DNA from: Weizmannia acidilactici | GTDB lineage: Bacteria; Bacillota; Bacilli; Bacillales; Bacillaceae_C | NCBI RefSeq assembly: GCF_008974185.1 | Contig: NZ_BKZP01000007.1 | Location: forward strand, 1 to 64,000 | Length of the DNA: 64,000 nt | Reading direction: 5' to 3' | Part shown: positions 1 to 64,000 of the stretch, in pieces | Layout: every line of letters starts with the position of its first letter | Position numbering within the stretch: position 1 is the stretch's first letter | The notes under the pieces: model-generated | Databases searched by the model: none | What the model was told of the DNA's origin: nothing | Seen by the model: only the letters and a program-made list of their open reading frames with translations | Translations under genes and position numbers: made by a program

Positions 1-125
1 GAGGTTTGCCGCTCGCTTCCTTCAGATCCCGCATCACTACGGACACCCTTGCGTTAGGCTATCGCTACTACTGCCTTCGCGATTCGGGACTTTCACCCTA
101 TAGAGTGCAGCCATGCCAGGTGCAC
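1..125 (-). mobile_element. Group II intron, class IIC (5' end only; continues past the window edge)
   Basis: Read on the minus strand from 125, the sequence begins GTGCACCTGGCATGG and continues with TATAGGGTGAAAGTCCCGAA, then GCCTAACGCAAGGGTGTCC and ATCTGAAGGAAGC. This closely tracks domain I of the Oceanobacillus iheyensis class IIC intron ribozyme, recalled from memory, starting with the conserved 5' GUG. The intron lies just downstream of the sspA terminator hairpin, in the same orientation. Class IIC introns are known to insert directly after intrinsic terminators. The reverse transcriptase and 3' end would lie left of position 1 and cannot be assessed. Confidence 0.88.
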
Positions 126-132
126 CCAAATA

Positions 133-164
133 GAAAAAGCGGACCAGAACCGGCCCGCTTTTTC
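133..164. terminator. Intrinsic terminator of sspA; likely group II intron target
   Basis: The arms GAAAAAGCGG and CCGCTTTTTC form a perfect 10-bp stem around a GC-rich loop, with A/T tracts on both sides. It follows the sspA stop by about 20 bp and precedes the intron 5' boundary by 7 bp. Confidence 0.85.
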
Positions 165-182
165 CTATCCATCATCATTTAA

Positions 183-386
183 TTATCGGGAAAATCCGCC
201 TAATTGTTGTTCAGCCATCGAAACAAGGCGTTTTGTAATTTCGCCGCCTACAGACCCGTTCGCGCGGGAAGTCGTATCAGCGCCAAGGTTCACGCCAAAT
301 TCTTGTGCAATTTCGTATTTCATTTGTTCCAGTGCCTGTTCAGCACCGCTTACAAGCAATTGGTTGCTGTTGTTGCTTTGTGCCAT
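183..386 (-). CDS. sspA: Alpha/beta-type small acid-soluble spore protein
   Basis: This 67-residue protein belongs to the alpha/beta SASP family, which coats and protects DNA in the dormant spore core. The GPR protease cleavage motif [15 protein letters not shown] is present, followed by the conserved GGEITKRLV segment near the C-terminus. The start at 386 follows AAGGAGGTGAG; a longer reading frame upstream has no ribosome-binding site and overlaps the promoter. Expression should be forespore-specific, from the sigma-G-like promoter just upstream. The symbol follows synteny with B. subtilis, where sspA neighbours thiI; the paralogue assignment is less sure than the family. Confidence 0.93.
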
Positions 387-408
387 GTGTCTCACCTCCT
401 TGTGAGTA

Positions 409-438
409 TAGAATGTGCACAAACACATAGCAACATGC
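409..438 (-). promoter_or_regulatory. Sigma-G-type promoter of sspA
   Basis: On the minus strand GCATG (434-438) and CATTCTA (409-415) are separated by 18 bp. This fits the forespore sigma-F/sigma-G pattern (GYATR, then CATnnTA). It lies 23 bp upstream of the sspA start codon. This is a motif match only. Confidence 0.7.
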
Positions 439-474
439 TGTAATGATATTGGCGGTGCTACCAGTTAATGGATT

Positions 475-1683
475 TTACAGCAGATCCGATAAGTCTTCTT
501 CCTGCTTTTTTTGGTTTGGCGTGATAAAGACGGTTTCAGTATGCTGCACTGCTTCCTCAATCAGTGTTTCCATATCAAGCCGGCTTTCATAGAGCCGCGA
601 AAGCTCCACCTTCGGCCGTGTTTTCGGCGCAGGCGGCGTAAAAATGGTGCAGCAGTCTTCATACGGAAGGCTTGAGATCTCGTACGTATCAATTTTTTGC
701 GCCATCTCAATGATTTCCAGTTTATCCATTGAAATGAGCGGACGTAAAACCGGCGTCGTGGTCACGTCATTAATCGCCACCATGCTGTCCAACGTCTGGC
801 TGGCCACCTGCCCGAGGCTTTCGCCGGTCACAATAGCAAGCCCGTTGTGGATCTTGCGCAGCCGGTCCGTAATTTCCAGCATCACCCTTCTCTGTACTGT
901 CATGGAATAGCCTTCCGGAACGCCTTTATGGATTGTTTCCTGGATTTTTGTAAACGGAACGATGTGCACTTTGATCGATCCGCTGTATGCTGAAATTTTT
1001 TCCGCCAAATCCAGCGCTTTTTGCTTTGCCCGCGGGCTTGTGAACGGCGGGCTGTGAAAGTGGACGGCTTCCACCTTCACGCCGCGTTTCATCGCCAAAT
1101 AGCCGGCAACAGGGCTGTCGATGCCACCGGAAAGCATCAGCATCGCTTTTCCGGATGAACCGACCGGAAGCCCGCCGGCGCCTTTAATCACTTCGGTCGA
1201 CAAATAGACGCCGTTTTTGCGGACATCCACGAGCAGTTCGATATCCGGATGTTTAACATCGACCCGGATGCCGCCGATATTTTTCAAGATATAGCCTCCG
1301 ACCAAATGGTTTAAATCATTTGAATCGTATTCGAAAGTTTTGTCGCCGCGGCGTGCCGATACTTTAAACGTTTTTCCTTCCCGAAAGCTATTTTTGACCA
1401 GTTCAAGACCTGCCTGCTGGATACTTTCAAGCCGTTTATCGGCCCGGACAGCAGGACTGAACGACTGGATCCCGAAAATCGATTTTAACGTTTCGATCAC
1501 CTGTTCTCCGTTTGCCCCGTTCAACAGCACGTACATCCGGTCGTACAGCGCCTGGACCTGAATGCCTTTATAAGGCTTCAGCGCTTTTTTGATGTTGTCT
1601 TTTAAATGCCTGATGAAAAACTGGCGGTTATGCCCTTTTGTCGAGAGCTCGCCGTAACGAATCAAAATTTGGTCGTAATTCAT
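475..1683 (-). CDS. thiI: tRNA 4-thiouridine synthase / thiamine sulfur carrier enzyme ThiI
   Basis: ThiI adenylates U8 of tRNA through its PP-loop and transfers sulfur to make 4-thiouridine; it can also feed thiazole synthesis. The 402-residue protein has an N-terminal ferredoxin-like/THUMP region (about 1-165), the PP-loop SGGIDSP at 185-191 and a CC pair at 344-345. It ends soon after, so the C-terminal rhodanese domain of the E. coli enzyme is absent, as in B. subtilis. Start ATG 1683 follows GGGGAG and overlaps the nifZ stop in an ATGA junction, so the two are translationally coupled; NifZ is the likely sulfur donor. Confidence 0.95.
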   Translation of the reverse strand: MNYDQILIRYGELSTKGHNRQFFIRHLKDNIKKALKPYKGIQVQALYDRMYVLLNGANGEQVIETLKSIFGIQSFSPAVRADKRLESIQQAGLELVKNSFREGKTFKVSARRGDKTFEYDSNDLNHLVGGYILKNIGGIRVDVKHPDIELLVDVRKNGVYLSTEVIKGAGGLPVGSSGKAMLMLSGGIDSPVAGYLAMKRGVKVEAVHFHSPPFTSPRAKQKALDLAEKISAYSGSIKVHIVPFTKIQETIHKGVPEGYSMTVQRRVMLEITDRLRKIHNGLAIVTGESLGQVASQTLDSMVAINDVTTTPVLRPLISMDKLEIIEMAQKIDTYEISSLPYEDCCTIFTPPAPKTRPKVELSRLYESRLDMETLIEEAVQHTETVFITPNQKKQEEDLSDLL

Positions 1684-2834
1684 TGATTTCTCCCCAACAC
1701 TTGTTGTAGATTTTGGATCGTTTGTTGCAAAATGCGTATAAAATTTTCCGCTTCTTCCATTGTGTTTTCATAGGAAAGGCTGATGCGCGCCGCCCCCTCG
1801 GCTTCAGCTTTGGAAACACCCATCGCCAGGAGCGTGCGGCTCAGTTCCCGCGTTTTTGAAGAGCAGGCACTTGTTGTCGAAATAAAAATTCCTTGCTGCT
1901 CAAGCGCGTGCACCAACACCTCACCGCGGATACCGCCGGCCGAAAAATTAATGATATGCGGTGCCGACACTTCCGGGTCCGTATGCACGGTAACGCCCGG
2001 TATCGCTGCTAACTTTTCGATCAGGTAATCGCGGATTTGGGACGTTTTTTCTGCTGCCCCGTTTTCGAACTTTTCATGGATCAGCCGGAGCGCTTTTGCG
2101 GCTGCAACAATCCCACCCGTATTTTCGGTGCCGCTGCGCAGCTGGCTTTCTTGGTGCCCGCCGGTTAAAAGCGGTGAAATTCTGATATTTGCACGCTTAT
2201 ATAAAACGCCTGTCCCTTTTAAGCCATGGAATTTATGCGCAGAAATCGTACAAAGATCGATGCCAGCTTCATGCAAGGAAAGCGGGACTTTTCCGCACCC
2301 CTGAACATGGTCGACATGGAATAAAATTTTTGGATAGTTTTTCAGGAGGCGTCCGATTTCCTCAACCGGCTGGACCGCCCCGACTTCATTATTCACATGC
2401 ATGACGGACACCAAAATCGTTTCGTCCGTGATCGCCGCTTTTAAATCATCTATTCGGATTCTACCCCTGCTATCCACAGGCAGATAAGTAATGCGAAAGC
2501 CCAGCTTTTCCAGCTGGCGGCAAGTTTCAAAAACGGAAGCATGCTCGACAGCCGTTGTAATGATATGCCTGCCCCTTGCACGGTACTCAAGGGCGGTTCC
2601 TTTAATCGCCAAATTGTTCCCTTCCGTGCCGCCGGAAGTAAAAACAATTTCGTTTTGGTTTACACCGAGAATGTTTGCAATTTGCTGTCTCGCCTGTGTG
2701 ACGAGCTTCTCTGCCTGCGCGCCGAGGCTGTGCAGGGAAGAGGGATTCGCATAATAGTTTACCGAAGTTTTCACAAAAGTATCCAAAACTTCAGGGTAAG
2801 GCTTCGTGGTTGCACTGTTATCGAAATAAATCAT
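1680..2834 (-). CDS. nifZ: Cysteine desulfurase NifZ, dedicated partner of ThiI
   Basis: This PLP enzyme removes sulfur from cysteine and passes a persulfide to ThiI. It has 384 residues from the chosen start ATG 2834 (GAAGGTG five bases upstream), beginning MIYFDNSATT; an ATG 21 bases earlier lacks a ribosome-binding site. The PLP lysine lies in SAHKFHGLKG (about K201) and the catalytic cysteine in TTSACSSKTREL (about C324). The stop overlaps the thiI start by 4 bp. In B. subtilis, braB separates nifZ from ezrA; here it is missing. Confidence 0.94.
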   Translation of the reverse strand: MIYFDNSATTKPYPEVLDTFVKTSVNYYANPSSLHSLGAQAEKLVTQARQQIANILGVNQNEIVFTSGGTEGNNLAIKGTALEYRARGRHIITTAVEHASVFETCRQLEKLGFRITYLPVDSRGRIRIDDLKAAITDETILVSVMHVNNEVGAVQPVEEIGRLLKNYPKILFHVDHVQGCGKVPLSLHEAGIDLCTISAHKFHGLKGTGVLYKRANIRISPLLTGGHQESQLRSGTENTGGIVAAAKALRLIHEKFENGAAEKTSQIRDYLIEKLAAIPGVTVHTDPEVSAPHIINFSAGGIRGEVLVHALEQQGIFISTTSACSSKTRELSRTLLAMGVSKAEAEGAARISLSYENTMEEAENFIRILQQTIQNLQQVLGRNQ

Positions 2835-2914
2835 TTGAACACCTTCGATCGGCATAAAGTTGTATCCAAATCTACATCATACCATAGATGCGAATGTTGG
2901 AAAAGCGGTAAAAA

Positions 2915-2954
2915 GCAAACGGAAAAGGCGGGTATCTCCGCCTTTTCCGTTTGC
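2915..2954 (-). terminator. Terminator of ezrA
   Basis: A perfect 17-bp stem (arms 2915-2931 and 2938-2954) with a 6-base loop is followed on the minus strand by a run of U residues, just after the ezrA stop. Confidence 0.85.
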
Positions 2955-2965
2955 CTGCATGCCCG

Positions 2966-4666
2966 TTACAACGTTTCTTCCGTTTCAAGCATTTTTTCAA
3001 TTTTTTTTAAGGCACCGGGCTCGACAGATTCCACTGTTGTGGCGGCTTCTTCCAGCGCAGCCTGGTAATTGTAGCTCCGGAAAGCATCTTCGGCGCGCTG
3101 CAACCCGTCCGCCACTTTTTTATATTTTGCGCGGTACCGGTTGCCGTATTGAATCACTTTTTCAGCCAATACAACATTTTCCAGCAGTTCTTTCGTACTT
3201 TTCTCAAGCCCGCTGACCGTGCTTTCCGCTTCAGCCAGATGACGGTTCACCGTTTCCATATTCAGCGGTTTTGCATCCAAGCTTTCCGCCGTCTCCCGGA
3301 TGGCTTTGCGCGCTGCTTCAAACTGCTCCCGGTACGATTCCGGCAGCCCCGGGACATTGCTTCTGCCAACCTGGCGGCGCATCTCCTGGATTTGCCGCCT
3401 TAATGCGGCAATTTTCCCGCGCGCCTCCATTTCATCTTTTCGCAGGCTTTGCAGATACTCCGTAAATGTCTCCTGGTCATCCTGCAGTTTTTCAATCTGC
3501 CCTTCAATTTCTTTTAACTGTTCGCTTAAAACCGAATAAATCGACTGGTTTTCGGGAATTTTAGCCTCAAGGACTGCAAAACGCTTTGCCAGTTTTTCAA
3601 TTTGTTTTTCCAGCTCATCCGGGACCGCCATGTTTTCCTGCTGAAGCTGATACGTCTGCCGGATGGATTCCGTTTCATGCTTCAGACGGCTGTTTTCCCC
3701 CTGAATTTCATCGAGCTGTTCTTTCACTTTCCGGTAATTCAGCAGCACATAGTTTTTCGCATAAGCTTCTTTTTCCAAAATATCATAAATCGTATCGATT
3801 CTTTCCTTTAATGACTGAATTCCCTCTTCCACACCGCCGGTATCCGCCATTTCCAGTTTCTGGTGGTATGACGCAAGCTTTTCTTTTATATCCTTCATTT
3901 CTTCATCAAACTGTAGATGATCCAGCACAAAACCTTGGGCAGCCATTTCTTTATAGCCCTCTGTTAATTCCGCAAGCTGCATCGGTAAAAGCGATCCCGT
4001 TTCCGCCAATAAATCCGGGATCTTCCTAGTATCCTCCTGAAGTTTTTTCACTTCGGCCTTTAGTTCATCTGCTAATTTTTTTGCTTCAAGATAATTGCCC
4101 GCTTCCGTCAGCTCCCCGTACCGGTCAAACTTCGCTGCCAGAGCATCCGTCTTCAAATCCAGATTTTTAATGGCTTTTCCGTATGTGTGGCGGTGGGTCA
4201 AAAGCTGCTTCTTAATTTCTTTAAAAACCTTCCCGGTCTCTTCCATTTCCTGCCGGCTTTGTTTTTCGGCATCGATCAGTTCATGGAGTTCCACAAGTAT
4301 GTTTTTTATTTTTAATTCGGCATCATTGAGAAATGCTTCCGTTTCAGCCTGCACTTCTTTTGCCCTTTTGAACCGGTATTTGTCGGTGTGCTCTTCGATT
4401 TCGAAAAGCTTTTCTTCCACCGCGGGCAGCTCGTCATTTAATAGGTCTTCCCAGTTTTTGCGCCAGCGCTCAAACAATTCTTCCGTCTCCCCGGTCATGT
4501 TGAGCTGCTTCACTTTTCCCAATTCTTCGATGACAGGCCGGTTCATAATATCAATTTTCCAAGCTTCTAGCCTGTCAATCTCCTTGTAAAACTGCCTTCT
4601 GATGATAAATCCGTATATCAATAAGATTAAAAGCAATACAATCGCGCCAATGATGCCGTACATCAT
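2966..4666 (-). CDS. ezrA: Septation ring formation regulator EzrA
   Basis: EzrA is a membrane-anchored inhibitor of FtsZ assembly that restricts Z rings to mid-cell. From ATG 4666 the protein is 566 residues, close to the 562 of B. subtilis. One N-terminal membrane segment (about 3-25, GIIGAIVLLLILLIYGFII) is followed by the conserved EIDRLEAWKIDIMNRP and then long coiled-coil repeats of spectrin-like character. The start was chosen because GGGAGG lies 11 bases upstream; an ATG 27 bases further up has no ribosome-binding site. It is probably monocistronic, with its own terminator. Confidence 0.93.
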   Translation of the reverse strand: MMYGIIGAIVLLLILLIYGFIIRRQFYKEIDRLEAWKIDIMNRPVIEELGKVKQLNMTGETEELFERWRKNWEDLLNDELPAVEEKLFEIEEHTDKYRFKRAKEVQAETEAFLNDAELKIKNILVELHELIDAEKQSRQEMEETGKVFKEIKKQLLTHRHTYGKAIKNLDLKTDALAAKFDRYGELTEAGNYLEAKKLADELKAEVKKLQEDTRKIPDLLAETGSLLPMQLAELTEGYKEMAAQGFVLDHLQFDEEMKDIKEKLASYHQKLEMADTGGVEEGIQSLKERIDTIYDILEKEAYAKNYVLLNYRKVKEQLDEIQGENSRLKHETESIRQTYQLQQENMAVPDELEKQIEKLAKRFAVLEAKIPENQSIYSVLSEQLKEIEGQIEKLQDDQETFTEYLQSLRKDEMEARGKIAALRRQIQEMRRQVGRSNVPGLPESYREQFEAARKAIRETAESLDAKPLNMETVNRHLAEAESTVSGLEKSTKELLENVVLAEKVIQYGNRYRAKYKKVADGLQRAEDAFRSYNYQAALEEAATTVESVEPGALKKIEKMLETEETL

Positions 4667-4879
4667 AAACTTAAAAGCCTCCCGTCCATCCACAAATCAA
4701 ATCTATATCAACCGCTCATTATGTAAAATTTCTTCCGGGCTTTTTCCGCCCGGATTTTCCCGTATGGTATTTGTATTCTATGATACCATGTAACGACAAT
4801 ATTTGACTATGGAATTCGAGATTTTTCGCATCAATTTGGTTTGTTCTTCCTTCAATGTACAAAAAAATCCTTAAATAAA

Positions 4880-4963
4880 CCGGCTCTGTTTAATAGATTG
4901 CTGGCTGCCGCGAAATTCCATACCACAGTATGCGGCGGCCAACAATCAATGAAACAGAGCCGG
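4880..4963. repeat. Long imperfect palindrome with CCGGCTCTGTTT ends
   Basis: The left arm CCGGCTCTGTTTAATAGATT and the right arm (read on the other strand) CCGGCTCTGTTTCATTGATT continue into TGGC-GCCGC, giving about 27 matches in 32 bp around a short centre. Such a structure could be the end of a decayed insertion sequence, a MITE, or a stable RNA hairpin. No transposase is recognisable nearby. Confidence 0.6.
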
Positions 4964-5153
4964 CCCGTTAAAAAGCGGTTTTTAATAAAGGTTATGTTAG
5001 TGATCAATATGGATGATCGCGAAATCCGCTTCGCATATGGCGCGTCGCGGCCTCCCCTCCCGATACCACAGCACGAGGGCCTCTTCTTGCCCGCTTATAC
5101 TGCAGATGTCTCAGAAATGAACGATAATCAACAACAACAATTAACAGAGCCTT
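4964..5153. other. Non-coding stretch ending in a GGCTCTGTTA repeat end
   Basis: No supportable gene was found between the palindrome and refZ. The right boundary, read on the minus strand from 5153, is GGCTCTGTTAATTG, an inverted copy of the GGCTCTGTT end at 4882. The 4882-5153 block therefore has the form of a short element with inverted ends. It reaches into the 3' end of refZ. Confidence 0.4.
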
Positions 5154-5785
5154 AATAATAATGATTCCGGCTGCCCCTCGCCGTTTTGCTTCAAGCTGCC
5201 TAGCCATTCCGTAATGGCACGGCTGTACTGCTCGGTGAAATAAGGTTCTTCCGGCTGCATGCCCCATACTTCGCGAATATATTGGCTGTTTAAATAAGGC
5301 ATCGCAATCATGCTTCTGAGCTGAATCACCATAAAATTCAGTTTGTTTCCCTGCATCCCCAGGCCAAACCAGGCTTTGGCAAGCTTTTTCAACAAATAGC
5401 GCTCTTTCATCAAGTACGTGGAAGTGATCTCGCGGACAATCTGCGAATCGATCGTTACTTCCCTCCACACAAATCTTGAAAGCAGATGGTTTTCACTTTG
5501 GAAATAAAGCATGCGGCGGATTGCCCGAATCAGTCCTTCCCCGGGAAGGTTTTGGGCATCCTGCACCACCTCCTCAAGGCATGCAATATATGGTTCAAAA
5601 AAGCGGATAAAACACGCTTCCAGCAGGCCCTGCTTTCCGTTATAATAATAAGAGATATTGGCAGAATTGACTTTCGCGGCGGAGGCGATTGCCCTGATGG
5701 TTGTCCCCCGGTAACCGTACGTATGGAATAAAGAAATGGCTGTATTTAATATTTTTTCTTTTGCTGCCGCACCATTACCGTCCAT
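5141..5785 (-). CDS. refZ: TetR-family regulator of FtsZ, RefZ (altered C-terminus)
   Basis: RefZ is a DNA-binding protein that helps position the septum near the origin during sporulation. An N-terminal TetR helix-turn-helix (about 10-55, with TTIRAIASAAKVNSANISYY) precedes the all-alpha dimer domain. Synteny (ezrA, refZ, ytsP, dgcP) supports the name. Start ATG 5785 has AAAGGA 8 bases upstream; ATG 5794 is possible but sits directly on the ribosome-binding site. The last codons (RLC-stop) are read from the inverted-repeat end GGCTCTGTTAA, so the native C-terminus may have been replaced. The protein is 214 residues; the B. subtilis protein is about 207. Confidence 0.82.
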   Translation of the reverse strand: MDGNGAAAKEKILNTAISLFHTYGYRGTTIRAIASAAKVNSANISYYYNGKQGLLEACFIRFFEPYIACLEEVVQDAQNLPGEGLIRAIRRMLYFQSENHLLSRFVWREVTIDSQIVREITSTYLMKERYLLKKLAKAWFGLGMQGNKLNFMVIQLRSMIAMPYLNSQYIREVWGMQPEEPYFTEQYSRAITEWLGSLKQNGEGQPESLLLRLC

Positions 5786-5961
5786 GTGCTTCATCCTTTC
5801 TTCCTATGTTCATGCTTGCCGATTTTGCCCTTGTGTGATAAAAATATTCTATTCATAAGAATTCAATGTTTTGGGCCGGTTTCCTTTAAGAACTTCTCGA
5901 CAAATTCTTATCCCGTGCCCCGTTTCTTGTTGAAAAATTTGTTGACGTGAGGATGATGGCC

Positions 5962-6441
5962 ATGTTTCATGCAGATACATATCGAGGAACGAAAAAAGAA
6001 AATTACCAGCTTGTCGTAAAACAGCTTGAGGCGCTGACGGATGGCGAACCAAACCGAATTGCCAATTTAAGTAATGCTTCCGCGCTTTTAAACCACTCTC
6101 TGGACCGGATCAACTGGGTCGGATTTTATTTGGCGGACGGAAAAGAATTGGTGCTTGGCCCCTTCCAAGGCTTGCCGGCTTGCGTGCGGATTCCATATGG
6201 GAAGGGTGTGTGCGGCACGGCATGGAAAGAAAACAAGATCTTGCGCGTCGCCGATGTCAACCAATTTCCAGGGCACATTGCCTGTGACGCCGCTTCGCAG
6301 TCGGAAATCGTTGTCCCGCTTGTAAAAAGCGGTAAAGTGGTCGGCGTTTTGGATATTGACAGCCCCGAAAAGAACCGTTTTGACGAGGAAGACGAAGCAG
6401 GCTTAACCGCGTTTGCCGCCGCGCTTGTGAAAGTTTTGTAA
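5962..6441 (+). CDS. ytsP: GAF-domain free methionine-(R)-sulfoxide reductase, YtsP-like
   Basis: This is a single GAF domain of 159 residues with the family's conserved elements: NWVGFYL, a cysteine in PACVRIPYGKGVCGTAW, and FPGHIACDAASQSEIVVP. Those cysteines are the redox residues of the fRMsr family, which reduces free methionine-R-sulfoxide. The start ATG 5962 lies 9 bases after GTGAGG; earlier ATGs at 5950-5958 lie on the ribosome-binding site. It faces dgcP and shares a bidirectional terminator with it. Function is inferred from family motifs. Confidence 0.87.
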   Translation: MFHADTYRGTKKENYQLVVKQLEALTDGEPNRIANLSNASALLNHSLDRINWVGFYLADGKELVLGPFQGLPACVRIPYGKGVCGTAWKENKILRVADVNQFPGHIACDAASQSEIVVPLVKSGKVVGVLDIDSPEKNRFDEEDEAGLTAFAAALVKVL

Positions 6442-6455
6442 AATGGCGTATGCCC

Positions 6456-6491
6456 AAAACCCCTTGCCGGAATTGCCGGGCAAGGGGTTTT
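6456..6491. terminator. Bidirectional terminator between ytsP and dgcP
   Basis: AAAACCCCTTGCC pairs with GGCAAGGGGTTTT. The stem overlaps the dgcP stop codon and can serve both convergent genes. Confidence 0.88.
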
Positions 6492-8364
6492 ACTCATTTG
6501 CTTTGATTTGCGTATTGCTGATCACAACCTGGTTTTTCCCTAAATTTTTGGCATGGTATAAACCGGCATCCGCCCTGTTAAAAAGGGATTCAGCCGTTTC
6601 GTTCATTTCTTTGTTCCAGTACGAAACACCGCAAGAAACGGTGATCGGCGGGTTTGTATTTTTCTCCACAGCTGTAAGTAATCTTTTTGCGACCTGTTCG
6701 CCCGTTTCAAGCGGCACACCGGGGAGGTAAATGGCCAATTCCTCTCCTCCCCACCTTGCGCCGACATCTGTTGAACGGATATTTTCTTTAATCAAACGGG
6801 CAACTTGAACCAAAATTTCATCCCCCACCTGGTGACCATATGTATCATTCACTTTTTTAAAATCGTCAATGTCCAACAAAATCAATGTACCCTGCTCATC
6901 TTCTCTAATTGATTCCTCCATCCTGCTGTTCAAATAATTTTTGGCAAACAGTTGTGTAAGTTGATCCGTGATTACCATCTTTTCCAGCCGCTCACGGAGC
7001 ATCGAATTCGTTAAAGCCATGCCCGACTGGTAAATCAAAGATTGAAAGAGTTTGAACATATCAAAAGAAAAATGGTACGGTTCCTCGTGGAGGACGATGC
7101 AGAATCCTTTTAATGCATCTTCCTGGATCAACGGGACGGCCATCAGCGAAGCAAAACGGTACCCTCTTTCGGGATAGCGCCGGTTTAAATTGCTGATAAA
7201 CAATGATTCCTTATTGTTGTCGGAAAAGGATTGGTTGACAAAGTCAATATAACGGATGCCCTCATTTTGTTCGAAGACAGGGCTGCTGCCCTCAAGCAGG
7301 TGGTACTTCCCGTCCTGGATCATGATAAAGCCGATTTCTTTCGCATCAAACGAGCAGGAGATTTGCGACATTAAAAAATCAACCGTTTCTTTTACATTCG
7401 TGCTTTTATTTAACTGCTGAGAAACCGAATTGATGAGACGGAGTTCTTCAATGGACTGCATCGACTGCTGGTACAACTTGGCATTTTCGAGTGCACTGCC
7501 CGCCGTATTCGCCAACAGGCTGATAAATTCGACATCGCTGCGGTTAAATTCATAGTTGGCAAACGCGATGACTTGCAAAACGCCATATACCCCCTGCCTC
7601 CCTCGAAGCGGGGCATACAGCAGCGTCTGGTTCGTACGCCACAAAGTTGCAATCTGGATCTGGCCGTTCACATACGAATCAAGCGCCATATCGTCGATTG
7701 CATCGTACTGGAGCGATTTGATCGGCAAATCCACATTATGATGATCATCATCAGACAGCATTAAGGAATATTCAAAAACCGGGTACACCCTTTGGAGCGT
7801 ATAAATGATTTCTGCTAGGATAGTGTCTGTATCCATGGAAGAGTGGAATTTCTCGGTCACTTGAAATAATTCAATATAACGTTTCCGGTCGCTTTCCACA
7901 ACAGATAACTCATATTTCAACTTCAAAAATTTCCGGCTCTCCCGGACGAATGCCTGCAGATCCGCGTTTGACAGCGTTTCTAAAATCTTCTTTGGAATAG
8001 AAAGAAAAAGGCAGCCGTCCTCCATCTCTTTATCCGGAATGGAAAAGGCAATATTAAACTGTGAAAAGTAAGGATCTTTTTGCAATTCCCTGCTAAAGAC
8101 GATCGGGGATTTCCCTGTCAAAGCTTTTATTTTCCCAGATGGCAGGCTTGTTTTGACGGGTTGCTGGTAAGGGTTGTAAAAACCGCTGATTTTATAACAT
8201 TTTGTATTTTCGGTGTCCTGTTTATAATATGCAATCTTTTCCGCGTTTAAACAGTCGGCCACAACCCCCACCCATTCATCCAAGCTGCTGCCCTCCTGCA
8301 AATTCATTAAATCCAATAAACGGGACTTGTAATATAGGATCAAATGACTGAAATTCTTTTCCAT
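6490..8364 (-). CDS. dgcP: Diguanylate cyclase DgcP with GAF domains
   Basis: This 624-residue protein synthesises cyclic di-GMP from two GTP. The N-terminal 440 residues hold GAF-like sensory regions, and the C-terminal 170 residues form a GGDEF domain with IDDFKKVNDTYGHQVGD and the active-site loop RWGGEELAIY (GGEEL variant of GGDEF, normally active). No membrane segment is evident, so it is cytosolic. The position between ytsP and rpsD matches YtrP/DgcP of B. subtilis. The start ATG 8364 follows AAGGTG. Confidence 0.9.
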   Translation of the reverse strand: MEKNFSHLILYYKSRLLDLMNLQEGSSLDEWVGVVADCLNAEKIAYYKQDTENTKCYKISGFYNPYQQPVKTSLPSGKIKALTGKSPIVFSRELQKDPYFSQFNIAFSIPDKEMEDGCLFLSIPKKILETLSNADLQAFVRESRKFLKLKYELSVVESDRKRYIELFQVTEKFHSSMDTDTILAEIIYTLQRVYPVFEYSLMLSDDDHHNVDLPIKSLQYDAIDDMALDSYVNGQIQIATLWRTNQTLLYAPLRGRQGVYGVLQVIAFANYEFNRSDVEFISLLANTAGSALENAKLYQQSMQSIEELRLINSVSQQLNKSTNVKETVDFLMSQISCSFDAKEIGFIMIQDGKYHLLEGSSPVFEQNEGIRYIDFVNQSFSDNNKESLFISNLNRRYPERGYRFASLMAVPLIQEDALKGFCIVLHEEPYHFSFDMFKLFQSLIYQSGMALTNSMLRERLEKMVITDQLTQLFAKNYLNSRMEESIREDEQGTLILLDIDDFKKVNDTYGHQVGDEILVQVARLIKENIRSTDVGARWGGEELAIYLPGVPLETGEQVAKRLLTAVEKNTNPPITVSCGVSYWNKEMNETAESLFNRADAGLYHAKNLGKNQVVISNTQIKANE

Positions 8365-8590
8365 TACCTAATCACCTTGTTTCATGTAAAAACGAAAACA
8401 AACGCATCCACATATTGAAAATGAAGAAAATTAAAACAAAAAATCGCGTGGTGTACCGCGAAAAAGGAAAAAAGTCACTTAAATTAATACTATTATATTA
8501 CAAAAGAACTATTAATGTACAGCATATCCAGCCGATATATTATATATACTCGGTCTAATGCAGGAAAAACGCGGCACACCGATTTCCTTG

Positions 8591-8619
8591 TTGACTTTTA
8601 GGGAATAAAAACATATAAT
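8591..8619 (+). promoter_or_regulatory. Sigma-A promoter of rpsD
   Basis: TTGACT (8591-8596) and TATAAT (8614-8619) are separated by exactly 17 bp. The inferred start near 8626 gives a leader of about 195 nt before rpsD. Confidence 0.88.
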
Positions 8620-8625
8620 CAACTT

Positions 8626-8819
8626 TGTGTAAAATAATGCAGCCTTAGTGGGCAGCTTTATGCCTGCATTTTGTTCCTTGGACGGGATGTCCCGCAAGGT
8701 GTATCGCGTAACCCTCTGCTGCTGGGGCGATGGTACATGAAAACAAAATGCGCATAAAGGAATGTCCATGATACCTGTTTTTATTTTACAACAAAATAAA
8801 AACAAAGGAGGAGTCTTTC
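8626..8819 (+). promoter_or_regulatory. Structured rpsD leader, probable S4 autoregulatory RNA
   Basis: The long untranslated leader contains nested inverted repeats: GCATTTTGTT (from about 8668) with AACAAAATGC (near 8750), and CTTGgacGGGAtgtCCCgCAAG inside. In B. subtilis, rpsD is repressed by its own S4 product binding its leader, so the same role is likely here. I did not fold the RNA, so the boundaries are approximate. Confidence 0.6.
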
Positions 8820-9422
8820 ATGGCTCGTTATACCGGCCCAAGCTGGAAATTATCCCGCCGTCTTGGCATTTCTTTAAGCGGTACTGGAAAAGAATTAGAA
8901 AAACGCCCTTATGCGCCAGGCCAACACGGCCCGAACCAGCGAAAAAAATTATCTGAATATGGCTTGCAATTGCAAGAAAAACAAAAGCTTCGCCATATGT
9001 ACGGCGTAAATGAGCGCCAATTCCGCAATACTTTCGCAAAAGCCGGCAAAATGCAAGGTAAACACGGCGAAAACTTTATGATCCTTTTGGAGTCCCGTTT
9101 GGACAACCTTGTTTACCGCCTTGGTTTGGCACGCACACGCCGCCAGGCACGCCAGCTTGTGAACCACGGCCACATTCTCGTTGACGGCCGTCGCGTTGAT
9201 ATTCCGTCTTACCGTGTAACACCTGGCCAAACGATCGGCGTTCGCGAAAGATCCCGCAACTTGGATGTCATCAAAGAAGCAATCGAAACGACAACTTTTG
9301 TTCCGGATTACCTTTCTTTTGATGCAGACAAGCTGGAAGGGATCTACACCCGCCTGCCTGAACGCTCGGAACTTCCGGCTGAAATTAACGAATCGCTGAT
9401 CGTTGAGTTTTATTCCCGTTAA
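8820..9422 (+). CDS. rpsD: 30S ribosomal protein S4
   Basis: S4 is a primary 16S rRNA-binding protein of the small subunit. This 200-residue protein begins [19 protein letters not shown] and carries the S4 RNA-binding domain (about 90-155, with [30 protein letters not shown]). Length and sequence fit the Bacillus family. GGAGGAG lies just upstream of ATG 8820. It is a stand-alone transcription unit with its own promoter, structured leader and terminator, as in B. subtilis. Confidence 0.98.
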
Positions 9423-9434
9423 TTGGACGGCTGC

Positions 9435-9472
9435 GCAAAAAACCCCAAGCCATTATGGTTTTGGGGTTTTTG
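9435..9472 (+). terminator. Terminator of rpsD
   Basis: The stem AAAAACCCCAA (9438-9448) / TTGGGGTTTTT (9461-9471) with a pairable inner loop lies 13 bp after the rpsD stop and ends in a T tract. Confidence 0.9.
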
Positions 9473-9613
9473 CATAGAGGGATTTTTTTATCCAAAAAAT
9501 CTATATTACGAATATCGAGATTACGATAGCAGCGTTTTAATTGATAAATGAATATTTAAATTTGCCGATCAGTTTTTTCATAGGACACAATAGAAAAAAG
9601 GGGTGGCAGTAGA

Positions 9614-9946
9614 ATGAGGGTATCAGGAATGATGGGAATCTTATTGGGCATTCAAGCATTGCTGCTCTATTTAAACCCGTTAAACCTTCCGATCCAGTCA
9701 GATACAAGGGTCATCATATGCTTAACGGTTGCAGCAAGTATTCTATATATCATCGCAGCTTCCGCTGATTTGCAACCGAAACGGGCCATCCACATTTTGG
9801 GAGGAGTCATCGCCGCGGCAGTCATCGCCCAAATCGTGCTGGACGCTTTCCAAAATTCGTTTTTTGCCTATACCTTTTTTATTTACGGCAGCCTTGTGTT
9901 TTTCAATAGTTTATTATTTTTGATCGCTTTTTCTATATTTTCCTAA
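9614..9946 (+). CDS. Small four-segment membrane protein, function unknown
   Basis: The 110-residue product is strongly hydrophobic, with about four predicted membrane segments (roughly 6-20, 31-49, 60-80 and 84-108) and few charged residues. AGGGGTGG lies 8 bases upstream of ATG 9614. I do not recognise a family. It is alone between the rpsD terminator and the nrd terminator, so it is probably monocistronic. A weak promoter-like TTGCCG near 9563 precedes it, but that assignment is poor. Confidence 0.7.
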   Translation: MRVSGMMGILLGIQALLLYLNPLNLPIQSDTRVIICLTVAASILYIIAASADLQPKRAIHILGGVIAAAVIAQIVLDAFQNSFFAYTFFIYGSLVFFNSLLFLIAFSIFS

Positions 9947-9997
9947 ATTTTCTGATCAAAAACACCGCTGTAATAAAATTGCACAACAAAATGTAAG

Positions 9998-10056
9998 GCA
10001 ACAAAGAAGACGAATCCGAATCCAAAATCCGAATTTCGGCCGTCTTTTTTGTTTGC
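9998..10056. terminator. Bidirectional terminator between the 9614 gene and the nrd operon
   Basis: GCAACAAAGAAGACG (9998-10012) can pair with CGTCTTTTTTGTTTGC (10041-10056), with an inner GAATCC/GGATT-like region. T-rich ends on both strands suit the two convergent units. Confidence 0.75.
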
Positions 10057-10083
10057 CCTTCAATATGGAAAGTATCATTGATA

Positions 10084-11121
10084 TTAAAGCTCGTCAAACC
10101 CGTTCAAATCGCTTACTTTTGTGTACTGGCGCGATTTTTGTTCAAAAAAATCGGTTTTTGTGCCGTCAAAATTGTCAAGATAGGCGCGGATCCACTTCAT
10201 CGGGTTCCGGACATTTTCCGGATAGATTTCACTTAAGCCGATCATGCGCAGCATTTTGTTTGCCCGATATTGTATAAAACCGGCCATTTCCTCCAAATCG
10301 ATCCCCTCTACATCAGAAAGGACATACTGCGACCATTCCGTTTCCAGTTCGACCGACCGCTTGAATTGGGCATACACCCAATTTGCAAACCCCTCCGTAT
10401 TCAATTCCGGATTTTCCGCCAATGCCGCGCGGATCAGTTCCGACACAAACCGGCCATGTTCCAGCTCGTCCCGATTGATGTAGCTGATCATCGTTGAGGT
10501 GCCGACCATTTTATTTTGGCGCGCCAAGTTATAAAAGAATGCAAAACCGGAGTAAAAGAACAACCCCTCCAACAAGGTCGAGTACACTAGCGTTTTCAGG
10601 ATGTTTTCGACGGACGGCTCTTTTACAAACCGGTTATATTGCTCCATTAATGCCCGGTTCCGTTTCAGCAGCACGGGATTTGTCCTGCCGATCTCAAATG
10701 CATTGTTCTGTTTTTCCAATGAAACAACAGAAGATAAAATATAGGAATAGCTCTCATTATGGACCGCTTCTTGCTGGGCGATAACAGCCAGGATCGACTG
10801 CACGGACGGATCCGCGGCATAAAGCGACAGAAGCAGCATCGTCCTTGTCTGCGAGGAATCGAGCGTCGCCAGCAGGCTGATGATTTTCAGGAAAGTTTCC
10901 TGTTCCCACTTCGATAACTCCGGAAATTGTTTGATATCCGAGGACATATTGATTTCATCAGACTGCCAGTAATTTCCAAGCAGCCGTTTGTACATTTTAT
11001 ACCAGTGGGGATACGGGAGGTCATTCCAATTGAGTATCCCGCTTGATTTCCCGCCGAAAAGCGCGGTCGCTTTATTTGAATACATGGGCTCTAATGTCTT
11101 CACTTTTTCCTGCAAAAGCAT
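10084..11121 (-). CDS. Ribonucleotide reductase class I beta subunit (NrdB/NrdF type)
   Basis: The beta subunit holds the di-metal cofactor and stable radical that drives reduction of ribonucleotides by the alpha subunit. The metal ligand pattern is complete: D in SSDIKQF, QEAVHNESYSYI (E, H and the radical Tyr four residues after H), E in LLEGLFFYSGF, and E and H in INRDELEH. So this is not a metal-free class Ie variant. Start ATG 11121 follows GGAAGGAG by 9 bases and overlaps the flavodoxin gene by 50 bp, suggesting coupled translation. The protein is 345 residues. I cannot separate subclass Ia from Ib by eye. Confidence 0.92.
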   Translation of the reverse strand: MLLQEKVKTLEPMYSNKATALFGGKSSGILNWNDLPYPHWYKMYKRLLGNYWQSDEINMSSDIKQFPELSKWEQETFLKIISLLATLDSSQTRTMLLLSLYAADPSVQSILAVIAQQEAVHNESYSYILSSVVSLEKQNNAFEIGRTNPVLLKRNRALMEQYNRFVKEPSVENILKTLVYSTLLEGLFFYSGFAFFYNLARQNKMVGTSTMISYINRDELEHGRFVSELIRAALAENPELNTEGFANWVYAQFKRSVELETEWSQYVLSDVEGIDLEEMAGFIQYRANKMLRMIGLSEIYPENVRNPMKWIRAYLDNFDGTKTDFFEQKSRQYTKVSDLNGFDEL

Positions 11122-11548
11122 CTTCCAGCACTCCTTCCAGCCATTTTTCAACTTTCTTCTCTTGGCTCCCTCTAGGGGATTGTTCAATTTTTAAAGGTTC
11201 CCAGCGGCTACCGTAAAATTTCGCGAGTTTAACGGCGGCAAGACAGAACAAGTCATCACCGCCGAACTGCGTGTCGCCTGTACCAAAAACAGCGACATTC
11301 TCCGGCTTATACCCGATTTCGAGGACAAAATCTTTCACTTCATCAGGTGTGCTCCCCATATCCCAAGTAAACGTCCCAATCAGGATGAGATCGTAATGTT
11401 CCGGGTTTACCGGAGGCGAAACACCGATCTGGTACATGTCCACCCGGATGCCGCGCGCTTTAAGCCCTGATTCGATGAGTTCCGCCGTTTCTTTTGTATT
11501 TCCGCTATATGACAAATAAGCGATTAAAACGTTCAGCTTTGACACCAT
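11072..11548 (-). CDS. Flavodoxin encoded inside the ribonucleotide reductase operon
   Basis: This 158-residue FMN-binding protein has the flavodoxin phosphate loop SYSGNTKE near the N-terminus, then IGTFTWDMGSTPDE and FGTGDTQFGGDD, the FMN-contacting loops. It is longer than NrdI (about 130 residues) and does not look like it; it resembles a classical flavodoxin. It overlaps the alpha gene by 16 bp upstream and the beta gene by 50 bp downstream. Start ATG 11548 has GAGGAG 5 bases before it. A role as electron donor for cofactor assembly or enzyme turnover is inferred from position. Confidence 0.87.
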   Translation of the reverse strand: MVSKLNVLIAYLSYSGNTKETAELIESGLKARGIRVDMYQIGVSPPVNPEHYDLILIGTFTWDMGSTPDEVKDFVLEIGYKPENVAVFGTGDTQFGGDDLFCLAAVKLAKFYGSRWEPLKIEQSPRGSQEKKVEKWLEGVLEDAFAGKSEDIRAHVFK

Positions 11549-13767
11549 TCGCACTCCTCTACATCATTTGAAGTGGATCGCACATAATAAGTCGTTTTCA
11601 GGCCTTCCTTCCAAGCCTGGAGGTGAAGATCAAGCAAAACCGCTGCCCGGATGTTATGCGGCACATAAAAATTGAACGAGATGCTTTGGTCGACATGCTT
11701 CTGCCGGGCTGCGTTCTGCCTGACGGACCAGCGCTGGTCGAGCACATAGGCGGATCGTCGATAAACCGCGTAAGTGCGGTAATTTAAATCCGGCGCGGTG
11801 ACCGGCATTTTATAATCCTTTTTCTCCTCAAAGTAAAAAGGCTTGAAAACCGGATCAATGCTCGCGGTGGATCCTGCAATGATGGAGGTCGTCGCGTTCG
11901 GGGCAACCGCCATTAAATAACCATTGCGGATGCCGTATTGTTTCACATCTTTTTCAAGTGCCTTCCAACGTTCACTTGTATAGCCTTTTTCTGCAAAATA
12001 GGCACCTGTGCTCCATTTGCTGCCCGGAAAAACCGGATAGCAGCCTTTTTCTTTGCCCAGTTCCATGCTGCTTTTAATCGTAAGGTAGGCGATGTCTTCA
12101 TACAGCTTGTCCGCGTACTGCACTGCTTCTTCCGATTCCCATTGGATATTTTCTAATGCCAATAAATGATGCCAGCCGAAAGTGCCAAGCCCGACCGCCC
12201 GGTACTTTTGATTGGTGATTTCAACCTGCCTGATTGGAAGGGTGTTGACATCAATGACATTATCAAGCATGCGCATCTGGATTGGGATGAGCCGTTCAAG
12301 CACCCCGTCCGGCACCGCTTTTCCCAAATTGATGGAACTTAAATTACAGACAACAAAATCACCCGACCGGTATTTTTTTACAATCATATTTTCTTTTTCC
12401 ACATATTCTTCCAACCATACCGTCGGGGATTGGTTTTGGGCAATTTCCGTGCACAAATTGGAGCAGTAAATCATCCCCTGATGGCTGTTCGGATTTTTCC
12501 TGTTCACTTCATCACGGTAAAACATGAACGGCGCTCCCGTCTCCAGCTGCGATCTCATGATGCGTTTCATGATTTCAATCGCAGGGACTTTCTTTTTCGA
12601 TTTGAGGTCCGCTTTAATGCACGCTTCATATTTTTCGCGCCACTTGCCGCTTCCTTTTGTTTCATCGTAAAAATCTTCAAGTGAGAACCCCATTGCTTCC
12701 CTGACTTCATGCGGGTCAAACAAGTACCAATCGCCCCTTTTTTCCACCTGTTCCATAAAATAATCCGGGATGCAAACACCGGTGTAGATGTCCCTTGCCC
12801 GCATCCGGTCATCACCGTTGTTTAATTTCAAATCCAAAAAATCTTCAATGTCAAGGTGCCAAACATCCAAATAGACTGTAACCGCCCCTTTCCGCGTCCC
12901 GAGCTGGTCAACGCTGACCGCCGTATTGTTTAACTGCTTGATCCACGGCACAACACCGCTTGACATGCCGCGGAAACCTTTGATGGCACTCCCCCGTGCG
13001 CGGATTTTCCCCATATATACGCCAATTCCGCCGCCGTTTTTTGAAAGTTGGGCAATATCCGTATTGCTGTCATAAATGGATTGCAGGCTGTCATCTACTG
13101 TATCAATAAAGCAACTCGACAGCTGGCTGTAAGTTTTCCCGGCATTGGCGAGTGTCGGAGTCGCAACGGTCATATACAAATGGCTGAGCGCCCAGTACGC
13201 TTCTTTCACATATGCCATCCGTTTTTCCGGCTTTTCATCCTGCATCAGGTACATGGCGATCACCATCCAGCGTTCCTGCGGGAGTTCATAAATGTTTTTT
13301 TCAAAATCCGCGGCAAGATACCGGGTGGCAAGTGTATAAATTCCGGGATACGTAAACAGATAATCCCTTTCCGGCCGGATCCATCCGCCAATTTCTTCGA
13401 TTTCCTTCCTGCTGTATTTGGCGAGCAGATGTGGCGAATAAATGCCTTTTTTCGTCAGTTGTTCAATCAGTTCATAAAAGGGACCGTAACGCTGCTGCGG
13501 ATCGTAATGCCGGTTTGCAGCCGCCTTCATGTAAAGCAGTTGCAGGTAAATCCTGGCCGCAAGGAACGACCAGTCCGCACCGGCTTCATCTACATTTTCG
13601 AGCGCGTATTTGATAAGCAAATCGGTTTTTTCTTCAAGCCGGGCATCCTGATACCAGGCATTTGCAACCTTTTCTTTATACTTTTCGGTTTGAAGATCAA
13701 GTCCGGCCGAAATTTCATCCATCCATTTCAAAACGCCCGCTGCTTGAGTTGAACATAAGTTTTCCAT
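11533..13767 (-). CDS. Ribonucleotide reductase class I alpha (catalytic) subunit
   Basis: This 744-residue catalytic subunit converts ribonucleoside diphosphates to deoxyribonucleotides. Active-site landmarks are LSSCFID (first redox Cys), SNLCTEI with VVCNLSSINLG (radical Cys and partner), APNATTSIIAGSTASIDP, and a C-terminal CEWC pair (C739/C742) that relays electrons from thioredoxin-type donors. Start ATG 13767 follows AAGGAGG by 8 bases. The gene heads an operon with a flavodoxin and the beta subunit. The leader carries a cobalamin riboswitch and terminator and, further up, paired NrdR-like boxes. Confidence 0.95.
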   Translation of the reverse strand: MENLCSTQAAGVLKWMDEISAGLDLQTEKYKEKVANAWYQDARLEEKTDLLIKYALENVDEAGADWSFLAARIYLQLLYMKAAANRHYDPQQRYGPFYELIEQLTKKGIYSPHLLAKYSRKEIEEIGGWIRPERDYLFTYPGIYTLATRYLAADFEKNIYELPQERWMVIAMYLMQDEKPEKRMAYVKEAYWALSHLYMTVATPTLANAGKTYSQLSSCFIDTVDDSLQSIYDSNTDIAQLSKNGGGIGVYMGKIRARGSAIKGFRGMSSGVVPWIKQLNNTAVSVDQLGTRKGAVTVYLDVWHLDIEDFLDLKLNNGDDRMRARDIYTGVCIPDYFMEQVEKRGDWYLFDPHEVREAMGFSLEDFYDETKGSGKWREKYEACIKADLKSKKKVPAIEIMKRIMRSQLETGAPFMFYRDEVNRKNPNSHQGMIYCSNLCTEIAQNQSPTVWLEEYVEKENMIVKKYRSGDFVVCNLSSINLGKAVPDGVLERLIPIQMRMLDNVIDVNTLPIRQVEITNQKYRAVGLGTFGWHHLLALENIQWESEEAVQYADKLYEDIAYLTIKSSMELGKEKGCYPVFPGSKWSTGAYFAEKGYTSERWKALEKDVKQYGIRNGYLMAVAPNATTSIIAGSTASIDPVFKPFYFEEKKDYKMPVTAPDLNYRTYAVYRRSAYVLDQRWSVRQNAARQKHVDQSISFNFYVPHNIRAAVLLDLHLQAWKEGLKTTYYVRSTSNDVEECEWCQS

Positions 13768-13791
13768 GTTTTTCCTCCTTTTTTGAACCAT

Positions 13792-13821
13792 AAAAAAACC
13801 GTCCACCCCGGGGATGAACGG
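13792..13821 (-). terminator. Riboswitch-controlled terminator in the nrd leader
   Basis: On the minus strand CCGTTCATCCCC pairs with GGGGTGGACGG and is followed by TTTTTTT. It lies between the cobalamin aptamer and the alpha-subunit start codon, where an attenuator would sit. Confidence 0.85.
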
Positions 13822-13904
13822 CGAAACCGACAGAAAAACTGCAATATGTATCCATGTTTTCCAATCGTTTCACCTTCCCACACCCCGGAGAATGGAAACT
13901 TCAA

Positions 13905-14083
13905 GCTATGGCAGGTCTCCTGGCTTGTGTATCATCCTACTAAAGCCCTTCCCATACCGCCGCCATGAAGCAGGGGGTACAGTGGATTTGCTCGTTCGTC
14001 CACACTTACAGTTGCGGGGGCAGCTCCAGCTTTCAACTGGATTCCCTTTTAAGGCATTGCAAAAAATGCCACCATCGCCTGAT
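13905..14083 (-). promoter_or_regulatory. Cobalamin riboswitch upstream of ribonucleotide reductase
   Basis: Minus-strand reading shows the cobalamin aptamer hallmarks in order: a GGTGGC-type 5' arm, GGGAA, the B12-box core AGCTGCCCCCGCAACTGTA, CCACTG, GGTATGGGAAGG, and the 3' arm GCCAGGAGACCTGCC. A terminator lies about 85 nt downstream. The arrangement predicts that adenosylcobalamin stops transcription of this B12-independent reductase. B12 riboswitches over class Ia reductase operons are known in Streptomyces. Exact ends were not folded. Confidence 0.93.
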
Positions 14084-14131
14084 ATACCATATTTAGTGTT
14101 TTAATAGCATTAATAATACTACATATTGTTA
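14084..14131 (-). promoter_or_regulatory. Paired NrdR-like boxes at the nrd promoter
   Basis: Two 16-bp boxes, TAACAATATGTAGTAT (14116-14131) and ACACTAAATATGGTAT (14084-14099), match the NrdR consensus acaCwAtATaTwgtgt at 12 and 13 positions. They lie 32 bp start to start, about three helical turns. A possible promoter TTGCTA-18 bp-TAGTAT (14116-14145) overlaps the first box. NrdR normally represses reductase operons through such pairs. Confidence 0.68.
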
Positions 14132-14172
14132 GGTTATCATAGCAAGGAAATTTTTTCAAGAAAAAAATAAAT

Positions 14173-14203
14173 AGAGCCCGCTTTTCACCACAAAAGCAGG
14201 CTA
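14173..14203 (-). terminator. Terminator of guaD
   Basis: AGCCTGCTTTT and AAAAGCGGGCT (minus strand) form a stem with one mismatch, followed by a U-rich tract toward 14160, shortly after the guaD stop. Confidence 0.8.
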
Positions 14204-14226
14204 TAAGGGAGTCTTCTTGAATGGCA

Positions 14227-14697
14227 TTAATAATTGATTTTTATATAAGTATGTTCCCATTCTTCAAATGGAAGCGTGCGGTCCGGGATGTCAACTCGGT
14301 TAAAGCGGATCGCGCGGGCACCGTGGTCTTTTGTAATTTCTTCATAAATAAAAGCATCATCAAATCCCGCATTTGCCGCATCCTTTTGATCGGCGGCAAA
14401 ATAAACTTCTTTCGGCCTCGCCCAGTAGATTGCGCCCAAACACATCGGGCACGGCTCGCAGCTTGAATAAAGGATACAATCGGCAAGCTGGAAAGTTCCA
14501 AGATTTTGGCAAGCATCCCGTATCGCCTGAACTTCCGCGTGGGCAGTCGGATCATTGTTTTTCGTAACGCTGTTTTTTCCGATCCCTACAATTTCACCGT
14601 TTCCATTTACAACAATGGCGGCAAACGGCCCGCCCCCATTTTCGATATTTTCCCTTGCCATTTCAATCGTTACCTTTAAAAAATACGCATGATTCAT
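14227..14697 (-). CDS. guaD: Guanine deaminase
   Basis: GuaD hydrolyses guanine to xanthine in purine salvage. The 156-residue length equals the B. subtilis enzyme, as recalled. The cytidine-deaminase-fold zinc site is complete: DPTAHAEV (His ligand and catalytic Glu) and SCEPCPMCLGAIYWARP (two Cys ligands), followed by AGFDDAFIY, typical of GuaD rather than TadA. Start ATG 14697 was chosen because AAGGGGGG lies upstream at a workable distance; the ATG two codons earlier abuts it. It has its own promoter and terminator. Confidence 0.93.
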   Translation of the reverse strand: MNHAYFLKVTIEMARENIENGGGPFAAIVVNGNGEIVGIGKNSVTKNNDPTAHAEVQAIRDACQNLGTFQLADCILYSSCEPCPMCLGAIYWARPKEVYFAADQKDAANAGFDDAFIYEEITKDHGARAIRFNRVDIPDRTLPFEEWEHTYIKINY

Positions 14698-14718
14698 TCG
14701 CATCCCCCCTTTTTGTTG

Positions 14719-14755
14719 ATTATAACAATAGATCTTCCAATTTTTGAAAAGATCT
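14719..14755 (-). promoter_or_regulatory. guaD promoter with a palindrome between -35 and -10
   Basis: On the minus strand TTCAAA (14743-14748), 18 bp, TATAAT (14719-14724). An inverted repeat AGATCTT-12 bp-AAGATCT (14730-14755) spans the -35 region, a good place for a repressor. The regulator is unknown. Confidence 0.55.
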
Positions 14756-14845
14756 GTTCACAATTCTGACAATAAAAATTCGGGTTGCCGAAAGCGGGGC
14801 AAAACAAAAAGGCGTGATAGATGCCCACGCCCTAAACAAACCGCC

Positions 14846-15844
14846 TTATTTTTTCTTTCCGCTTTTCCGCCACAGCAGCAGCAATGAAACAGCCAGTGCG
14901 CCGGTAAGGAGCGGCTCTTTTTTCAGTTTGTGATCTTTTGTATAAAAAACGTCTTTCACGATGAGATTGATATTTTGCGGGCGTTCGGCCAGACGCCGCA
15001 TATAATAGCCGAACCAATCGTTCCCGAACGGCATATAAGTGGTGAAGTGGTATTTTTCCGCCAATTCGTACTGCATCTCCTGGCGGAAACCGTACAGCAT
15101 CTGAAATTCAAATTTTTCATGGGAAATGTTGTTTTCCCTGATAAAATCCTCCAACGCACGTATGATGTTGTGGTCGTGGGTGGCAATTGATGTGTACGCA
15201 TCGCCGAGCAGCCGTTTTTTTGCTAGTTTTAAATAATTCCTGTCGATTTCAGCCTTCGTTTGGAAAGCAACCGCTTCGCTTTCTTTATAAGCCCCCTTCA
15301 CAATGCGGAGCCGGATATCCTTCAGCTCATCCATCACATCTTCGGCACAGCGCAAATACGCTTGAATCACCGTTCCGACATTGCCGTAATTTTGGAGCAG
15401 GATTTTTAACACATCAATCGTGGCCTGAAAATGGGCATAATCTTCCATGTCAACATTGATAAAAATGCCGTAGTGCTCTGCCCGCGCTAAAATTTCTAAC
15501 ATATTTTGAATGCAAAATTCACGGCTGATATCAAGCCCGAGCTGGGTCAATTTCACCGATACATGGCAATCCAGTTTCTCTTCGCGGATTTTGTCCAGCA
15601 TATTCAATATCTGCCGTTTTGCGGATTCTGCTTCCGTTTTTTCGGACACAAATTCCCCGAGATTGTCGACGGTGCAGCTGATTCCGCGGGCATTCATCTC
15701 CTTGATCGTGCGCGTGACGCTGCCGATATCCGTGCCTGCCACAAATTTTTCGGCCCCGAAGCGGAACCCCCATTTTTGCGCGCTTTTATTTAAAAATTTG
15801 CTGTTTGAGAGGCAGATGAAAAAATCCCTCGTCCAGTTCACCAC
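14846..15844 (-). CDS. putB: Proline dehydrogenase (FAD), with hydrophobic C-terminal tail
   Basis: This flavoenzyme oxidises proline to pyrroline-5-carboxylate, passing electrons to the respiratory quinone pool. The TIM-barrel signature is present, including VSVKLTQLG, DMEDYAHF, RIVKGAYKE, ATHDHNIIRAL, FQMLYGFR and YMPFGNDWFGYYMRRLAERP. The protein is 332 residues, against about 303 in B. subtilis. The extra end contains a hydrophobic run PLLTGALAVSLLLLW followed by lysines, perhaps a membrane tether. Start is one of two tandem GTG codons (15844 or 15841) after AAGGAGGG. It follows rocA by 36 bp and is probably co-transcribed from the sigma-54 promoter. Confidence 0.92.
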   Translation of the reverse strand: MVNWTRDFFICLSNSKFLNKSAQKWGFRFGAEKFVAGTDIGSVTRTIKEMNARGISCTVDNLGEFVSEKTEAESAKRQILNMLDKIREEKLDCHVSVKLTQLGLDISREFCIQNMLEILARAEHYGIFINVDMEDYAHFQATIDVLKILLQNYGNVGTVIQAYLRCAEDVMDELKDIRLRIVKGAYKESEAVAFQTKAEIDRNYLKLAKKRLLGDAYTSIATHDHNIIRALEDFIRENNISHEKFEFQMLYGFRQEMQYELAEKYHFTTYMPFGNDWFGYYMRRLAERPQNINLIVKDVFYTKDHKLKKEPLLTGALAVSLLLLWRKSGKKK

Positions 15845-15880
15845 CAGCTTCCCTCCTTTCTATGGATCCGCCCCAAAGGA

Positions 15881-17428
15881 TTAAAACATTTCCGATACAG
15901 ATTTGGCTTCCATAAACAGCTTCAAATAATCCGGGCCGCCTGATTTTGAATCGGTTCCGGACATTTTGAACCCGCCGAACGGCTGATACCCGACAACGGC
16001 CGCCGTGCACCCGCGGTTAAAATACAAGTTCCCGACATGGAATTCGTAACGAGCGCGCTCCAAATGCTCCCTGTTTTTCGAAATGACAGCGCCTGTCAAT
16101 CCGTATTCCGTGTTATTGGCAATGTCCAGAAGCTCGTCAAAATCCTTCCCTTTTGTAAAGGCAACAACCGGCCCGAAAATTTCTTCCTGCATGATGCGCG
16201 CTTTCGGGTCCACATCTTTAAAGATCGTTGGATGGATAAAGAAGCCTTTTGAATCGTCAGCTTCCCCGCCGAGGACAAGCTTACCTTCTTTTTTGCCGAT
16301 CTCTATATAACTTGTAATCTTGTCATACTGCTTTTGGTTAATCACCGCTCCCATGTAAACATTTTTTTCGGACGGGTCGCCGATCGTTAACTCCTGCGCA
16401 AGCGCAATGGTTTTTTCCAGCACTTCATCATATACATCTTCATGGACAGCAACCCGCGAGCAGGCGGAACATTTCTGCCCGGAAAACCCGAATGCCGAAT
16501 GCACAATTGCATCGGCCGCAAGATCGAGATCAGCTTCCTTATCAACAATAATTGTATCTTTTCCGCCCATTTCGGCCACAACCTGTTTCAAGAACTGCTG
16601 GCCTTTCTGCACTTTCGCGGCCCGTTCATAAATACGCAAGCCCGTCGCCTTGGAACCGGTAAAGTTAATCCAGCGCGTCTCTTTATGGTCGACGAGATAA
16701 TCGCCAATTTCCGCCGGATCCCCTGGCACAAACTGGAGAACGCCTTTCGGGAGCCCTGCTTCTTCAAGAATTTCGACGAGTTTATAGGCAATGACCGGCG
16801 TGTTTTCAGACGGCTTTAACAGCACCGGATTCCCTGCCACAATCGGTGCGACTGTGGTGCCGCAAACAATCGCAAAAGCGAAGTTCCACGGCGGGATCGT
16901 CACGCCCGGCCCGATCGGCTGGTAAAAATATGTATTATGTTCATTTTCCCGCTGCTCCATTTTCTGCCCTTTCGCAAGCTTGAGCATCTCGCGGCCGTAG
17001 TATTCCAGGAAGTCGATCCCTTCCGCCGTATCGCCGTCCGCCTGGCTCCAAGGCTTGCCGGCATCAAAGACAAGCCATGCCGACAGCTCGTGCTTGCGGC
17101 GGCGCGCAATCGCGGCAGCTTTAAACAGCACATTCGCCCGCGCTTCCGGGGACATTTTCCGCCATGTTTGAAACGCTTCATTTGCTCCTTCAAAAGCCAT
17201 TTCGATATGTTTTTTAGCCGCTTTCGATACTTTTCCGACAACCTGCTCTTTATTTGCGGGATTGACAGATATAAGTTGTTCGTCTGTATAAATCCGCTCG
17301 CCATTGATCACGAGCGGGTACTCCCTTCCGAGTTCAGCACGCACTTTTCCGAGTGCCGCTTCAAAAGCCGCGGCATTTTCCGGCTGGTTAAAATCTGTTA
17401 ACGGTTCGTGTTTAAAAAGTAAAACCAA
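15881..17428 (-). CDS. rocA: 1-pyrroline-5-carboxylate dehydrogenase (TTG start)
   Basis: This NAD-dependent aldehyde dehydrogenase converts pyrroline-5-carboxylate/glutamate semialdehyde to glutamate, the second step of proline breakdown. Motifs are [22 protein letters not shown] and the catalytic cysteine in [14 protein letters not shown] place the start at TTG 17428: GGAGG lies 8 bases upstream, translation then begins (M)[12 protein letters not shown] like RocA, and the length becomes 515, identical to B. subtilis as recalled. Longer frames would begin upstream of the sigma-54 promoter. It is first in a rocA-putB operon. Confidence 0.94.
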
Positions 17429-17470
17429 AGGAAAAACCTCCTTCTCTTCAAGCATTCTGCACATATACCT

Positions 17471-17487
17471 TGCAAAAATCATGCCAA
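17471..17487 (-). promoter_or_regulatory. Sigma-54 (-24/-12) promoter of rocA-putB
   Basis: Minus strand TTGGCATGATTTTTGCA contains TGGCAT, 5 bp, TTGCA, matching the sigma-54 consensus TGGCAC-N5-TTGCW with one change. It places the transcript start about 30 bp before the TTG codon of rocA. The adjacent divergent gene is a sigma-54 activator, which strongly supports the call. Confidence 0.9.
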
Positions 17488-17540
17488 CGAAAATAAGACC
17501 TGCCATCCCAATCATCCGTACTGAAAATAAACCGCTTTCC

Positions 17541-17590
17541 ATGTACAATATATTTACACAATTGTAAATTAAATGTACAATAACTTTACA
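17541..17590. promoter_or_regulatory. Repeated upstream activator sites (32-bp spacing)
   Basis: ATGTACAATA followed two bases later by TTTACA occurs at 17541-17558 and again at 17573-17590, exactly 32 bp apart. Each copy is a TGTA...TACA dyad, and a third dyad ATTTACA/TGTAAAT lies between them (17552-17569). They lie 55-120 bp upstream of the -24/-12 promoter, the usual distance for sigma-54 activator binding. Confidence 0.65.
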
Positions 17591-17614
17591 ATACAGGTCT
17601 GGAGGGGGATGGGA

Positions 17615-18991
17615 TTGGGAAATGAGCGGTTTTATTTGCAGGCGGTGCTGTCGACGGAAAATGATGCCATTACGATCGTAGACGAAAACCAGGAAGTGAT
17701 TTACTGGAATGATGCCGCTGTCCGGACATACAACATTCCAATAGAAGAAATTTTAAACAGAAAGATCACGGATTTTTTCCGGGATGACGATTTAATCGTG
17801 CTGAAAGTGCTGCGCACAAAAGAACATGTGTCCAATCAGTACCACCGCCCGCGCCATGATAAACATGTCGTTGTCAACGCCAAACCGATTTTTAACGATC
17901 AAGGCAGACTGATCGGGGCCATTTCGGTTGAGCGGGATATTACTCAAATTGTAAAGCTGAATGACAACCTTGTATCCACATCCATTGAACTGAACGAACT
18001 GCGGCAAAAAATGTATACAAACTTTGAAGAAACACCGTTTGCCAAATTAAAAGGCAAAAGCCGCGCGCTGCAGGAAACGATCCGGATCGCGGCGAAAGCG
18101 GCTAAAACAGATGCCGTCACGTTAATTCTCGGGGAAAGCGGGACGGGAAAAGAAATTTGCGCCCGCGCGATCCACGAAGCCAGTGCAAGGAAAAACGGCC
18201 CGTTTATTCCGGTGAATTGCGGGTCGATACCTGCCGCACTCTTTGAAAGCGAATTATTCGGTTATGAACCCGGCACATTTACCGGTGCAGAAAAAAAGGG
18301 GAAGCCCGGAAAAATCGAAGAAGCGGACGGCGGAACCCTATTTTTGGACGAAATCGGCGAGCTGCCGCTGGATATGCAGGTCAAGCTGCTCCGGGTTTTG
18401 CAGGAAAATGTCATTTACCGTATCGGGGATGCAGCGGGAAGGAAAATTAATGTCCGGTTCATTGCGGCCACCAATCAAAACCTCGAAAAAATGATGGAAG
18501 AAAAGAAATTCAGGTCAGACCTTTATTATCGTCTAAATGTCATTCAAATTATCATGCCGCCTCTAAGAACGCGGACCGAGGATATTCCGGTTCTTTCGCA
18601 ATACTTTTTGAAACAATTTGCCATCCAATATAAAATGCCTGAACCGGAGCTTACCTCCGATGCCCTATCTTTCCTGCTACAATACCGGTGGCCCGGCAAT
18701 GTCCGCGAACTCCGGAATTTAATGGAGAGAATTGTGATACTGGCGGAAAAACCGGTGATTGAAGGGGAATCCCTCCTTCAGTTTTTCCAAAATGCTCATG
18801 CGGCCGTGCCTGAATTTGCCGCGCTTCCAGCAGGCCATTCCTTGCCGATGGAGAAGGAAACGATTGAAAAACAGCTGATTGAAAAAGCTTTGCGGGAAGC
18901 GGGCGGCAACAAATCGGCCGCCGCCAGAAAGCTGGGCATTTCAAGGGTGACGCTGTACCAAAAGCTGAAAAAATACGGGATCAGCAGTTGA
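17615..18991 (+). CDS. PAS-AAA+-Fis sigma-54-dependent activator of proline catabolism
   Basis: An N-terminal PAS domain (about 8-110, [18 protein letters not shown]) is followed by an AAA+ domain with Walker A GESGTGKE, the sigma-54 contact loop GTFTGA (usually GAFTGA), Walker [14 protein letters not shown], and a C-terminal Fis-type helix-turn-helix ([17 protein letters not shown]). It likely senses a small ligand through PAS and activates the divergent rocA-putB promoter. TTG 17615 is preferred: GGAGG lies 9 bases upstream. An ATG at 17573 lies inside the activator-site repeat and ATG 17609 abuts the ribosome-binding site. RocR/PutR-like role is inference. Confidence 0.88.
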
Positions 18992-19057
18992 TTCCCATCG
19001 AAAGCGGGATGGTGTTATGGTAAAATAGCCGTATGAAACGAATGAAGGAGATCAACT

Positions 19058-19282
19058 ATGGAAGCCAAAACCAATGTCCTCAACTTTGTCAGCGTCGCGC
19101 TCATCGTGCTGGAGGCGATTTTTAAATTGAAGTGGATCATTTACTTGTATTTTGCTTTTATCGCCGTGTTCCTTGTGCTTGAGCTGCGCGCCAAGCCTCC
19201 AAAAGATACACTTGTCCGTGTTCTTTTAAATATACTCGTGTTGACGATCATTATGGTGGTCGTTGGTTTTACGGAAATATAG
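19058..19282 (+). CDS. Small membrane protein, function unknown
   Basis: This 74-residue protein has two or three hydrophobic segments (about 8-22, 24-42 and 54-70) separated by a short charged loop ELRAKPPKD. GAAGGAG precedes ATG 19058 by 8 bases, and a terminator follows. TATGGTAAAATA near 19015 could be an extended -10. I do not recognise the family. It lies between the proline regulator and convergent tyrS without an obvious functional tie to either. Confidence 0.75.
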   Translation: MEAKTNVLNFVSVALIVLEAIFKLKWIIYLYFAFIAVFLVLELRAKPPKDTLVRVLLNILVLTIIMVVVGFTEI

Positions 19283-19286
19283 GCTG

Positions 19287-19325
19287 AAAAAAGAAGAAGC
19301 CCGGATACAGGCTTCTTCTTTTTTT
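19287..19325. terminator. Bidirectional terminator between the 19058 gene and tyrS
   Basis: AAAAAAGAAGAAGCC pairs with GGCTTCTTCTTTTTTT around a short loop; tyrS stops two bases beyond it. Confidence 0.9.
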
Positions 19326-19326
19326 C

Positions 19327-20859
<1,533 letters not shown>

Positions 20860-20860
<1 letters not shown>

Positions 20861-20888
20861 TTTTACCATACGCATAGCGAAATGTCAA
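20860..20888 (-). promoter_or_regulatory. Promoter of tyrS
   Basis: Minus strand TTGACA (20883-20888), 17 bp, TAAAAA (20860-20865). The -35 is perfect and the -10 is weak. It sits at the upstream edge of the T-box leader. Confidence 0.6.
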
Positions 20889-20940
20889 CCTTGCGATGGG
20901 AAACGCCTTTGCCGGCAAACGCATGGTATATAAAAAAGTT

Positions 20941-21759
20941 TTAACTGCTGCTGCAGGCGTATGCGGTGATGTTGGCGATCCGTTCCGGATGGGTATAAAT
21001 ATTCATCGACCCGTCCCTGATAAAACCGACAGTCGTGATGCCGAGTTCTTCCGCCGATTTCAATGCGAAAGCGGTCGGGGCGGACTTGGACAATATGATT
21101 TCGCAGCCGATTTTTGCCACCTTTAATAAAATTTCCGAGGAAAACCGCCCGCTGAACGCAAGTATTTTCCCTTTTGTGGAAACCCCGTTTTTGAGACAGT
21201 AGCCGTATATTTTATCGAGCGCATTATGGCGACCGATATCCATCCGGCTGATGTTGATGCCGCCAGAATCGCATAAAGCGGCATTGTGGACGCCGCCGGT
21301 TTTCTTGAATACCGCTGCGTTTTTCTGTAGTTCTTCCATGAGCCGGAAACAGTCTTCAATGGTGATTCTTACATGGATCCCGTCTAATTTTTTCGCGGCA
21401 AGCGCATCATTAACAAACACAAACGCCTGCCTGCTCATGCCACAGCACGAGGTGATATACCGTTTATTTTGCAACTGTTGGTAATACGGGTTGACTTTAT
21501 CGGTCCGGATATTGACATAACCTTCTTTTTCATCCGTCCAAATCTCGCGGATATCTTCATAACGCTGGACGATCCTTTCCGAAACCAAATAGCCGACCGC
21601 CATATCTTCTATATATTCAGGTGTGCAAACCATTGTGACCCATTCCTGCCCGTTCACTTTTAATGTCACCGGAAACTCCGTAACCACCGTGTCGACCGTA
21701 CGCTCCAGCTTCCCATTGCGAAAGCGGAGGATTTCCCTTTGTGTGTCCACGTTTTTCAT
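20941..21759 (-). CDS. fdhD: Formate dehydrogenase sulfurtransferase FdhD
   Basis: FdhD passes sulfur from a cysteine desulfurase to the molybdenum cofactor of formate dehydrogenases, a step needed for their activity. The 272-residue protein has SCCGMSR (the CxxC-region sulfur-carrying cysteines), TGGVHNAALC, DIGRHNALDKI and the C-terminal SKSAPTAFAL. The start at ATG 21759 follows GGAGAGG; an ATG 33 bases upstream has no ribosome-binding site. It is divergent from a formate dehydrogenase alpha gene that is now broken, so a second enzyme elsewhere in the genome may be the client. Confidence 0.93.
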   Translation of the reverse strand: MKNVDTQREILRFRNGKLERTVDTVVTEFPVTLKVNGQEWVTMVCTPEYIEDMAVGYLVSERIVQRYEDIREIWTDEKEGYVNIRTDKVNPYYQQLQNKRYITSCCGMSRQAFVFVNDALAAKKLDGIHVRITIEDCFRLMEELQKNAAVFKKTGGVHNAALCDSGGINISRMDIGRHNALDKIYGYCLKNGVSTKGKILAFSGRFSSEILLKVAKIGCEIILSKSAPTAFALKSAEELGITTVGFIRDGSMNIYTHPERIANITAYACSSS

Positions 21760-22028
21760 GGCCTCTCCAGCCCCCTGCCTATGATTTTTCATTTTAAATC
21801 AATTCATATCAAAACGAAAGCCAATTGCTCCAACATACAAAACAGTCTGATGATTTGTTCATTTTAAAATTGACCGCTATATGAAGATGACAACACCGTT
21901 TAAAAAAAGGTTCACTTTTCTAAGTTTGATATAAGTAACAGAGCCAGCTTATTACGTTTTTGCCATGATCTGCATTTTTTCTGAAGGCTGTACCTCATGG
22001 TCAAATGTCTTCAAAGGAGGAAAAGAAA

Positions 22029-22715
22029 ATGGAAGGAGAAACCATTCACATCAACATCGACGGCAAGGATTACATCGCTGCAGCCGGGGAAAAAATCATC
22101 GATGTGATCAACCGGAACAAAATCCCGCACCCGCAAATTTGTTATTACCCTGAAGTAGACCCGATCCAAACTTGCGACACATGCATCGTGGAAGCAAACG
22201 GGGCTTTGGTGCGTGCATATGCGACTTTGGTGGAAGACGGCATGAACATCCGCCGCGACGTTGACCGGGCTGAAGCAGCGCGCCACGAAGCGATGGACAG
22301 AATTCTTGCCAACCACCTTTTGTACTGCACGGTCTGTGACAACAACAATGGGAACTGCATCGTGCATAATACATGCGAAATGATGGGTATCGAACACCAG
22401 AAATACCCGTTTACGCCGAAAGTGGGAGAAAGCGGCATCGATTATTCCCATCCGTTTTACCGGTACGACCCGAATCAGTGCATTGCGTGCGGGCGGTGCG
22501 TGGAAGCGTGCCAGAACCTGCAGGTGAACGAAACACTGTCGATTGACTGGGAAGCTGAACGCCCGCGCGTGATTTGGGACCACGGTGTGCCGATCAACGA
22601 ATCTTCGTGCGTCAGCTGCGGGCACTGCGTCACCGTCTGCCCGTGCAACGCCCTAATGGAAAAATCATGCTTGGGGAAGCCGGATTTTTAACCGGGCTTG
22701 ACCAGAACCTGCTCC
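22029..22715 (+). pseudogene. Formate dehydrogenase alpha subunit, N-terminal electron-transfer module only
   Basis: The surviving 220 codons match the start of YjgC/YrhE-type formate dehydrogenases: a 2Fe-2S domain (CYYPEVDPIQTCDTC), the LLYCTVCDNNNGNC segment, and two 4Fe-4S motifs (CIACGRCVEAC and CVSCGHCVTVCPC). Right after NALMEKS a single-base loss shifts the frame, giving a stop at 22691; the original frame continues MLGEAGFLTGL for a few codons and then homology stops near 22715. The roughly 750-residue catalytic part is missing. AAAGGAGG lies 8 bases before ATG 22029. The residual ORF could still make a small Fe-S protein, but that is speculative. Confidence 0.85.
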
Positions 22716-22851
22716 ATTGCCAAGGCCCGCCATTACTGACACAAATAGGCAGGCGGCCGTCATAATGACGATAACCTGGCTGTGCTCTTCCGCGTTTTTC
22801 TCAATCGGCTTCATATATTTTATTGTTTGAAAGCGGTGACTTCTTTTTCAT
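22715..22851 (-). pseudogene. Truncated, frameshifted membrane-protein gene start under an FNR box
   Basis: AGGAG precedes ATG 22851, but that frame stops after 16 codons. The overlapping frame reads KYMKPIEKNAEEHSQVIVIM, then a hydrophobic stretch TAACLFVSVMAGLGNG, and then abuts the formate dehydrogenase remnant on the opposite strand. This looks like the first part of a membrane protein cut off by a deletion. An FNR box and promoter upstream suggest an anaerobic gene; a nitrate-respiration transporter is possible but I cannot identify it. Confidence 0.5.
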
Positions 22852-22883
22852 AACGCAACACTCCTAAGCCTTAAGATATTTTC

Positions 22884-22926
22884 ACTATAAACGGAGAGGA
22901 AATTGAAAAATGTGACGTTTGTCACC
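22884..22926 (-). promoter_or_regulatory. FNR box and -10 of a truncated anaerobic gene
   Basis: TGTGACGTTTGTCACC (22911-22926) matches the Bacillus Fnr consensus TGTGA-N6-TCACA at all but the last base. Its centre lies about 41 bp upstream of the start inferred from the minus-strand -10 TATAGT (22884-22889), the geometry of an Fnr-activated promoter. Confidence 0.75.
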
Positions 22927-22961
22927 AAATTTCAGATTGACACAAATCCGTCAAAAAGTGA

Positions 22962-22995
22962 AAAAAAGAACGGCTTAAGAATGCTTAAACCGTTT
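22962..22995 (-). terminator. Terminator downstream of the fnr remnant
   Basis: AACGGTTTAAG and CTTAAGCCGTT (minus strand) form an 11-bp stem with one G-U pair around CATT, followed by CTTTTTTT. Confidence 0.85.
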
Positions 22996-23014
22996 GCCCT
23001 TTTCAATATTCCAT

Positions 23015-23700
23015 TCAGTTGATGACGCAGTATTCAACTGGGCAGCCTTCGCAGTTGATCTGCCGTTTTAAATAATCAAGGCTGTGGATGACGATTTTTC
23101 TTCCTTTCTTGGAGATCACCCCTTTGCTTTGTAAGTGGTTTAGTTCCCGTGTAATACTTTCGCGTGAAGTCGAGCTGAAATTGGCCAGTTCCTGGTGGTT
23201 GATCGGGATATCAAGCAAAATCCCGTTTTCGCACTCCACCCCATAGCTGTTGGCCATCCGGATCAAAGTGGAGTAGAGCGCACTTTTTTCCCGTATAAAA
23301 CCAGATCCCGGAACTTTGTATGCTGTTTCCGGAAATGGTCCGTCATCATTTTCATAAATTGAGGGCAAAGTACGGGTTGACCAAAAGCTCTTTTTCGATT
23401 GTTTCGTTTTTAATAACAAGCACTTCGCTGTCTTCGAGCGCACGCCCGTTGAGCAAGTATTACCGTTATTGGAAAAAATCATCAATTCGCCGATGACGGC
23501 ATTTTTTTCGCACAGCCTTAAGCTTAATTTTTTGCCGTCACCGGTAAATGGCTGATTTCAAAATTGTCGGTGACGACAACAAAAAAGTATTCCCCTTTTT
23601 GGTCTTCCTGGAACAGAAATTTTCCTTTCGGCACTTTTTCCGACATATACGCCAATGATTTCAGCAGTTCGATATTTTTTTCACTCATTAAATTGTTCAT
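23015..23700 (-). pseudogene. fnr: Anaerobic regulator Fnr, broken by three frameshifts
   Basis: Read in successive frames, the gene encodes a full Crp/Fnr protein: MNNLMSEKNIELLKSL, an effector domain, the helix-turn-helix TSRESITRELNHLQSKG, and the C-terminal iron-sulfur motif CEGCPVEYC (C-x2-C-x4-C) typical of Bacillus Fnr. The frame breaks near 23545 (after FEISHL), 23455 (NNG/YLLNG) and 23358 (ALNF/MKMMTDHF). The longest intact piece is the C-terminal 156 codons. It starts 18 bp after moeB and shares the cofactor operon's strand. The three lesions are seen directly; sequencing error in homopolymers cannot be fully excluded. Confidence 0.85.
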
Positions 23701-23717
23701 GAAAATACCCCGCCGTT

Positions 23718-24719
23718 TTAAGCAAAATATTTTTGATACAAAGAACGTGCTTCCATTCTGTTTTTTGTTCCATGTATGAGCATTCTGCCGTCCGGAAACA
23801 AAACTACCCTGTGGCCTTCGAGTTCTGTAATCATTAAATAGCCATTATATTTTACATCCGCGCCGCCCGCTTTCATCTGCTGCGCCATGTTTTCCAAATG
23901 GAATTCCCCTGTATGGCGGATGTGCACCGTATCCCTGCCGCACAGCACATCCACGGATGATTTTTCGTTCAACGCCGGGTAAACAGGATGTTCCCCGCAG
24001 GAAGGGCAATCCAGTTTTTTCAGCTTTTCTGCTTTGAAAAAATGGTGGTCGTTTTTCCATAAATCAAATACGGCAACCGTATCGCGCACCTTTCCCCCTA
24101 CCAAAAGCTTCATCGCTTCCGCCGTTTGGTAGGCAGCCGTCATCTGCACGGCCGGCGCGATAATGCCGACTGTATCACATGTCATCTGGTAGGCAGGCAG
24201 ATGCCCGATCATGCAGCGAAAACACGGGGTTTGGCCCGGAATGATCGGAAACGAGACGCCGTAACTGCCGACGCAGGAACCGTATACCCACGGAATCCGG
24301 TATTTCATCGCGAGATCATTGAGATAAAACCGCGTTTCAAAATTATCGGTCCCGTCAATGATGACATCGACCCCTTCCTCCAATATGGTAATGAGTTTCG
24401 GATCAAACGCATCGATGCAATAGGCGCGGATGTTGACATCTCGGTTGACGGCTTCTAGGCGTTTTTTGGCGGCAACCGCTTTTGGCAAATTGTCCCTTAC
24501 ATCCTGCTCGCTGAACAAACTTTGCCGCTGTAAATTCGTTTCATCGACATAATCGCGGTCGACAAGGGTGATCTTTCCGACACCCGCCCTTGTTAAACTT
24601 TCCGCATTGGCAGAACCGAGCGCACCAACGCCGACAATTAACACATGGCTGCCTGAAATTTTTTCCTGCCCCTCTTTTCCAATCGGGGCAAACAGCATTT
24701 GCCGGGAATACCGTTCCAT
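23718..24719 (-). CDS. moeB: Molybdopterin-synthase adenylyltransferase MoeB
   Basis: MoeB adenylates the C-terminal Gly-Gly of MoaD to prime it for sulfur loading. The 333-residue protein has the ThiF/E1 nucleotide-binding motif GVGALGS, the R-x-x-L/Q-R segment ETNLQRQSLF and the zinc cysteine pairs CFRCM and CPSC. The C-terminal part after about 250 lacks a recognisable rhodanese active site. Start ATG 24719 (MERYSRQ) has AGGAGG 7 bases upstream; the ATG at 24725 overlaps the moaC stop but sits too close to the ribosome-binding site. It is last in the cofactor operon before broken fnr. Confidence 0.92.
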   Translation of the reverse strand: MERYSRQMLFAPIGKEGQEKISGSHVLIVGVGALGSANAESLTRAGVGKITLVDRDYVDETNLQRQSLFSEQDVRDNLPKAVAAKKRLEAVNRDVNIRAYCIDAFDPKLITILEEGVDVIIDGTDNFETRFYLNDLAMKYRIPWVYGSCVGSYGVSFPIIPGQTPCFRCMIGHLPAYQMTCDTVGIIAPAVQMTAAYQTAEAMKLLVGGKVRDTVAVFDLWKNDHHFFKAEKLKKLDCPSCGEHPVYPALNEKSSVDVLCGRDTVHIRHTGEFHLENMAQQMKAGGADVKYNGYLMITELEGHRVVLFPDGRMLIHGTKNRMEARSLYQKYFA

Positions 24720-24721
24720 GT

Positions 24722-25213
24722 TCATTCCTCCTGCCTTTTAAAATGCCCGCTCTTACCGCCTGTTTTTTCGATCAAATAAGTCGGACCGATGACAATGCTT
24801 TTGTCAACCGCTTTGCACATATCATAAACCGTCAGCGCACAGATGGAGGCCGCCGTCAAGGCTTCCATTTCAACCCCTGTGCTGCCCTTTGTTTTCACGT
24901 ACGTATCGATTTCAAGCGCATACTGCCCGTCTTCGCACTCCTGCCAGCTGAAGGAAATATCCACACCTGTTAACGAGAGCGGGTGGCACATTGGAATGAC
25001 GTCCGCCGTTTTTTTCGCGCCCATGATACCGGCAACCTGGGCAACGGCAAGGACATCCCCTTTTTTCATTTTCAATTGGATGATGTTTTCATATACTTCT
25101 TTTGATAAAACCACGCAGCTTTTCGCATGGGCCGTTCTGACCGTTTCCTGCTTTTCCGTTACATCGACCATTTTCGCGCGGCCCTGTTCATTCATATGCG
25201 TCAATTTTTCCAT
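24722..25213 (-). CDS. moaC: Cyclic pyranopterin monophosphate synthase MoaC
   Basis: MoaC converts the product of MoaA into cyclic pyranopterin monophosphate, the first stable cofactor intermediate. The 163-residue protein carries [27 protein letters not shown] and the active-site region [15 protein letters not shown] with [11 protein letters not shown]. Length is typical. It sits 3 bp after moaD and its stop overlaps the moeB upstream region, so translation is tightly coupled. Confidence 0.95.
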
Positions 25214-25216
25214 TTT

Positions 25217-25450
25217 TCAACCTCCGCTTACCGGTGGGATGAGGGCCACGACATCCCCGTCCCGGATGATGTCTTCATCCTGCGCAAATTCTTCATTGAC
25301 CGCAATCATGACGGATGAAGCCTGCGGAAGAAAACCATCTTTTCCGAGCTTGGCGCGCAGTTCGCCAACAGTCATTTCATTCCGGTCAATCGTTATTTCG
25401 GAACGGTTCAATTGTTCTTTTAAATGGGCAAATAATAAAACTTTAATCAT
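25217..25450 (-). CDS. moaD: Molybdopterin synthase small subunit MoaD
   Basis: MoaD is the ubiquitin-fold sulfur carrier that donates sulfur as a C-terminal thiocarboxylate. The protein is 77 residues and ends in the essential Gly-Gly (PPVSGG). Its start overlaps the moaE stop in an ATGA junction. Confidence 0.94.
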   Translation of the reverse strand: MIKVLLFAHLKEQLNRSEITIDRNEMTVGELRAKLGKDGFLPQASSVMIAVNEEFAQDEDIIRDGDVVALIPPVSGG

Positions 25451-25905
25451 AAACCAAACTCCTTTGGAACCCCTGTTTTTTCATAGGAGACCGTTTCCTG
25501 CTGGTTTCCGATCCATTTTTCGCCGTTTTCCCAATGCTCTTTTTTCCAGATCGGCACCATTTCCTTGATCCGTTCAATCGCATAACGGTTTGCTCGGTAT
25601 GCATCATCGCGGTGCGGAGCGGAAACGGCAATCGCAACAGCTATATCTGTGATCTCAAGGCGCCCTATCCGGTGCACGATGGCGGTTTTCGCATCGGGAA
25701 ACTGTGTTTTGATTTCCGACCCGATTTGTTCCAGCTTTTTCTTTGCCATCGACTCATATGCCTCATATTCCAAGTACAAGGTTTTCTTTCCTTTTGTCAT
25801 TTCGCGGACCGAGCCGATAAACGTCACAATCGCGCCCGTATTCCGGTCTGCAACCGCATCAATGACTTTTGACACATCGATCGGCCCCTTTACAATGTCA
25901 AACAT
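25447..25905 (-). CDS. moaE: Molybdopterin synthase catalytic subunit MoaE
   Basis: MoaE is the large subunit of molybdopterin synthase; it inserts the dithiolene sulfurs delivered by MoaD. The 152-residue protein shows TGAIVTFIGSVRE, LEYEAYESMA, HRIGRLEITDIAV, SAPHRDDAY and the catalytic lysine region VPIWKKEHW. GAAGAGGTG lies upstream of ATG 25905. It lies between mobB and moaD and overlaps moaD by 4 bp. Confidence 0.95.
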   Translation of the reverse strand: MFDIVKGPIDVSKVIDAVADRNTGAIVTFIGSVREMTKGKKTLYLEYEAYESMAKKKLEQIGSEIKTQFPDAKTAIVHRIGRLEITDIAVAIAVSAPHRDDAYRANRYAIERIKEMVPIWKKEHWENGEKWIGNQQETVSYEKTGVPKEFGL

Positions 25906-25909
25906 TTTA

Positions 25910-26392
25910 TCACCTCTTCATAAACGCTTCGATCCATTCGGTGCAGCGTTTCCGGTCCTGTATCGGCATGCAGCCCGTAAGCTCCGGGTTCAGACTAAAA
26001 GCGGCCAAAACATTTGAAAGCCCGAGCAGGTCCGCATCTTCTTCACCACGGAGGCAGACCGTTTTCGGATAAGGCGCCTGTTTATAGCCTTCAATGAGCA
26101 GAAGATCAAGCGGCAGCGCCTTATACCAGCCGATTAGTGCTTCAAGGCCCCAGCCTTTTTCACTATGTACGGCAAAAACAAACAGGCCGTCCCCATCCAC
26201 ACCGGCCGCCTGTGCCCCGGCTTCAAAGTGCCGCGTTGAATCTTTCCCGGCTGAAAGTGTTGGTCTGCCGCCGTGCCCGTGATGCTTCAATGTCCCGACG
26301 CGGTATCCTTTTTCTGCAAGCACCCGCGACCAAAGTTCAACTAAAGTGGTTTTCCCGCTGTCTTTGCAGCCTGCGATCTGTAATATTTTCAT
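25910..26392 (-). CDS. mobB: Molybdopterin-guanine dinucleotide biosynthesis adaptor MobB
   Basis: MobB is a P-loop GTPase-like protein that assists MobA in making the guanine dinucleotide form of the cofactor. The protein is 160 residues with Walker A GCKDSGKTT at the N-terminus and LKHHGHGG after it. I start it at ATG 26392 (MKILQIAGCKDSGKTT), within the 3' end of moeA (56-bp overlap). The ribosome-binding site there is weak (GGAATGGG), so coupling to moeA translation is likely. Confidence 0.9.
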   Translation of the reverse strand: MKILQIAGCKDSGKTTLVELWSRVLAEKGYRVGTLKHHGHGGRPTLSAGKDSTRHFEAGAQAAGVDGDGLFVFAVHSEKGWGLEALIGWYKALPLDLLLIEGYKQAPYPKTVCLRGEEDADLLGLSNVLAAFSLNPELTGCMPIQDRKRCTEWIEAFMKR

Positions 26393-27644
26393 CCCATTCC
26401 GGCGCCCCTTCTTCATCTTCCAAAAGCAGCACATCCACCTGCAGCCCTTTTGTAAAACCACGTGACCCGCCCGGCAGCACGATGAGGGCATTTGCTTCAA
26501 TTAAAGACGAAACGATATTCGATTTGTCCATCCTGACTGGGCCTGCGTGTATCACGCCTGCTTCATAAGACAGTTTCGCGCGCACAAACCGGGTGAACGG
26601 GTTCGGTTTCGGAAAATCTTCCCCAAGGGTTGCCTGCGCTCTTTTCAAATATACGTTCCGATGCCCGAGCATCGTTTTCAAATACGGGCGGACGAACAGT
26701 TCAAAGCCGACATAGCACGCGGACGGATTGCCGGAAAGCCCGAACAGGATTTTTCCGGCAAGGACGGCTGCCGATGTTACGCTGCCCGGGCGCATTGCCA
26801 CTTTATTGAACAATAGTTCGGCGCCAAGTTTTTCATACACTTTCGGAATATAATCAAAATCGCCGACCGAAACGCCGCCTGTTGTCATGACGATATCCGC
26901 TTCCCCAAGCGCCCGTTTAACAGCTTCATAGGTTTCATTAAAATCATCTTTTACAAGGCGGTAAAAAACGGGTTCGCCCCCGGCGCGGATTACCTGACCC
27001 CACAGCATATAGGCGTTGCTGTTGCGGATTTTCCCTTTTTCGAGCGGTTCGTCGACTTCGAGCAGTTCCGATCCGGTTGCAATGATCGCGGCTTTCGGTT
27101 TTTTCATCACCGGCACATCCTGATATCCAAAAGTGGCGAGCGTTGCCATGACGCCCGGGTTTACCGTGGTGCCTTTTGGAACAAGGATCTCGCCTTTTTT
27201 CATATCCTCGCCGATCTCGACGATGTTCTCGCCTTTTTCGACTTTTCGTTTAATTTGCACATAAATTTTTCCGTCTTTTTCCAATTCTTTTGTGAGTTCC
27301 ACCATGATGACAGCATCGGCTCCGTCCGGAATCGCGGCCCCGGTCATAATTTTGACGGCTTGATCAGGCTTAATCCCTTCATCCCATGTATAGCCGGCGC
27401 CAATTGTGCCGAGGACTTCAAGCAGAACAGGATGGTCCGCATTTGCTTCCGCCGTTGATCCGGAAAAAATAGCGTACCCGTCATACGGTGACCGTTTAAA
27501 CCACGGCACATCATTCGTGGCCGTCAGATCTTTTGCCAGCACCCGGTTCAAACTTTCTTTGATCGGCACGGTTTCCTGACGGCCTGTTCGCGTCCATTCC
27601 ATCACTTTTCGTATGGCCTCTTCGACTTTTATTGGTTTTCTCAT
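26337..27644 (-). CDS. moeA: Molybdopterin molybdenumtransferase MoeA
   Basis: MoeA inserts molybdate into adenylated molybdopterin. The 435-residue protein has the four-domain MoeA layout with PWFKRSPYDGYAI, TGAAIPDGADAVIMVE, TGSELLE, the MoCF-fold loop TTGGVSVGDFDY and GLSGNPSA. The start ATG 27644 follows GAGGCGG. It is separated from mobA by about 90 bp carrying a hairpin, the only sizeable gap in the operon. Confidence 0.95.
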   Translation of the reverse strand: MRKPIKVEEAIRKVMEWTRTGRQETVPIKESLNRVLAKDLTATNDVPWFKRSPYDGYAIFSGSTAEANADHPVLLEVLGTIGAGYTWDEGIKPDQAVKIMTGAAIPDGADAVIMVELTKELEKDGKIYVQIKRKVEKGENIVEIGEDMKKGEILVPKGTTVNPGVMATLATFGYQDVPVMKKPKAAIIATGSELLEVDEPLEKGKIRNSNAYMLWGQVIRAGGEPVFYRLVKDDFNETYEAVKRALGEADIVMTTGGVSVGDFDYIPKVYEKLGAELLFNKVAMRPGSVTSAAVLAGKILFGLSGNPSACYVGFELFVRPYLKTMLGHRNVYLKRAQATLGEDFPKPNPFTRFVRAKLSYEAGVIHAGPVRMDKSNIVSSLIEANALIVLPGGSRGFTKGLQVDVLLLEDEEGAPEWDENITDRRLQRQRENHFS

Positions 27645-27678
27645 GCAGCATCACCGCCTCGTTTTATTCTTTTATGGG

Positions 27679-27739
27679 ATGACCGCGAAATTGCTTTGCT
27701 TAGCAGGCAAGTTGCAAAGCCTCTATCATCCACGGTCAT
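27679..27739 (-). other. Intercistronic nested hairpin between mobA and moeA
   Basis: ATGACCG (27679-27685) pairs with CGGTCAT (27733-27739), and inside it GCTTTGC (27693-27699) pairs with GCAAAGC (27714-27720). The outer arm covers the mobA stop codon. No T tract follows, so this is more likely an mRNA processing or stability element than a terminator. Confidence 0.5.
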
Positions 27740-28296
27740 TTTAAATCATCTTTTGTATTGATATTGGCAAACCATTTTTTCTGCTCAAAATCTATTATTT
27801 TCACTCGGCAGTCTTCAAAAAGGCTACGCATGCTTAAATTGCCTGTGTCCAGTTTTGCGCGGATTTTCTCTTTCGCCCGCCTGTGAAAGACGGAAATGAG
27901 CGGCTGGAGCCTTCCGCCCGCACGAGAGACAATCACATCCCATTCCGGAGCCCTCTGCGCTAGGAGTTTTTCGATCACACTTTGTTTGATCCATGGTGTA
28001 TCACACGGCAAAACGGCGTACCATTCCGCATCGATTTCCGTCATTGCCGAATAAATCCCGGCAAGCGGGCCTTTCCCACGATACTGCGGGAGATCGAAAA
28101 TCACGCAGATGCGTCTGGTCTGAAGGATTTTTACGGCGAGATCGGGCCTCGCCACGATCACGATATCATTCAACCCGGCAAAGGCTTCCACACTGTATGC
28201 GACCATTTCTTTGCCATTTATTTTTGTGAGCGATTTTTCACCGCCAAACCGCCGTGACATCCCGCCGGCCAGCACAATCCCTGCCGTTTCTTTCAT
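27736..28296 (-). CDS. mobA: Molybdenum cofactor guanylyltransferase MobA
   Basis: MobA attaches GMP to molybdopterin, making the bis-MGD form used by formate dehydrogenases and nitrate reductases. The N-terminal nucleotidyltransferase motif GIVLAGGMSRRFGGEKSL and PLAGIYSAM and LPCDTPW segments are present in 186 residues. The start ATG 28296 shares one base with the moaB TAA stop. Its presence shows that the intended enzymes belong to the DMSO reductase family. Confidence 0.94.
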   Translation of the reverse strand: MKETAGIVLAGGMSRRFGGEKSLTKINGKEMVAYSVEAFAGLNDIVIVARPDLAVKILQTRRICVIFDLPQYRGKGPLAGIYSAMTEIDAEWYAVLPCDTPWIKQSVIEKLLAQRAPEWDVIVSRAGGRLQPLISVFHRRAKEKIRAKLDTGNLSMRSLFEDCRVKIIDFEQKKWFANINTKDDLK

Positions 28297-28793
28297 TACC
28301 GGTTGAGCTCCCACACAATATGTTTTAATTCCGGCAAAATCAATTTTTTCATGGCAAGGGAAACAGCGTTGCTGGACCCCGGCATGCAGAACACCACTTT
28401 TTTGCCGATCGTACCGGCGAGGGCTTTGCTGAGCATCGAAGCGCTTCCGATCTCCTCATAGCTTAAGTAGCGGAATAATTCCCCGAAGCCCGGCATCTCC
28501 CTATCCAGCAGTGTGCGGACAGTTTCTACCGTTATATCCCTGTTTGTAAAACCGGTTCCGCCGTTTAATAATACGGCATTGACATTTTCAGCCGCCGATT
28601 GCACAGCCGGGCGGATTTCCGCCGCCTCATCTCTTACAATACAATATTCAACCGCTTCGATTCCCTCCTGCTTTAATAAATCCATGATCAACTTCCCGCT
28701 TTTATCAGTTTCTTCCGTCCGTGTATCCGAAACGGTAATGACCTTGCAAAAAACTGGGATATTAGCTTTATGTTTATGTTCTTTCGTGCTCAA
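28296..28793 (-). CDS. moaB: Molybdopterin adenylyltransferase MoaB (TTG start)
   Basis: MoaB-type proteins adenylate molybdopterin before molybdenum insertion. The 165-residue product has ITVSDTRTEETDKSG, NGGTGFTNRDITVE and PGSSNAVSLAM, the MoCF fold signature. The reading frame extends far upstream inside moaA, but GGGGGG followed 7 bases later by TTG 28793 gives a start 4 bases after the moaA stop and a normal MoaB length. Confidence 0.9.
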   Translation of the reverse strand: MSTKEHKHKANIPVFCKVITVSDTRTEETDKSGKLIMDLLKQEGIEAVEYCIVRDEAAEIRPAVQSAAENVNAVLLNGGTGFTNRDITVETVRTLLDREMPGFGELFRYLSYEEIGSASMLSKALAGTIGKKVVFCMPGSSNAVSLAMKKLILPELKHIVWELNR

Positions 28794-28797
28794 CGTT

Positions 28798-29799
28798 TTA
28801 CCCCCCAATATACGACATTTCAATCCGCTTCCCCTTGTAGGTCGGATTTTTCCCTCTTTCCTGCGAATACCGGTCGCATCGGACATCCCAGACACACTTA
28901 ATCTGTGCGGCCAGCTCCTCATCGCTGGCGCCATTCCGCATTGATGAAAGCAGGTCAGTCCCTCTTGCAGCAAATAAGCAAGTATAGATTTTCCCGTCCG
29001 CGGACAGCCGGCAGCGCGTGCAGTCCCCGCAGAATGGCTGTGATACGGAAGAAATAAACCCGACTTCGATATCCGTCCCCACATAACGGCAGCGTTTTGC
29101 GACCTCGCCGTAATAATTTTCTTTTAACGGTTCAAGCGGCATTTCCTTGGAGATCATGTTGTAAATTTCTTTGCTGGTAACCACTTCATCCAGCTTCCAA
29201 CCGTTCAGGGATCCGACATCCATAAATTCAATGAAGCGGAGGGTGATCCCTTTTTCTTTAAAATAAGCGGCCATCGGCAAAATTTGCGAATCATTCATGC
29301 CCCTTTTAACGACCATATTGACCTTTACTTTCATCCCTTGCCGGACGGCTTCATCCATTCCTTCTAAAATTCTCGATGATTTTGCCCCGACGCCGTTAAT
29401 GGCGGCAAAAACTTCATCATCAAGAGCATCCAGGCTAACATTGATGCGTTTCAAGCCTGCTTTTTTTAAAGACGCGGCATATCTTTTTAAAAGAAAGCCG
29501 TTCGTTGTCATCGACAAATCTTCAAGTCCTTCGATGTTGTCAAGCATGCCCACAAGCTGATCGATATCTTTCCGTAACAAAGGCTCGCCACCCGTTAAGC
29601 GGATTTTCCGTACACCCAATGAAACGAAAAGTTTCGCGAGGCGTACGATCTCTTCGAATGTCATCAACTCGGACCGTTTCATAAAACAATATTTCTGTCC
29701 TTCGTCAGCAGGCATGCAGTAAGTACAGCGGAAATTACAGCGGTCCGTCACCGAAATCCTTAAATCCAAAAGCGGCCGGTTCAGCATATCGGTCAGCAT
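28798..29799 (-). CDS. moaA: GTP 3',8-cyclase MoaA (radical SAM)
   Basis: MoaA opens cofactor synthesis by rearranging GTP. The radical-SAM cluster CNFRCTYC is at about 22-29, followed by TGGEPLLRKDI, and the second 4Fe-4S site CGDCTRCR-x-CL near the C-terminus. The 333-residue length is typical, though the protein ends in MSYIGG with the expected terminal Gly-Gly used for activity. It is first in a nine-gene operon and carries an FNR box and promoter directly upstream. Confidence 0.96.
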   Translation of the reverse strand: MLTDMLNRPLLDLRISVTDRCNFRCTYCMPADEGQKYCFMKRSELMTFEEIVRLAKLFVSLGVRKIRLTGGEPLLRKDIDQLVGMLDNIEGLEDLSMTTNGFLLKRYAASLKKAGLKRINVSLDALDDEVFAAINGVGAKSSRILEGMDEAVRQGMKVKVNMVVKRGMNDSQILPMAAYFKEKGITLRFIEFMDVGSLNGWKLDEVVTSKEIYNMISKEMPLEPLKENYYGEVAKRCRYVGTDIEVGFISSVSQPFCGDCTRCRLSADGKIYTCLFAARGTDLLSSMRNGASDEELAAQIKCVWDVRCDRYSQERGKNPTYKGKRIEMSYIGG

Positions 29800-29833
29800 G
29801 TTTGTCTACATCTCCATTTTAAATTCTATTTCC

Positions 29834-29877
29834 ATGTTACAAAAGTCAGGAATGGCAATAATGTGATGCACGTCACA
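29834..29877 (-). promoter_or_regulatory. FNR box and -10 in front of moaA
   Basis: TGTGATGCACGTCACA (29862-29877) is a perfect TGTGA-N6-TCACA palindrome. Minus strand TAACAT (29834-29839) can act as -10; the box centre is then about 40-41 bp upstream of the start site, the spacing of Fnr-activated promoters in B. subtilis. Fnr itself is broken in this window. Confidence 0.78.
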
Positions 29878-29900
29878 TTTTTTAAAAATTCACCAAAAGT

Positions 29901-30923
29901 TCAAGATAACCTCATGAGATGTTCTTTCGGTAACACCAGCTTCTTTTCCCCGCTTAAAACGGACCCGATCTCCCGCGGCGAAACGAAAGCCTCTACGGTA
30001 AACCACGGTGTTTCCACAGTGACAAGACAATTTTCAATCCCTTGGTGTATGGCCGTGACACGATAGTCAAAAGCATTTTCATCCGCATTGTCCGCAAATT
30101 CAATATAATGGGCATGGATACCGAGATAACGGGCTTCCTTCCCTATTCCGACCGCAATCCGCGCGCCGCCGATGGTGCAAAACGATCCCCCGCTCCTGTC
30201 AACTCTCAAAATATTCCGGCATCCGATAATCTTGGCCGCCACCGCTGACTCTGGCCTTGTGATCACATCTTGTTTCGGCCCGGCCTGGAGTACTTTCCCG
30301 TTTCCGTACAAAATGAAGTGGTCGCATAAGAGATTAGCCTCTTCCAAATTATGGGTAACCAATAGAACGGTGCCGCCAAAATTTTCTTTGAGAAACGATA
30401 AAAACTCATTCATCAAATACTGCTTCGTGTCGGGATCCACCGCCGAAAAAGGTTCATCCAGCAGCAGGCAGTCCGGTTCCCGGATGAGCGTCCTTGCAAG
30501 TGCCACACGCTGCTGCTGCCCGCCTGACAGCTCATTCGGATAACAGTTTTCATACCCTTCCAATTTGATCTTTTTTAAAAAAGCAGCCGTTTTCTCTTCT
30601 ATTTCCTTTTTTGTCCTACCTTTTAAACCAAATGCGAGATTTTGTTTAACGGTTAAATGCGGAAAAAGCGCATAATGCTGGAACATATACCCCGCTTTAC
30701 GGAACCGTGTTTTGACTCGGATGTTTTTTTCCCGATCAAAAATCACCCTGCCGTTTACTTCAATATGGCCGGCATCGGGATTTTTAAGCCCGGCAATGCA
30801 TTGCAGCGTTAAACTTTTGCCGCTTCCGGACGGGCCTAAAATGCCGGTAATGCCGGGTAGTGCCTGAAAATCAACATCAAGCGCAAAACGTGGCAATGTT
30901 TTTTTAATCTTTACGAGCAGCAT
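29901..30923 (-). CDS. modC: Molybdate ABC transporter ATP-binding protein ModC
   Basis: ModC powers molybdate import. The 340-residue protein shows Walker A GPSGSGKS, the Q-loop, LSGGQQQRVALAR signature and LLLDEPFSAVD, followed by a C-terminal TOBE/MOP-like domain (about 280-340) expected to bind oxyanion. Start ATG 30923 follows GAGGTG and overlaps modB by 20 bp. The last gene of modABC, it runs directly toward the moaA promoter; no clear terminator lies between. Confidence 0.93.
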   Translation of the reverse strand: MLLVKIKKTLPRFALDVDFQALPGITGILGPSGSGKSLTLQCIAGLKNPDAGHIEVNGRVIFDREKNIRVKTRFRKAGYMFQHYALFPHLTVKQNLAFGLKGRTKKEIEEKTAAFLKKIKLEGYENCYPNELSGGQQQRVALARTLIREPDCLLLDEPFSAVDPDTKQYLMNEFLSFLKENFGGTVLLVTHNLEEANLLCDHFILYGNGKVLQAGPKQDVITRPESAVAAKIIGCRNILRVDRSGGSFCTIGGARIAVGIGKEARYLGIHAHYIEFADNADENAFDYRVTAIHQGIENCLVTVETPWFTVEAFVSPREIGSVLSGEKKLVLPKEHLMRLS

Positions 30924-31602
30924 GCCTGTCTTCACCTCTGATTACCCGTTTTTCAAGCCGCTTGATCCCGTATAAAATGGCGACGGACAAAACCGTCATG
31001 ATGATCACGAGGAGATCAGCCGTACGTGTATCTCCGTTCATCAGGGCATCATAAATGGCAATAGACATGGTTTCCGTCTGGTTGGGAATACTGCCGGCAA
31101 CCATTAATGTCGCACCGAAATCCCCGAGCGCGCGTGCAAATACAAGCATCATACCGCTCGTCAAACCCCTCCATGATAAAGGGATGACAACGGAAAAAAA
31201 TAAATTCCATTCCGAGCGCCCGAGCACTCGGGCGGCATGAAGGAGATCCTCATCAATGCCGGCAAAAGCCGTCCGCGCCGATTGAATAAAAAAAGGAATG
31301 GAAACGGCCAGAGCGGCGATGACCGCCCCTGTTTGCGTAAAAACAACCGTGATCCCGAAATGCTGTTCGAGAAAACGGCCGACCGCACTCTGCCTACCTA
31401 GAAAAATAAGCAAATAATAGCCGAGGACGGTCGGCGGCAGTACGATCGGCAATGTCAGCAGCGCATCCGTAAAATCTGCCAGTTTCCCTTTCGACCTGCT
31501 TAAATAATAAGCCGCCGGCAGCCCCAAAACCAGGGAAAAAACGGTTGCCAGCAATGCAACTTTAAAAGATAAGTAGATCGGGAAAAAGTTGAGGTGCGCC
31601 AC
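30904..31602 (-). CDS. modB: Molybdate ABC transporter permease ModB (GTG start)
   Basis: ModB is the membrane channel of the molybdate importer. The 232-residue protein has about five membrane segments and the permease EAA-type loop GIDEDLLHAARVLGRSEW...VIPLSWRG. GTG 31602 lies 4 bases after the modA stop, with GAGGGG upstream. Confidence 0.94.
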   Translation of the reverse strand: MAHLNFFPIYLSFKVALLATVFSLVLGLPAAYYLSRSKGKLADFTDALLTLPIVLPPTVLGYYLLIFLGRQSAVGRFLEQHFGITVVFTQTGAVIAALAVSIPFFIQSARTAFAGIDEDLLHAARVLGRSEWNLFFSVVIPLSWRGLTSGMMLVFARALGDFGATLMVAGSIPNQTETMSIAIYDALMNGDTRTADLLVIIMTVLSVAILYGIKRLEKRVIRGEDRHAARKD

Positions 31603-31605
31603 CCT

Positions 31606-32388
31606 TTACTGCCCCTCAGGTACCGTGTAGCCGTATTGTTTCATGATTTTTTGCCCGCTTTTGCTTGTTAAAAAGCTGGTGAATTTCCGTGCCGCATCCT
31701 GTTTTTCGGAGCTTTTGACAACAGCTGCCGTCTGCTTCAGCGGATCATACAGGCTGCTTGCGATGTTTTGAACCTTCATGTTCTCCCCCTGCACAAGGGA
31801 AAGGGAAACGATCCCGGCTTCAGTATTGCCGGATTGGACATATGTGAGCGTATCCGAAATGTTTTTTGCATAGACCAATTTTGATTTTACCTTGTTCCAA
31901 ATGCCGGCTTTTTGGAGCGCCTGTCTCGCAGCCATTCCATACGGAGCGGTTTTGGGATTTGCAATCGCAATTTTTTTCACTTTAGGTTTTGTAAGATCAT
32001 CCAGCCCATTAATGGAAAGCGAACGGTTTTTATTTGTTGCGATGCCGATTTTCCCGTACGCATAAACGGTTTTCGTGCCTGAGGCGATCAGGTTTTTATC
32101 CGCCAGTTGGTTGACATAATCGGCATTAGCCGCTGCAAAGACATCATACGGCGCGCCGTTTTCAATTTGCTGTTCCAATTCGCCGGACGCCGCGAAAATA
32201 AACTTCACTTTGATGCCGGTCTGCTTTTCAAACTGTTTGCCGATTTTCTGGAAAGATTTTGCTAAATCGGAAGCTGCTGCCACATTGATTTCCACCGGTT
32301 TTGATTCCTTTTTCCCGGAGGCACTTTTCCCCGCCGAACACCCTGCAAGCAGCAAGATGCAAAGCAGTGCTAAACTTAATTTTTTCAT
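31606..32388 (-). CDS. modA: Molybdate-binding lipoprotein ModA
   Basis: ModA captures molybdate outside the membrane. The signal peptide ends in the lipobox LLAGC (Cys at about 17), so the protein is lipid-anchored. The mature part shows the ModA features VAAASDLAKSFQKI, FAASGELEQQIENGAPYDVF and NPKTAPYG across 260 residues. AGGTG precedes ATG 32388. It is first in the modABC operon with a clear promoter. Confidence 0.94.
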   Translation of the reverse strand: MKKLSLALLCILLLAGCSAGKSASGKKESKPVEINVAAASDLAKSFQKIGKQFEKQTGIKVKFIFAASGELEQQIENGAPYDVFAAANADYVNQLADKNLIASGTKTVYAYGKIGIATNKNRSLSINGLDDLTKPKVKKIAIANPKTAPYGMAARQALQKAGIWNKVKSKLVYAKNISDTLTYVQSGNTEAGIVSLSLVQGENMKVQNIASSLYDPLKQTAAVVKSSEKQDAARKFTSFLTSKSGQKIMKQYGYTVPEGQ

Positions 32389-32429
32389 CTAAATCACCTA
32401 TTCCAAAACTCTACTTTATTGTGAAAAAA

Positions 32430-32477
32430 TGATATGTATTTATCATTTATCATAGCAGATTTAATTTTCATTCTCAA
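32430..32477 (-). promoter_or_regulatory. modA promoter with an operator-like repeat at the start site
   Basis: Minus strand TTGAGA (32472-32477), 17 bp, TATGAT (32449-32454). Immediately downstream TGATAAATACATATCA (32430-32445) is a TGATA/TATCA dyad, and TGATAAA is repeated directly across the -10. A repressor could bind here; none is identified. Confidence 0.65.
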
Positions 32478-32534
32478 TTTTTTGGTACACCTGAAAATTT
32501 TACCACTTATGCCGATTACAATACCTTTTCCTAT

Positions 32535-32569
32535 CAAAAAACCGGGCAGCGCAACAGCTGTCCCGGTTC
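32535..32569 (-). terminator. Terminator of acsA
   Basis: Minus strand AACCGGGaCAGC...GCgCTGcCCGGTT is followed by TTTTTTG, shortly after the acsA stop. Confidence 0.85.
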
Positions 32570-32574
32570 TAACC

Positions 32575-34293
32575 TCAATCTTCCATTGTCGACAAATCAC
32601 CGGCCGGCAGGTTCAATTCCCAAGCCTTCAGCACGCGGCGCATAATTTTCCCGCTTCGTGTTTTCGGCAGTTTTTCGCAAAACTCAATTTCCCTCGGGGC
32701 GGCATGGGCGGCAAGGCCTTTTTTCACGAACTGGCGGATCTCTTCCTTCAGCTCATTCGACGGTTCGTACCCGCCCCTTAGGGCGATAAACGCTTTAATG
32801 ATTTCCCCGCGCACAGGATCCGGCTTGCCGATCACGCCCGCTTCAGCAACAGCCGGGTGTTCGATCAATTTGCTTTCGACTTCAAACGGCCCGACCCGTT
32901 CACCGGAAGTCATGATGACATCATCGACACGGCCCTGGAACCAGAAATAGCCATCCTCATCCATGTAGGCCGAATCCCCGGAAACATACCAGCCGTTCGG
33001 GAAAAAGTAAGATTCATATTTTTGCGGGTTGTTCCAAATCGCTGCCATCATCGAAGGCCAGCCTTTTTTAATGGCGAGATTACCCATCCGGTTCGGCGGG
33101 AGTTCATTGCCTTGGTCATCTACAATCGCCACTTTGATGCCCGGGAACGGTTTCCCCATCGAGCCCGGTTTGATGTCCATACACGGGTAGTTGCAGATCA
33201 GCTGCGCGCCGGTTTCTGTCATCCACCATGTATCATGGATGCGCAGCCCAAAAACTTCATTTCCCCAGCGGATGACTTCCGGGTTCAGCGGCTCGCCGAC
33301 ACTTAAAATGTGGCGGAGCGTCGAGAGATCGTACTGCCTCACGATTTCATTACCGGCACCCATCAGCATCCGGAATGAAGTCGGTGCACTGTACCAAACC
33401 GTGACGCCAAACTGCTCGATCGTTTTATACCACGCGGCAGGGCTGAAACGGCCACCGACAACGACATTCGTTGCACCGTTCAGCCACGGGGCAAAAATTC
33501 CGTAGGACGTTCCCGTTACCCAGCCCGGGTCGGCCGTGCACCAGTAAATATCATCTTCTTTTAAGTCCAGGACCCATTTTCCGGTTTGGTAATGCTGGAT
33601 CATCGCATTATGGACGTGCAGGACGCCTTTTGGCTTGCCGGTCGATCCGGATGTGTAATGCAGGATAAGCCCGTCGTTTCTGCCCACCCATTCAATATCC
33701 AATTTGTCGGAAGCTTCTTTAAAATATTTCAGAAAATCTAAAAGCTTCCCTTCTTCCCCGACATTTTCCCCGACGACAAAGATCGTTTCGAGCGCCGGAA
33801 GCTGGTCAACCGGAACGCGCCCGACAAGGTCCGGGGTCGTGACGAGGACTTTTGCTTTGCTGTCTTCAAGCCGGTCTTTTACGGCCCCTTCCATGAATGC
33901 TTCAAACAGCGGGCCGACAATTGCACCGAGCTTAATTGCGCCAAGCGTGGCAAAATACAATTCAGGCGAACGCGGCATGAAGATAAAGACGCGGTCACCT
34001 TTTTGGACGCCTGCTTTTTCTTTCAACACATTCGCCGCTTTGTTCGTCAGTTTTTTCATTTCATAGAATGTATATTTCTCGTTGCGTGTGTCACTTAAAT
34101 ACATGAGCGCCACTTTATTTTTGCGGAAGCTTTCCGCATGGCGGTCAATCGCTTCATACGCCATATTGACGCGGCCGGTTTCCGACCATGAAAAATTTTT
34201 CTCCACGTCTTTCCAGCTGAAAGTTTTGTAAGTTTCCTCATAGTTTTTCAGATTATAATCCCCTTGCACCGTTGGTAACGCTTCCAGTTGCAT
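32575..34293 (-). CDS. acsA: Acetyl-CoA synthetase (AMP-forming)
   Basis: AcsA activates acetate to acetyl-CoA through acetyl-AMP. From ATG 34293 the protein is 572 residues, the B. subtilis length, and nearly collinear with it. Motifs are YTSGSTGKPKGV (AMP binding), WWMTETG, and the regulatory acetylation site PKTRSGKIMRR near residue 549. AAGGGGGAT sits 9 bases before ATG 34293; the ATG two codons earlier is too close. It diverges from acuABC, whose products control it by reversible lysine acetylation. Confidence 0.97.
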   Translation of the reverse strand: MQLEALPTVQGDYNLKNYEETYKTFSWKDVEKNFSWSETGRVNMAYEAIDRHAESFRKNKVALMYLSDTRNEKYTFYEMKKLTNKAANVLKEKAGVQKGDRVFIFMPRSPELYFATLGAIKLGAIVGPLFEAFMEGAVKDRLEDSKAKVLVTTPDLVGRVPVDQLPALETIFVVGENVGEEGKLLDFLKYFKEASDKLDIEWVGRNDGLILHYTSGSTGKPKGVLHVHNAMIQHYQTGKWVLDLKEDDIYWCTADPGWVTGTSYGIFAPWLNGATNVVVGGRFSPAAWYKTIEQFGVTVWYSAPTSFRMLMGAGNEIVRQYDLSTLRHILSVGEPLNPEVIRWGNEVFGLRIHDTWWMTETGAQLICNYPCMDIKPGSMGKPFPGIKVAIVDDQGNELPPNRMGNLAIKKGWPSMMAAIWNNPQKYESYFFPNGWYVSGDSAYMDEDGYFWFQGRVDDVIMTSGERVGPFEVESKLIEHPAVAEAGVIGKPDPVRGEIIKAFIALRGGYEPSNELKEEIRQFVKKGLAAHAAPREIEFCEKLPKTRSGKIMRRVLKAWELNLPAGDLSTMED

Positions 34294-34327
34294 GCACATA
34301 TCCCCCTTTGTTTAGATTCATATACCC

Positions 34328-34356
34328 ATTATATATGAAAATCAATTTATTCACAA
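34328..34356 (-). promoter_or_regulatory. Promoter of acsA
   Basis: Minus strand TTGTGA (34351-34356), 17 bp, TATAAT (34328-34333), about 35 bp before the acsA start codon. I found no convincing cre site in the divergent region. Confidence 0.72.
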
Positions 34357-34458
34357 ATTTAATTAAATGGTGTACAAAGTCAACATTTTGAACAATTCGG
34401 GAATATCACTTTCCATGTATTGTTTTTGCCGGAAAAACATGAGATGATGAAGATGCAT

Positions 34459-34476
34459 AATGAATGATCATTCATT
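34459..34476. promoter_or_regulatory. Perfect 18-bp palindrome upstream of acuA
   Basis: AATGAATGATCATTCATT is fully symmetrical and contains TGAATGA/TCATTCA, the half-sites of Gram-positive FadR operators, but without their usual 4-bp spacer. It overlaps CATAAT (34456-34461), a possible -10 for acuABC. Confidence 0.55.
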
Positions 34477-34516
34477 GAATTGTTTTTCTTTTGATTTGTT
34501 TAAGGGATGGTGGAAA

Positions 34517-35149
34517 ATGGAACATAAGAAAACCTATTATTCTAAGGAATTGGAAACAAAAGCCGGGTTGCTTGTGATTGAAGGGCCAATTCCCGGGGAA
34601 AAGCTGGCAAAAATGGAGTTCCATGGAGATTTAAAAGCTTTCCGTCCCGCCCCGAAACAACTTGAAGCGCTGGTTGAAATTGCCGACCTGCCTGAAGGAA
34701 GGATCATCATCGCCCGGGACGGCAATACCGTTGTCGGCTATGTGACATTTTTATATCCGGATCCGCTGGAACGCTGGTCTGAAGGCCATATGGAAAACCT
34801 TCTCGAACTCGGTGCCATCGAAGTCATCCCGAAATACCGGGGAAATGCTGTAGGCAAGCATTTGCTGAAAGTTTCCATGATGGACGATGCGATGGAAGAC
34901 TATATCATTATTACGACGGAATATTACTGGCACTGGGACATGAAAGGAACCGGGCTAAACGTGTGGGAATACCGGAAAATGATGGAAAAAATGATGAGCG
35001 CAGGCGGCCTGAAATGGTTTGCCACCGACGATCCGGAAATTTGCTCGCACCCGGCGAATTGCCTGATGGTGCGGATAGGAAAAAGGGTTGGCCAGGAATC
35101 GATTGAGCAATTCGACCGGATCCGGTTTAAAAACCGGTATATGTATTAA
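34517..35149 (+). CDS. acuA: Protein acetyltransferase AcuA
   Basis: AcuA is a GNAT-family enzyme that acetylates the active-site lysine of AcsA and so switches it off. The 210 residues from ATG 34517 match the B. subtilis length, with GAIEVIPKYRGNAVGKHLLKVS as the acetyl-CoA-binding segment and WHWDMKGTGLNVWEYRKMMEKMM. An earlier in-frame ATG (34460) lies in the palindrome and lacks a ribosome-binding site. It is first in acuABC. Confidence 0.95.
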   Translation: MEHKKTYYSKELETKAGLLVIEGPIPGEKLAKMEFHGDLKAFRPAPKQLEALVEIADLPEGRIIIARDGNTVVGYVTFLYPDPLERWSEGHMENLLELGAIEVIPKYRGNAVGKHLLKVSMMDDAMEDYIIITTEYYWHWDMKGTGLNVWEYRKMMEKMMSAGGLKWFATDDPEICSHPANCLMVRIGKRVGQESIEQFDRIRFKNRYMY

Positions 35150-35174
35150 TTTTACGGCAAAGGGGATGGGAAAC

Positions 35175-35822
35175 ATGATTGTGGAAGAAATTATGCAAAA
35201 AAACGTAAAAACGCTCACACCTAAAAATACCGTACGGGACGCATTGCAATTGATGCAAAAGGAACGGATCCGGCATATACCGCTTGTCGATGGAAACGGC
35301 AAATTGGCGGGTGTCGTTACGGAGCGCGACATTAAAGAAGTGGCGCCCAATCCGTTTTTCCCGAATGAACAAATGGAAAAACTGGCGCTGCCTTTGGAAA
35401 AAATCATGAAAACCAACTTGCTGACAGGGCACCCGCTCGATTTTATCGAAGACATTGCGGCCCTCATGAACGACAACCGCATTGGCTGCCTGCCAATCCT
35501 TGAGCGGGGCAAACTGGTCGGGATCGTCACGGGAACGGATTTGCTCCAGACTTTTGTCGATTTGACTGGCGCCGGGCAGCCAAGCTCGCAAATTGAAATC
35601 CGCGTGCGCAACCGTACGGGCGTCCTCCGGGAAATTACGGAAATTATTTATGAACACCATATCAATATTTTAAGCGTGCTGATCTATCCGGACCGCAAGA
35701 ACCTTGATAACCGCATTCTCGTCTTCCGCGTCAGCACGATGAATCCTGTAACCCTTATTTCGCATTTAAAAGAGGCCGGCTTTGATGTGCTCTGGCCGAA
35801 TATGCCGGGGATGCCGAGATGA
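35175..35822 (+). CDS. acuB: Acetoin utilization protein AcuB (CBS and ACT domains)
   Basis: This 215-residue protein has two CBS repeats (about 1-60 and 75-135, with MQKNVKTLTPKNTVRDAL and DRIGCLPILERGKLVGIVTGTDL-type segments) and a C-terminal ACT-like domain (about 140-215). It probably senses adenine nucleotides or another ligand and modulates the AcuA/AcuC system; its exact role is unsettled even in B. subtilis. ATG 35175 follows AAGGGGATGGG. Its stop overlaps acuC by 4 bp. Confidence 0.93.
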   Translation: MIVEEIMQKNVKTLTPKNTVRDALQLMQKERIRHIPLVDGNGKLAGVVTERDIKEVAPNPFFPNEQMEKLALPLEKIMKTNLLTGHPLDFIEDIAALMNDNRIGCLPILERGKLVGIVTGTDLLQTFVDLTGAGQPSSQIEIRVRNRTGVLREITEIIYEHHINILSVLIYPDRKNLDNRILVFRVSTMNPVTLISHLKEAGFDVLWPNMPGMPR

Positions 35823-36973
35823 AAGAGGCTGTTTTCGTTTTTTCAACCGACTTATTGGCATACCGGTTCCGCAACGACCATCCGTTTAACCAGATGCGGC
35901 TCCAATTGGTGAAAGAATTGCTCGAAGCGATCGGTGCATTAAACCGGGAAGATATCGTGAAACCGCGCATGGCCAGTGATGAAGAACTTTTTTTCATCCA
36001 CGACCCGTCTTACGTGGAGGCGGTCAAACTGGCTGGCCGGGGCAAACTTGATCCCGTAAAAGCCGAAAATTTCGGTCTCGGGACGGAAGATACGCCAATT
36101 TTTCCGAATATGCATGAAGCAAGCGCCCTGATCGCGGGCGGCACGCTGGCAGCGGCGGAAGAAGTCATGTCTGGCAGGGCGCGCCATGCCCTCCATTTGG
36201 GCGGCGGCCTGCACCACGGCTTCCGTGGCAAAGCTTCCGGCTTCTGCATTTACAATGATACGGCCATTGCCATCAAATATTTACGTGAAACATACGGGGT
36301 ACGCATTCTCTATGTGGATACCGACGCCCACCACGGCGACGGGGTGCAGTGGGCTTTCTATGATGATGAAAATGTTTGTACGCTTTCCATCCATGAAACG
36401 GGCCGTTATTTATTTCCCGGCACCGGTAATGTCAATGAATGGGGCACCGGAAAAGGTTACGGCTATTCTTTCAACATTCCTGTGGATGCGTTTACAGAAG
36501 ATGAATCATGGTTGGAATGCTATGCGGCGGCGCTGGAAGAAATTGCAGCGTATTTTAAACCGGATGTGCTTGTCACACAAAACGGGGCAGATGCGCACTA
36601 CTACGATCCGCTGACCCATTTATCGGCCACGATGAAGATTTACAGGGAAATCCCGAAACTTGCCCATAAAATCGCACACCAATATTGCGAAGGGCGCTGG
36701 ATCGCGGTCGGCGGCGGGGGCTATGATATTTGGCGGGTAGTGCCGCGTGCATGGTCGCTTCTTTGGCTCGAGATGGCGGAAAGGGATGGCGGGCAAGGTG
36801 AAATCCCGGCATCATGGCTTGAAAAATGGCAGAAAAAGTCCTCTTATCCGCTGCCGGCTGTCTGGGACGATCCCGCTGACCTATACCGGCCGATCCCGCG
36901 CAAACAAGAAATTGAAGAAAAGAACCGGAACGTATTAAACCGGATGCTGCAGTTCATCGGGCAGTTAAAATAA
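35819..36973 (+). CDS. acuC: Protein deacetylase AcuC
   Basis: AcuC is a zinc-dependent class I histone-deacetylase-like enzyme that reactivates acetylated AcsA. The catalytic elements are GGGLHHGFRGKASGFCIYND (His pair), YVDTDAHHGDGVQWAF (Asp and His zinc ligands), GTGNVNEWG and QNGADAHYYDPL. Length is 384 residues. ATGA overlap with acuB shows coupling, and a strong terminator follows. Confidence 0.96.
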   Translation: MKEAVFVFSTDLLAYRFRNDHPFNQMRLQLVKELLEAIGALNREDIVKPRMASDEELFFIHDPSYVEAVKLAGRGKLDPVKAENFGLGTEDTPIFPNMHEASALIAGGTLAAAEEVMSGRARHALHLGGGLHHGFRGKASGFCIYNDTAIAIKYLRETYGVRILYVDTDAHHGDGVQWAFYDDENVCTLSIHETGRYLFPGTGNVNEWGTGKGYGYSFNIPVDAFTEDESWLECYAAALEEIAAYFKPDVLVTQNGADAHYYDPLTHLSATMKIYREIPKLAHKIAHQYCEGRWIAVGGGGYDIWRVVPRAWSLLWLEMAERDGGQGEIPASWLEKWQKKSSYPLPAVWDDPADLYRPIPRKQEIEEKNRNVLNRMLQFIGQLK

Positions 36974-37019
36974 GGCCGGCACTGCCAAAAATGTATTTTT
37001 TGGAAGGCCGGCCCCTTTC
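36972..37019. terminator. Bidirectional terminator between acuC and ccpA
   Basis: AAGGCCGGC pairs with GCCGGCCCCTT, and an inner CCAAAAA/TTTTTGG extends the stem. The convergent ccpA stop is one base beyond. Confidence 0.85.
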
Positions 37020-38018
37020 TTATTTCGTCGAATTCCGGTATTCAATGCGGTGCGGCAGGATGACTTTGTTTTCCGCTACCGTTTCTTTATTCATGTATTT
37101 CGTCAAAAGCCTCATAGATACTGCCCCGATGTCATACAAAGGCTGGACGACAGAAGTGAGCTGCGGGCGCACCATTTCGGCAAGGCGCGTATTATCGGAC
37201 GAAACCACTTCCAGCTCATCCGGGATTTTTACGCCTGCGTCCTGGGCGCCATGGATCACGCCGAGCGCCATTTCATCGTTTCCAACGAAAACAGCCGTAG
37301 GGGCTTTATCCAATTCCTGAAGCCGCTGCCATGCTTCTATACCGGAATCATATGTATAGTCCCCCTCTATAACATAGTCTTCATCGAATTCAATTCCCGC
37401 TTCGGCGAGTGCCTCTTTGTACCCTTCCAGGCGCAGTTCACGGTTGATCGCATCATGGAGAGGGCCGATGACCAAAGCAATCTCTTTATGGCCTTTTTTC
37501 ACAAACTCGCTGATGACTTCTACCGTCGCCTTTTTGTAATCAATATTGACAGACGGAATTTTGTTGAACGGCTCAATTGAACCGGCGAGCACGATCGGTA
37601 CGGAAGATTTTTCGAATTCAGCAATATGCTCTTCCGTAATATTGCCGCTCATAAACACAATACCGTCCACCTGCTTGCCAAGCATCGTATTGAGCAGATG
37701 CAGCTCTTTCTCTTTATTTTGGTCCGAATTGCTCAAAATAATATTGTACTTGTACATCGTTGCAATATCTTCAATGCCGCGCGCAAGTTCCGCATAAAGC
37801 ATATTCGAAACATCCGGGATGATCACGCCGACCGTCGTCGTTTTTTTGCTGGCAAGCCCGCGCGCAACAGCATTCGGGCGGTAGCCAAGCCGGTCGATCA
37901 CTTCCAAAACTTTCTTTCTTGTAGTTGGCTTAACATTCGGGTTTCCGTTTACAACCCGCGAAACGGTAGCCATTGAAACATTGGCTTCACGGGCAACATC
38001 ATAAATGGTCACATTCAT
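37020..38018 (-). CDS. ccpA: Catabolite control protein A
   Basis: CcpA is the LacI-family master regulator of carbon catabolite control; with HPr-Ser-P it binds cre sites. The N-terminal helix-turn-helix [20 protein letters not shown] is followed by the periplasmic-binding-protein-like effector domain with [18 protein letters not shown]. Length is 332 residues from ATG 38018, versus 334 in B. subtilis. GTG 38030 is an alternative start but sits directly after GGAG. It is downstream of aroA, separated by a terminator and its own promoter. Confidence 0.97.
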
Positions 38019-38193
38019 TTTTCCATTCACACTCCAATTTTACAGTCCTATTCATAGTTTTCACAATTCAGCCCATATTAAACATGGCAACGGCAATATT
38101 CCGGCAGGTCAGCGGTGTATGATCTAAAAAACGCCAAACCACGATCGTATTCGACATTTTTATCAGTTCATTAGACTTTTCATTATACCATAT

Positions 38194-38222
38194 ATAATAA
38201 GCCAGGGAAAAATTTCCTGCAA
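38194..38222 (-). promoter_or_regulatory. Promoter of ccpA
   Basis: Minus strand TTGCAG (38217-38222), 17 bp, TATTAT (38194-38199). A second -10-like TATAAT lies just downstream at 38182-38187. The leader would be about 165-175 nt. Confidence 0.5.
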
Positions 38223-38284
38223 GTCTTGACACAAAATTGACACATTCTTCGCATGGATTTTCAAGGAATGGGGGACCTGGCGAA

Positions 38285-38313
38285 GAAAAAACCTTCTGCA
38301 CCACGCAGAAGGC
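38285..38313 (-). terminator. Terminator of aroA
   Basis: Minus strand CCTTCTGC-GTGGT-GCAGAAGG is followed by TTTTTTCTTC, 14 bp after the aroA stop. Confidence 0.9.
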
Positions 38314-38326
38314 TGTTTCAAATAGG

Positions 38327-39403
38327 TTAAATTTTTGCAGGCAGTACAGCTTGGATTTCTTTATAAAATTCATCAAATTGTTTCAAATCCATTTGCTGTG
38401 CCGAGTCTGAGAGCGCCACAGCCGGATCTGGATGGACTTCCGCCATGATGCCGTCCGCCCCGATGGCGAGCGCCGCTTTAGCCGCCGGAAGGAGCAGATC
38501 CCTTCTCCCTGTTGAGTGGGTCACATCCACAAATACCGGCAAATGCGTTTCCTGTTTTAAAATCGGCACGGCAGTTATGTCGAGCGTATTCCGTGTCGCC
38601 CTTTCATACGTCCGGATGCCGCGTTCGCAAAGGATAATCTGGCCGTTGCCCCTAGACATAATGTATTCCGCCGCATTGATGAATTCTTCAATCGTTGCAG
38701 CCAGGCCGCGTTTTAAAAGGATCGGCTTTTCTATGGAACCTGCCGCTTTCAACAGTTCAAAGTTTTGCATATTGCGCGCGCCGATTTGGATCACATCAAG
38801 GTAATCCACTGCTTTTTCCAAATCAGCCGGCGTTACGATTTCACTGATGACAGCCAAATCAAATTCATCGGCGATTTGCTTTAAGATTTTCAGGCCTTCA
38901 AGCCCCAAACCTTGGAAATCATACGGAGAGGTGCGCGGTTTATAAGCGCCGCCGCGAAGCAATTTTAATCCCTTCGCTTTAACGGATGCAGCAACAGCCG
39001 CAACCTGGTCGTACGATTCAACCGAACATGGGCCAAAAACAAAATATTGGTTGCCGTCGCCCACTTTTTCACCTTTAATATCGACAATCGTATTTTCCGG
39101 CTTTTTCTTCCGCGAAACAAGCAATGCTTTGCGGTGGTCATCTTCCTGCAGTTCTAGTCCGGCTTTGAAAATTTCCTTAAAGAGATGCTCAATCGTAGAA
39201 ATTTCAAATGGGCCATCATGATGGTCCTTAATCAAATTCAGCATTTCCCGTTCACGGACCGGATCATAGCGGTTCACCCCCTGTACTTCCTTCAGTTTCC
39301 CGATTTCCTGCACAAGTTTGCCCCGCCTGTTGATCAATTCCAGGAGTTTCAAATTCAGTGCTTCTACTTCTTTTCGCAATTGCTCAAGCTCTTGGTTCCC
39401 CAC
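38327..39403 (-). CDS. aroA: Bifunctional chorismate mutase / DAHP synthase (GTG start)
   Basis: An N-terminal AroQ-type chorismate mutase domain (about 1-85) acts as the feedback sensor for the C-terminal DAHP synthase (about 100-358), which opens the shikimate pathway. DAHP synthase motifs include [43 protein letters not shown] and [10 protein letters not shown]. The 358-residue length equals the B. subtilis protein, which is called AroA there. GTG 39403 follows GAGAGG. Confidence 0.96.
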
Positions 39404-39634
39404 GTACCTCTCATCCTCTCTGTTGTCCTTTATAGAATTTTTTCTGGCGTCTTCCTGTTGTCAATTAAACTTACAAGTTATTAGCACTTATTATAGTCTA
39501 TTCTTTTTAAAAAGTCACGGAAAAATTCTTTATCGGATAAACGCTTTTATGCATTAAAGCAAATAGTGAAGTTTATGTTTTGCCACCCTATTCTTTATTA
39601 TTATTTTGTATCGGAAATGGTTCTTTTCTTGTAT

Positions 39635-39664
39635 GAAAAAAGCGGCGCAAATGCCGCTTTTTTC
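39635..39664 (-). terminator. Terminator of the ytxGH operon
   Basis: AAAAAAGCGGC and GCCGCTTTTTT form an 11-bp stem with a 6-base loop, just after the ytxH stop. The roughly 230 bp between it and aroA hold no other gene. Confidence 0.9.
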
Positions 39665-39671
39665 CGCCTGC

Positions 39672-40052
39672 TTATTCGCCGAATGAAGAGGAGGCTCCGG
39701 GCTGATCCTGCATTTGTTTATTCATCTCTTCCATATCGAACCCCGCTTTGTCTTTTGCCTGCTGAGCCGTTTGCATCACATTGTCTTTCAGCTGGCTGCC
39801 TTTTTGCATGGCGAAATCCCGTACCTGCTTTGTTTTTTCGGCAGCCTGCGAAGCAAGTTTTGTTCCTTTTTCAGCCGCAAATTCGCGCCAGCCGTCGGTT
39901 TTTCCTTTAATGGCTTCCATTTGGCCGTTTAAATCTTCACGCAGTTCTTTACCGGATTTCGGAGCGAGCATAAGGGCAACCGCAGCACCGACAACACCGC
40001 CGACAATAGCGCCCGTCAAAAAATCTTTTGTGGACATTTGTTCATTAGACAT
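39672..40052 (-). CDS. ytxH: General stress protein YtxH
   Basis: YtxH-family proteins have one N-terminal glycine-rich membrane segment (here GAIVGGVVGAAVALMLAPKSG) and a soluble tail with amphipathic helical repeats (KTKQVRDFAMQKGSQLKDNV). The protein is 126 residues; start ATG 40052 follows AAGGAGG by 7 bases. It is the second gene of a ytxG-ytxH pair behind a sigma-B-like promoter. The third gene of the B. subtilis operon, ytxJ, is not here. Biochemical role unknown. Confidence 0.9.
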   Translation of the reverse strand: MSNEQMSTKDFLTGAIVGGVVGAAVALMLAPKSGKELREDLNGQMEAIKGKTDGWREFAAEKGTKLASQAAEKTKQVRDFAMQKGSQLKDNVMQTAQQAKDKAGFDMEEMNKQMQDQPGASSSFGE

Positions 40053-40064
40053 ATCCATTCCTCC

Positions 40065-40607
40065 TTATGAATTTCTTGCCCTTCTCAACTGCCTTTCTTC
40101 ATCATGGACCTGTTCTTCCAAAAGCCGCTTCGGTTTCGGGCTTTTTGCAGAAAGCGGATGGGTAACAGTACTGTTGTCCTGGCCGGACGAATTTTTGCTT
40201 TTTTTATCCGACCATCTATTTTTAATTTCTTTTAACGCAGCGCCCCATTGCATGGCTTGCGCTATTTTATCCTGCCTTTTGCTGACTGCAGAGGCAATGG
40301 TTGTTGTCACTTTGCGCAGTGCCTGGCTCAGCTGCTGGACGGACACGCCGATGTCTTCGACGGCATAAACCACGCTGTTCAGCCTTTCTGATTTATGTTC
40401 GATGTCCTCTACCAACACATTGGTTTTTTCCAAAAGTTTTGTGGATTCCATGGTTATCCCGTGCAGCTGCCCTTCAAGCCCTTTGACCGTATCAGACAGA
40501 TTGTCCAAAGTTTTGCTTAACGATTTGAGCGTTTTCGACAAGCTCAGTACCAAAATAAAAAAGGCCACAGCAATCAGAGCCACGCTCAAATAAAGTATGA
40601 TAATCAT
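40065..40607 (-). CDS. ytxG: General stress protein YtxG (DUF948)
   Basis: The 180-residue protein has one N-terminal membrane segment (about 3-23), a heptad-rich region like LSKTLKSLSKTLDNLSDTVKG that suggests a coiled coil, and a basic hydrophilic tail. This is the DUF948/YtxG pattern. GGAGGTGG lies before ATG 40607. It heads a two-gene stress operon 12 bp upstream of ytxH. Confidence 0.9.
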   Translation of the reverse strand: MIIILYLSVALIAVAFFILVLSLSKTLKSLSKTLDNLSDTVKGLEGQLHGITMESTKLLEKTNVLVEDIEHKSERLNSVVYAVEDIGVSVQQLSQALRKVTTTIASAVSKRQDKIAQAMQWGAALKEIKNRWSDKKSKNSSGQDNSTVTHPLSAKSPKPKRLLEEQVHDEERQLRRARNS

Positions 40608-40638
40608 TTTTCCATACCACCTCCATGTACAATCAAAT

Positions 40639-40662
40639 TATCCCAAATCACCTGCATAAAAC
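40639..40662 (-). promoter_or_regulatory. Sigma-B-type promoter of ytxGH
   Basis: Minus strand GTTTTA (40657-40662), 12 bp, GGGATA (40639-40644) fits the general stress sigma-B pattern (GTTTAA-N12-15-GGGTAT). The B. subtilis counterpart operon is under sigma-B control, which supports the call. Confidence 0.8.
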
Positions 40663-40878
40663 ACGCAAGGCTTTCGATTTCTTTTTTTTAGCCTCTGCTC
40701 CCTCTATTTTCTCATACTTGCCGGGCACCTGCCAATTATAAATGGCAGGATTTTCTTTTTGATTATTATTTCGATTTTTATTCCTTTTTTCCTGCTCATT
40801 TGCTGCCTTTTTTTGCGGAAATAAGACAATTTAGTAGGAACGTGCCGGAAATGGCGTCGCAGGATCGTCCGGGAAATT

Positions 40879-40919
40879 GAAAAGGCGTTGTCCAACGTTT
40901 TTCCGGACAACGCCTTTTC
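40879..40919 (-). terminator. Terminator of murC
   Basis: GAAAAGGCGTTGTCC (40879-40893) pairs perfectly with GGACAACGCCTTTTC (40905-40919), 2 bp after the murC stop. Between it and ytxG (40663-40878) only a small hairpin CTGCCA/TGGCAG near 40731-40750 was noted. Confidence 0.85.
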
Positions 40920-40921
40920 TA

Positions 40922-42235
40922 TTACTGGCTTACATGCCTTTGCAGCAATTCTTCGTATGCTTTTTGGTACTTTTGAATATCGCCGGCCCCCATAAAGAGG
41001 ATGACGCTGTTTTCAATCCCGAGAAGCGGGGACATGTCCTCTTCTTTGATAATTTGGGAACCTTCAATTTTTTCCTGCAAATCATTGATGGAAAGCTTTC
41101 CGTAATGCTCACGGGCCGACCCGAAAATATCGCAGAGAAAGACCCGGTCGGCAAGGCTTAAACTTTCGGCAAAATCCGTCAAGAAAGCCTGTGTGCGGCT
41201 GAAAGTGTGCGGCTGGAATACCGCAACCAGCTCGCGTTCCGGATATTTTTTCCGGGTCGCATCAATCGTTGCTTTGATTTCAGTCGGATGGTGGGCATAA
41301 TCGTCAATAATGATTTGCGTGCCGATTTCTTTTTCCGTAAAGCGGCGTTTTACCCCATGGAACGTTTTTAAATGCTCCTGCACCGCTTCTTTATCAATCC
41401 CTTCGTACTGGCAGAGGGCGATGACACCGAGCGCATTCAGCACATTATGGTTCCCGAAAGACGGGATTTCAAACGTGCCGTAAAAATTATTGCGGACAAC
41501 CACATCAAATTTCGTTCCTGTTGGTTCCGTCACAATATTTCTCGCCTGGAAATCGTTTCCTTCTTCAAATCCGTAAAACACAACCGGGACTTTTGCCTGG
41601 ATTTTTTGCAGCTGTTCATCATCCCCGTATGCGATGATGCCTTTTTTCACCTGCAGGGCCATTTCCTGGAAAGCAGAAAAAACATCGTCAATATTGGCAT
41701 AGTAATCAGGATGGTCAAAATCAATATTGGTCATGATCGCATAATCCGGATGGTAAGAAAGGAAATGACGACGGTATTCGCAAGCTTCAAACACAAAATA
41801 CTCCGCATCTTTTACGCCTTTTCCCGTGCCGTCCCCGATCAAGTAGGAAGTCGGCTTGATCGCATGCATCACATGTGCAAGCAGCCCTGTTGTCGATGTT
41901 TTTCCGTGCGCGCCCGTAACGGCAATGCTTGTGAACCTGGTGATAAAATCTCCGAGGAATTTGTGATAACGGATCACAGGAATCCCGCGTTTGAATGCCT
42001 CGTCAATTTCTTCATGCGTATCGGGAAATGCGTTTCCTGCAATAACCGTCAACCCCGGCTGTATATTTTCACGTTGGAACGGCAATATTTTGATGCCCGC
42101 ATCCTCCAGCGCTTGTTGTGTAAAAAAGCGCTTTTCTACGTCCGATCCCTGCACCTCGTATCCGATGTCGTGCAGGATTTGTGCCAGCGCACTCATGCCC
42201 GATCCCTTAATGCCTACGAAATGGTATACAGTCAT
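40922..42235 (-). CDS. murC: UDP-N-acetylmuramate-L-alanine ligase
   Basis: MurC adds L-alanine to UDP-MurNAc, the first peptide step of peptidoglycan synthesis, in the cytoplasm. The 437-residue protein shows the Mur ligase features: N-terminal [14 protein letters not shown] loop [31 protein letters not shown] and [10 protein letters not shown]. Length and order are normal. No other gene shares its transcript; a promoter and terminator flank it. Confidence 0.97.
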
Positions 42236-42379
42236 AATAGAACCTCCAACACTGTCTATATGTATGCAGTATATGATAAAAACCCATCATGTGCGATAGC
42301 GCACGTTTCTGCACCGGCTGCACTTGCTGCGTGCGGCCGGTTTCGATGCCCATCTTCACAAAAAAATTTATGCTTAGTC

Positions 42380-42408
42380 ATTATATCACTTCTGGGCAGC
42401 TGTGAACA
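42380..42408 (-). promoter_or_regulatory. Probable murC promoter
   Basis: Minus strand TGTTCA (42403-42408), 17 bp, TATAAT (42380-42385). The -10 is perfect and the -35 weak. The leader would be about 140 nt. The rest of the gap to sftA (42409-42518) shows nothing else. Confidence 0.5.
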
Positions 42409-42518
42409 CAAAAAACAGAAACTTTGCTTCACCCTGCTAAAGCGGCAAATATGTGCGGGAAGAGCACCCTTCACTTCCTAGCGTTGCCATTATCCCCGCC
42501 GCATATAAGGAAAAACTT

Positions 42519-45218
42519 TTACTCGCGGGCGGCACCAGCTTCCTGCATTTGCCTGAATTCGCTTTTTGAAACAAGGACGTCGCGCGGCCTGCTGCCTTTT
42601 GCTTCCGATATGATGCCCTGCTCCTCCATCATATCGACGAGGCGGGCCGCACGGTTATAGCCGATCCTGAAATTGCGCTGCAAAAGCGAAGTGGACGCGC
42701 TGCCCTGCTCAATGACAAATTCGCACGCATCCAAAAAAAGTTCGTCTTCCTCTTCATTCATTTGCGCCTGCACCATCAATTCTTCCGGCTTGAACAAATA
42801 TTCGGGCTTTGCCATTTTTCTGGCGTGCAGCACAACATCATCGATTTCTCTGTCGCTTACAAAAGTGCCCTGCAGCCTGACCGGTTTGGAAGAGCCGTTT
42901 TCCAAAAACAGCATATCCCCTTTCCCAAGCAGTTTCTCCGCCCCGCCCGTGTCGATGATGGTGCGCGAGTCGACCTGCGAAGAAACGGAAAAGGCAATCC
43001 GTGTCGGAATATTGGCTTTAATTAAACCGGTGATGACATCCACGCTCGGCCGCTGCGTCGCGATGATCAAATGGATGCCGCAGGCGCGGGCTTTTTGCGC
43101 GATCCGGCAAATCGCATCTTCAACATCCGCTGGAGATGTCATCATCAAATCGGCAAGCTCGTCGATCACGATCACAATATACGGCAATTTCTCCGCAAAA
43201 CACCGCGATTGTTCCGCCATTTGATTAAAGCGGTGGATGTCGCGCACACTTTCATGGGCGAACAGTTCATAACGCCTTTCCATTTCTTCCACCGCCCATT
43301 TTAATGCGGCCGTCGCCATCTTCACATCTGTAATCACAGGGCTAACCAAATGCGGGATATTGTTGTACGGTGCCAGTTCCACCATTTTTGGATCAATTAA
43401 AAGTAGTTTTAAATCGTGCGGCGCCGCTTTGTAAAGAAGCGACACCAGAATGGAATTGATGCAGACGCTTTTCCCGGACCCGGTGGCGCCGGCGATCAGC
43501 CCGTGTGGCATTTTTTGCAGGTCGGTCACAACCGGCTTTCCGGAAATGTCGAGGCCCATCGCAACGGTCAATGGCGAGGGGCTGTTTTGGAATGCCGGAT
43601 CCCCGATAATTTCGCTTAACCGCACAGGGCGGCTTTTCACATTCGGGATTTCAATGCCGACCGTATGCTTGCCCGGGATCGGCGCCTCGATCCTTATATC
43701 TTTCGCGGCAAGGCTTAATTTTAAGTCGTCATTTAAGTTTGTAATTTTATTGACTTTTACACCCGGCTCAGGCTGTACTTCAAAGCGCGTCACGGATGGC
43801 CCCTGGCTCGCATTGACCACTTTGGCGCGGACATTAAAATTTTCAAGCGCCCGGTCAAGCGTTTCGCTTTGTTCGTTTATCCATTCAGCATCCCGGGTTT
43901 GTTTTACCGGCGGATCCAGCAGGGAAAGCGGCGGGAAAGCATACGGCTTCTCCCTGCCGTTTTCCGCCTGCGCTGCCATGCCAAGCGCCGGTTTTTCCTG
44001 CTGTATGCGCGGCGCTTCTTTTTTTGCAGCGATTTTTCTGCGGTCCTGGTTTAGCATCAATACATTAAATGGCAAGTGTTTCCTCTCTTTTTTAGGCTTC
44101 TCTTCCGTTTTTCCGGAAACATCCTGTGCTTCAATAGTTTCAACAGCCGCTGCTCCAACTTGTTCCGTTTCAGATGCCGTTTGCTGTTCTTCTTTCACCT
44201 GTTCCGTTTCAGATGGTTGAACGAGTCCGGATGCTTCTGTTTCTTTCTCCGCAGTCAACAGCTCTGTACCTTTACCGATAACATGCTCCTGCCGCTCTGT
44301 CCGGCCACCGGTTTCTTCCTGCAGGCTCGGGCCCGCTTCTAAAAACGCCTGTTCCCCGGCGGAATTTTCCAACGCATCAGAGGAGCCTTTTGTATAAGCT
44401 GCCGTTCCCGTTTGTGAAACGTCCTGCATCATTCCTTGCTGCGGTATCTCCGCCTCACCTTCCACAGAGAGGGGTCCCGGCGTTCCAAAAACCGCTTCAG
44501 GATCAGTTGTTGCTGCTATTTCCCCTGTCTGCGGATCCAATATTTGATCTGGGCTTCCCGTACCAGCTGCCCGGCCCATTGCCGCAGCTTCCCTTTGTTG
44601 CACTTTTTGAGCAGCCTTTTCTCCGGAAAGATTTTCAGACGTTTCCGATGGGGTCCCTGATATAGAATCTGTTCCGGTAAATGCCTGCACCTTTTCACCA
44701 TGTGCTGACAAACCCGTTACTGGAGCCGCTTCCGCCGTATTTTGGCCAAAAACGGGTTCAAAATCAAGCGCCTGTTTTGTCACTTTTTCTATATCACAAA
44801 TACGGATATCTTTTTGGTAATCGTCTTCCAGTTCATATTCAAAAACCGGTTCTTTCTGCTGAAGCGGCGGCCCGTTTTCCGGCCGTTTATACCCGTAAAC
44901 CGGGGAAGGGATATCGGTCGGCCGGAAAGGATGGCTTCCCTTTTGCCCAATTTTTTCTCTTTTATAGCGGGTAACAGGCTGATGCGCCCTTAAATCAGGC
45001 TGCGGGCGCTCCAGCCCCTTTTTCGACGTACGGGCAGGAAGGGCGTCCTGATCCGGTATTACCGGAAAACGGAAATGGTTTTTCGGATATTGGTAAACCA
45101 CACGGGTATCAATGTTTTTGTTTAACGTCCGGTGATTTTGGGCCGTTTCTGTTTCCTCTTCGTGCCCGCTGTCGTCTTTAAAGTATTTTGCCATTTTTTT
45201 AAACCAATTCACATTCAT
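42519..45218 (-). CDS. sftA: Soluble FtsK-family DNA translocase SftA
   Basis: SftA moves chromosomal DNA away from the closing septum. It lacks membrane segments, unlike SpoIIIE. The N-terminal ~410 residues are low-complexity, rich in Glu and Gln; the motor follows with Walker A GATGSGKSVCIN, LLLIDPKMVELAPYNNIPHL and RFNQMAE, and a C-terminal winged-helix gamma domain (LLQRNFRIGYNRAARLVDMM) that reads oriented DNA motifs. The 899-residue start at ATG 45218 (MNVNWFKKMAKYFKDD) follows AAGGGAAAGAG; the upstream extension has no ribosome-binding site. Confidence 0.94.
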   Translation of the reverse strand: MNVNWFKKMAKYFKDDSGHEEETETAQNHRTLNKNIDTRVVYQYPKNHFRFPVIPDQDALPARTSKKGLERPQPDLRAHQPVTRYKREKIGQKGSHPFRPTDIPSPVYGYKRPENGPPLQQKEPVFEYELEDDYQKDIRICDIEKVTKQALDFEPVFGQNTAEAAPVTGLSAHGEKVQAFTGTDSISGTPSETSENLSGEKAAQKVQQREAAAMGRAAGTGSPDQILDPQTGEIAATTDPEAVFGTPGPLSVEGEAEIPQQGMMQDVSQTGTAAYTKGSSDALENSAGEQAFLEAGPSLQEETGGRTERQEHVIGKGTELLTAEKETEASGLVQPSETEQVKEEQQTASETEQVGAAAVETIEAQDVSGKTEEKPKKERKHLPFNVLMLNQDRRKIAAKKEAPRIQQEKPALGMAAQAENGREKPYAFPPLSLLDPPVKQTRDAEWINEQSETLDRALENFNVRAKVVNASQGPSVTRFEVQPEPGVKVNKITNLNDDLKLSLAAKDIRIEAPIPGKHTVGIEIPNVKSRPVRLSEIIGDPAFQNSPSPLTVAMGLDISGKPVVTDLQKMPHGLIAGATGSGKSVCINSILVSLLYKAAPHDLKLLLIDPKMVELAPYNNIPHLVSPVITDVKMATAALKWAVEEMERRYELFAHESVRDIHRFNQMAEQSRCFAEKLPYIVIVIDELADLMMTSPADVEDAICRIAQKARACGIHLIIATQRPSVDVITGLIKANIPTRIAFSVSSQVDSRTIIDTGGAEKLLGKGDMLFLENGSSKPVRLQGTFVSDREIDDVVLHARKMAKPEYLFKPEELMVQAQMNEEEDELFLDACEFVIEQGSASTSLLQRNFRIGYNRAARLVDMMEEQGIISEAKGSRPRDVLVSKSEFRQMQEAGAARE

Positions 45219-45329
45219 CACTCTTTCCCTTTGCTCCTGCGTCCGAAGAGTCCCCAAAAAATCCTGTCACTCTCCATTATACAAAGGAAACACATGTTTT
45301 TCGAGGGATTTTTTAACACAGCCCTTCCA

Positions 45330-45360
45330 GCATAAAAAAAACTGCGCTAGGCACATTATG
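45330..45360 (+). promoter_or_regulatory. Sigma-G-like promoter of the YhcN-type lipoprotein
   Basis: GCATA (45330-45334) and CATTATG (45354-45360) are 19 bp apart, close to the sigma-G layout. The gene encodes a spore lipoprotein family member, so forespore expression makes sense. Confidence 0.5.
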
Positions 45361-45391
45361 ATTGATACCATTTTAAAAGGAGGCAAGTAAA

Positions 45392-45973
45392 TTGAAAGCT
45401 GCAAAAACATTGCTGGGCATCGGGCTTGCATCAGGCCTATTAATCGGATGCGGCAACAGCAATAACCGTTCTAACGTGGACAACAACAATACGCGCCCTG
45501 TCCGCTATGATAACACGGCTGATAACAATGATGTTCGTTACAACAACGTCCGTTATAACACCCGGAATGACAACGGCACAAACAATACAAACTTGTTGGA
45601 TAATGATGCCAACAACAATATGACAAACACGCAAAACGTCAGGGTCGCAAACAAAATCGCCCGCCGCGTTGAAGATTTAAAAGAAGTGGATAAAGCGAGA
45701 GTCATCGCTACGGATGACAATGCTTACGTGGCCGTATTGCTGGACAACAAGCAAAATAATGACAAATTGAACAAAAGTTTAAAAAACAAAATTGCAAAAG
45801 TTGTCAAGCAAACAGATAAGTCGATCGATGATGTGTATGTTTCCGAAAACCCGGATTTCTTTGACCAAATGAACGACTATGTAAATGATTTTCGGAACGG
45901 GCGCCCGATTTCCGGCTTCTTTGACCAGTTTAATGATACGGTCCAGCGTGTATTTCCGAACGGCAGCCGTTAA
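45392..45973 (+). CDS. YhcN/YlaJ-family sporulation lipoprotein (TTG start)
   Basis: The 193-residue protein starts with a signal peptide ending in the lipobox LLIGC, so it is lipid-anchored. An asparagine-rich low-complexity linker (about 22-80, many NNN and YDN/RYN units) follows, then the YhcN domain (VANKIARRVEDLKEVDKARVIATDDNAYVAV). YhcN-like proteins sit in the inner spore membrane. TTG 45392 is the start: AAAGGAGG is 8 bases upstream. Which paralogue it is cannot be told. Confidence 0.87.
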   Translation: MKAAKTLLGIGLASGLLIGCGNSNNRSNVDNNNTRPVRYDNTADNNDVRYNNVRYNTRNDNGTNNTNLLDNDANNNMTNTQNVRVANKIARRVEDLKEVDKARVIATDDNAYVAVLLDNKQNNDKLNKSLKNKIAKVVKQTDKSIDDVYVSENPDFFDQMNDYVNDFRNGRPISGFFDQFNDTVQRVFPNGSR

Positions 45974-46013
45974 AAATCCGGCCACGAACCGCAGAGCGGG
46001 CGTGGCCTTTTCA
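45974..46013. terminator. Terminator between the lipoprotein gene and ytpR
   Basis: GGCCACG (45980-45986) pairs with CGTGGCC (46001-46007), flanked by AAAAAT and TTTTC, so it can serve both convergent units. Confidence 0.75.
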
Positions 46014-46018
46014 AATGG

Positions 46019-46624
46019 TTAAGCCGGTAGCGGAAATTCCCGGCCAACCTCGTATTCGTCATCTAACACAAGGATGCCTTTCTTTTGCGGTGCATTCGGC
46101 AGCCCAAGTTCACGTGCCGAACAAATCATGCCGCTAGAAGCGACGCCGCGCAGCGAAGCATCTTTGATAATCATCCCGTTCGGCATGCAGGCGCCGACTT
46201 TCGCAACGACAACTTTTTGGCCGGCCTCCACATTTGGAGCGCCGCAGACAATTTGCAGCGTCTCATTGCCGACATCGACCTGGCAGATGCTCAAATGGTC
46301 GGAATCCGGATGCTTCACTTTTTCTTTCACATATCCGACAACGAATTTTGGAGATAGGTCGGCTTCAAGCTTTTCATCAAACCCGTTTTCAGCGAGAATC
46401 CCATTCAGCTTATCCATCAGTGCTTCCGTTAACTTTACTGGGCCTTTTGCATCAATCTCCATGTATTTTGATGCCCCGAAAATGTTATAGCCGGTGGTAT
46501 CATTTGTCTTTTCATCATAAATGCGGGCAACATTGCCTTTTTTTTCAAAAGCGGTATGCTCCATATCTTTGATCATGATAATCAGCGTATCGCCGATTCC
46601 TTCGCGGTTGTAAAATACATTCAT
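46019..46624 (-). CDS. ytpR: tRNA-binding domain protein YtpR
   Basis: The 201-residue protein ends in an EMAP/Trbp-type tRNA-binding domain (about 90-200: [45 protein letters not shown]) like the N-terminal part of phenylalanyl-tRNA synthetase beta. The N-terminal half is the YtpR-specific DUF4479. ATG 46624 follows AAGGAG by 8 bases. It lies 14 bp downstream of ytpQ in a ytpP-ytpQ-ytpR cluster; the function is unknown beyond likely RNA binding. Confidence 0.92.
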
Positions 46625-46638
46625 GAAACGAACTCCTT

Positions 46639-47433
46639 TCAAGATTTGCGCTTTTTGCCCATAATAAAGATCGGCTCCAGTTCGCCGTCTTTGTATAAAA
46701 ACGAAAGGGCTGTAATCGGCACATGGCCGTTTGCAAAAAAGTTCATCGTCATTTGCGCCATTACATCATACCCTGTTTCATTCCGGATGTCACCTATAAT
46801 TAAAACATCCTGGTGGGGAACGGCGACAACCATTTCCCCCTTCACTTTTTCTGCCATTTCTTTTAAAAATTTTTCATTCAAAATCCGGCTCGCATCATAA
46901 CCGTCATTTGTATTTAAAAAATAAAAATCATTACCGGCCACCGTATCTTTTTTCATCTCCGTGGAAAGCGAACGCACATTAAAACGCGCCGTTTCGCGTA
47001 CATGCTCCCCGCTCCAGCCTTCTTCTTCCAACAGTTTGAGATCGATCAGCCGGTATGTTTTCCCGAGGTCCAGGGCGTAATAAATGCGCGTTTCCGCCGT
47101 ATGTTCATCCGTCAAAAACAGAACACCTTCGCGGGCTTCTTTTGGAAACGAAGAGGAGCGGATGACCGGGAAAATATACTTTTCCCGGCCCGAAAGTGGG
47201 TGGGCTTTCCCCATGACATTGAGCGCTTCTTCGGCATAATACACGACTTCATCGATCACTTTTTCTTTTTGCATATTCCATTTGGCCACAATCTCCGGTA
47301 GGGAAATATTCATTCCCTGATGGGTTGCCCCGTTTTCCACGCGGAGCACGTCTTTCTCACGATCATAGAAAAAAATTCTTCCTCCTTTTTCCAGCCGTTT
47401 TTGCAGCTCTTTTCTCATTTGTTTCGTATCCAT
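46639..47433 (-). CDS. ytpQ: Conserved protein YtpQ (DUF1444)
   Basis: This 264-residue soluble protein matches YtpQ/DUF1444 of Bacilli by position and by its length. No catalytic motif is evident to me. The start ATG 47433 has GGGAGGTG 13 bases upstream, a rather long spacing. It sits between thioredoxin-like ytpP and ytpR in conserved order; the roughly 125 bp to ytpP hold no gene. Confidence 0.88.
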
Positions 47434-47559
47434 TTTTTACGCCGCACCTCCCTCTATAAAATTTAGTTTTAGATTGCCATGACATTCACGCTGATCCAAG
47501 CAACTGGCAGCCGCCTTCCGAAAAAATCCCCCATCGGCATGATGGAGGGAAAAGCCAAA

Positions 47560-47874
47560 TCAGGCAAGGCCTTCAATAAAGTTTTCCACTTCTTCTTTTG
47601 TTTTCCGGTCTTTACTGACAAAACGGCCGATTTCTTTGCCGTCGCGGTATGCGATAAAACTCGGGATGCCGTATACATCCAGTTCCCCGCATAAATCAAT
47701 GAACTTATCTCGGTCAACATGGACAAACGTGTAATCGCTAAATTCTTTTTCGATTTCCGGCATAAACGGATCGAGGAAACGGCAGTCCGGGCACCACACC
47801 GCCGAAAACAAAAAGATATGCGCGCCGCTTTCTTTCAATTCATGAAATGCTTCTACAGATTGCAAGTCTTCCAT
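47560..47874 (-). CDS. ytpP: Thioredoxin-like protein YtpP
   Basis: The 104-residue protein has the thioredoxin fold with active site WCPDC (about 27-31) in FLFSAVWCPDCRFLDPFMPE and the cis-proline segment YGIPSF. WCPDC differs from the standard WCGPC. GGGAGG precedes ATG 47874. The role may be low-molecular-weight thiol handling (YtpP is proposed to act on bacillithiol disulfides); that part is from family knowledge and not certain. Confidence 0.92.
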   Translation of the reverse strand: MEDLQSVEAFHELKESGAHIFLFSAVWCPDCRFLDPFMPEIEKEFSDYTFVHVDRDKFIDLCGELDVYGIPSFIAYRDGKEIGRFVSKDRKTKEEVENFIEGLA

Positions 47875-47903
47875 TCGAGTACCTCCCAGTTATTTTCTGT
47901 CTT

Positions 47904-48330
47904 TTATTGTAACCTAAAATCGTGTAATTTTAAAAAACTGCGTCCGAAGCCGTTTTGGCTCTGGGCCAGCAGATTCCCTGCCTGGCTCCGATTTAAAATA
48001 TCGTTGGGCTTATTCAGCCGCGATTGGATTTTGTCACCGTTTTGATTGATGTTTTTGATGCTGCTTTCAGCGTTTTTCCCTTTTTCTTCATTGTAATATG
48101 TAAAGGATTTCCCTGTCGGACTGCGCAAAAAGCAGCTGGATCTCTGTTGCCATTTTTAGCTTTAAATAACTGTCCTGCACAATTTTCAGACATATTTTCA
48201 TCAAAATGAGCCCAGTTGCTGCTGTGGCCAACAAAAAGGCGATGTTGCCAAAGCCTGAATATTGTTTTTTCTAAAAACCTGGGCTTTCTTCCTCCTGCCT
48301 TATCGGTCTGTGCTTTGCGTCACGTATCTA
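47904..48330 (-). pseudogene. Broken ORF with one membrane segment, not identified
   Basis: In one frame the minus strand reads NIAFLLATAATGLILMKICL then KLKMATEIQLLFAQSDREIL before a stop. In the next frame it continues YYNEEKGKNAESSIKNINQN to a stop at 47904. The two pieces join naturally across a frameshift near 48105. AGGAGG (near 48289) lies upstream but no good start codon follows in frame. It looks like a membrane-anchored protein of about 130 residues that decayed. I do not recognise the family. Confidence 0.45.
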
Positions 48331-48400
48331 AACGTATTGTTTTATCCGTCCCTTACAACGTGCAGTCAGCCAGTTGTAATCTATTCCTCATTTTCCACAC

Positions 48401-48435
48401 ATTATACCATGTGTTTGTGACAATTTTGTTACAAA
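48401..48435 (-). promoter_or_regulatory. Extended -10 promoter next to a TTGTnAC palindrome
   Basis: Minus strand TGGTATAAT (TATAAT at 48401-48406) is an extended -10 reading into the broken ORF. Next to it TTTGTGACAATTTTGTTACAAA (48414-48435) has arms TTGTnAC/GTnACAA, similar to redox- or Crp-type operators. Confidence 0.45.
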
Positions 48436-48483
48436 GCAGTCCGCCAAAAGTATGATTTTAAAAGCCGATCTTTTTTCCTAATG

Positions 48484-48511
48484 TAAAACAGGCAGGACTG
48501 CCCCGCCTGCA
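48484..48511 (-). terminator. Terminator of the DUF84 gene
   Basis: Minus strand CAGGCGGGgcagtCCTGCCTG is followed by TTTTACATT, just after the stop at 48518. Confidence 0.75.
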
Positions 48512-48517
48512 CTGCAA

Positions 48518-49030
48518 TCAATTGTTATGATACAAGTACTGTCCTAAAAGCAGTTTTGCAATATGGGTAAACATTTCCCCTCTTGTAACCAGCCCGTTTG
48601 TAAAAATACCGACCGCCCCTTCTTTTTCCCGGACATTTTCTTTTTGGGCGAAGTCTTCCATGACAGGGCCGAGTTCTTCGCCGCCGCGCAGTCGCACCGC
48701 AATTTCTTCGGGTAGAGGGATCCGCGCCCCGCCTGCAACATAAGTCCCGCCACCTTTTACCGTGAGTGCACCCCAATTGCATAAAAACATACCGTGCGGG
48801 GTCTCGGTGACGCCGCCTTCAAGCCCAATACCGATATCGGCATTTTTTAATTTGAGTACCGCTTTCGAACGGTTGACCGCGCCCGTAATCGTTTCTTCAT
48901 CGGAAAACGGCTGCTCGTTAACGCCGGATGGAACGGCGGCAGGGGCAAATTCTGCTTTTTCCATCATTTCAAAAACGTTCCGGACGGCCGAAACTTTCGC
49001 CGGATTGATTGAACCAATTGCAATGATCAA
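48518..49030 (-). CDS. DUF84/YjjX-family inosine/xanthosine triphosphatase-like protein (TTG start)
   Basis: The 170-residue product matches the NTPase_I-T family that removes non-canonical ITP and XTP: IAIGSINPAKVSAVRNVF at the N-terminus, DEETITGAVNRSKAVL, and GIGLEGGV. TTG 49030 is the start; GAGGTG lies 7 bases upstream. It follows the ytoP pseudogene by about 20 bp, so it is probably co-transcribed with what remains of it. Substrate is inferred from the family. Confidence 0.85.
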   Translation of the reverse strand: MIIAIGSINPAKVSAVRNVFEMMEKAEFAPAAVPSGVNEQPFSDEETITGAVNRSKAVLKLKNADIGIGLEGGVTETPHGMFLCNWGALTVKGGGTYVAGGARIPLPEEIAVRLRGGEELGPVMEDFAQKENVREKEGAVGIFTNGLVTRGEMFTHIAKLLLGQYLYHNN

Positions 49031-49049
49031 ATGTATTCACCTCAATGTT

Positions 49050-50125
49050 TTAACAATTACTTCCGCTGATGGCATCCACCGTTACCCGGTCGCAGGCCTG
49101 AACGAGTTTAATGATTAAAGCTTTCGCCGCCGCATAATCATCTACATGGAGGATTGATGCATGTGTGTGGATATAGCGGGCACAAACCCCGATGACGGCG
49201 CTCGGAATGCCTTCATTGGAAATATGGACGTTGCCGGCATCCGTCCCGCCGTTCGGGGCGACAAAATATTGGTAAGGGATACCGTTGCTTTCGGCGATAT
49301 CAAGGACAAATTCGCGCATGCCCTTATGCGTCACCATTGTCCGGTCATAAATTCTCGGCAGCGCGCCTTTTCCAAGCTACCCGAACTGTTCCTTATCCCC
49401 GGAGGCGTCGTTCGCCGGGCTTGCATCAAGCGCAAAGAAAATATCCGGCCTGATCATCGCCGCAGCCGTTTTTGCCCCACGCGCCCCGACTTCCTCCATT
49501 ACCGTTGCACCGGAATAGAGCGTATTCGGCAATTTCTTTCCTTGCGGTTCTTTTAATAATTCGATTGCTAGGCCGCAGCCGTATCGGTTGTCCCACGCCT
49601 TGGCAAGGATTTTTTTCGGGTTGGCCATCGGGGTGAAAGGGCAGACCGGCACGATCGCCTGCCCCGGCCTGATCCCGATTTTTTCCGCATCTTCCCGGGA
49701 ATCCGCACCGATATCGATCTATTTTTGATGTCCATCGGCTTCGATTTTTGCGCTTCATACAAGAGATGCGGCGGAATCGAACTGACGACTCCGGCCACAG
49801 GACCGTTATCTGTCCAAATCTGCACGCGTTGGGCTAGCAGCACTTGGCTCCACCAGCCGCCGAGCGTTTGGAAGCGGATCAAGCCGTTATCGGTAATGGA
49901 GGTGACCATAAATCCGACTTCATCCATATGCCCGGCGACCATAACAACCGGGCCGTTTTCCTTTCCACGGCGGACGCCGAAAATACTGCCGAGATTGTCC
50001 TGCACGACTTCATCCGCATATTTTTGCAGCTGCTCTTTCATAAAATTCCGAACCGCATGCTCATTCCCGGGCGCGCCCGGAAGTTCAGTCAGCGTTTTAA
50101 ATAATTCGAGCGTTTCTTATTCCAT
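49050..50125 (-). pseudogene. ytoP: M42-family glutamyl aminopeptidase YtoP, inactivated
   Basis: The reading frames together encode a nearly full M42 metallopeptidase: [72 protein letters not shown] and [15 protein letters not shown]. Three lesions are visible: a TAA at codon 3 (after ATG 50125, AAAGGAG upstream), a one-base loss near 49722 (after MDIKN), and an in-frame TAG at 49377-49379. The zinc-binding residues survive in pieces. A restart at ATG 50041 would still meet the frameshift. Confidence 0.9.
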
Positions 50126-50422
50126 TTGTATGGCTCCTTTATTGGGTATGTACTTTTTTATTGTACAAGACGAAAAGGGAGGCTTCCAGTTTTTGAAATT
50201 TGGAGAGTGAATACGGAAACACCGATTTTCTGCAGATTACCGCTGATTTTTTTAAAGAAGGTATCTGCTGTTTTTCCGCTGATTAGGGGCCGCCGAATAT
50301 GGCCACAATTTGTTGATACCGTGCAAAGATGCTCCCGTTTGTTAACTTTCCCTGCCGTTTCAGTGTATAATGATAGGCAAATGGCAATATATGCTGCAAA
50401 AAAGAAGAAAGGGTGGGCAAAT

Positions 50423-50734
50423 ATGAATTGGAAAACGTTTTTAGCAGGGATTGCAATTGGCGCAGCGGCGGGATATGCGGTCAATGAAACGGTGCACCAG
50501 ACAGTGCCAACTTCTGCGGATTCAGTCCTTTCCAAAGTAAAAAAAGCGTTTAAAGAAAACGGACCGATCGACGGATCATGGATCCAAATGGCAGCAGAAG
50601 ATTATGAAAAATACCCGTTCAAAACAAAGGTTTACCGCGGCGGGATTTCAATGACGGAAGGCGGCGAGAAAAAGCAGTACGAATTCATCGCCGATGCCAA
50701 AACCGGCATCGTGCTCGATGTGTATCCGATATAA
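50423..50734 (+). CDS. ytzB: Small PepSY-like protein YtzB
   Basis: The 103-residue protein begins with a short hydrophobic N-terminal segment (FLAGIAIGAAAGYAV, possible signal anchor) and continues with a PepSY-like tail ending YEFIADAKTGIVLDVYPI. Position next to ytnP matches B. subtilis ytzB. The start ATG 50423 follows AGGGTGGG. The frame extends far upstream but without any ribosome-binding site. Function unknown. Confidence 0.87.
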   Translation: MNWKTFLAGIAIGAAAGYAVNETVHQTVPTSADSVLSKVKKAFKENGPIDGSWIQMAAEDYEKYPFKTKVYRGGISMTEGGEKKQYEFIADAKTGIVLDVYPI

Positions 50735-50743
50735 GGGAGCCTT

Positions 50744-50782
50744 AAAAAAAAACGGTGGACATGCTAGGTGTTCACCGTTTTT
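50744..50782. terminator. Bidirectional terminator between ytzB and ytnP
   Basis: AAAAACGGTG pairs with CACCGTTTTT around GACATGCTAGGTGTT, with A and T runs on both sides. Confidence 0.88.
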
Positions 50783-50789
50783 CAGAAAA

Positions 50790-51644
50790 TCATGATTCGG
50801 GATTTCTTTCCCTTTCCACTTTCGCAACAATATTCCCTTCCGCGTCCCATTTCAGCGCCCGGTAGATTGCATCGTGGTAAAATACAAACCAGGCATTTTC
50901 CTGTATTGCCTTATCAATCCATTTTTGTTTTTGGAAAATCGAAGTCATCGGATAGTCGTCATACGCCATGACCCACAGTGGATTGCGGTGCGCATGCGTC
51001 GGCAAAAGGTCCGCCATATGGATCCATTTTTCCCCGCCGGACTCCCCGGTAATTATCGCATGGCCGTCGCTGTGCCCGCCGGTATGGATCATTCGGACTG
51101 CACCTTCAATTGTGATCTCTTCTTTAAACGTCTGTACCTGGTCCTGCACAGCTTCCCAGTTTTCTTTCCAGTACGTGCTTTTTGAGCGAATGTTCGGATG
51201 GCGCATTTCCTCCCACTCGGTTTCCGGCACATAGATCACCGCATTCGGAAATGAAGGAACATGCCTGTCCGCATCCGGTATGGTCAATCCGCATGCATGG
51301 TCGAAATGCAGATGCGTCATCAGGACGATATCGATATCTTCCCGCGCCAGGCCGAATTCTTTCAGAGACACATCAATCCTCGATTCCGCCGTCACACCGT
51401 AATTGCGTTTCTGCTTGTCCGTCAATTTGCCGTTCCCAATGCCGGCATCAATGATGATATTATTCCCGTTTAACTGGAAAAAAATCGGGTCTGTTCGCAG
51501 TTCAATCTGGTTTTTATCATTATACGAGTATTTTTTCGACCAAAGCGGCTTCGGAACAACGCCGAACATCGCGCCGCCGTCCAGGTGCGTAACGCCGCCG
51601 TCCAGCCAGTACAGCACCATTTCTCCGACTTTTAAATGTTCCAT
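50790..51644 (-). CDS. ytnP: Metallo-beta-lactamase-fold lactonase YtnP
   Basis: The 284-residue protein carries the dinuclear-zinc motif [10 protein letters not shown], the downstream [10 protein letters not shown] histidine, and an aspartate in [11 protein letters not shown]. YtnP-type proteins hydrolyse lactone signals of other bacteria. There is no signal peptide. ATG 51644 follows GGAGGG. It faces ytzB and is probably monocistronic. Confidence 0.92.
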
Positions 51645-51724
51645 GTTTTTTCCCTCCTGATTATGTAACCGTTTCCTTCAAATGTATTCGCCGTCACTTC
51701 TTTTTTTCCTTTTTTTCGCGGTAC

Positions 51725-51766
51725 GAAAAAGCGCCCCGTACTGCAAAACTTTTTGCAGTGCGGCGC
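51725..51766 (-). terminator. Terminator of trmB
   Basis: Minus strand GCGCCGCACTGCAAAA and TTTTGCAGTACGGGGCGC form a long stem with two mismatches, followed by TTTTTC. Confidence 0.85.
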
Positions 51767-51770
51767 GCGT

Positions 51771-52412
51771 TCAATTCCGGTATTTTGCTTCGCAGCGGTA
51801 TATGCGCTGCCCTTTGGCGGAAAATTTTTCTTCATATTCCGTCATAATATTGCCTTCAAAACCGCTGTTATGCAGATCAAGGCTGATATTTTTCAAAAGC
51901 AGGCCGTATTCGGAAAAACTTTGCAGCGAGTATTCAAACAGGCCCTGGTTGTCCGTTTTGAAATGGATTTCCCCGCCTTCCACCAAAATATCCTCATACA
52001 GTTTTAAAAACATGCGGTATGTCAGTCGCCGCTTTTCATGGCGTTTTTTCGGCCAAGGATCGGAAAAATTTAAATAGATCCGCTCTACGTCACCTTTCGC
52101 AAAAAAATCGCGCAGCCTGCTGCCGTCCACGTTTAACAGCTTTACATTTCCGAGTTCTTTCTCAATCAGCTTGTCAAGGGCGGAAACAATCACGCTCGGC
52201 TGTCTTTCGATCCCGAGAAAATTGATATCCGGATGTTGTTCCGCCATCCCTGCGATAAATCTGCCCTTGCCTGTTCCGATTTCAATATGGAGCGGCCGGC
52301 TGTTCCCGAATAATTCCCGCCATTTGCCGCGCCATTTTTCCGGTTCGGGGACAACATATTGGGGATACTGCTTTATTTTATCTTCCGCCCATGGTTTATT
52401 CCGTAATCTCAT
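51771..52412 (-). CDS. trmB: tRNA (guanine-46-N7)-methyltransferase
   Basis: TrmB methylates G46 in the variable loop of tRNA using S-adenosylmethionine. The 213-residue length equals B. subtilis TrmB. Motifs are [15 protein letters not shown] (SAM binding), [26 protein letters not shown] (catalytic Asp and substrate loop) and [16 protein letters not shown] 52412 follows GAGGTG by 5 bases; the 11-codon upstream extension has no ribosome-binding site. Confidence 0.96.
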
Positions 52413-52604
52413 GAAAGCACCTCGATTTATGGATTCCATTTGCATAAAAAAACATGTAAATCAAACAATAAATGTGTATGAAGGAAGTTTACGCCCCGCG
52501 TGAGTTGCGGGGAAAATAGCATGAATCCTTCGTACAAGCGGCGGCAGCCGTTTATGATGATAGCACGCAAACAGCTGCATATCAAAGTGAAGGATGTGTT
52601 CCAT

Positions 52605-52883
52605 TTGACACTCAGTCATCGCGACCAGTTGAATTTATTAACCGATATTTTGTACGACCATCAGACAGACTGCTGCGGATCTGTTTCGGAATGTGAACAG
52701 TTGGAAAGGCTGGTAAAATCATTGCTGGTGAATTCCGCTGTCGGGGAAGATATGAAACAAATGCTGACAGATGTGTACAGCTACAGCCAGGCGGGGAAAT
52801 ATGCCCAGCATTTGGATGACCATATTGAAGCGCATCAAAGCAAATTAAGTGAATGGGTTGACCAGTTAAACACCTATTTTTAA
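52605..52883 (+). CDS. ytzH: YtzH-like protein (TTG start)
   Basis: The 92-residue product begins (M)TLSHRDQLNLLTDILYDHQ, aligned with the start of B. subtilis YtzH, and the two have the same length. The start TTG 52605 has AAGGATG about 11 bases upstream. In-frame ATGs further up (52521, 52554) give a longer protein but have poor ribosome-binding sites. A cysteine pair (DCC) and an acidic, helical tail are its only notable features. Function unknown. Confidence 0.82.
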   Translation: MTLSHRDQLNLLTDILYDHQTDCCGSVSECEQLERLVKSLLVNSAVGEDMKQMLTDVYSYSQAGKYAQHLDDHIEAHQSKLSEWVDQLNTYF

Positions 52884-52919
52884 TGCCGGCGCACGCCGGA
52901 AAAACGAAAGAGGAACCGT

Positions 52920-53726
52920 TCAGCGGTTTCTCTTCCCATTTTCACGGCCATGGTAAACGATCTGCAAAAAATCAAGCCAGCGGCGCATCTCTTCCAACCG
53001 GTTTTTTTCCTTATGCCACCGGATCATGGCAATGGTTTGGAATATCGCATGCCACTTCATTCTTAAAGCCAAATCATCGGTCATCCCAATACCGTATTCC
53101 ATGAGCCAATTTTCCCATTTTTCCGGCGGGATATACGAATACAGCAGCATGCCGATATCCATTGCCGGATCGCCGATCAGCGGGCCGTCCCAGTCGATCA
53201 GGAAAAGTTCATTCTCATCAGACAAAAGCCAGTTGTTGTGGTTTACATCGCCGTGGCAAACAACATAATCCTCATATTGGATGTTCGGCTGTTCTGTTTC
53301 AAGAAATTGCAGGGCATCTGGCACCCCGGGCATCTCCAGCAATTCCTTCCCGATCCCGTGCTCCAAATCACCCAGCATATCGGCCGGCTTCATCGGCTCC
53401 ATCCCAAGCCTCTGCAGCATATTCAAGAGCGGTTTGGACTCGTGAATTTTTTTCAGCAGTCTGGCAACGCGCTGTTCTTCCATTTCATAAGGTTCCAGTT
53501 CCCTGCCCTGCACCCACTGCTGGGCAGTAATGGTATCGCCATTTTCCATCCGTTTTGTCCAGACGAGTTTTGGGACAATCCCTTCGGCGGACAGCACCGC
53601 AAGAAACGGCGACGAATTCCGTTTTAAAAACAGGGTCTGTTCCTTATATTTGGCGTAGAAGGCTTCTCCTGTTGCCCCCCCGGCCGGTGTAATTTCCCAG
53701 CCATTTCCTAATATATCTTCCAACAT
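52920..53726 (-). CDS. ytmP: APH/choline-kinase-family phosphotransferase YtmP
   Basis: This 268-residue protein has the small-molecule kinase core: catalytic loop VCHGDVNHNNWLL and the metal-binding LIDWDGPLIGDPAMDIG. This is the aminoglycoside-phosphotransferase/choline-kinase fold; the substrate is unknown. It lies between ytzH and ytlR in conserved order. GAAGGTG precedes ATG 53726. The upstream 53727-53892 region shows nothing else. Confidence 0.9.
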   Translation of the reverse strand: MLEDILGNGWEITPAGGATGEAFYAKYKEQTLFLKRNSSPFLAVLSAEGIVPKLVWTKRMENGDTITAQQWVQGRELEPYEMEEQRVARLLKKIHESKPLLNMLQRLGMEPMKPADMLGDLEHGIGKELLEMPGVPDALQFLETEQPNIQYEDYVVCHGDVNHNNWLLSDENELFLIDWDGPLIGDPAMDIGMLLYSYIPPEKWENWLMEYGIGMTDDLALRMKWHAIFQTIAMIRWHKEKNRLEEMRRWLDFLQIVYHGRENGKRNR

Positions 53727-53892
53727 CGTTCACCTTCAAATCCAGTAAGTCAACCTCATATCACTGTGATTCTATGTATACAATGATTTCCAAATACAAG
53801 CATTTTACACGAAAAATAAAGGATCTGTTAAAATTTTCTATAGTTTCCACAAAAGTTTCCGCAAACTTTGCAGGATCAACAACGGTCCAAAA

Positions 53893-53936
53893 CAAAAAAA
53901 AGACAGCTATTGGCAAGTATCATTCAACAATAGCCA
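53893..53936 (-). terminator. Terminator of ytlR
   Basis: Minus strand GCTATTG and CAATAGC pair across a 15-base loop, followed by TTTTTTT. Confidence 0.7.
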
Positions 53937-53950
53937 CCTTTTAATAAATT

Positions 53951-54952
53951 TTATCTCTTTTTGACTTTTTTCGTCAAGCTGATTTTATCGTTTTCGTAGA
54001 ATAATGGCGAAAAGCCAGATGCGATGCGTCCGGTATTTAAAAGGTTCCACCCTTCCGGGCAGATTTTCAATTCAATGGGGGTTCTGCCCACAATTTCCCC
54101 GTCGGCGTGGACGAGCAGTGGTGTGCTTGAAATGACTGACATTTTCGTTCCTGTAAAAGTGGACACTTCCTTAAAATATTCATGTTTCCCTAAAAAAACG
54201 GTGAAAAAGATCAACAAAAGTTTCAAGCGGGATAAATCATGCACGACTATCATATTCAGCATGCCGTCAGACGGATCCGCCACCGGGGAGATTTTCATGC
54301 CGCCCCCGTAATACGGTTGGTTGGAAACGGCCACCAACCATGTACGGCGGAAAACTTTCTTCACGCCATCCGCCGCAATTTCCACCGTCACCGGACGGTA
54401 TTTAAACAGTTCCAGCACAAGGATCAGCACATAGGCCAGTTTCCCGAGAAGCACGCGGTTCAGCCATTTCTTCAGCTTCGAACGGTTGGCCCGTTCGGAA
54501 ATGACAGCATCAAACCCGGCGCCGAGGCTGTTGACAAAATAGCCTTCTTTTCCGCCTGCCGTGAAGAAATGGCCGAGGTCATAAGCGGAGGGGCTTTCTT
54601 CAAGCATGCCGAAAATGGCGCGGATGCATGCTTGCGGTTTTTTCGGCAGCCTGTAGCCCCTCGCAAAGTCATTGCCGGACCCGGCCGGAATGTAGGCGAC
54701 CGTCACATGGCTGAAATGATGCACGCCGTTAATGACTTCATGGATCGTACCATCTCCCCCGACCGCAACGAGCACAACCGGTTCCGCAAGCTTTTTTGCA
54801 AACTTTTCTGCTAGTTCTTTCGCGTGCCCCCTGTACTTTGAAAAATAAACATCATATTGCAGGCCTCCGAGCATTGCCTCCATTTTCTCCCATACTTTTA
54901 AACAGGCACCGTTTTTTGCCGCCGGATTGACAATAAAAATGAGTGGTTTCAT
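53951..54952 (-). CDS. ytlR: Diacylglycerol/lipid kinase-family protein YtlR
   Basis: The 333-residue protein has the DAGK catalytic fold: FIVNPAAKNG at the start, VAVGGDGTIHEVINGV (nucleotide loop) and IPAGSGNDFARGY, then a C-terminal all-beta domain. Such proteins phosphorylate lipids at the membrane; the exact lipid is not known. ATG 54952 (MKPLIFIVNPA) follows GGGGAATGATC and lies 4 bp after ytlQ. The upstream 19-codon extension overlaps ytlQ and is rejected. Confidence 0.88.
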   Translation of the reverse strand: MKPLIFIVNPAAKNGACLKVWEKMEAMLGGLQYDVYFSKYRGHAKELAEKFAKKLAEPVVLVAVGGDGTIHEVINGVHHFSHVTVAYIPAGSGNDFARGYRLPKKPQACIRAIFGMLEESPSAYDLGHFFTAGGKEGYFVNSLGAGFDAVISERANRSKLKKWLNRVLLGKLAYVLILVLELFKYRPVTVEIAADGVKKVFRRTWLVAVSNQPYYGGGMKISPVADPSDGMLNMIVVHDLSRLKLLLIFFTVFLGKHEYFKEVSTFTGTKMSVISSTPLLVHADGEIVGRTPIELKICPEGWNLLNTGRIASGFSPLFYENDKISLTKKVKKR

Positions 54953-54956
54953 ACGA

Positions 54957-55931
54957 TCATTCCCCGTCCCGTGAGTGATCTTCCAACTCCCGTCTTTTTC
55001 GTGCCACACTTTTTGCCAGACATTCGTTCAACAGCGCCTGTGCCGCCTTCAGCTGCATATATTTTAACGGCGACCGTAAATTCCGCTGGTGCCGGAACCA
55101 CTCCATATGGGGCCGTTTGTCAAGGATATGCAGGCCCTGCGGCGCATCCGGCCAAGTAATGTAACCGTTCCGGCAAATCAGCCCTTTTTCAATCGGAATT
55201 GTGACACCATGCTGTTTCAAAATGCCGCGCACAATTTTCTCGGTCCGATCAAGCGCAATCACCGGGTTTAAAATTTTTTTCGCGTTTTTGCCTGCCCGCT
55301 TTTCCCAGAAATGGCTTTTTGAACCGAAAAAGACGGCATCTTTCTCTTCTTCCAAAAACGTTAAACACCATACTGCCAAAGGGGAAATCAATATCGTCTC
55401 CATTTCCAAAATGGCTTTTTTAAAAACAAAAACCGGTTTATACAGCAATAAAAATGTATCCGGAAATCTCTGCAAAAAATATTTTAAGTCCGCATCAAAA
55501 TACAGGGCGGCTGGTATCGGGGAATCCTCTAGCAAAGTGGAACTTGCCCATTTGAGCTGGAACCTGAACAGCTGGTCCAAAAATAATTTTTTTAACTGGT
55601 CTTCCGTTTCCGGGAAAAACACGAGCTGCGGCGAAAATTGGAGTATACCCGGCTGAAAGGGGGCCACCGGTTCCGCGAGCTCTTCCATTTCAACTTCGTT
55701 CTTTTTTCTTAACCAATGTTTAATGCGCGAAAAAAGCTGCCGGGAATCTTCATCGGGGGCAGCCTCTTCTTCCTGTACCTCCTGCATTTGCCCTGCTGCC
55801 AGCCTGTTTTCCCAGTTTTCCCGGAATGTTTGCCACTGCTGTTTTTTCAGGCGTACAAATTGGTTTGTATAGCGGATGATATCCACCTCATACCGTGAAA
55901 CATAATCTTGGATTTTCAACAACTGTCCCAT
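54957..55931 (-). CDS. ytlQ: YtlQ-like protein of unknown function
   Basis: The 324-residue soluble protein occupies the position of B. subtilis ytlQ between ytlP/thpR and ytlR. The central stretch FFGSKSHFWEKRAGKNAKKI and the following IVRGIL resemble nuclease-related (NERD-type) regions, but I cannot assign catalytic residues. AAAGGG precedes ATG 55931. Confidence 0.82.
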   Translation of the reverse strand: MGQLLKIQDYVSRYEVDIIRYTNQFVRLKKQQWQTFRENWENRLAAGQMQEVQEEEAAPDEDSRQLFSRIKHWLRKKNEVEMEELAEPVAPFQPGILQFSPQLVFFPETEDQLKKLFLDQLFRFQLKWASSTLLEDSPIPAALYFDADLKYFLQRFPDTFLLLYKPVFVFKKAILEMETILISPLAVWCLTFLEEEKDAVFFGSKSHFWEKRAGKNAKKILNPVIALDRTEKIVRGILKQHGVTIPIEKGLICRNGYITWPDAPQGLHILDKRPHMEWFRHQRNLRSPLKYMQLKAAQALLNECLAKSVARKRRELEDHSRDGE

Positions 55932-55942
55932 AATCCGTCCCT

Positions 55943-56515
55943 TTACTTCAAATTCATGTTATTGGAGCCTAAGCGAAAAGACTGCTTCATTTCGTATTTC
56001 GGCATTCTGTCCAAATGCGTTTCATACAGCACGATCCGCTCAGCCTGGAAATGCGCAGGCTGCGGCAAAAAGCCGTCCAGCACCCCCGCCTGGAAAGGCA
56101 AATCTCCCCGCCATTTTCTTGCCAACGTGATATGTGGGTTAAAAGGCTTTTTATCAAGCCGGAAGCCCGTATCAAGGCAGCAGCGGGCCACCATTTTCTG
56201 GAGGCCGGAAAGGAGCTCTGAAGCGCGTGTCCCGGCCCATAACACACGCGGTTCATCTTTTTTGCCAAATGTTCCGAAGTGGTCAAGCACCAAAGGGAAA
56301 CCACCATATTTTACAATTTCTCCGGCAATGGCCCGGTTTGCTTTTTCCAATTGGTCTTCTCCGGCTGCGCCAAGAAAGGCAAGGGTAATATGATAATCAT
56401 CCCGGTGCACCCATCTTTGGAACGGCAGCCCCGTTTTCATATTTTCGGCGGCTTGCTGCAGCACGGTTTTGATTTCCTCTGGCAGCCATACCGCGTAAAA
56501 ATAATGATTCACCAT
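55943..56515 (-). CDS. thpR: RNA 2',3'-cyclic 3'-phosphodiesterase (LigT/ThpR)
   Basis: The 190-residue protein is a 2H phosphoesterase with both catalytic HxTx motifs, YHITLAFLG and NPHITLARKW. It opens 2',3'-cyclic phosphates at RNA ends. It is called YtlP in B. subtilis. ATG 56515 follows GGGGCGG. It starts a thpR-ytlQ-ytlR operon with short spacers. Confidence 0.92.
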   Translation of the reverse strand: MVNHYFYAVWLPEEIKTVLQQAAENMKTGLPFQRWVHRDDYHITLAFLGAAGEDQLEKANRAIAGEIVKYGGFPLVLDHFGTFGKKDEPRVLWAGTRASELLSGLQKMVARCCLDTGFRLDKKPFNPHITLARKWRGDLPFQAGVLDGFLPQPAHFQAERIVLYETHLDRMPKYEMKQSFRLGSNNMNLK

Positions 56516-56771
56516 TTTTCCGCCCCTATCCTGTTTATAATCATATTTATTTTAACAAATGGCCTTTTCCGCAAACAATGCCGGGTAACGGGAAATCCGC
56601 CCCGCCATCACGCAGGGACCGGCGAATCATCAACAATAAAATTTACCAGCACCAAGCAAAAAATCGGGTCCATATGACATATTCCGCGAGCTTCCGCCAT
56701 ATGATCATATCAAGCAGAAAAGTTTGATTTATTCGCCCGGAGGTATATACAAGATTTAAGGAGGGACACGT

Positions 56772-56936
56772 GTGAGAATTGGAGACCATGTCACTTACAA
56801 AGGAGAAACTTGCGGAATCATTTTTATTTACAAAAACGGCTACTTTGAACTGAAAAAGCCGTACTTCCATCAAATCGTCCTTGCCCACCCTTCGGAGCTC
56901 ATGGTCTTCGGCGAAGAAACCGGGCGCTGCAGCTAA
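56772..56936 (+). CDS. Small conserved-looking protein, 54 residues (GTG start)
   Basis: AAGGAGGG lies 5-6 bases before GTG 56772, and the frame encodes MRIGDHVTYKGETCGIIFIY followed by KNGYFELKKPYFHQIVLAHP and a short acidic end, closing in GRCS. The composition looks protein-like (SH3-like beta strands), not random. A terminator follows the stop by 2 bp. Between thpR and this gene (56516-56771) only a weak promoter-like TTGATT near 56728 was seen. I do not recognise the family. Confidence 0.72.
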   Translation: MRIGDHVTYKGETCGIIFIYKNGYFELKKPYFHQIVLAHPSELMVFGEETGRCS

Positions 56937-56937
56937 C

Positions 56938-56973
56938 AAGACCCGGCCCAACCAGGAGCCGGGTCCCCTTTTT
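56938..56973. terminator. Bidirectional terminator between the 54-residue gene and dat
   Basis: GACCCGGC (56940-56947) pairs with GCCGGGTC (56958-56965), flanked by CCCCTTTTT. It overlaps the dat stop codon. Confidence 0.85.
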
Positions 56974-57841
56974 ATTCCATTGTGCCAGATGCGAGTTGTG
57001 CTGAAAGCCCGTTGATTTCCCGTTCAAACGCATGCTGCAGTTTTCTCGTAACCGCACCCGGGGCCCCGTCTCCAACCATTTTTCCGTCAATTTGCACAAT
57101 TGGCATCACTTCGGACGTCGTGCTTGTGATAAACACTTCATCCGCCCCCAATAAATCGTCAACCGTAAATGCTTCTTCCCGGACGGGGATCCCTTGTTTC
57201 CGGCAAATATCGAGGAGAACCTGCCTCGTGATCCCGTTCAAAATGAGGTTGGTTGCCGGATGTGTGGCCAATTCGTCGTTTTTCACGATAAAGACATTGG
57301 ATGATGAACCTTCCGTCACCGTTTCTCCGCGGTGCTGGATCGCCTCATAGCACCCGTTTTCCACCGCTTTTTGTTTTGCAAGCACATTGCCGAGCAAATT
57401 CAGGCTTTTAATGTCGCAGCGGAGCCATCTAATATCTTCGGAAAGCACCGCTTTTACGCCTTTCTTCATTTTTTCAAGCGGCCGATCGAGTTCACTCGTA
57501 TAGGCAACATACGTTGTTTCGCTTTTCTCCGGAAAATGGTGTTTCCGCTTGGCGGCGCCGCGCGTAAACTGCAAATACACGATTCCCGTGCCGACCCCGT
57601 TTGCCTCCACAAGCTTCTCCAATTGCGCGGTCAATTCCTGCGCTGTATACGGGATACGGAGTGAAAGTTTTTCGGCGCTCAAAAAAAGCCTGTTCAAATG
57701 CAATTCATTTGTAAAAAGCCTCCCGTGGTAAACCCTCACCACTTCGTAAATGCCATCCCCGAACTGATAACCGCGGTCTTCAATATCAATACTTGCATTT
57801 TCCCTGTCCATCAGCCTTCCGTTTAAAATCAGTTTCTCCAT
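56972..57841 (-). CDS. dat: D-amino acid aminotransferase
   Basis: Dat converts D-alanine and 2-oxoglutarate to pyruvate and D-glutamate for cell wall synthesis. This fold-type IV PLP enzyme shows RGYQFGDGIYEVVRVY, the PLP lysine in CDIKSLNLLGNVLAKQ, TEGSSSNVF and LNGITRQ. It is 289 residues, slightly longer than usual at the C-terminus. AAAGGGG precedes ATG 57841. It is 18 bp downstream of pepV and likely co-transcribed. Confidence 0.94.
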   Translation of the reverse strand: MEKLILNGRLMDRENASIDIEDRGYQFGDGIYEVVRVYHGRLFTNELHLNRLFLSAEKLSLRIPYTAQELTAQLEKLVEANGVGTGIVYLQFTRGAAKRKHHFPEKSETTYVAYTSELDRPLEKMKKGVKAVLSEDIRWLRCDIKSLNLLGNVLAKQKAVENGCYEAIQHRGETVTEGSSSNVFIVKNDELATHPATNLILNGITRQVLLDICRKQGIPVREEAFTVDDLLGADEVFITSTTSEVMPIVQIDGKMVGDGAPGAVTRKLQHAFEREINGLSAQLASGTME

Positions 57842-57859
57842 CTCGAAACCCCTTTGTCA

Positions 57860-59287
57860 TTATTTTTGCTGTTGCTTTCCCGCCAATTCATAAATCGCCT
57901 GCGCATAAATCGCTGTTGCTTTGAGCAGATCTTCCACATACATGTATTCATTCTTTTGATGCATCACATCTTCGCGCCCCGGGAACAGCGCCCCGAACGC
58001 CACGCCTTTATCGAGCGCGCGCGCATATGTACCGCCGCCGATCGCCAGCAGTTCGGCTTTTTCTCCGGTTTGCTCTTCGTATACTTTTTGAAGCGTTTTG
58101 ATCAATGGATCATTTTTGTCGACATGATGTGGTTTGCTATCCGAAAAATTGCCGAAAAGCAACCCGTCCTCTTTCAATTTCGACTCAATTTTCGTTTTTC
58201 CTGCTTCAATATCAAAAGTAACGGGATAGCGCATATTTAATCCTATGCGTCCGCCCTTTTCCCGATGATAGTTCATAATGCCAACATTGATAGTCAAATC
58301 CCCCGAAATGTCATCCTCATACTGGATGCCGAAGTTTTCGCCGCGCGACTTGTCAAAAAATTGGTTCAACGTCCCGATAAATTTGGCGCCTTGCGAATCC
58401 AGTCCAAACCGGCTTAAAAAATTCGCCAGGTAAAGTCCTGCACTCTTCCCGTTCCGCGGTTCGGCGCCGTGGGCCGATATGCCTTCCAATTTTAAAATCA
58501 ATACGCCACCATCCACAAAATCCTTACCCGAAAGGCCTGTTTCCTTTTGATAATCCTGGAACTTCTGCAAAAGTTCCGCTTGTTCGCCGCGGATGGTCAA
58601 ATGGGCTTCGGCATAATCCGGCACCATATTGTAACGGCGCCCCGATTCAAAAGACAAAATTTCTGCAAACGCCTGCGTATCTTCTTTCATTTGCGGCTCC
58701 TGAATGATATCAAAATCGGAAATTCCTTTTTCCGCGTAAATAATCGGAAAGTCTGCATCCGGCGAAAATCCGATGGCAGGCATTTCCTCATGCGCAAAAT
58801 AATAGTCCATGCATCTCCAGTCGCTTTCTTCGTCCGTACCGACAATGAGGCGCACCCTTTTTTCAAGCGGCAGCCCGAGTTCTTTCACAATTTTCATCCC
58901 GTAATAAGCTGCCATTGTCGGGCCTTTGTCGTCACTGGAGCCGCGTGCATAAATTTTTCCGTCTTTTACAATCCCGCTGTACGGATCGACAGTCCAGCCA
59001 TCCCCTTCCGGTACGACATCGACATGCCCGAGGATCCCGACGATTTCTTTTCCCGAACCCATTTCAATATGCCCGGCCAGGTTTCCGGCGTTTTTTGTTG
59101 TAAAACCGTCCTTATCACCCAAGTCCAGCATATACTGCAGCGCATCTTTCACCCCCCGGCCAAGCGGGGCTTCATCCGTCGCGTGTTCTTCATCCAGGAC
59201 GCTCCTGATTTTCAAAATCCCTTGCAGGTCTTGAATGAGATCGTCTTTTCGTTTTAACACTTCATCCATCCACTTGATATCGGCCAT
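57860..59287 (-). CDS. pepV: Dipeptidase PepV
   Basis: PepV is an M20-family zinc dipeptidase acting on beta-Ala and other dipeptides in the cytoplasm. The 475-residue protein has GHVDVVPEGDGW (zinc His/Asp), ARGSSDDKGP, GTDEESDWRCMDYYF (catalytic Glu pair), ISAHGAEPRNGKSA and GGGTYAR. AAAGGAGGG precedes ATG 59287. The upstream -10 TATAAT (59356-59361) with TTCCAA 17 bp before it is a possible promoter. Confidence 0.94.
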   Translation of the reverse strand: MADIKWMDEVLKRKDDLIQDLQGILKIRSVLDEEHATDEAPLGRGVKDALQYMLDLGDKDGFTTKNAGNLAGHIEMGSGKEIVGILGHVDVVPEGDGWTVDPYSGIVKDGKIYARGSSDDKGPTMAAYYGMKIVKELGLPLEKRVRLIVGTDEESDWRCMDYYFAHEEMPAIGFSPDADFPIIYAEKGISDFDIIQEPQMKEDTQAFAEILSFESGRRYNMVPDYAEAHLTIRGEQAELLQKFQDYQKETGLSGKDFVDGGVLILKLEGISAHGAEPRNGKSAGLYLANFLSRFGLDSQGAKFIGTLNQFFDKSRGENFGIQYEDDISGDLTINVGIMNYHREKGGRIGLNMRYPVTFDIEAGKTKIESKLKEDGLLFGNFSDSKPHHVDKNDPLIKTLQKVYEEQTGEKAELLAIGGGTYARALDKGVAFGALFPGREDVMHQKNEYMYVEDLLKATAIYAQAIYELAGKQQQK

Positions 59288-59432
59288 GGTTTTCCCTCCT
59301 TTTTATAAACCATATCGCTCTTATTTTACTTCTTTTTTATTTTTTATAAAATAACATTATAGGCGAAAATCGCTAATCTTGGAAGTACGCCTTAAAAGAA
59401 AGCGCTACCAATTGTGTTCATAAATCAGGGTG

Positions 59433-59448
59433 ACACTACATATTGTGT
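59433..59448. promoter_or_regulatory. Single near-consensus NrdR box between pepV and ytzE
   Basis: ACACTACATATTGTGT agrees with the NrdR consensus acaCwAtATaTwgtgt at 15 of 16 positions. I found no partner box at 31-32 bp. Its target is unclear: it lies upstream of both divergent genes. Confidence 0.45.
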
Positions 59449-59466
59449 AGTAACCCACTAAAATAT

Positions 59467-59495
59467 TTGTCAATTCTCACAAAAAGAGTTACAAT
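59467..59495 (+). promoter_or_regulatory. Promoter of ytzE
   Basis: TTGTCA (59467-59472), 17 bp, TACAAT (59490-59495). The leader would be about 130 nt. The remaining 59362-59466 region also contains a weak cre-like sequence near 59396-59411. Confidence 0.6.
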
Positions 59496-59631
59496 ATAAT
59501 TGTTTGACATCTTAGAAAAAAATTTATGAAGAAAAGGGGTTGTCTGAACGGTAAAAGTTTCCTAAAACCTTATCATGTTGTGAAGCTGTTTGTCGTCTTT
59601 GTCTTTGGAAAAAAGATGAGGGAGTGGTATT

Positions 59632-59853
59632 TTGAAACCATCAACAGACCGCATGCTTACTCGTATTAAATCGATTTATGTGTTTATTAAAGAGAAAGGG
59701 ACAGTGACGACCCAGGAACTGGTGGATGAGTTCGGCATCACTCCTCGCACGATTCAAAGAGATTTGAATGTGCTGGCATACAACGACTTAGTCAAAAGCA
59801 CACACAGAGGGATATGGACAACAACCGATAAGAAAGTTAAGATGTCATCTTAA
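59632..59853 (+). CDS. ytzE: Small DeoR-type HTH regulator YtzE (TTG start)
   Basis: The 73-residue protein is essentially a DeoR helix-turn-helix alone (TTQELVDEFGITPRTIQRDLNVLAYNDLV), with no effector domain. It begins MKPSTDRMLTRIKSIYVFI, like B. subtilis YtzE. TTG 59632 has GAGGGAG upstream; ATG 59653 is less good. Its target genes are unknown. Confidence 0.9.
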   Translation: MKPSTDRMLTRIKSIYVFIKEKGTVTTQELVDEFGITPRTIQRDLNVLAYNDLVKSTHRGIWTTTDKKVKMSS

Positions 59854-59873
59854 AGAAAGAAACAAAACATATT

Positions 59874-59911
59874 TGGAAAGCGGCAGCGGACAAATGCATT
59901 GCCGCTTTTGG
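59874..59911. terminator. Terminator of ytzE
   Basis: AAAGCGGCA (59877-59885) pairs with TTGCCGCTTT (59899-59908) around a 13-base loop. The other strand can terminate the pseudouridine synthase remnant. Confidence 0.75.
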
Positions 59912-59915
59912 CATG

Positions 59916-60345
59916 TTACGGGCTCTTTCGGTACAGCTCCAAGAGCGCCATTTCCGCCTCCGTCAATTCACGGTACGCCCCTGGCCCGAGTTATGCGTCC
60001 AGCATCATGGGCCCGATTGACAGCCTTTTTAAATTTCCCACTTTTTCCCAACCGCTTTGAACATCCGCTTCACATGATGGCATTTTCCTTCCGTAATCGT
60101 TCGTTCGATTTCTGAAATTTCTCCTGTTATTAAAATTTTTAGTTCAGCCGATTTTTCCGTATAACCATCATCAAGGAGAACACTGTTAAGGAAAATGCCA
60201 GCATCTTCTTCGCCGGCCCTGCCTTGATAACCGCGATACGTTTTTGGGACATGCTTTTTGCGTTTTGTCAAAAACTTAGCAAGCCTCTTGCCCGATCCCC
60301 CATTTCTGTTTGTGCCCCCTGCACGATTTTCGCATAATCTGGAGT
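59916..60345 (-). pseudogene. RsuA-family 16S rRNA pseudouridine synthase, C-terminal remnant
   Basis: Frames on the minus strand combine to KFLTKRKKHVPKTYRG, EEDAGIFLNSVLLDDGYTEK, SEIERTITEGKCHHVKRMFKAVGKK, LKRLSIGPMMLDA and LGPGAYRELTEAEMALLELY, the C-terminal half of an RsuA-type enzyme. A frameshift follows AVGKK (near 60030) and a TAA interrupts LDA/LGP. The catalytic aspartate region upstream is absent. B. subtilis carries such a gene (ytzG) beside ytgP, so this is a decayed resident gene. Confidence 0.8.
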
Positions 60346-60370
60346 ATCCCGCTTGATAGGAGTGAACCGT

Positions 60371-60529
60371 ATGAACTGCCAAATGGATCCTGCCCTGGCG
60401 CAGATGCTCCGGGAAATCATCCGTCAGCTGGATGAACTGGACAAACGGCTGAACAGGACGAATTTGCGTATTACGCAAATCGAACATTACATCCTCTATT
60501 TACAAGAACAGGATATATTGCCACGGTAA
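60371..60529 (+). CDS. Small helical protein, 52 residues
   Basis: GATAGGAG lies 8 bases before ATG 60371. The product MNCQMDPALAQMLREIIRQL continues DELDKRLNRTNLRITQIEHY and ends LQEQDILPR; regular leucines and charges suggest an amphipathic helix or coiled coil. It is convergent with murJ and upstream-divergent to the pseudouridine synthase remnant. I do not recognise the family. Confidence 0.68.
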   Translation: MNCQMDPALAQMLREIIRQLDELDKRLNRTNLRITQIEHYILYLQEQDILPR

Positions 60530-60565
60530 GGAGGAGGAAAAAGTGGTCCCCCTCCGCATTTCTTT

Positions 60566-62191
60566 TTACCGCATGTGGAGGAGTGCCTTTACCCTTTGTA
60601 CCCTGACCCCAAACAGTTTGTCGGCAAGCCTCGATTTTAAGCCGAGGTAGGCGTACACGGCGGCACCGGCCAATGCGCAGATCACAACGATTAAAAAGGC
60701 ATGCCATCTTGAGGACGGGGAGATGGCAAGCGTCAATCCTTTGTAGATGACGCCCACCACCGCCAGCATAACGGCGTTAAAAATCAAAATCAGGATCGTG
60801 CGCCGGATCACCGTCCGGTACGGATAGGCGGCAAAAACTTTAATCACGATAAAGCTGATCAGGATGGACGCCATATACCCGATCGCCGTCGCATAAACCG
60901 CGCCGATAATCCCGTACATCTTAATTAACGGGATATTCAAGCTTAGTTTAAAAAGCAGCCCGACAAGGAGGCTCAAAATCGTCCAGCGCTGTTCATTAAT
61001 CCCTTGCATGATTGCGGCCGTAACGGAATAGAGAGAAAACAAAATCGCGACAGGTGCATAATGCATGAGCACACTGACCGAAATGGCGTTGTCCGTATTG
61101 TAAAAAATCGCAAAAATTGGCCTGGCCAACAGCGACATCCCGAGCGCGGCCGGCACCGTAATAAATAAAAGGACCTGCAGCGTTTGGTCGACGGAACGGA
61201 TCAGCATATCCCGCTGCCTTTTCGCAAATGCTTCCGTGATCATCGGGACGAGTGTCATCGAAAAAGCGGTGGCAAGCGATACCGGAATAATGACCAACTT
61301 ATGTGACTGGAAGTTTAAAATCCCAAGCTGCGTTTCCCACACTTTCCCGAGATTGATCGCTTCCATCCCGCGTTTCACCGTCAGCTGGTCAATCATTTGG
61401 TAAAGAGAATTGGCGATCCCGACGAACACGAACGGCAGCGCCGAAAGAATAATTTCTTTGTACATACTGAATACCGAAACATGCATTGTTCCCCTGTCCT
61501 GTTTCAAAAGCCGATCAAGGTGCGGCTTGCGCTTGACCCAGTACCAAATCAGAATGAGGAGGCTTGCAATACCTCCGACAAAAGCAGCAAAAGTCGCCGC
61601 GCTGATCGCGGATACGATGCTGCCGTGCAGGACATGCAAGATCACATATGCGCCGATCAGCATAAACAAAATCCGGACAAACTGCTCCACCACCTGCGAA
61701 ACAGCGGAAGGCCCCATCGACTGGTGGCCCTGGAAAAAGCCGCGGATCAGACTCATCACCGGAATAATGATCAGCGCAAAACTGACCGCACGGATAACTG
61801 TTGTCACATCGGCTTTTGTAAATGCTTGTGCATCCTGTTTCCCGGCCATTGCCAAATCCGTAAAATATGGAGCAAAAATATACATCACAAGGAAGCCCAA
61901 AATGCCGGTCGCAAGCATCAAATACACGCTTGTCCTGAAGAGTTTGCGGCTGACCGCATATTCTTCGAGCGCATTATACTTTGCTACATATTTTGCAACA
62001 GCAAGCGGGACGCCTGCCGTGGAAATGCTGATAAAAATATTGTAAGGGACGTATCCAAACTGGTACAGTGCCTCAGGACCCGAGCCGCCGACAATCGCAT
62101 CAAATGGGATAACATAAAACACCCCGAGAATTTTCGAAATAATGGTCCCAAGCGTCAAAATAAACGTGCCCCGCAACAAATTTGAAGACAT
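60566..62191 (-). CDS. murJ: MOP-family lipid II flippase MurJ (YtgP)
   Basis: MurJ-type proteins flip lipid II across the membrane for cell wall growth. The 541-residue protein has about 14 hydrophobic segments across its length and begins MSSNLLRGTFILTLGTIISK, as in the YtgP/SpoVB group of the MOP superfamily. ATG 62191 follows AAGGGAT; the 32-codon upstream extension has no ribosome-binding site. B. subtilis has several paralogues, so MurJ rather than a spore-specific homologue is inferred from synteny (ytzE-ytgP-ytfP). Confidence 0.9.
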   Translation of the reverse strand: MSSNLLRGTFILTLGTIISKILGVFYVIPFDAIVGGSGPEALYQFGYVPYNIFISISTAGVPLAVAKYVAKYNALEEYAVSRKLFRTSVYLMLATGILGFLVMYIFAPYFTDLAMAGKQDAQAFTKADVTTVIRAVSFALIIIPVMSLIRGFFQGHQSMGPSAVSQVVEQFVRILFMLIGAYVILHVLHGSIVSAISAATFAAFVGGIASLLILIWYWVKRKPHLDRLLKQDRGTMHVSVFSMYKEIILSALPFVFVGIANSLYQMIDQLTVKRGMEAINLGKVWETQLGILNFQSHKLVIIPVSLATAFSMTLVPMITEAFAKRQRDMLIRSVDQTLQVLLFITVPAALGMSLLARPIFAIFYNTDNAISVSVLMHYAPVAILFSLYSVTAAIMQGINEQRWTILSLLVGLLFKLSLNIPLIKMYGIIGAVYATAIGYMASILISFIVIKVFAAYPYRTVIRRTILILIFNAVMLAVVGVIYKGLTLAISPSSRWHAFLIVVICALAGAAVYAYLGLKSRLADKLFGVRVQRVKALLHMR

Positions 62192-62413
62192 AGAATCCCT
62201 TCCCGACCGAAATGATCTTCCGGCCGCCCATATACGGACGGACCTTTTTTCACACACTATAATGTAGTGTACCGCGAACGCCTTCACTTGACAATTTTTT
62301 TATGAAGAAATTTTTCCGGCATTTTGCGGCAGTTGTTTCTGCAAATCAAGATTTGCACAGACATTCCTTATATTTTACAATAATGTGGACAAAAAAGTAA
62401 AAGAGGTTTGGAC

Positions 62414-63679
62414 ATGAAAAGCGATTATGATGTCATTGTAGTGGGCGGCGGGCCTGCGGGGTTAATGGCCGCAATTGCAGCAGGGGAAACAAAGAGCCGC
62501 ACGCTTCTTGTGGATAAAGGCAATAAACTGGGCCGGAAGCTGGCCATTTCCGGCGGCGGCCGCTGCAATGTGACAAACCGACTGCCGATAGATGAAATCG
62601 TGAAAAATATCCCGGGAAACGGACGCTTTCTTTACAGCGCATTTTCCGTTTTCAATAATGAAGATATCATTGCTTTTTTTGAAAAACTCGGCGTAGCCCT
62701 CAAGGAAGAAGACCACGGACGAATGTTTCCGGTTTCGAATAAAGCCCAGTCGGTTGTCGATGCCCTATTGAAAAAGTTAAAAGAACTGCATGTTGAGATC
62801 AAGGTAAATTCCCCGGTGAAAAAAGTATTGTTTGAAAACGGTGCGGCGGTGGGCATCCTGCTTGAAAGCGGCGGGAAAATCCGGGCAAAAGCAGTGATTG
62901 TCGCATCAGGCGGCAAATCCGTTCCGCAGACCGGGTCAACAGGCGACGGCTACCCGTGGGCGAAAGAAGCCGGTCATACCATTACCGAACTGTTCCCGAC
63001 TGAAGTGCCGGTCACATCGGACGAACCGTTTATCCGCGACAAGACGCTCCAGGGCCTCTCGCTCCGCAATGTCGGCGTGAGCGTACTGAATCCAAAAGGA
63101 AAACCGATCATCACCCATCAAATGGATATGCTGTTTACCCATTTTGGCGTTAGCGGACCGGCCGTCCTCCGCTGCAGCCAGTTTGTCGTAAAAGCGATGA
63201 AAAAGTGGAAGCTTGATCATGTAGAAATGTCTATTGATGCAATGCCTGAAAAAAATGAAGAACAAATTTTTCAAGAACTTACCAAGGCGGATCCGAGGAA
63301 AGCAATCAAAAATGGACTAAAAGGGTTTTTACCGGAAAGATATTTGCTATTTTTACTTGAAAAAAGCGGTATAGACCTGAACGCTCCCGCTTACGCCGTT
63401 TCCCGCGAGGCACTGCGCACGCTCGCCGGGGAAATGAAGCATTTCCGCTTCCGGGTGAACGGGACACTGCCGCTTGAAAAAGCTTTTGTAACGGGCGGCG
63501 GCGTATCCGTCAGAGAAATCGAGCCGAAGACAATGGCCTCAAAGCTCATGCCCGGGCTTTATTTTTGCGGCGAGGTGCTTGATATTTACGGTTACACAGG
63601 CGGCTACAACATTACTGCCGCGCTTGTCACGGGCCGCCTTGCCGGAATGAGTGCCGGCACCTATGCTTTACAAAAGTGA
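62414..63679 (+). CDS. ytfP: HI0933-family flavoprotein YtfP
   Basis: This 421-residue FAD/NAD(P)-binding protein starts with the dinucleotide-binding fold [19 protein letters not shown], then [20 protein letters not shown] (typical of this family), [15 protein letters not shown] and a C-terminal [20 protein letters not shown] redox role is expected; substrate unknown. ATG 62414 has AAGAGG upstream; TTG 62408 is also in frame. It diverges from murJ. Confidence 0.92.
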
Positions 63680-63685
63680 AAATTC

Positions 63686-63716
63686 GGGGCTGCCCAATGG
63701 TTAAGGCAGCCTCGTT
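63686..63716. terminator. Weak terminator between ytfP and cse60
   Basis: GGGGCTGCC pairs with GGCAGCCTC around CAATGGTTAA. The T tract is short. Confidence 0.55.
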
Positions 63717-63773
63717 TGATATGTTTTTAAAGACACATTGCCTGAAATGTTTGCTGTTCCAAAATCCCCGAAA

Positions 63774-63956
63774 TCATTTATGGTACAGGATCATGGCTGA
63801 AAAGCAGTAAATTTGCTCATCGCCGGGTTCCATCATGGCCGCAATATTGTATTTAATGTCAATGAGCTGATCTTCATCCATTTTTTGCAAAAACTCGTTC
63901 ATGCTTTCTTCAAGGTCTTTTTCATGCTCGCAGTCGAAAAGCTTTACTTGCACCAT
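63774..63956 (-). CDS. cse60: Sporulation protein Cse60
   Basis: Cse60 is a mother-cell sporulation protein made under sigma-E in B. subtilis; its function is unclear. The 60-residue product from ATG 63956 begins MVQVKLFDCEHEKDLEESMN and includes DIKYNIAAMM and QIYCFSAMI, matching the family and its exact length. AAAGGAGGG lies 7 bases upstream; the 12-codon upstream extension is rejected. The promoter is at or beyond the window edge. Confidence 0.88.
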   Translation of the reverse strand: MVQVKLFDCEHEKDLEESMNEFLQKMDEDQLIDIKYNIAAMMEPGDEQIYCFSAMILYHK

Positions 63957-64000
63957 TGTGATCCCTCCTTTATTAGGATCCATTCTTTCCAATTTCAGAA

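Follow-up and report, generated by a model that had tools for sequence, protein, structure and literature searches.

A predicted B12-OFF riboswitch ahead of the class I ribonucleotide reductase genes of Weizmannia acidilactici, which also carries nrdJ

The class I ribonucleotide reductase (RNR) operon of Weizmannia acidilactici very probably lies under a transcriptional riboswitch that shuts off this B12-independent enzyme in the presence of B12; the same genome also encodes the B12-dependent enzyme NrdJ. The operon is located in a 64,000-nt stretch of the genome (contig NZ_BKZP01000007.1, positions 1 to 64,000), here referred to as the window. By computation, we found a complete aptamer, an intrinsic terminator, two alternative pairings with their conservation, the nrdJ gene, and an association of riboswitch and nrdJ across genomes; ligand binding by this RNA and termination in vivo are what we infer.

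The sequence-only reading had proposed a cobalamin aptamer followed by a strong intrinsic terminator at 13792-14083, ahead of an operon for an RNR alpha subunit, a flavodoxin, and a beta subunit. An Rfam scan of the whole window bears this out, with a full-length RF00174 match whose score is identical when the entire genome is searched and exceeds that of every relative examined. The terminator is likewise present, and all three genes lie directly downstream and match curated models (Table 1). The extent needs a small amendment: the 5′ end of the aptamer is 8 bases further out than proposed, at 14091. The window additionally contains a T-box leader at 20636-20841 (-) (RF00230, 126.4 bits) and, cut by the window edge, a match to group II intron D1-D4-3 at 1-43 (-) (32.9 bits versus a gathering threshold of 32).

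Table 1. Elements of the nrd leader and operon, in window coordinates
Feature	Position	Strand	Evidence or remark
Candidate NrdR box 1 TAACAATATGTAGTAT	14116..14131	-	20/24 versus NrdR consensus
Candidate NrdR box 2 ACACTAAATATGGTAT	14084..14099	-	32 nt downstream of box 1
Cobalamin riboswitch aptamer	13893..14091	-	RF00174, complete (model 1-189/189), 125.7 bits versus gathering threshold 31.5, E 3.6e-31
P5/L5 GCTGCCCCCGC, proposed L13 kissing partner	14014..14024	-	CCCC/GGGG conservation
P13 hairpin, L13 loop CCGGGG at 13883-13888	13867..13899	-	helices with 94% and 88% of cells paired, 25 leaders
Antiterminator 3′ strand CTGTCGGTTTCGCCGTTCATCCCC, partner 13862-13888	13810..13833	-	minimum-energy fold; 89% of cells paired, 25 leaders
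Intrinsic terminator hairpin, 11 pairs	13798..13822	-	followed by T run 13791-13797
Ribosome-binding site GGAGG	13774..13778	-	sequence; precedes alpha ATG 13767
Class I RNR alpha, 744 aa	11533..13767	-	NF006665 1292 bits versus cut-off 1057; PF02867, PF00317
RNR-associated flavodoxin, 160 aa	11072..11554	-	TIGR01754 flav_RNR 175.5 bits versus cut-off 163.8
Class I RNR beta, 345 aa from ATG	10084..11121	-	NF007184 422.9 bits versus cut-off 310

Cobalamin aptamers are known to form a kissing loop between L5 and L13. Here, the CCCC of L5 is complementary to the GGGG of L13, and both motifs are retained in the window and in nearly all of the relatives' leaders; by analogy, the window aptamer would make the same contact. 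The P4 loop TTGAAAG was also considered as the partner of L13 and was dropped, because the CCCC loop is exactly complementary to the GGGG. As for the ligand, RF00174 covers aptamers of differing selectivity, which is not safely readable from the score, and another form such as methyl- or hydroxocobalamin would leave the circuit otherwise unchanged. We nevertheless consider such a ligand unlikely, as NrdJ uses adenosylcobalamin and a cobalamin adenosyltransferase gene is present in the genome.

The B12 itself is probably imported from outside. A genome search for a single marker of B12 synthesis, CbiC, found none, suggesting that de novo corrin synthesis is absent, and a second riboswitch, matching the AdoCbl family RF01482 with 98 bits, stands ahead of three genes whose products are a repeat protein, a DUF4430 protein, and the substrate component of an ECF transporter (L007 4319-7216), a locus whose gene content suggests a B12 importer. 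Comparable pairs of a small secreted protein and an ECF component follow riboswitches in two further sequences, L102 and L103.

The operon belongs to class I, with both alpha and beta scoring above the curated cut-offs; the best solved relative of the beta subunit is 2rcc. Scores with the class Ib models for NrdE and NrdF stay below the cut-offs (TIGR04170, 383 bits versus 750; TIGR04171, 162 versus 355), and the flavodoxin reaches only 21.5 versus a cut-off of 27 with the NrdI Pfam model, matching TIGR01754 instead. The closest relatives of the alpha subunit come from Heyndrickxia acidiproducens (83%) and H. coagulans (81-82%). For the start of alpha, the ORF list gives GTG 13806; with a GGAGG ahead of it, ATG 13767 is most likely the true start codon, which would place the terminator entirely within the untranslated leader. 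On the upstream side, between the end of a same-strand deaminase gene at 14227 and the nrd leader, there is a terminator-like hairpin (14202-14175), and the nrd operon therefore probably has its own promoter; the sigma-70 promoter match in this region is no better than chance.

A terminator-like hairpin was seen in 34/34 riboswitch leaders examined. For five of these (L009, L012, L021, L042, and L052), a hairpin inside the antiterminator had been taken as the terminator, and the alignment places the real one further on. In the aligned leaders, 6 of the 11 terminator pairs vary on both sides. In the ligand-free minimum-energy fold of the window leader, the linker 3′ of the aptamer and the terminator's 5′ arm pair to form a long antiterminator, which is mutually exclusive with P13 because both use the same GAAAC segment.

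Both alternatives were scored on 25 aligned leaders against 500 shuffles; ten riboswitch leaders lie outside this alignment, mainly those with poorly aligning linkers. P13 plus terminator had 91.2% of cells paired and 9 pairs varying on both sides (shuffled mean, 4.5), a number reached in none of the 500 shuffles; nor did any shuffle attain its covariation score of 0.294 (versus 0.231). The antiterminator had 88.9% of cells paired (0/500 shuffles), with 94% in its core helix, as compared to only 46-66% for slid versions. Its covariation of 0.231 versus 0.209 was matched in 9/500 shuffles, and its 4 double-change pairs are within the shuffled range (117/500 shuffles reach 4), which is why support for the antiterminator comes mainly from the percentage paired and the slide control. 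Taken together, the presence of a terminator and a mutually exclusive antiterminator supports the assignment of the leader, from its predicted anatomy, as a B12-OFF transcription switch.

It is very unlikely that the riboswitch acts chiefly on translation initiation, with the 13798-13822 hairpin playing a minor part. While P13-type switches often target the ribosome-binding site, and the terminator does end near that site at 13774-13778, the site itself lies outside both P13 and the antiterminator. Moreover, all riboswitch leaders examined contain a hairpin followed by a T run, and its stem shows compensatory changes.

The sequence-only reading had further argued that a genome with such a switch should also encode the class II enzyme NrdJ, and a genome search located nrdJ on contig C40. 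The assembly (123 contigs, 3.19 Mb, completeness rating 100%) was covered by family searches and by a few selected stretches; it contains two RNR large subunits, the window alpha and the one on C40, and the search found no class III NrdD. With NF005991, the model for vitamin B12-dependent ribonucleotide reductase, the score is 1174 bits for exon 2 of nrdJ alone (cut-off 854) and 488 bits for exon 1, such that the genome pairs the B12-independent isozyme with a B12-dependent one. Between the two exons, a 390-nt group I intron (RF00028, 75.2 bits; L006 13909-14298 on C40) interrupts the gene after GGSR; T is the last base of the upstream exon and G that of the intron, and with the intron removed the frame would read GGSR-RGAQ. 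Production of NrdJ would thus depend on splicing. In the closest Heyndrickxia relatives, nrdJ is uninterrupted.

Group I introns also interrupt nrdJ in L057, L059, L077, L080, L082, L084-L086, L088, and L090, and across this genome and many relatives there are up to three insertion sites, one following GGSR and two close to residues 224 and 395 of exon 2. Group I introns are common in RNR genes, RNRdb listing more than 100 (PMC2795772). One might speculate that, with class I shut off by B12, DNA synthesis comes to depend on self-splicing of the nrdJ intron, so that a riboswitch and a ribozyme in series would govern deoxyribonucleotide supply, and that the intron may itself be regulated; we regard this as very unlikely. 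As a separate observation, sequence L006 also harbors a glycine riboswitch (7157-7245, RF00504, 68 bits).

Does the riboswitch travel with nrdJ? We surveyed 43 relatives with the same operon and searchable genomes. A riboswitch precedes alpha in 35 of them, including L014, where only the 3′ part is left at a contig end and was recognized by eye, and L036, which was scored as AdoCbl-II; nrdJ is present in 35/35. The eight relatives lacking the riboswitch comprise three without nrdJ (G008, G009, and G015) and five in which nrdJ is present without a recognizable operon riboswitch (G017, G036, G038, G039, and G040), such that the link is not strict. Fisher's exact test gives p = 0.0045, or 0.005 without L014 and L036, values that are uncorrected for kinship, with G008 and G009 looking closely related.

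All three nrdJ-less genomes carry cobalamin riboswitches elsewhere, and the absence of the riboswitch is therefore specific to the nrd operon. In G015, a fragment corresponding to residues 769-852 of NrdJ is still present and has the look of a remnant. In L094 (1849-3192), from a relative without an intact nrdJ, a cobalamin riboswitch precedes what we judge from its sequence to be an acyl-CoA dehydrogenase-like gene. A permissive Rfam search of the eight riboswitch-lacking relatives returned no cobalamin match. A profile of the intact leaders matched L025 weakly (E = 0.00023) and L047 marginally (E = 0.04), the best shuffled control having E = 1.7. These aptamer matches, which look like eroded remnants, are both in Oceanobacillus relatives that have kept nrdJ and lie ∼240-360 nt upstream of the start of the alpha match. 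Loss or erosion of the nrd aptamer thus seems to have occurred in some Oceanobacillus relatives.

Upstream of the window operon, the tandem pair of NrdR-like boxes scores 40, as compared to a maximum of 37 in 300 shuffles. Such pairs, spaced by 30-32 nt, occur ahead of most of the relatives' operons, with or without a riboswitch; the genome's own nrdJ is preceded by a pair with 33-nt spacing, and a gene for NrdR is present in the genome. Although NrdR boxes at both kinds of operon and the apparent aptamer loss in Oceanobacillus might point to a nonfunctional relic, with the operon under NrdR alone, this is extremely unlikely given a window aptamer that outscores all relatives examined and an expression platform that folds well and is conserved.

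For a functional transcriptional switch, we propose the following sequence of events. Without adenosylcobalamin, the linker, consisting of L13 and GGTGAAACGA, would pair with the downstream GTTTCGCCGTTCATCCCC, and the resulting antiterminator would hide the 5′ arm of the terminator, allowing the operon to be transcribed. Upon cobalamin binding, P13 would form, with GTTTC pairing to GAAAC, and its loop CCGGGG would dock on the CCCC of L5; the antiterminator would be lost, the terminator would form, and transcription would stop before alpha. NrdJ would then supply deoxyribonucleotides, while NrdR would probably act at the promoters of both nrd loci as a further level of regulation.

These results confirm a prediction, made from the sequence only, that nrdJ must exist, and they provide a multi-genome test of the rule that places B12-independent isozymes under B12 riboswitches alongside a B12-dependent partner. 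For a group of Bacillaceae to which the industrial species Heyndrickxia coagulans belongs, they also describe a conserved and readable switching mechanism built on L13 and the shared GAAAC segment. The nrdJ introns, in turn, illustrate that RNA splicing is often required for the B12-dependent partner.

Streptomyces, like the bacterium studied here, also has a class II RNR. In Streptomyces coelicolor, a B12 riboswitch is reported to have been demonstrated experimentally for nrdABS, which encodes a class Ia RNR (PMC4342826 and PMC5962746, citing Borovok et al. 2006); there too the riboswitch resides in a class I RNR leader, but the host is an actinobacterium and the third gene is a different one. 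Closer to the window, RNA-seq of Bacillus methanolicus MGA3 placed an AdoCbl riboswitch within the nrdAB 5′ UTR (PMC4342826), ahead of class I RNR genes in a Bacillus relative; the main text of that paper does not mention nrdJ. In Priestia megaterium, whose cobalamin riboswitches include those of metE and nrdEF, a B12-independent RNR is under riboswitch control with NrdJ in the genome (PMC8390425), as here. P. megaterium differs in making its own B12 and in having eight cobalamin riboswitches, as compared to two, and no CbiC found, in the W. acidilactici genome. Such isozymes are listed as a category of regulated genes (PMC3766115). The general rule cited in PMC2211319, by which the B12-independent isozyme is under a B12 element where both isozymes exist, has the same logic as the prediction of nrdJ; the present case extends it by one lineage and by a test, with exceptions, in 43 genomes. 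A B12 riboswitch over a class I RNR is already known, and the window carries a further example.
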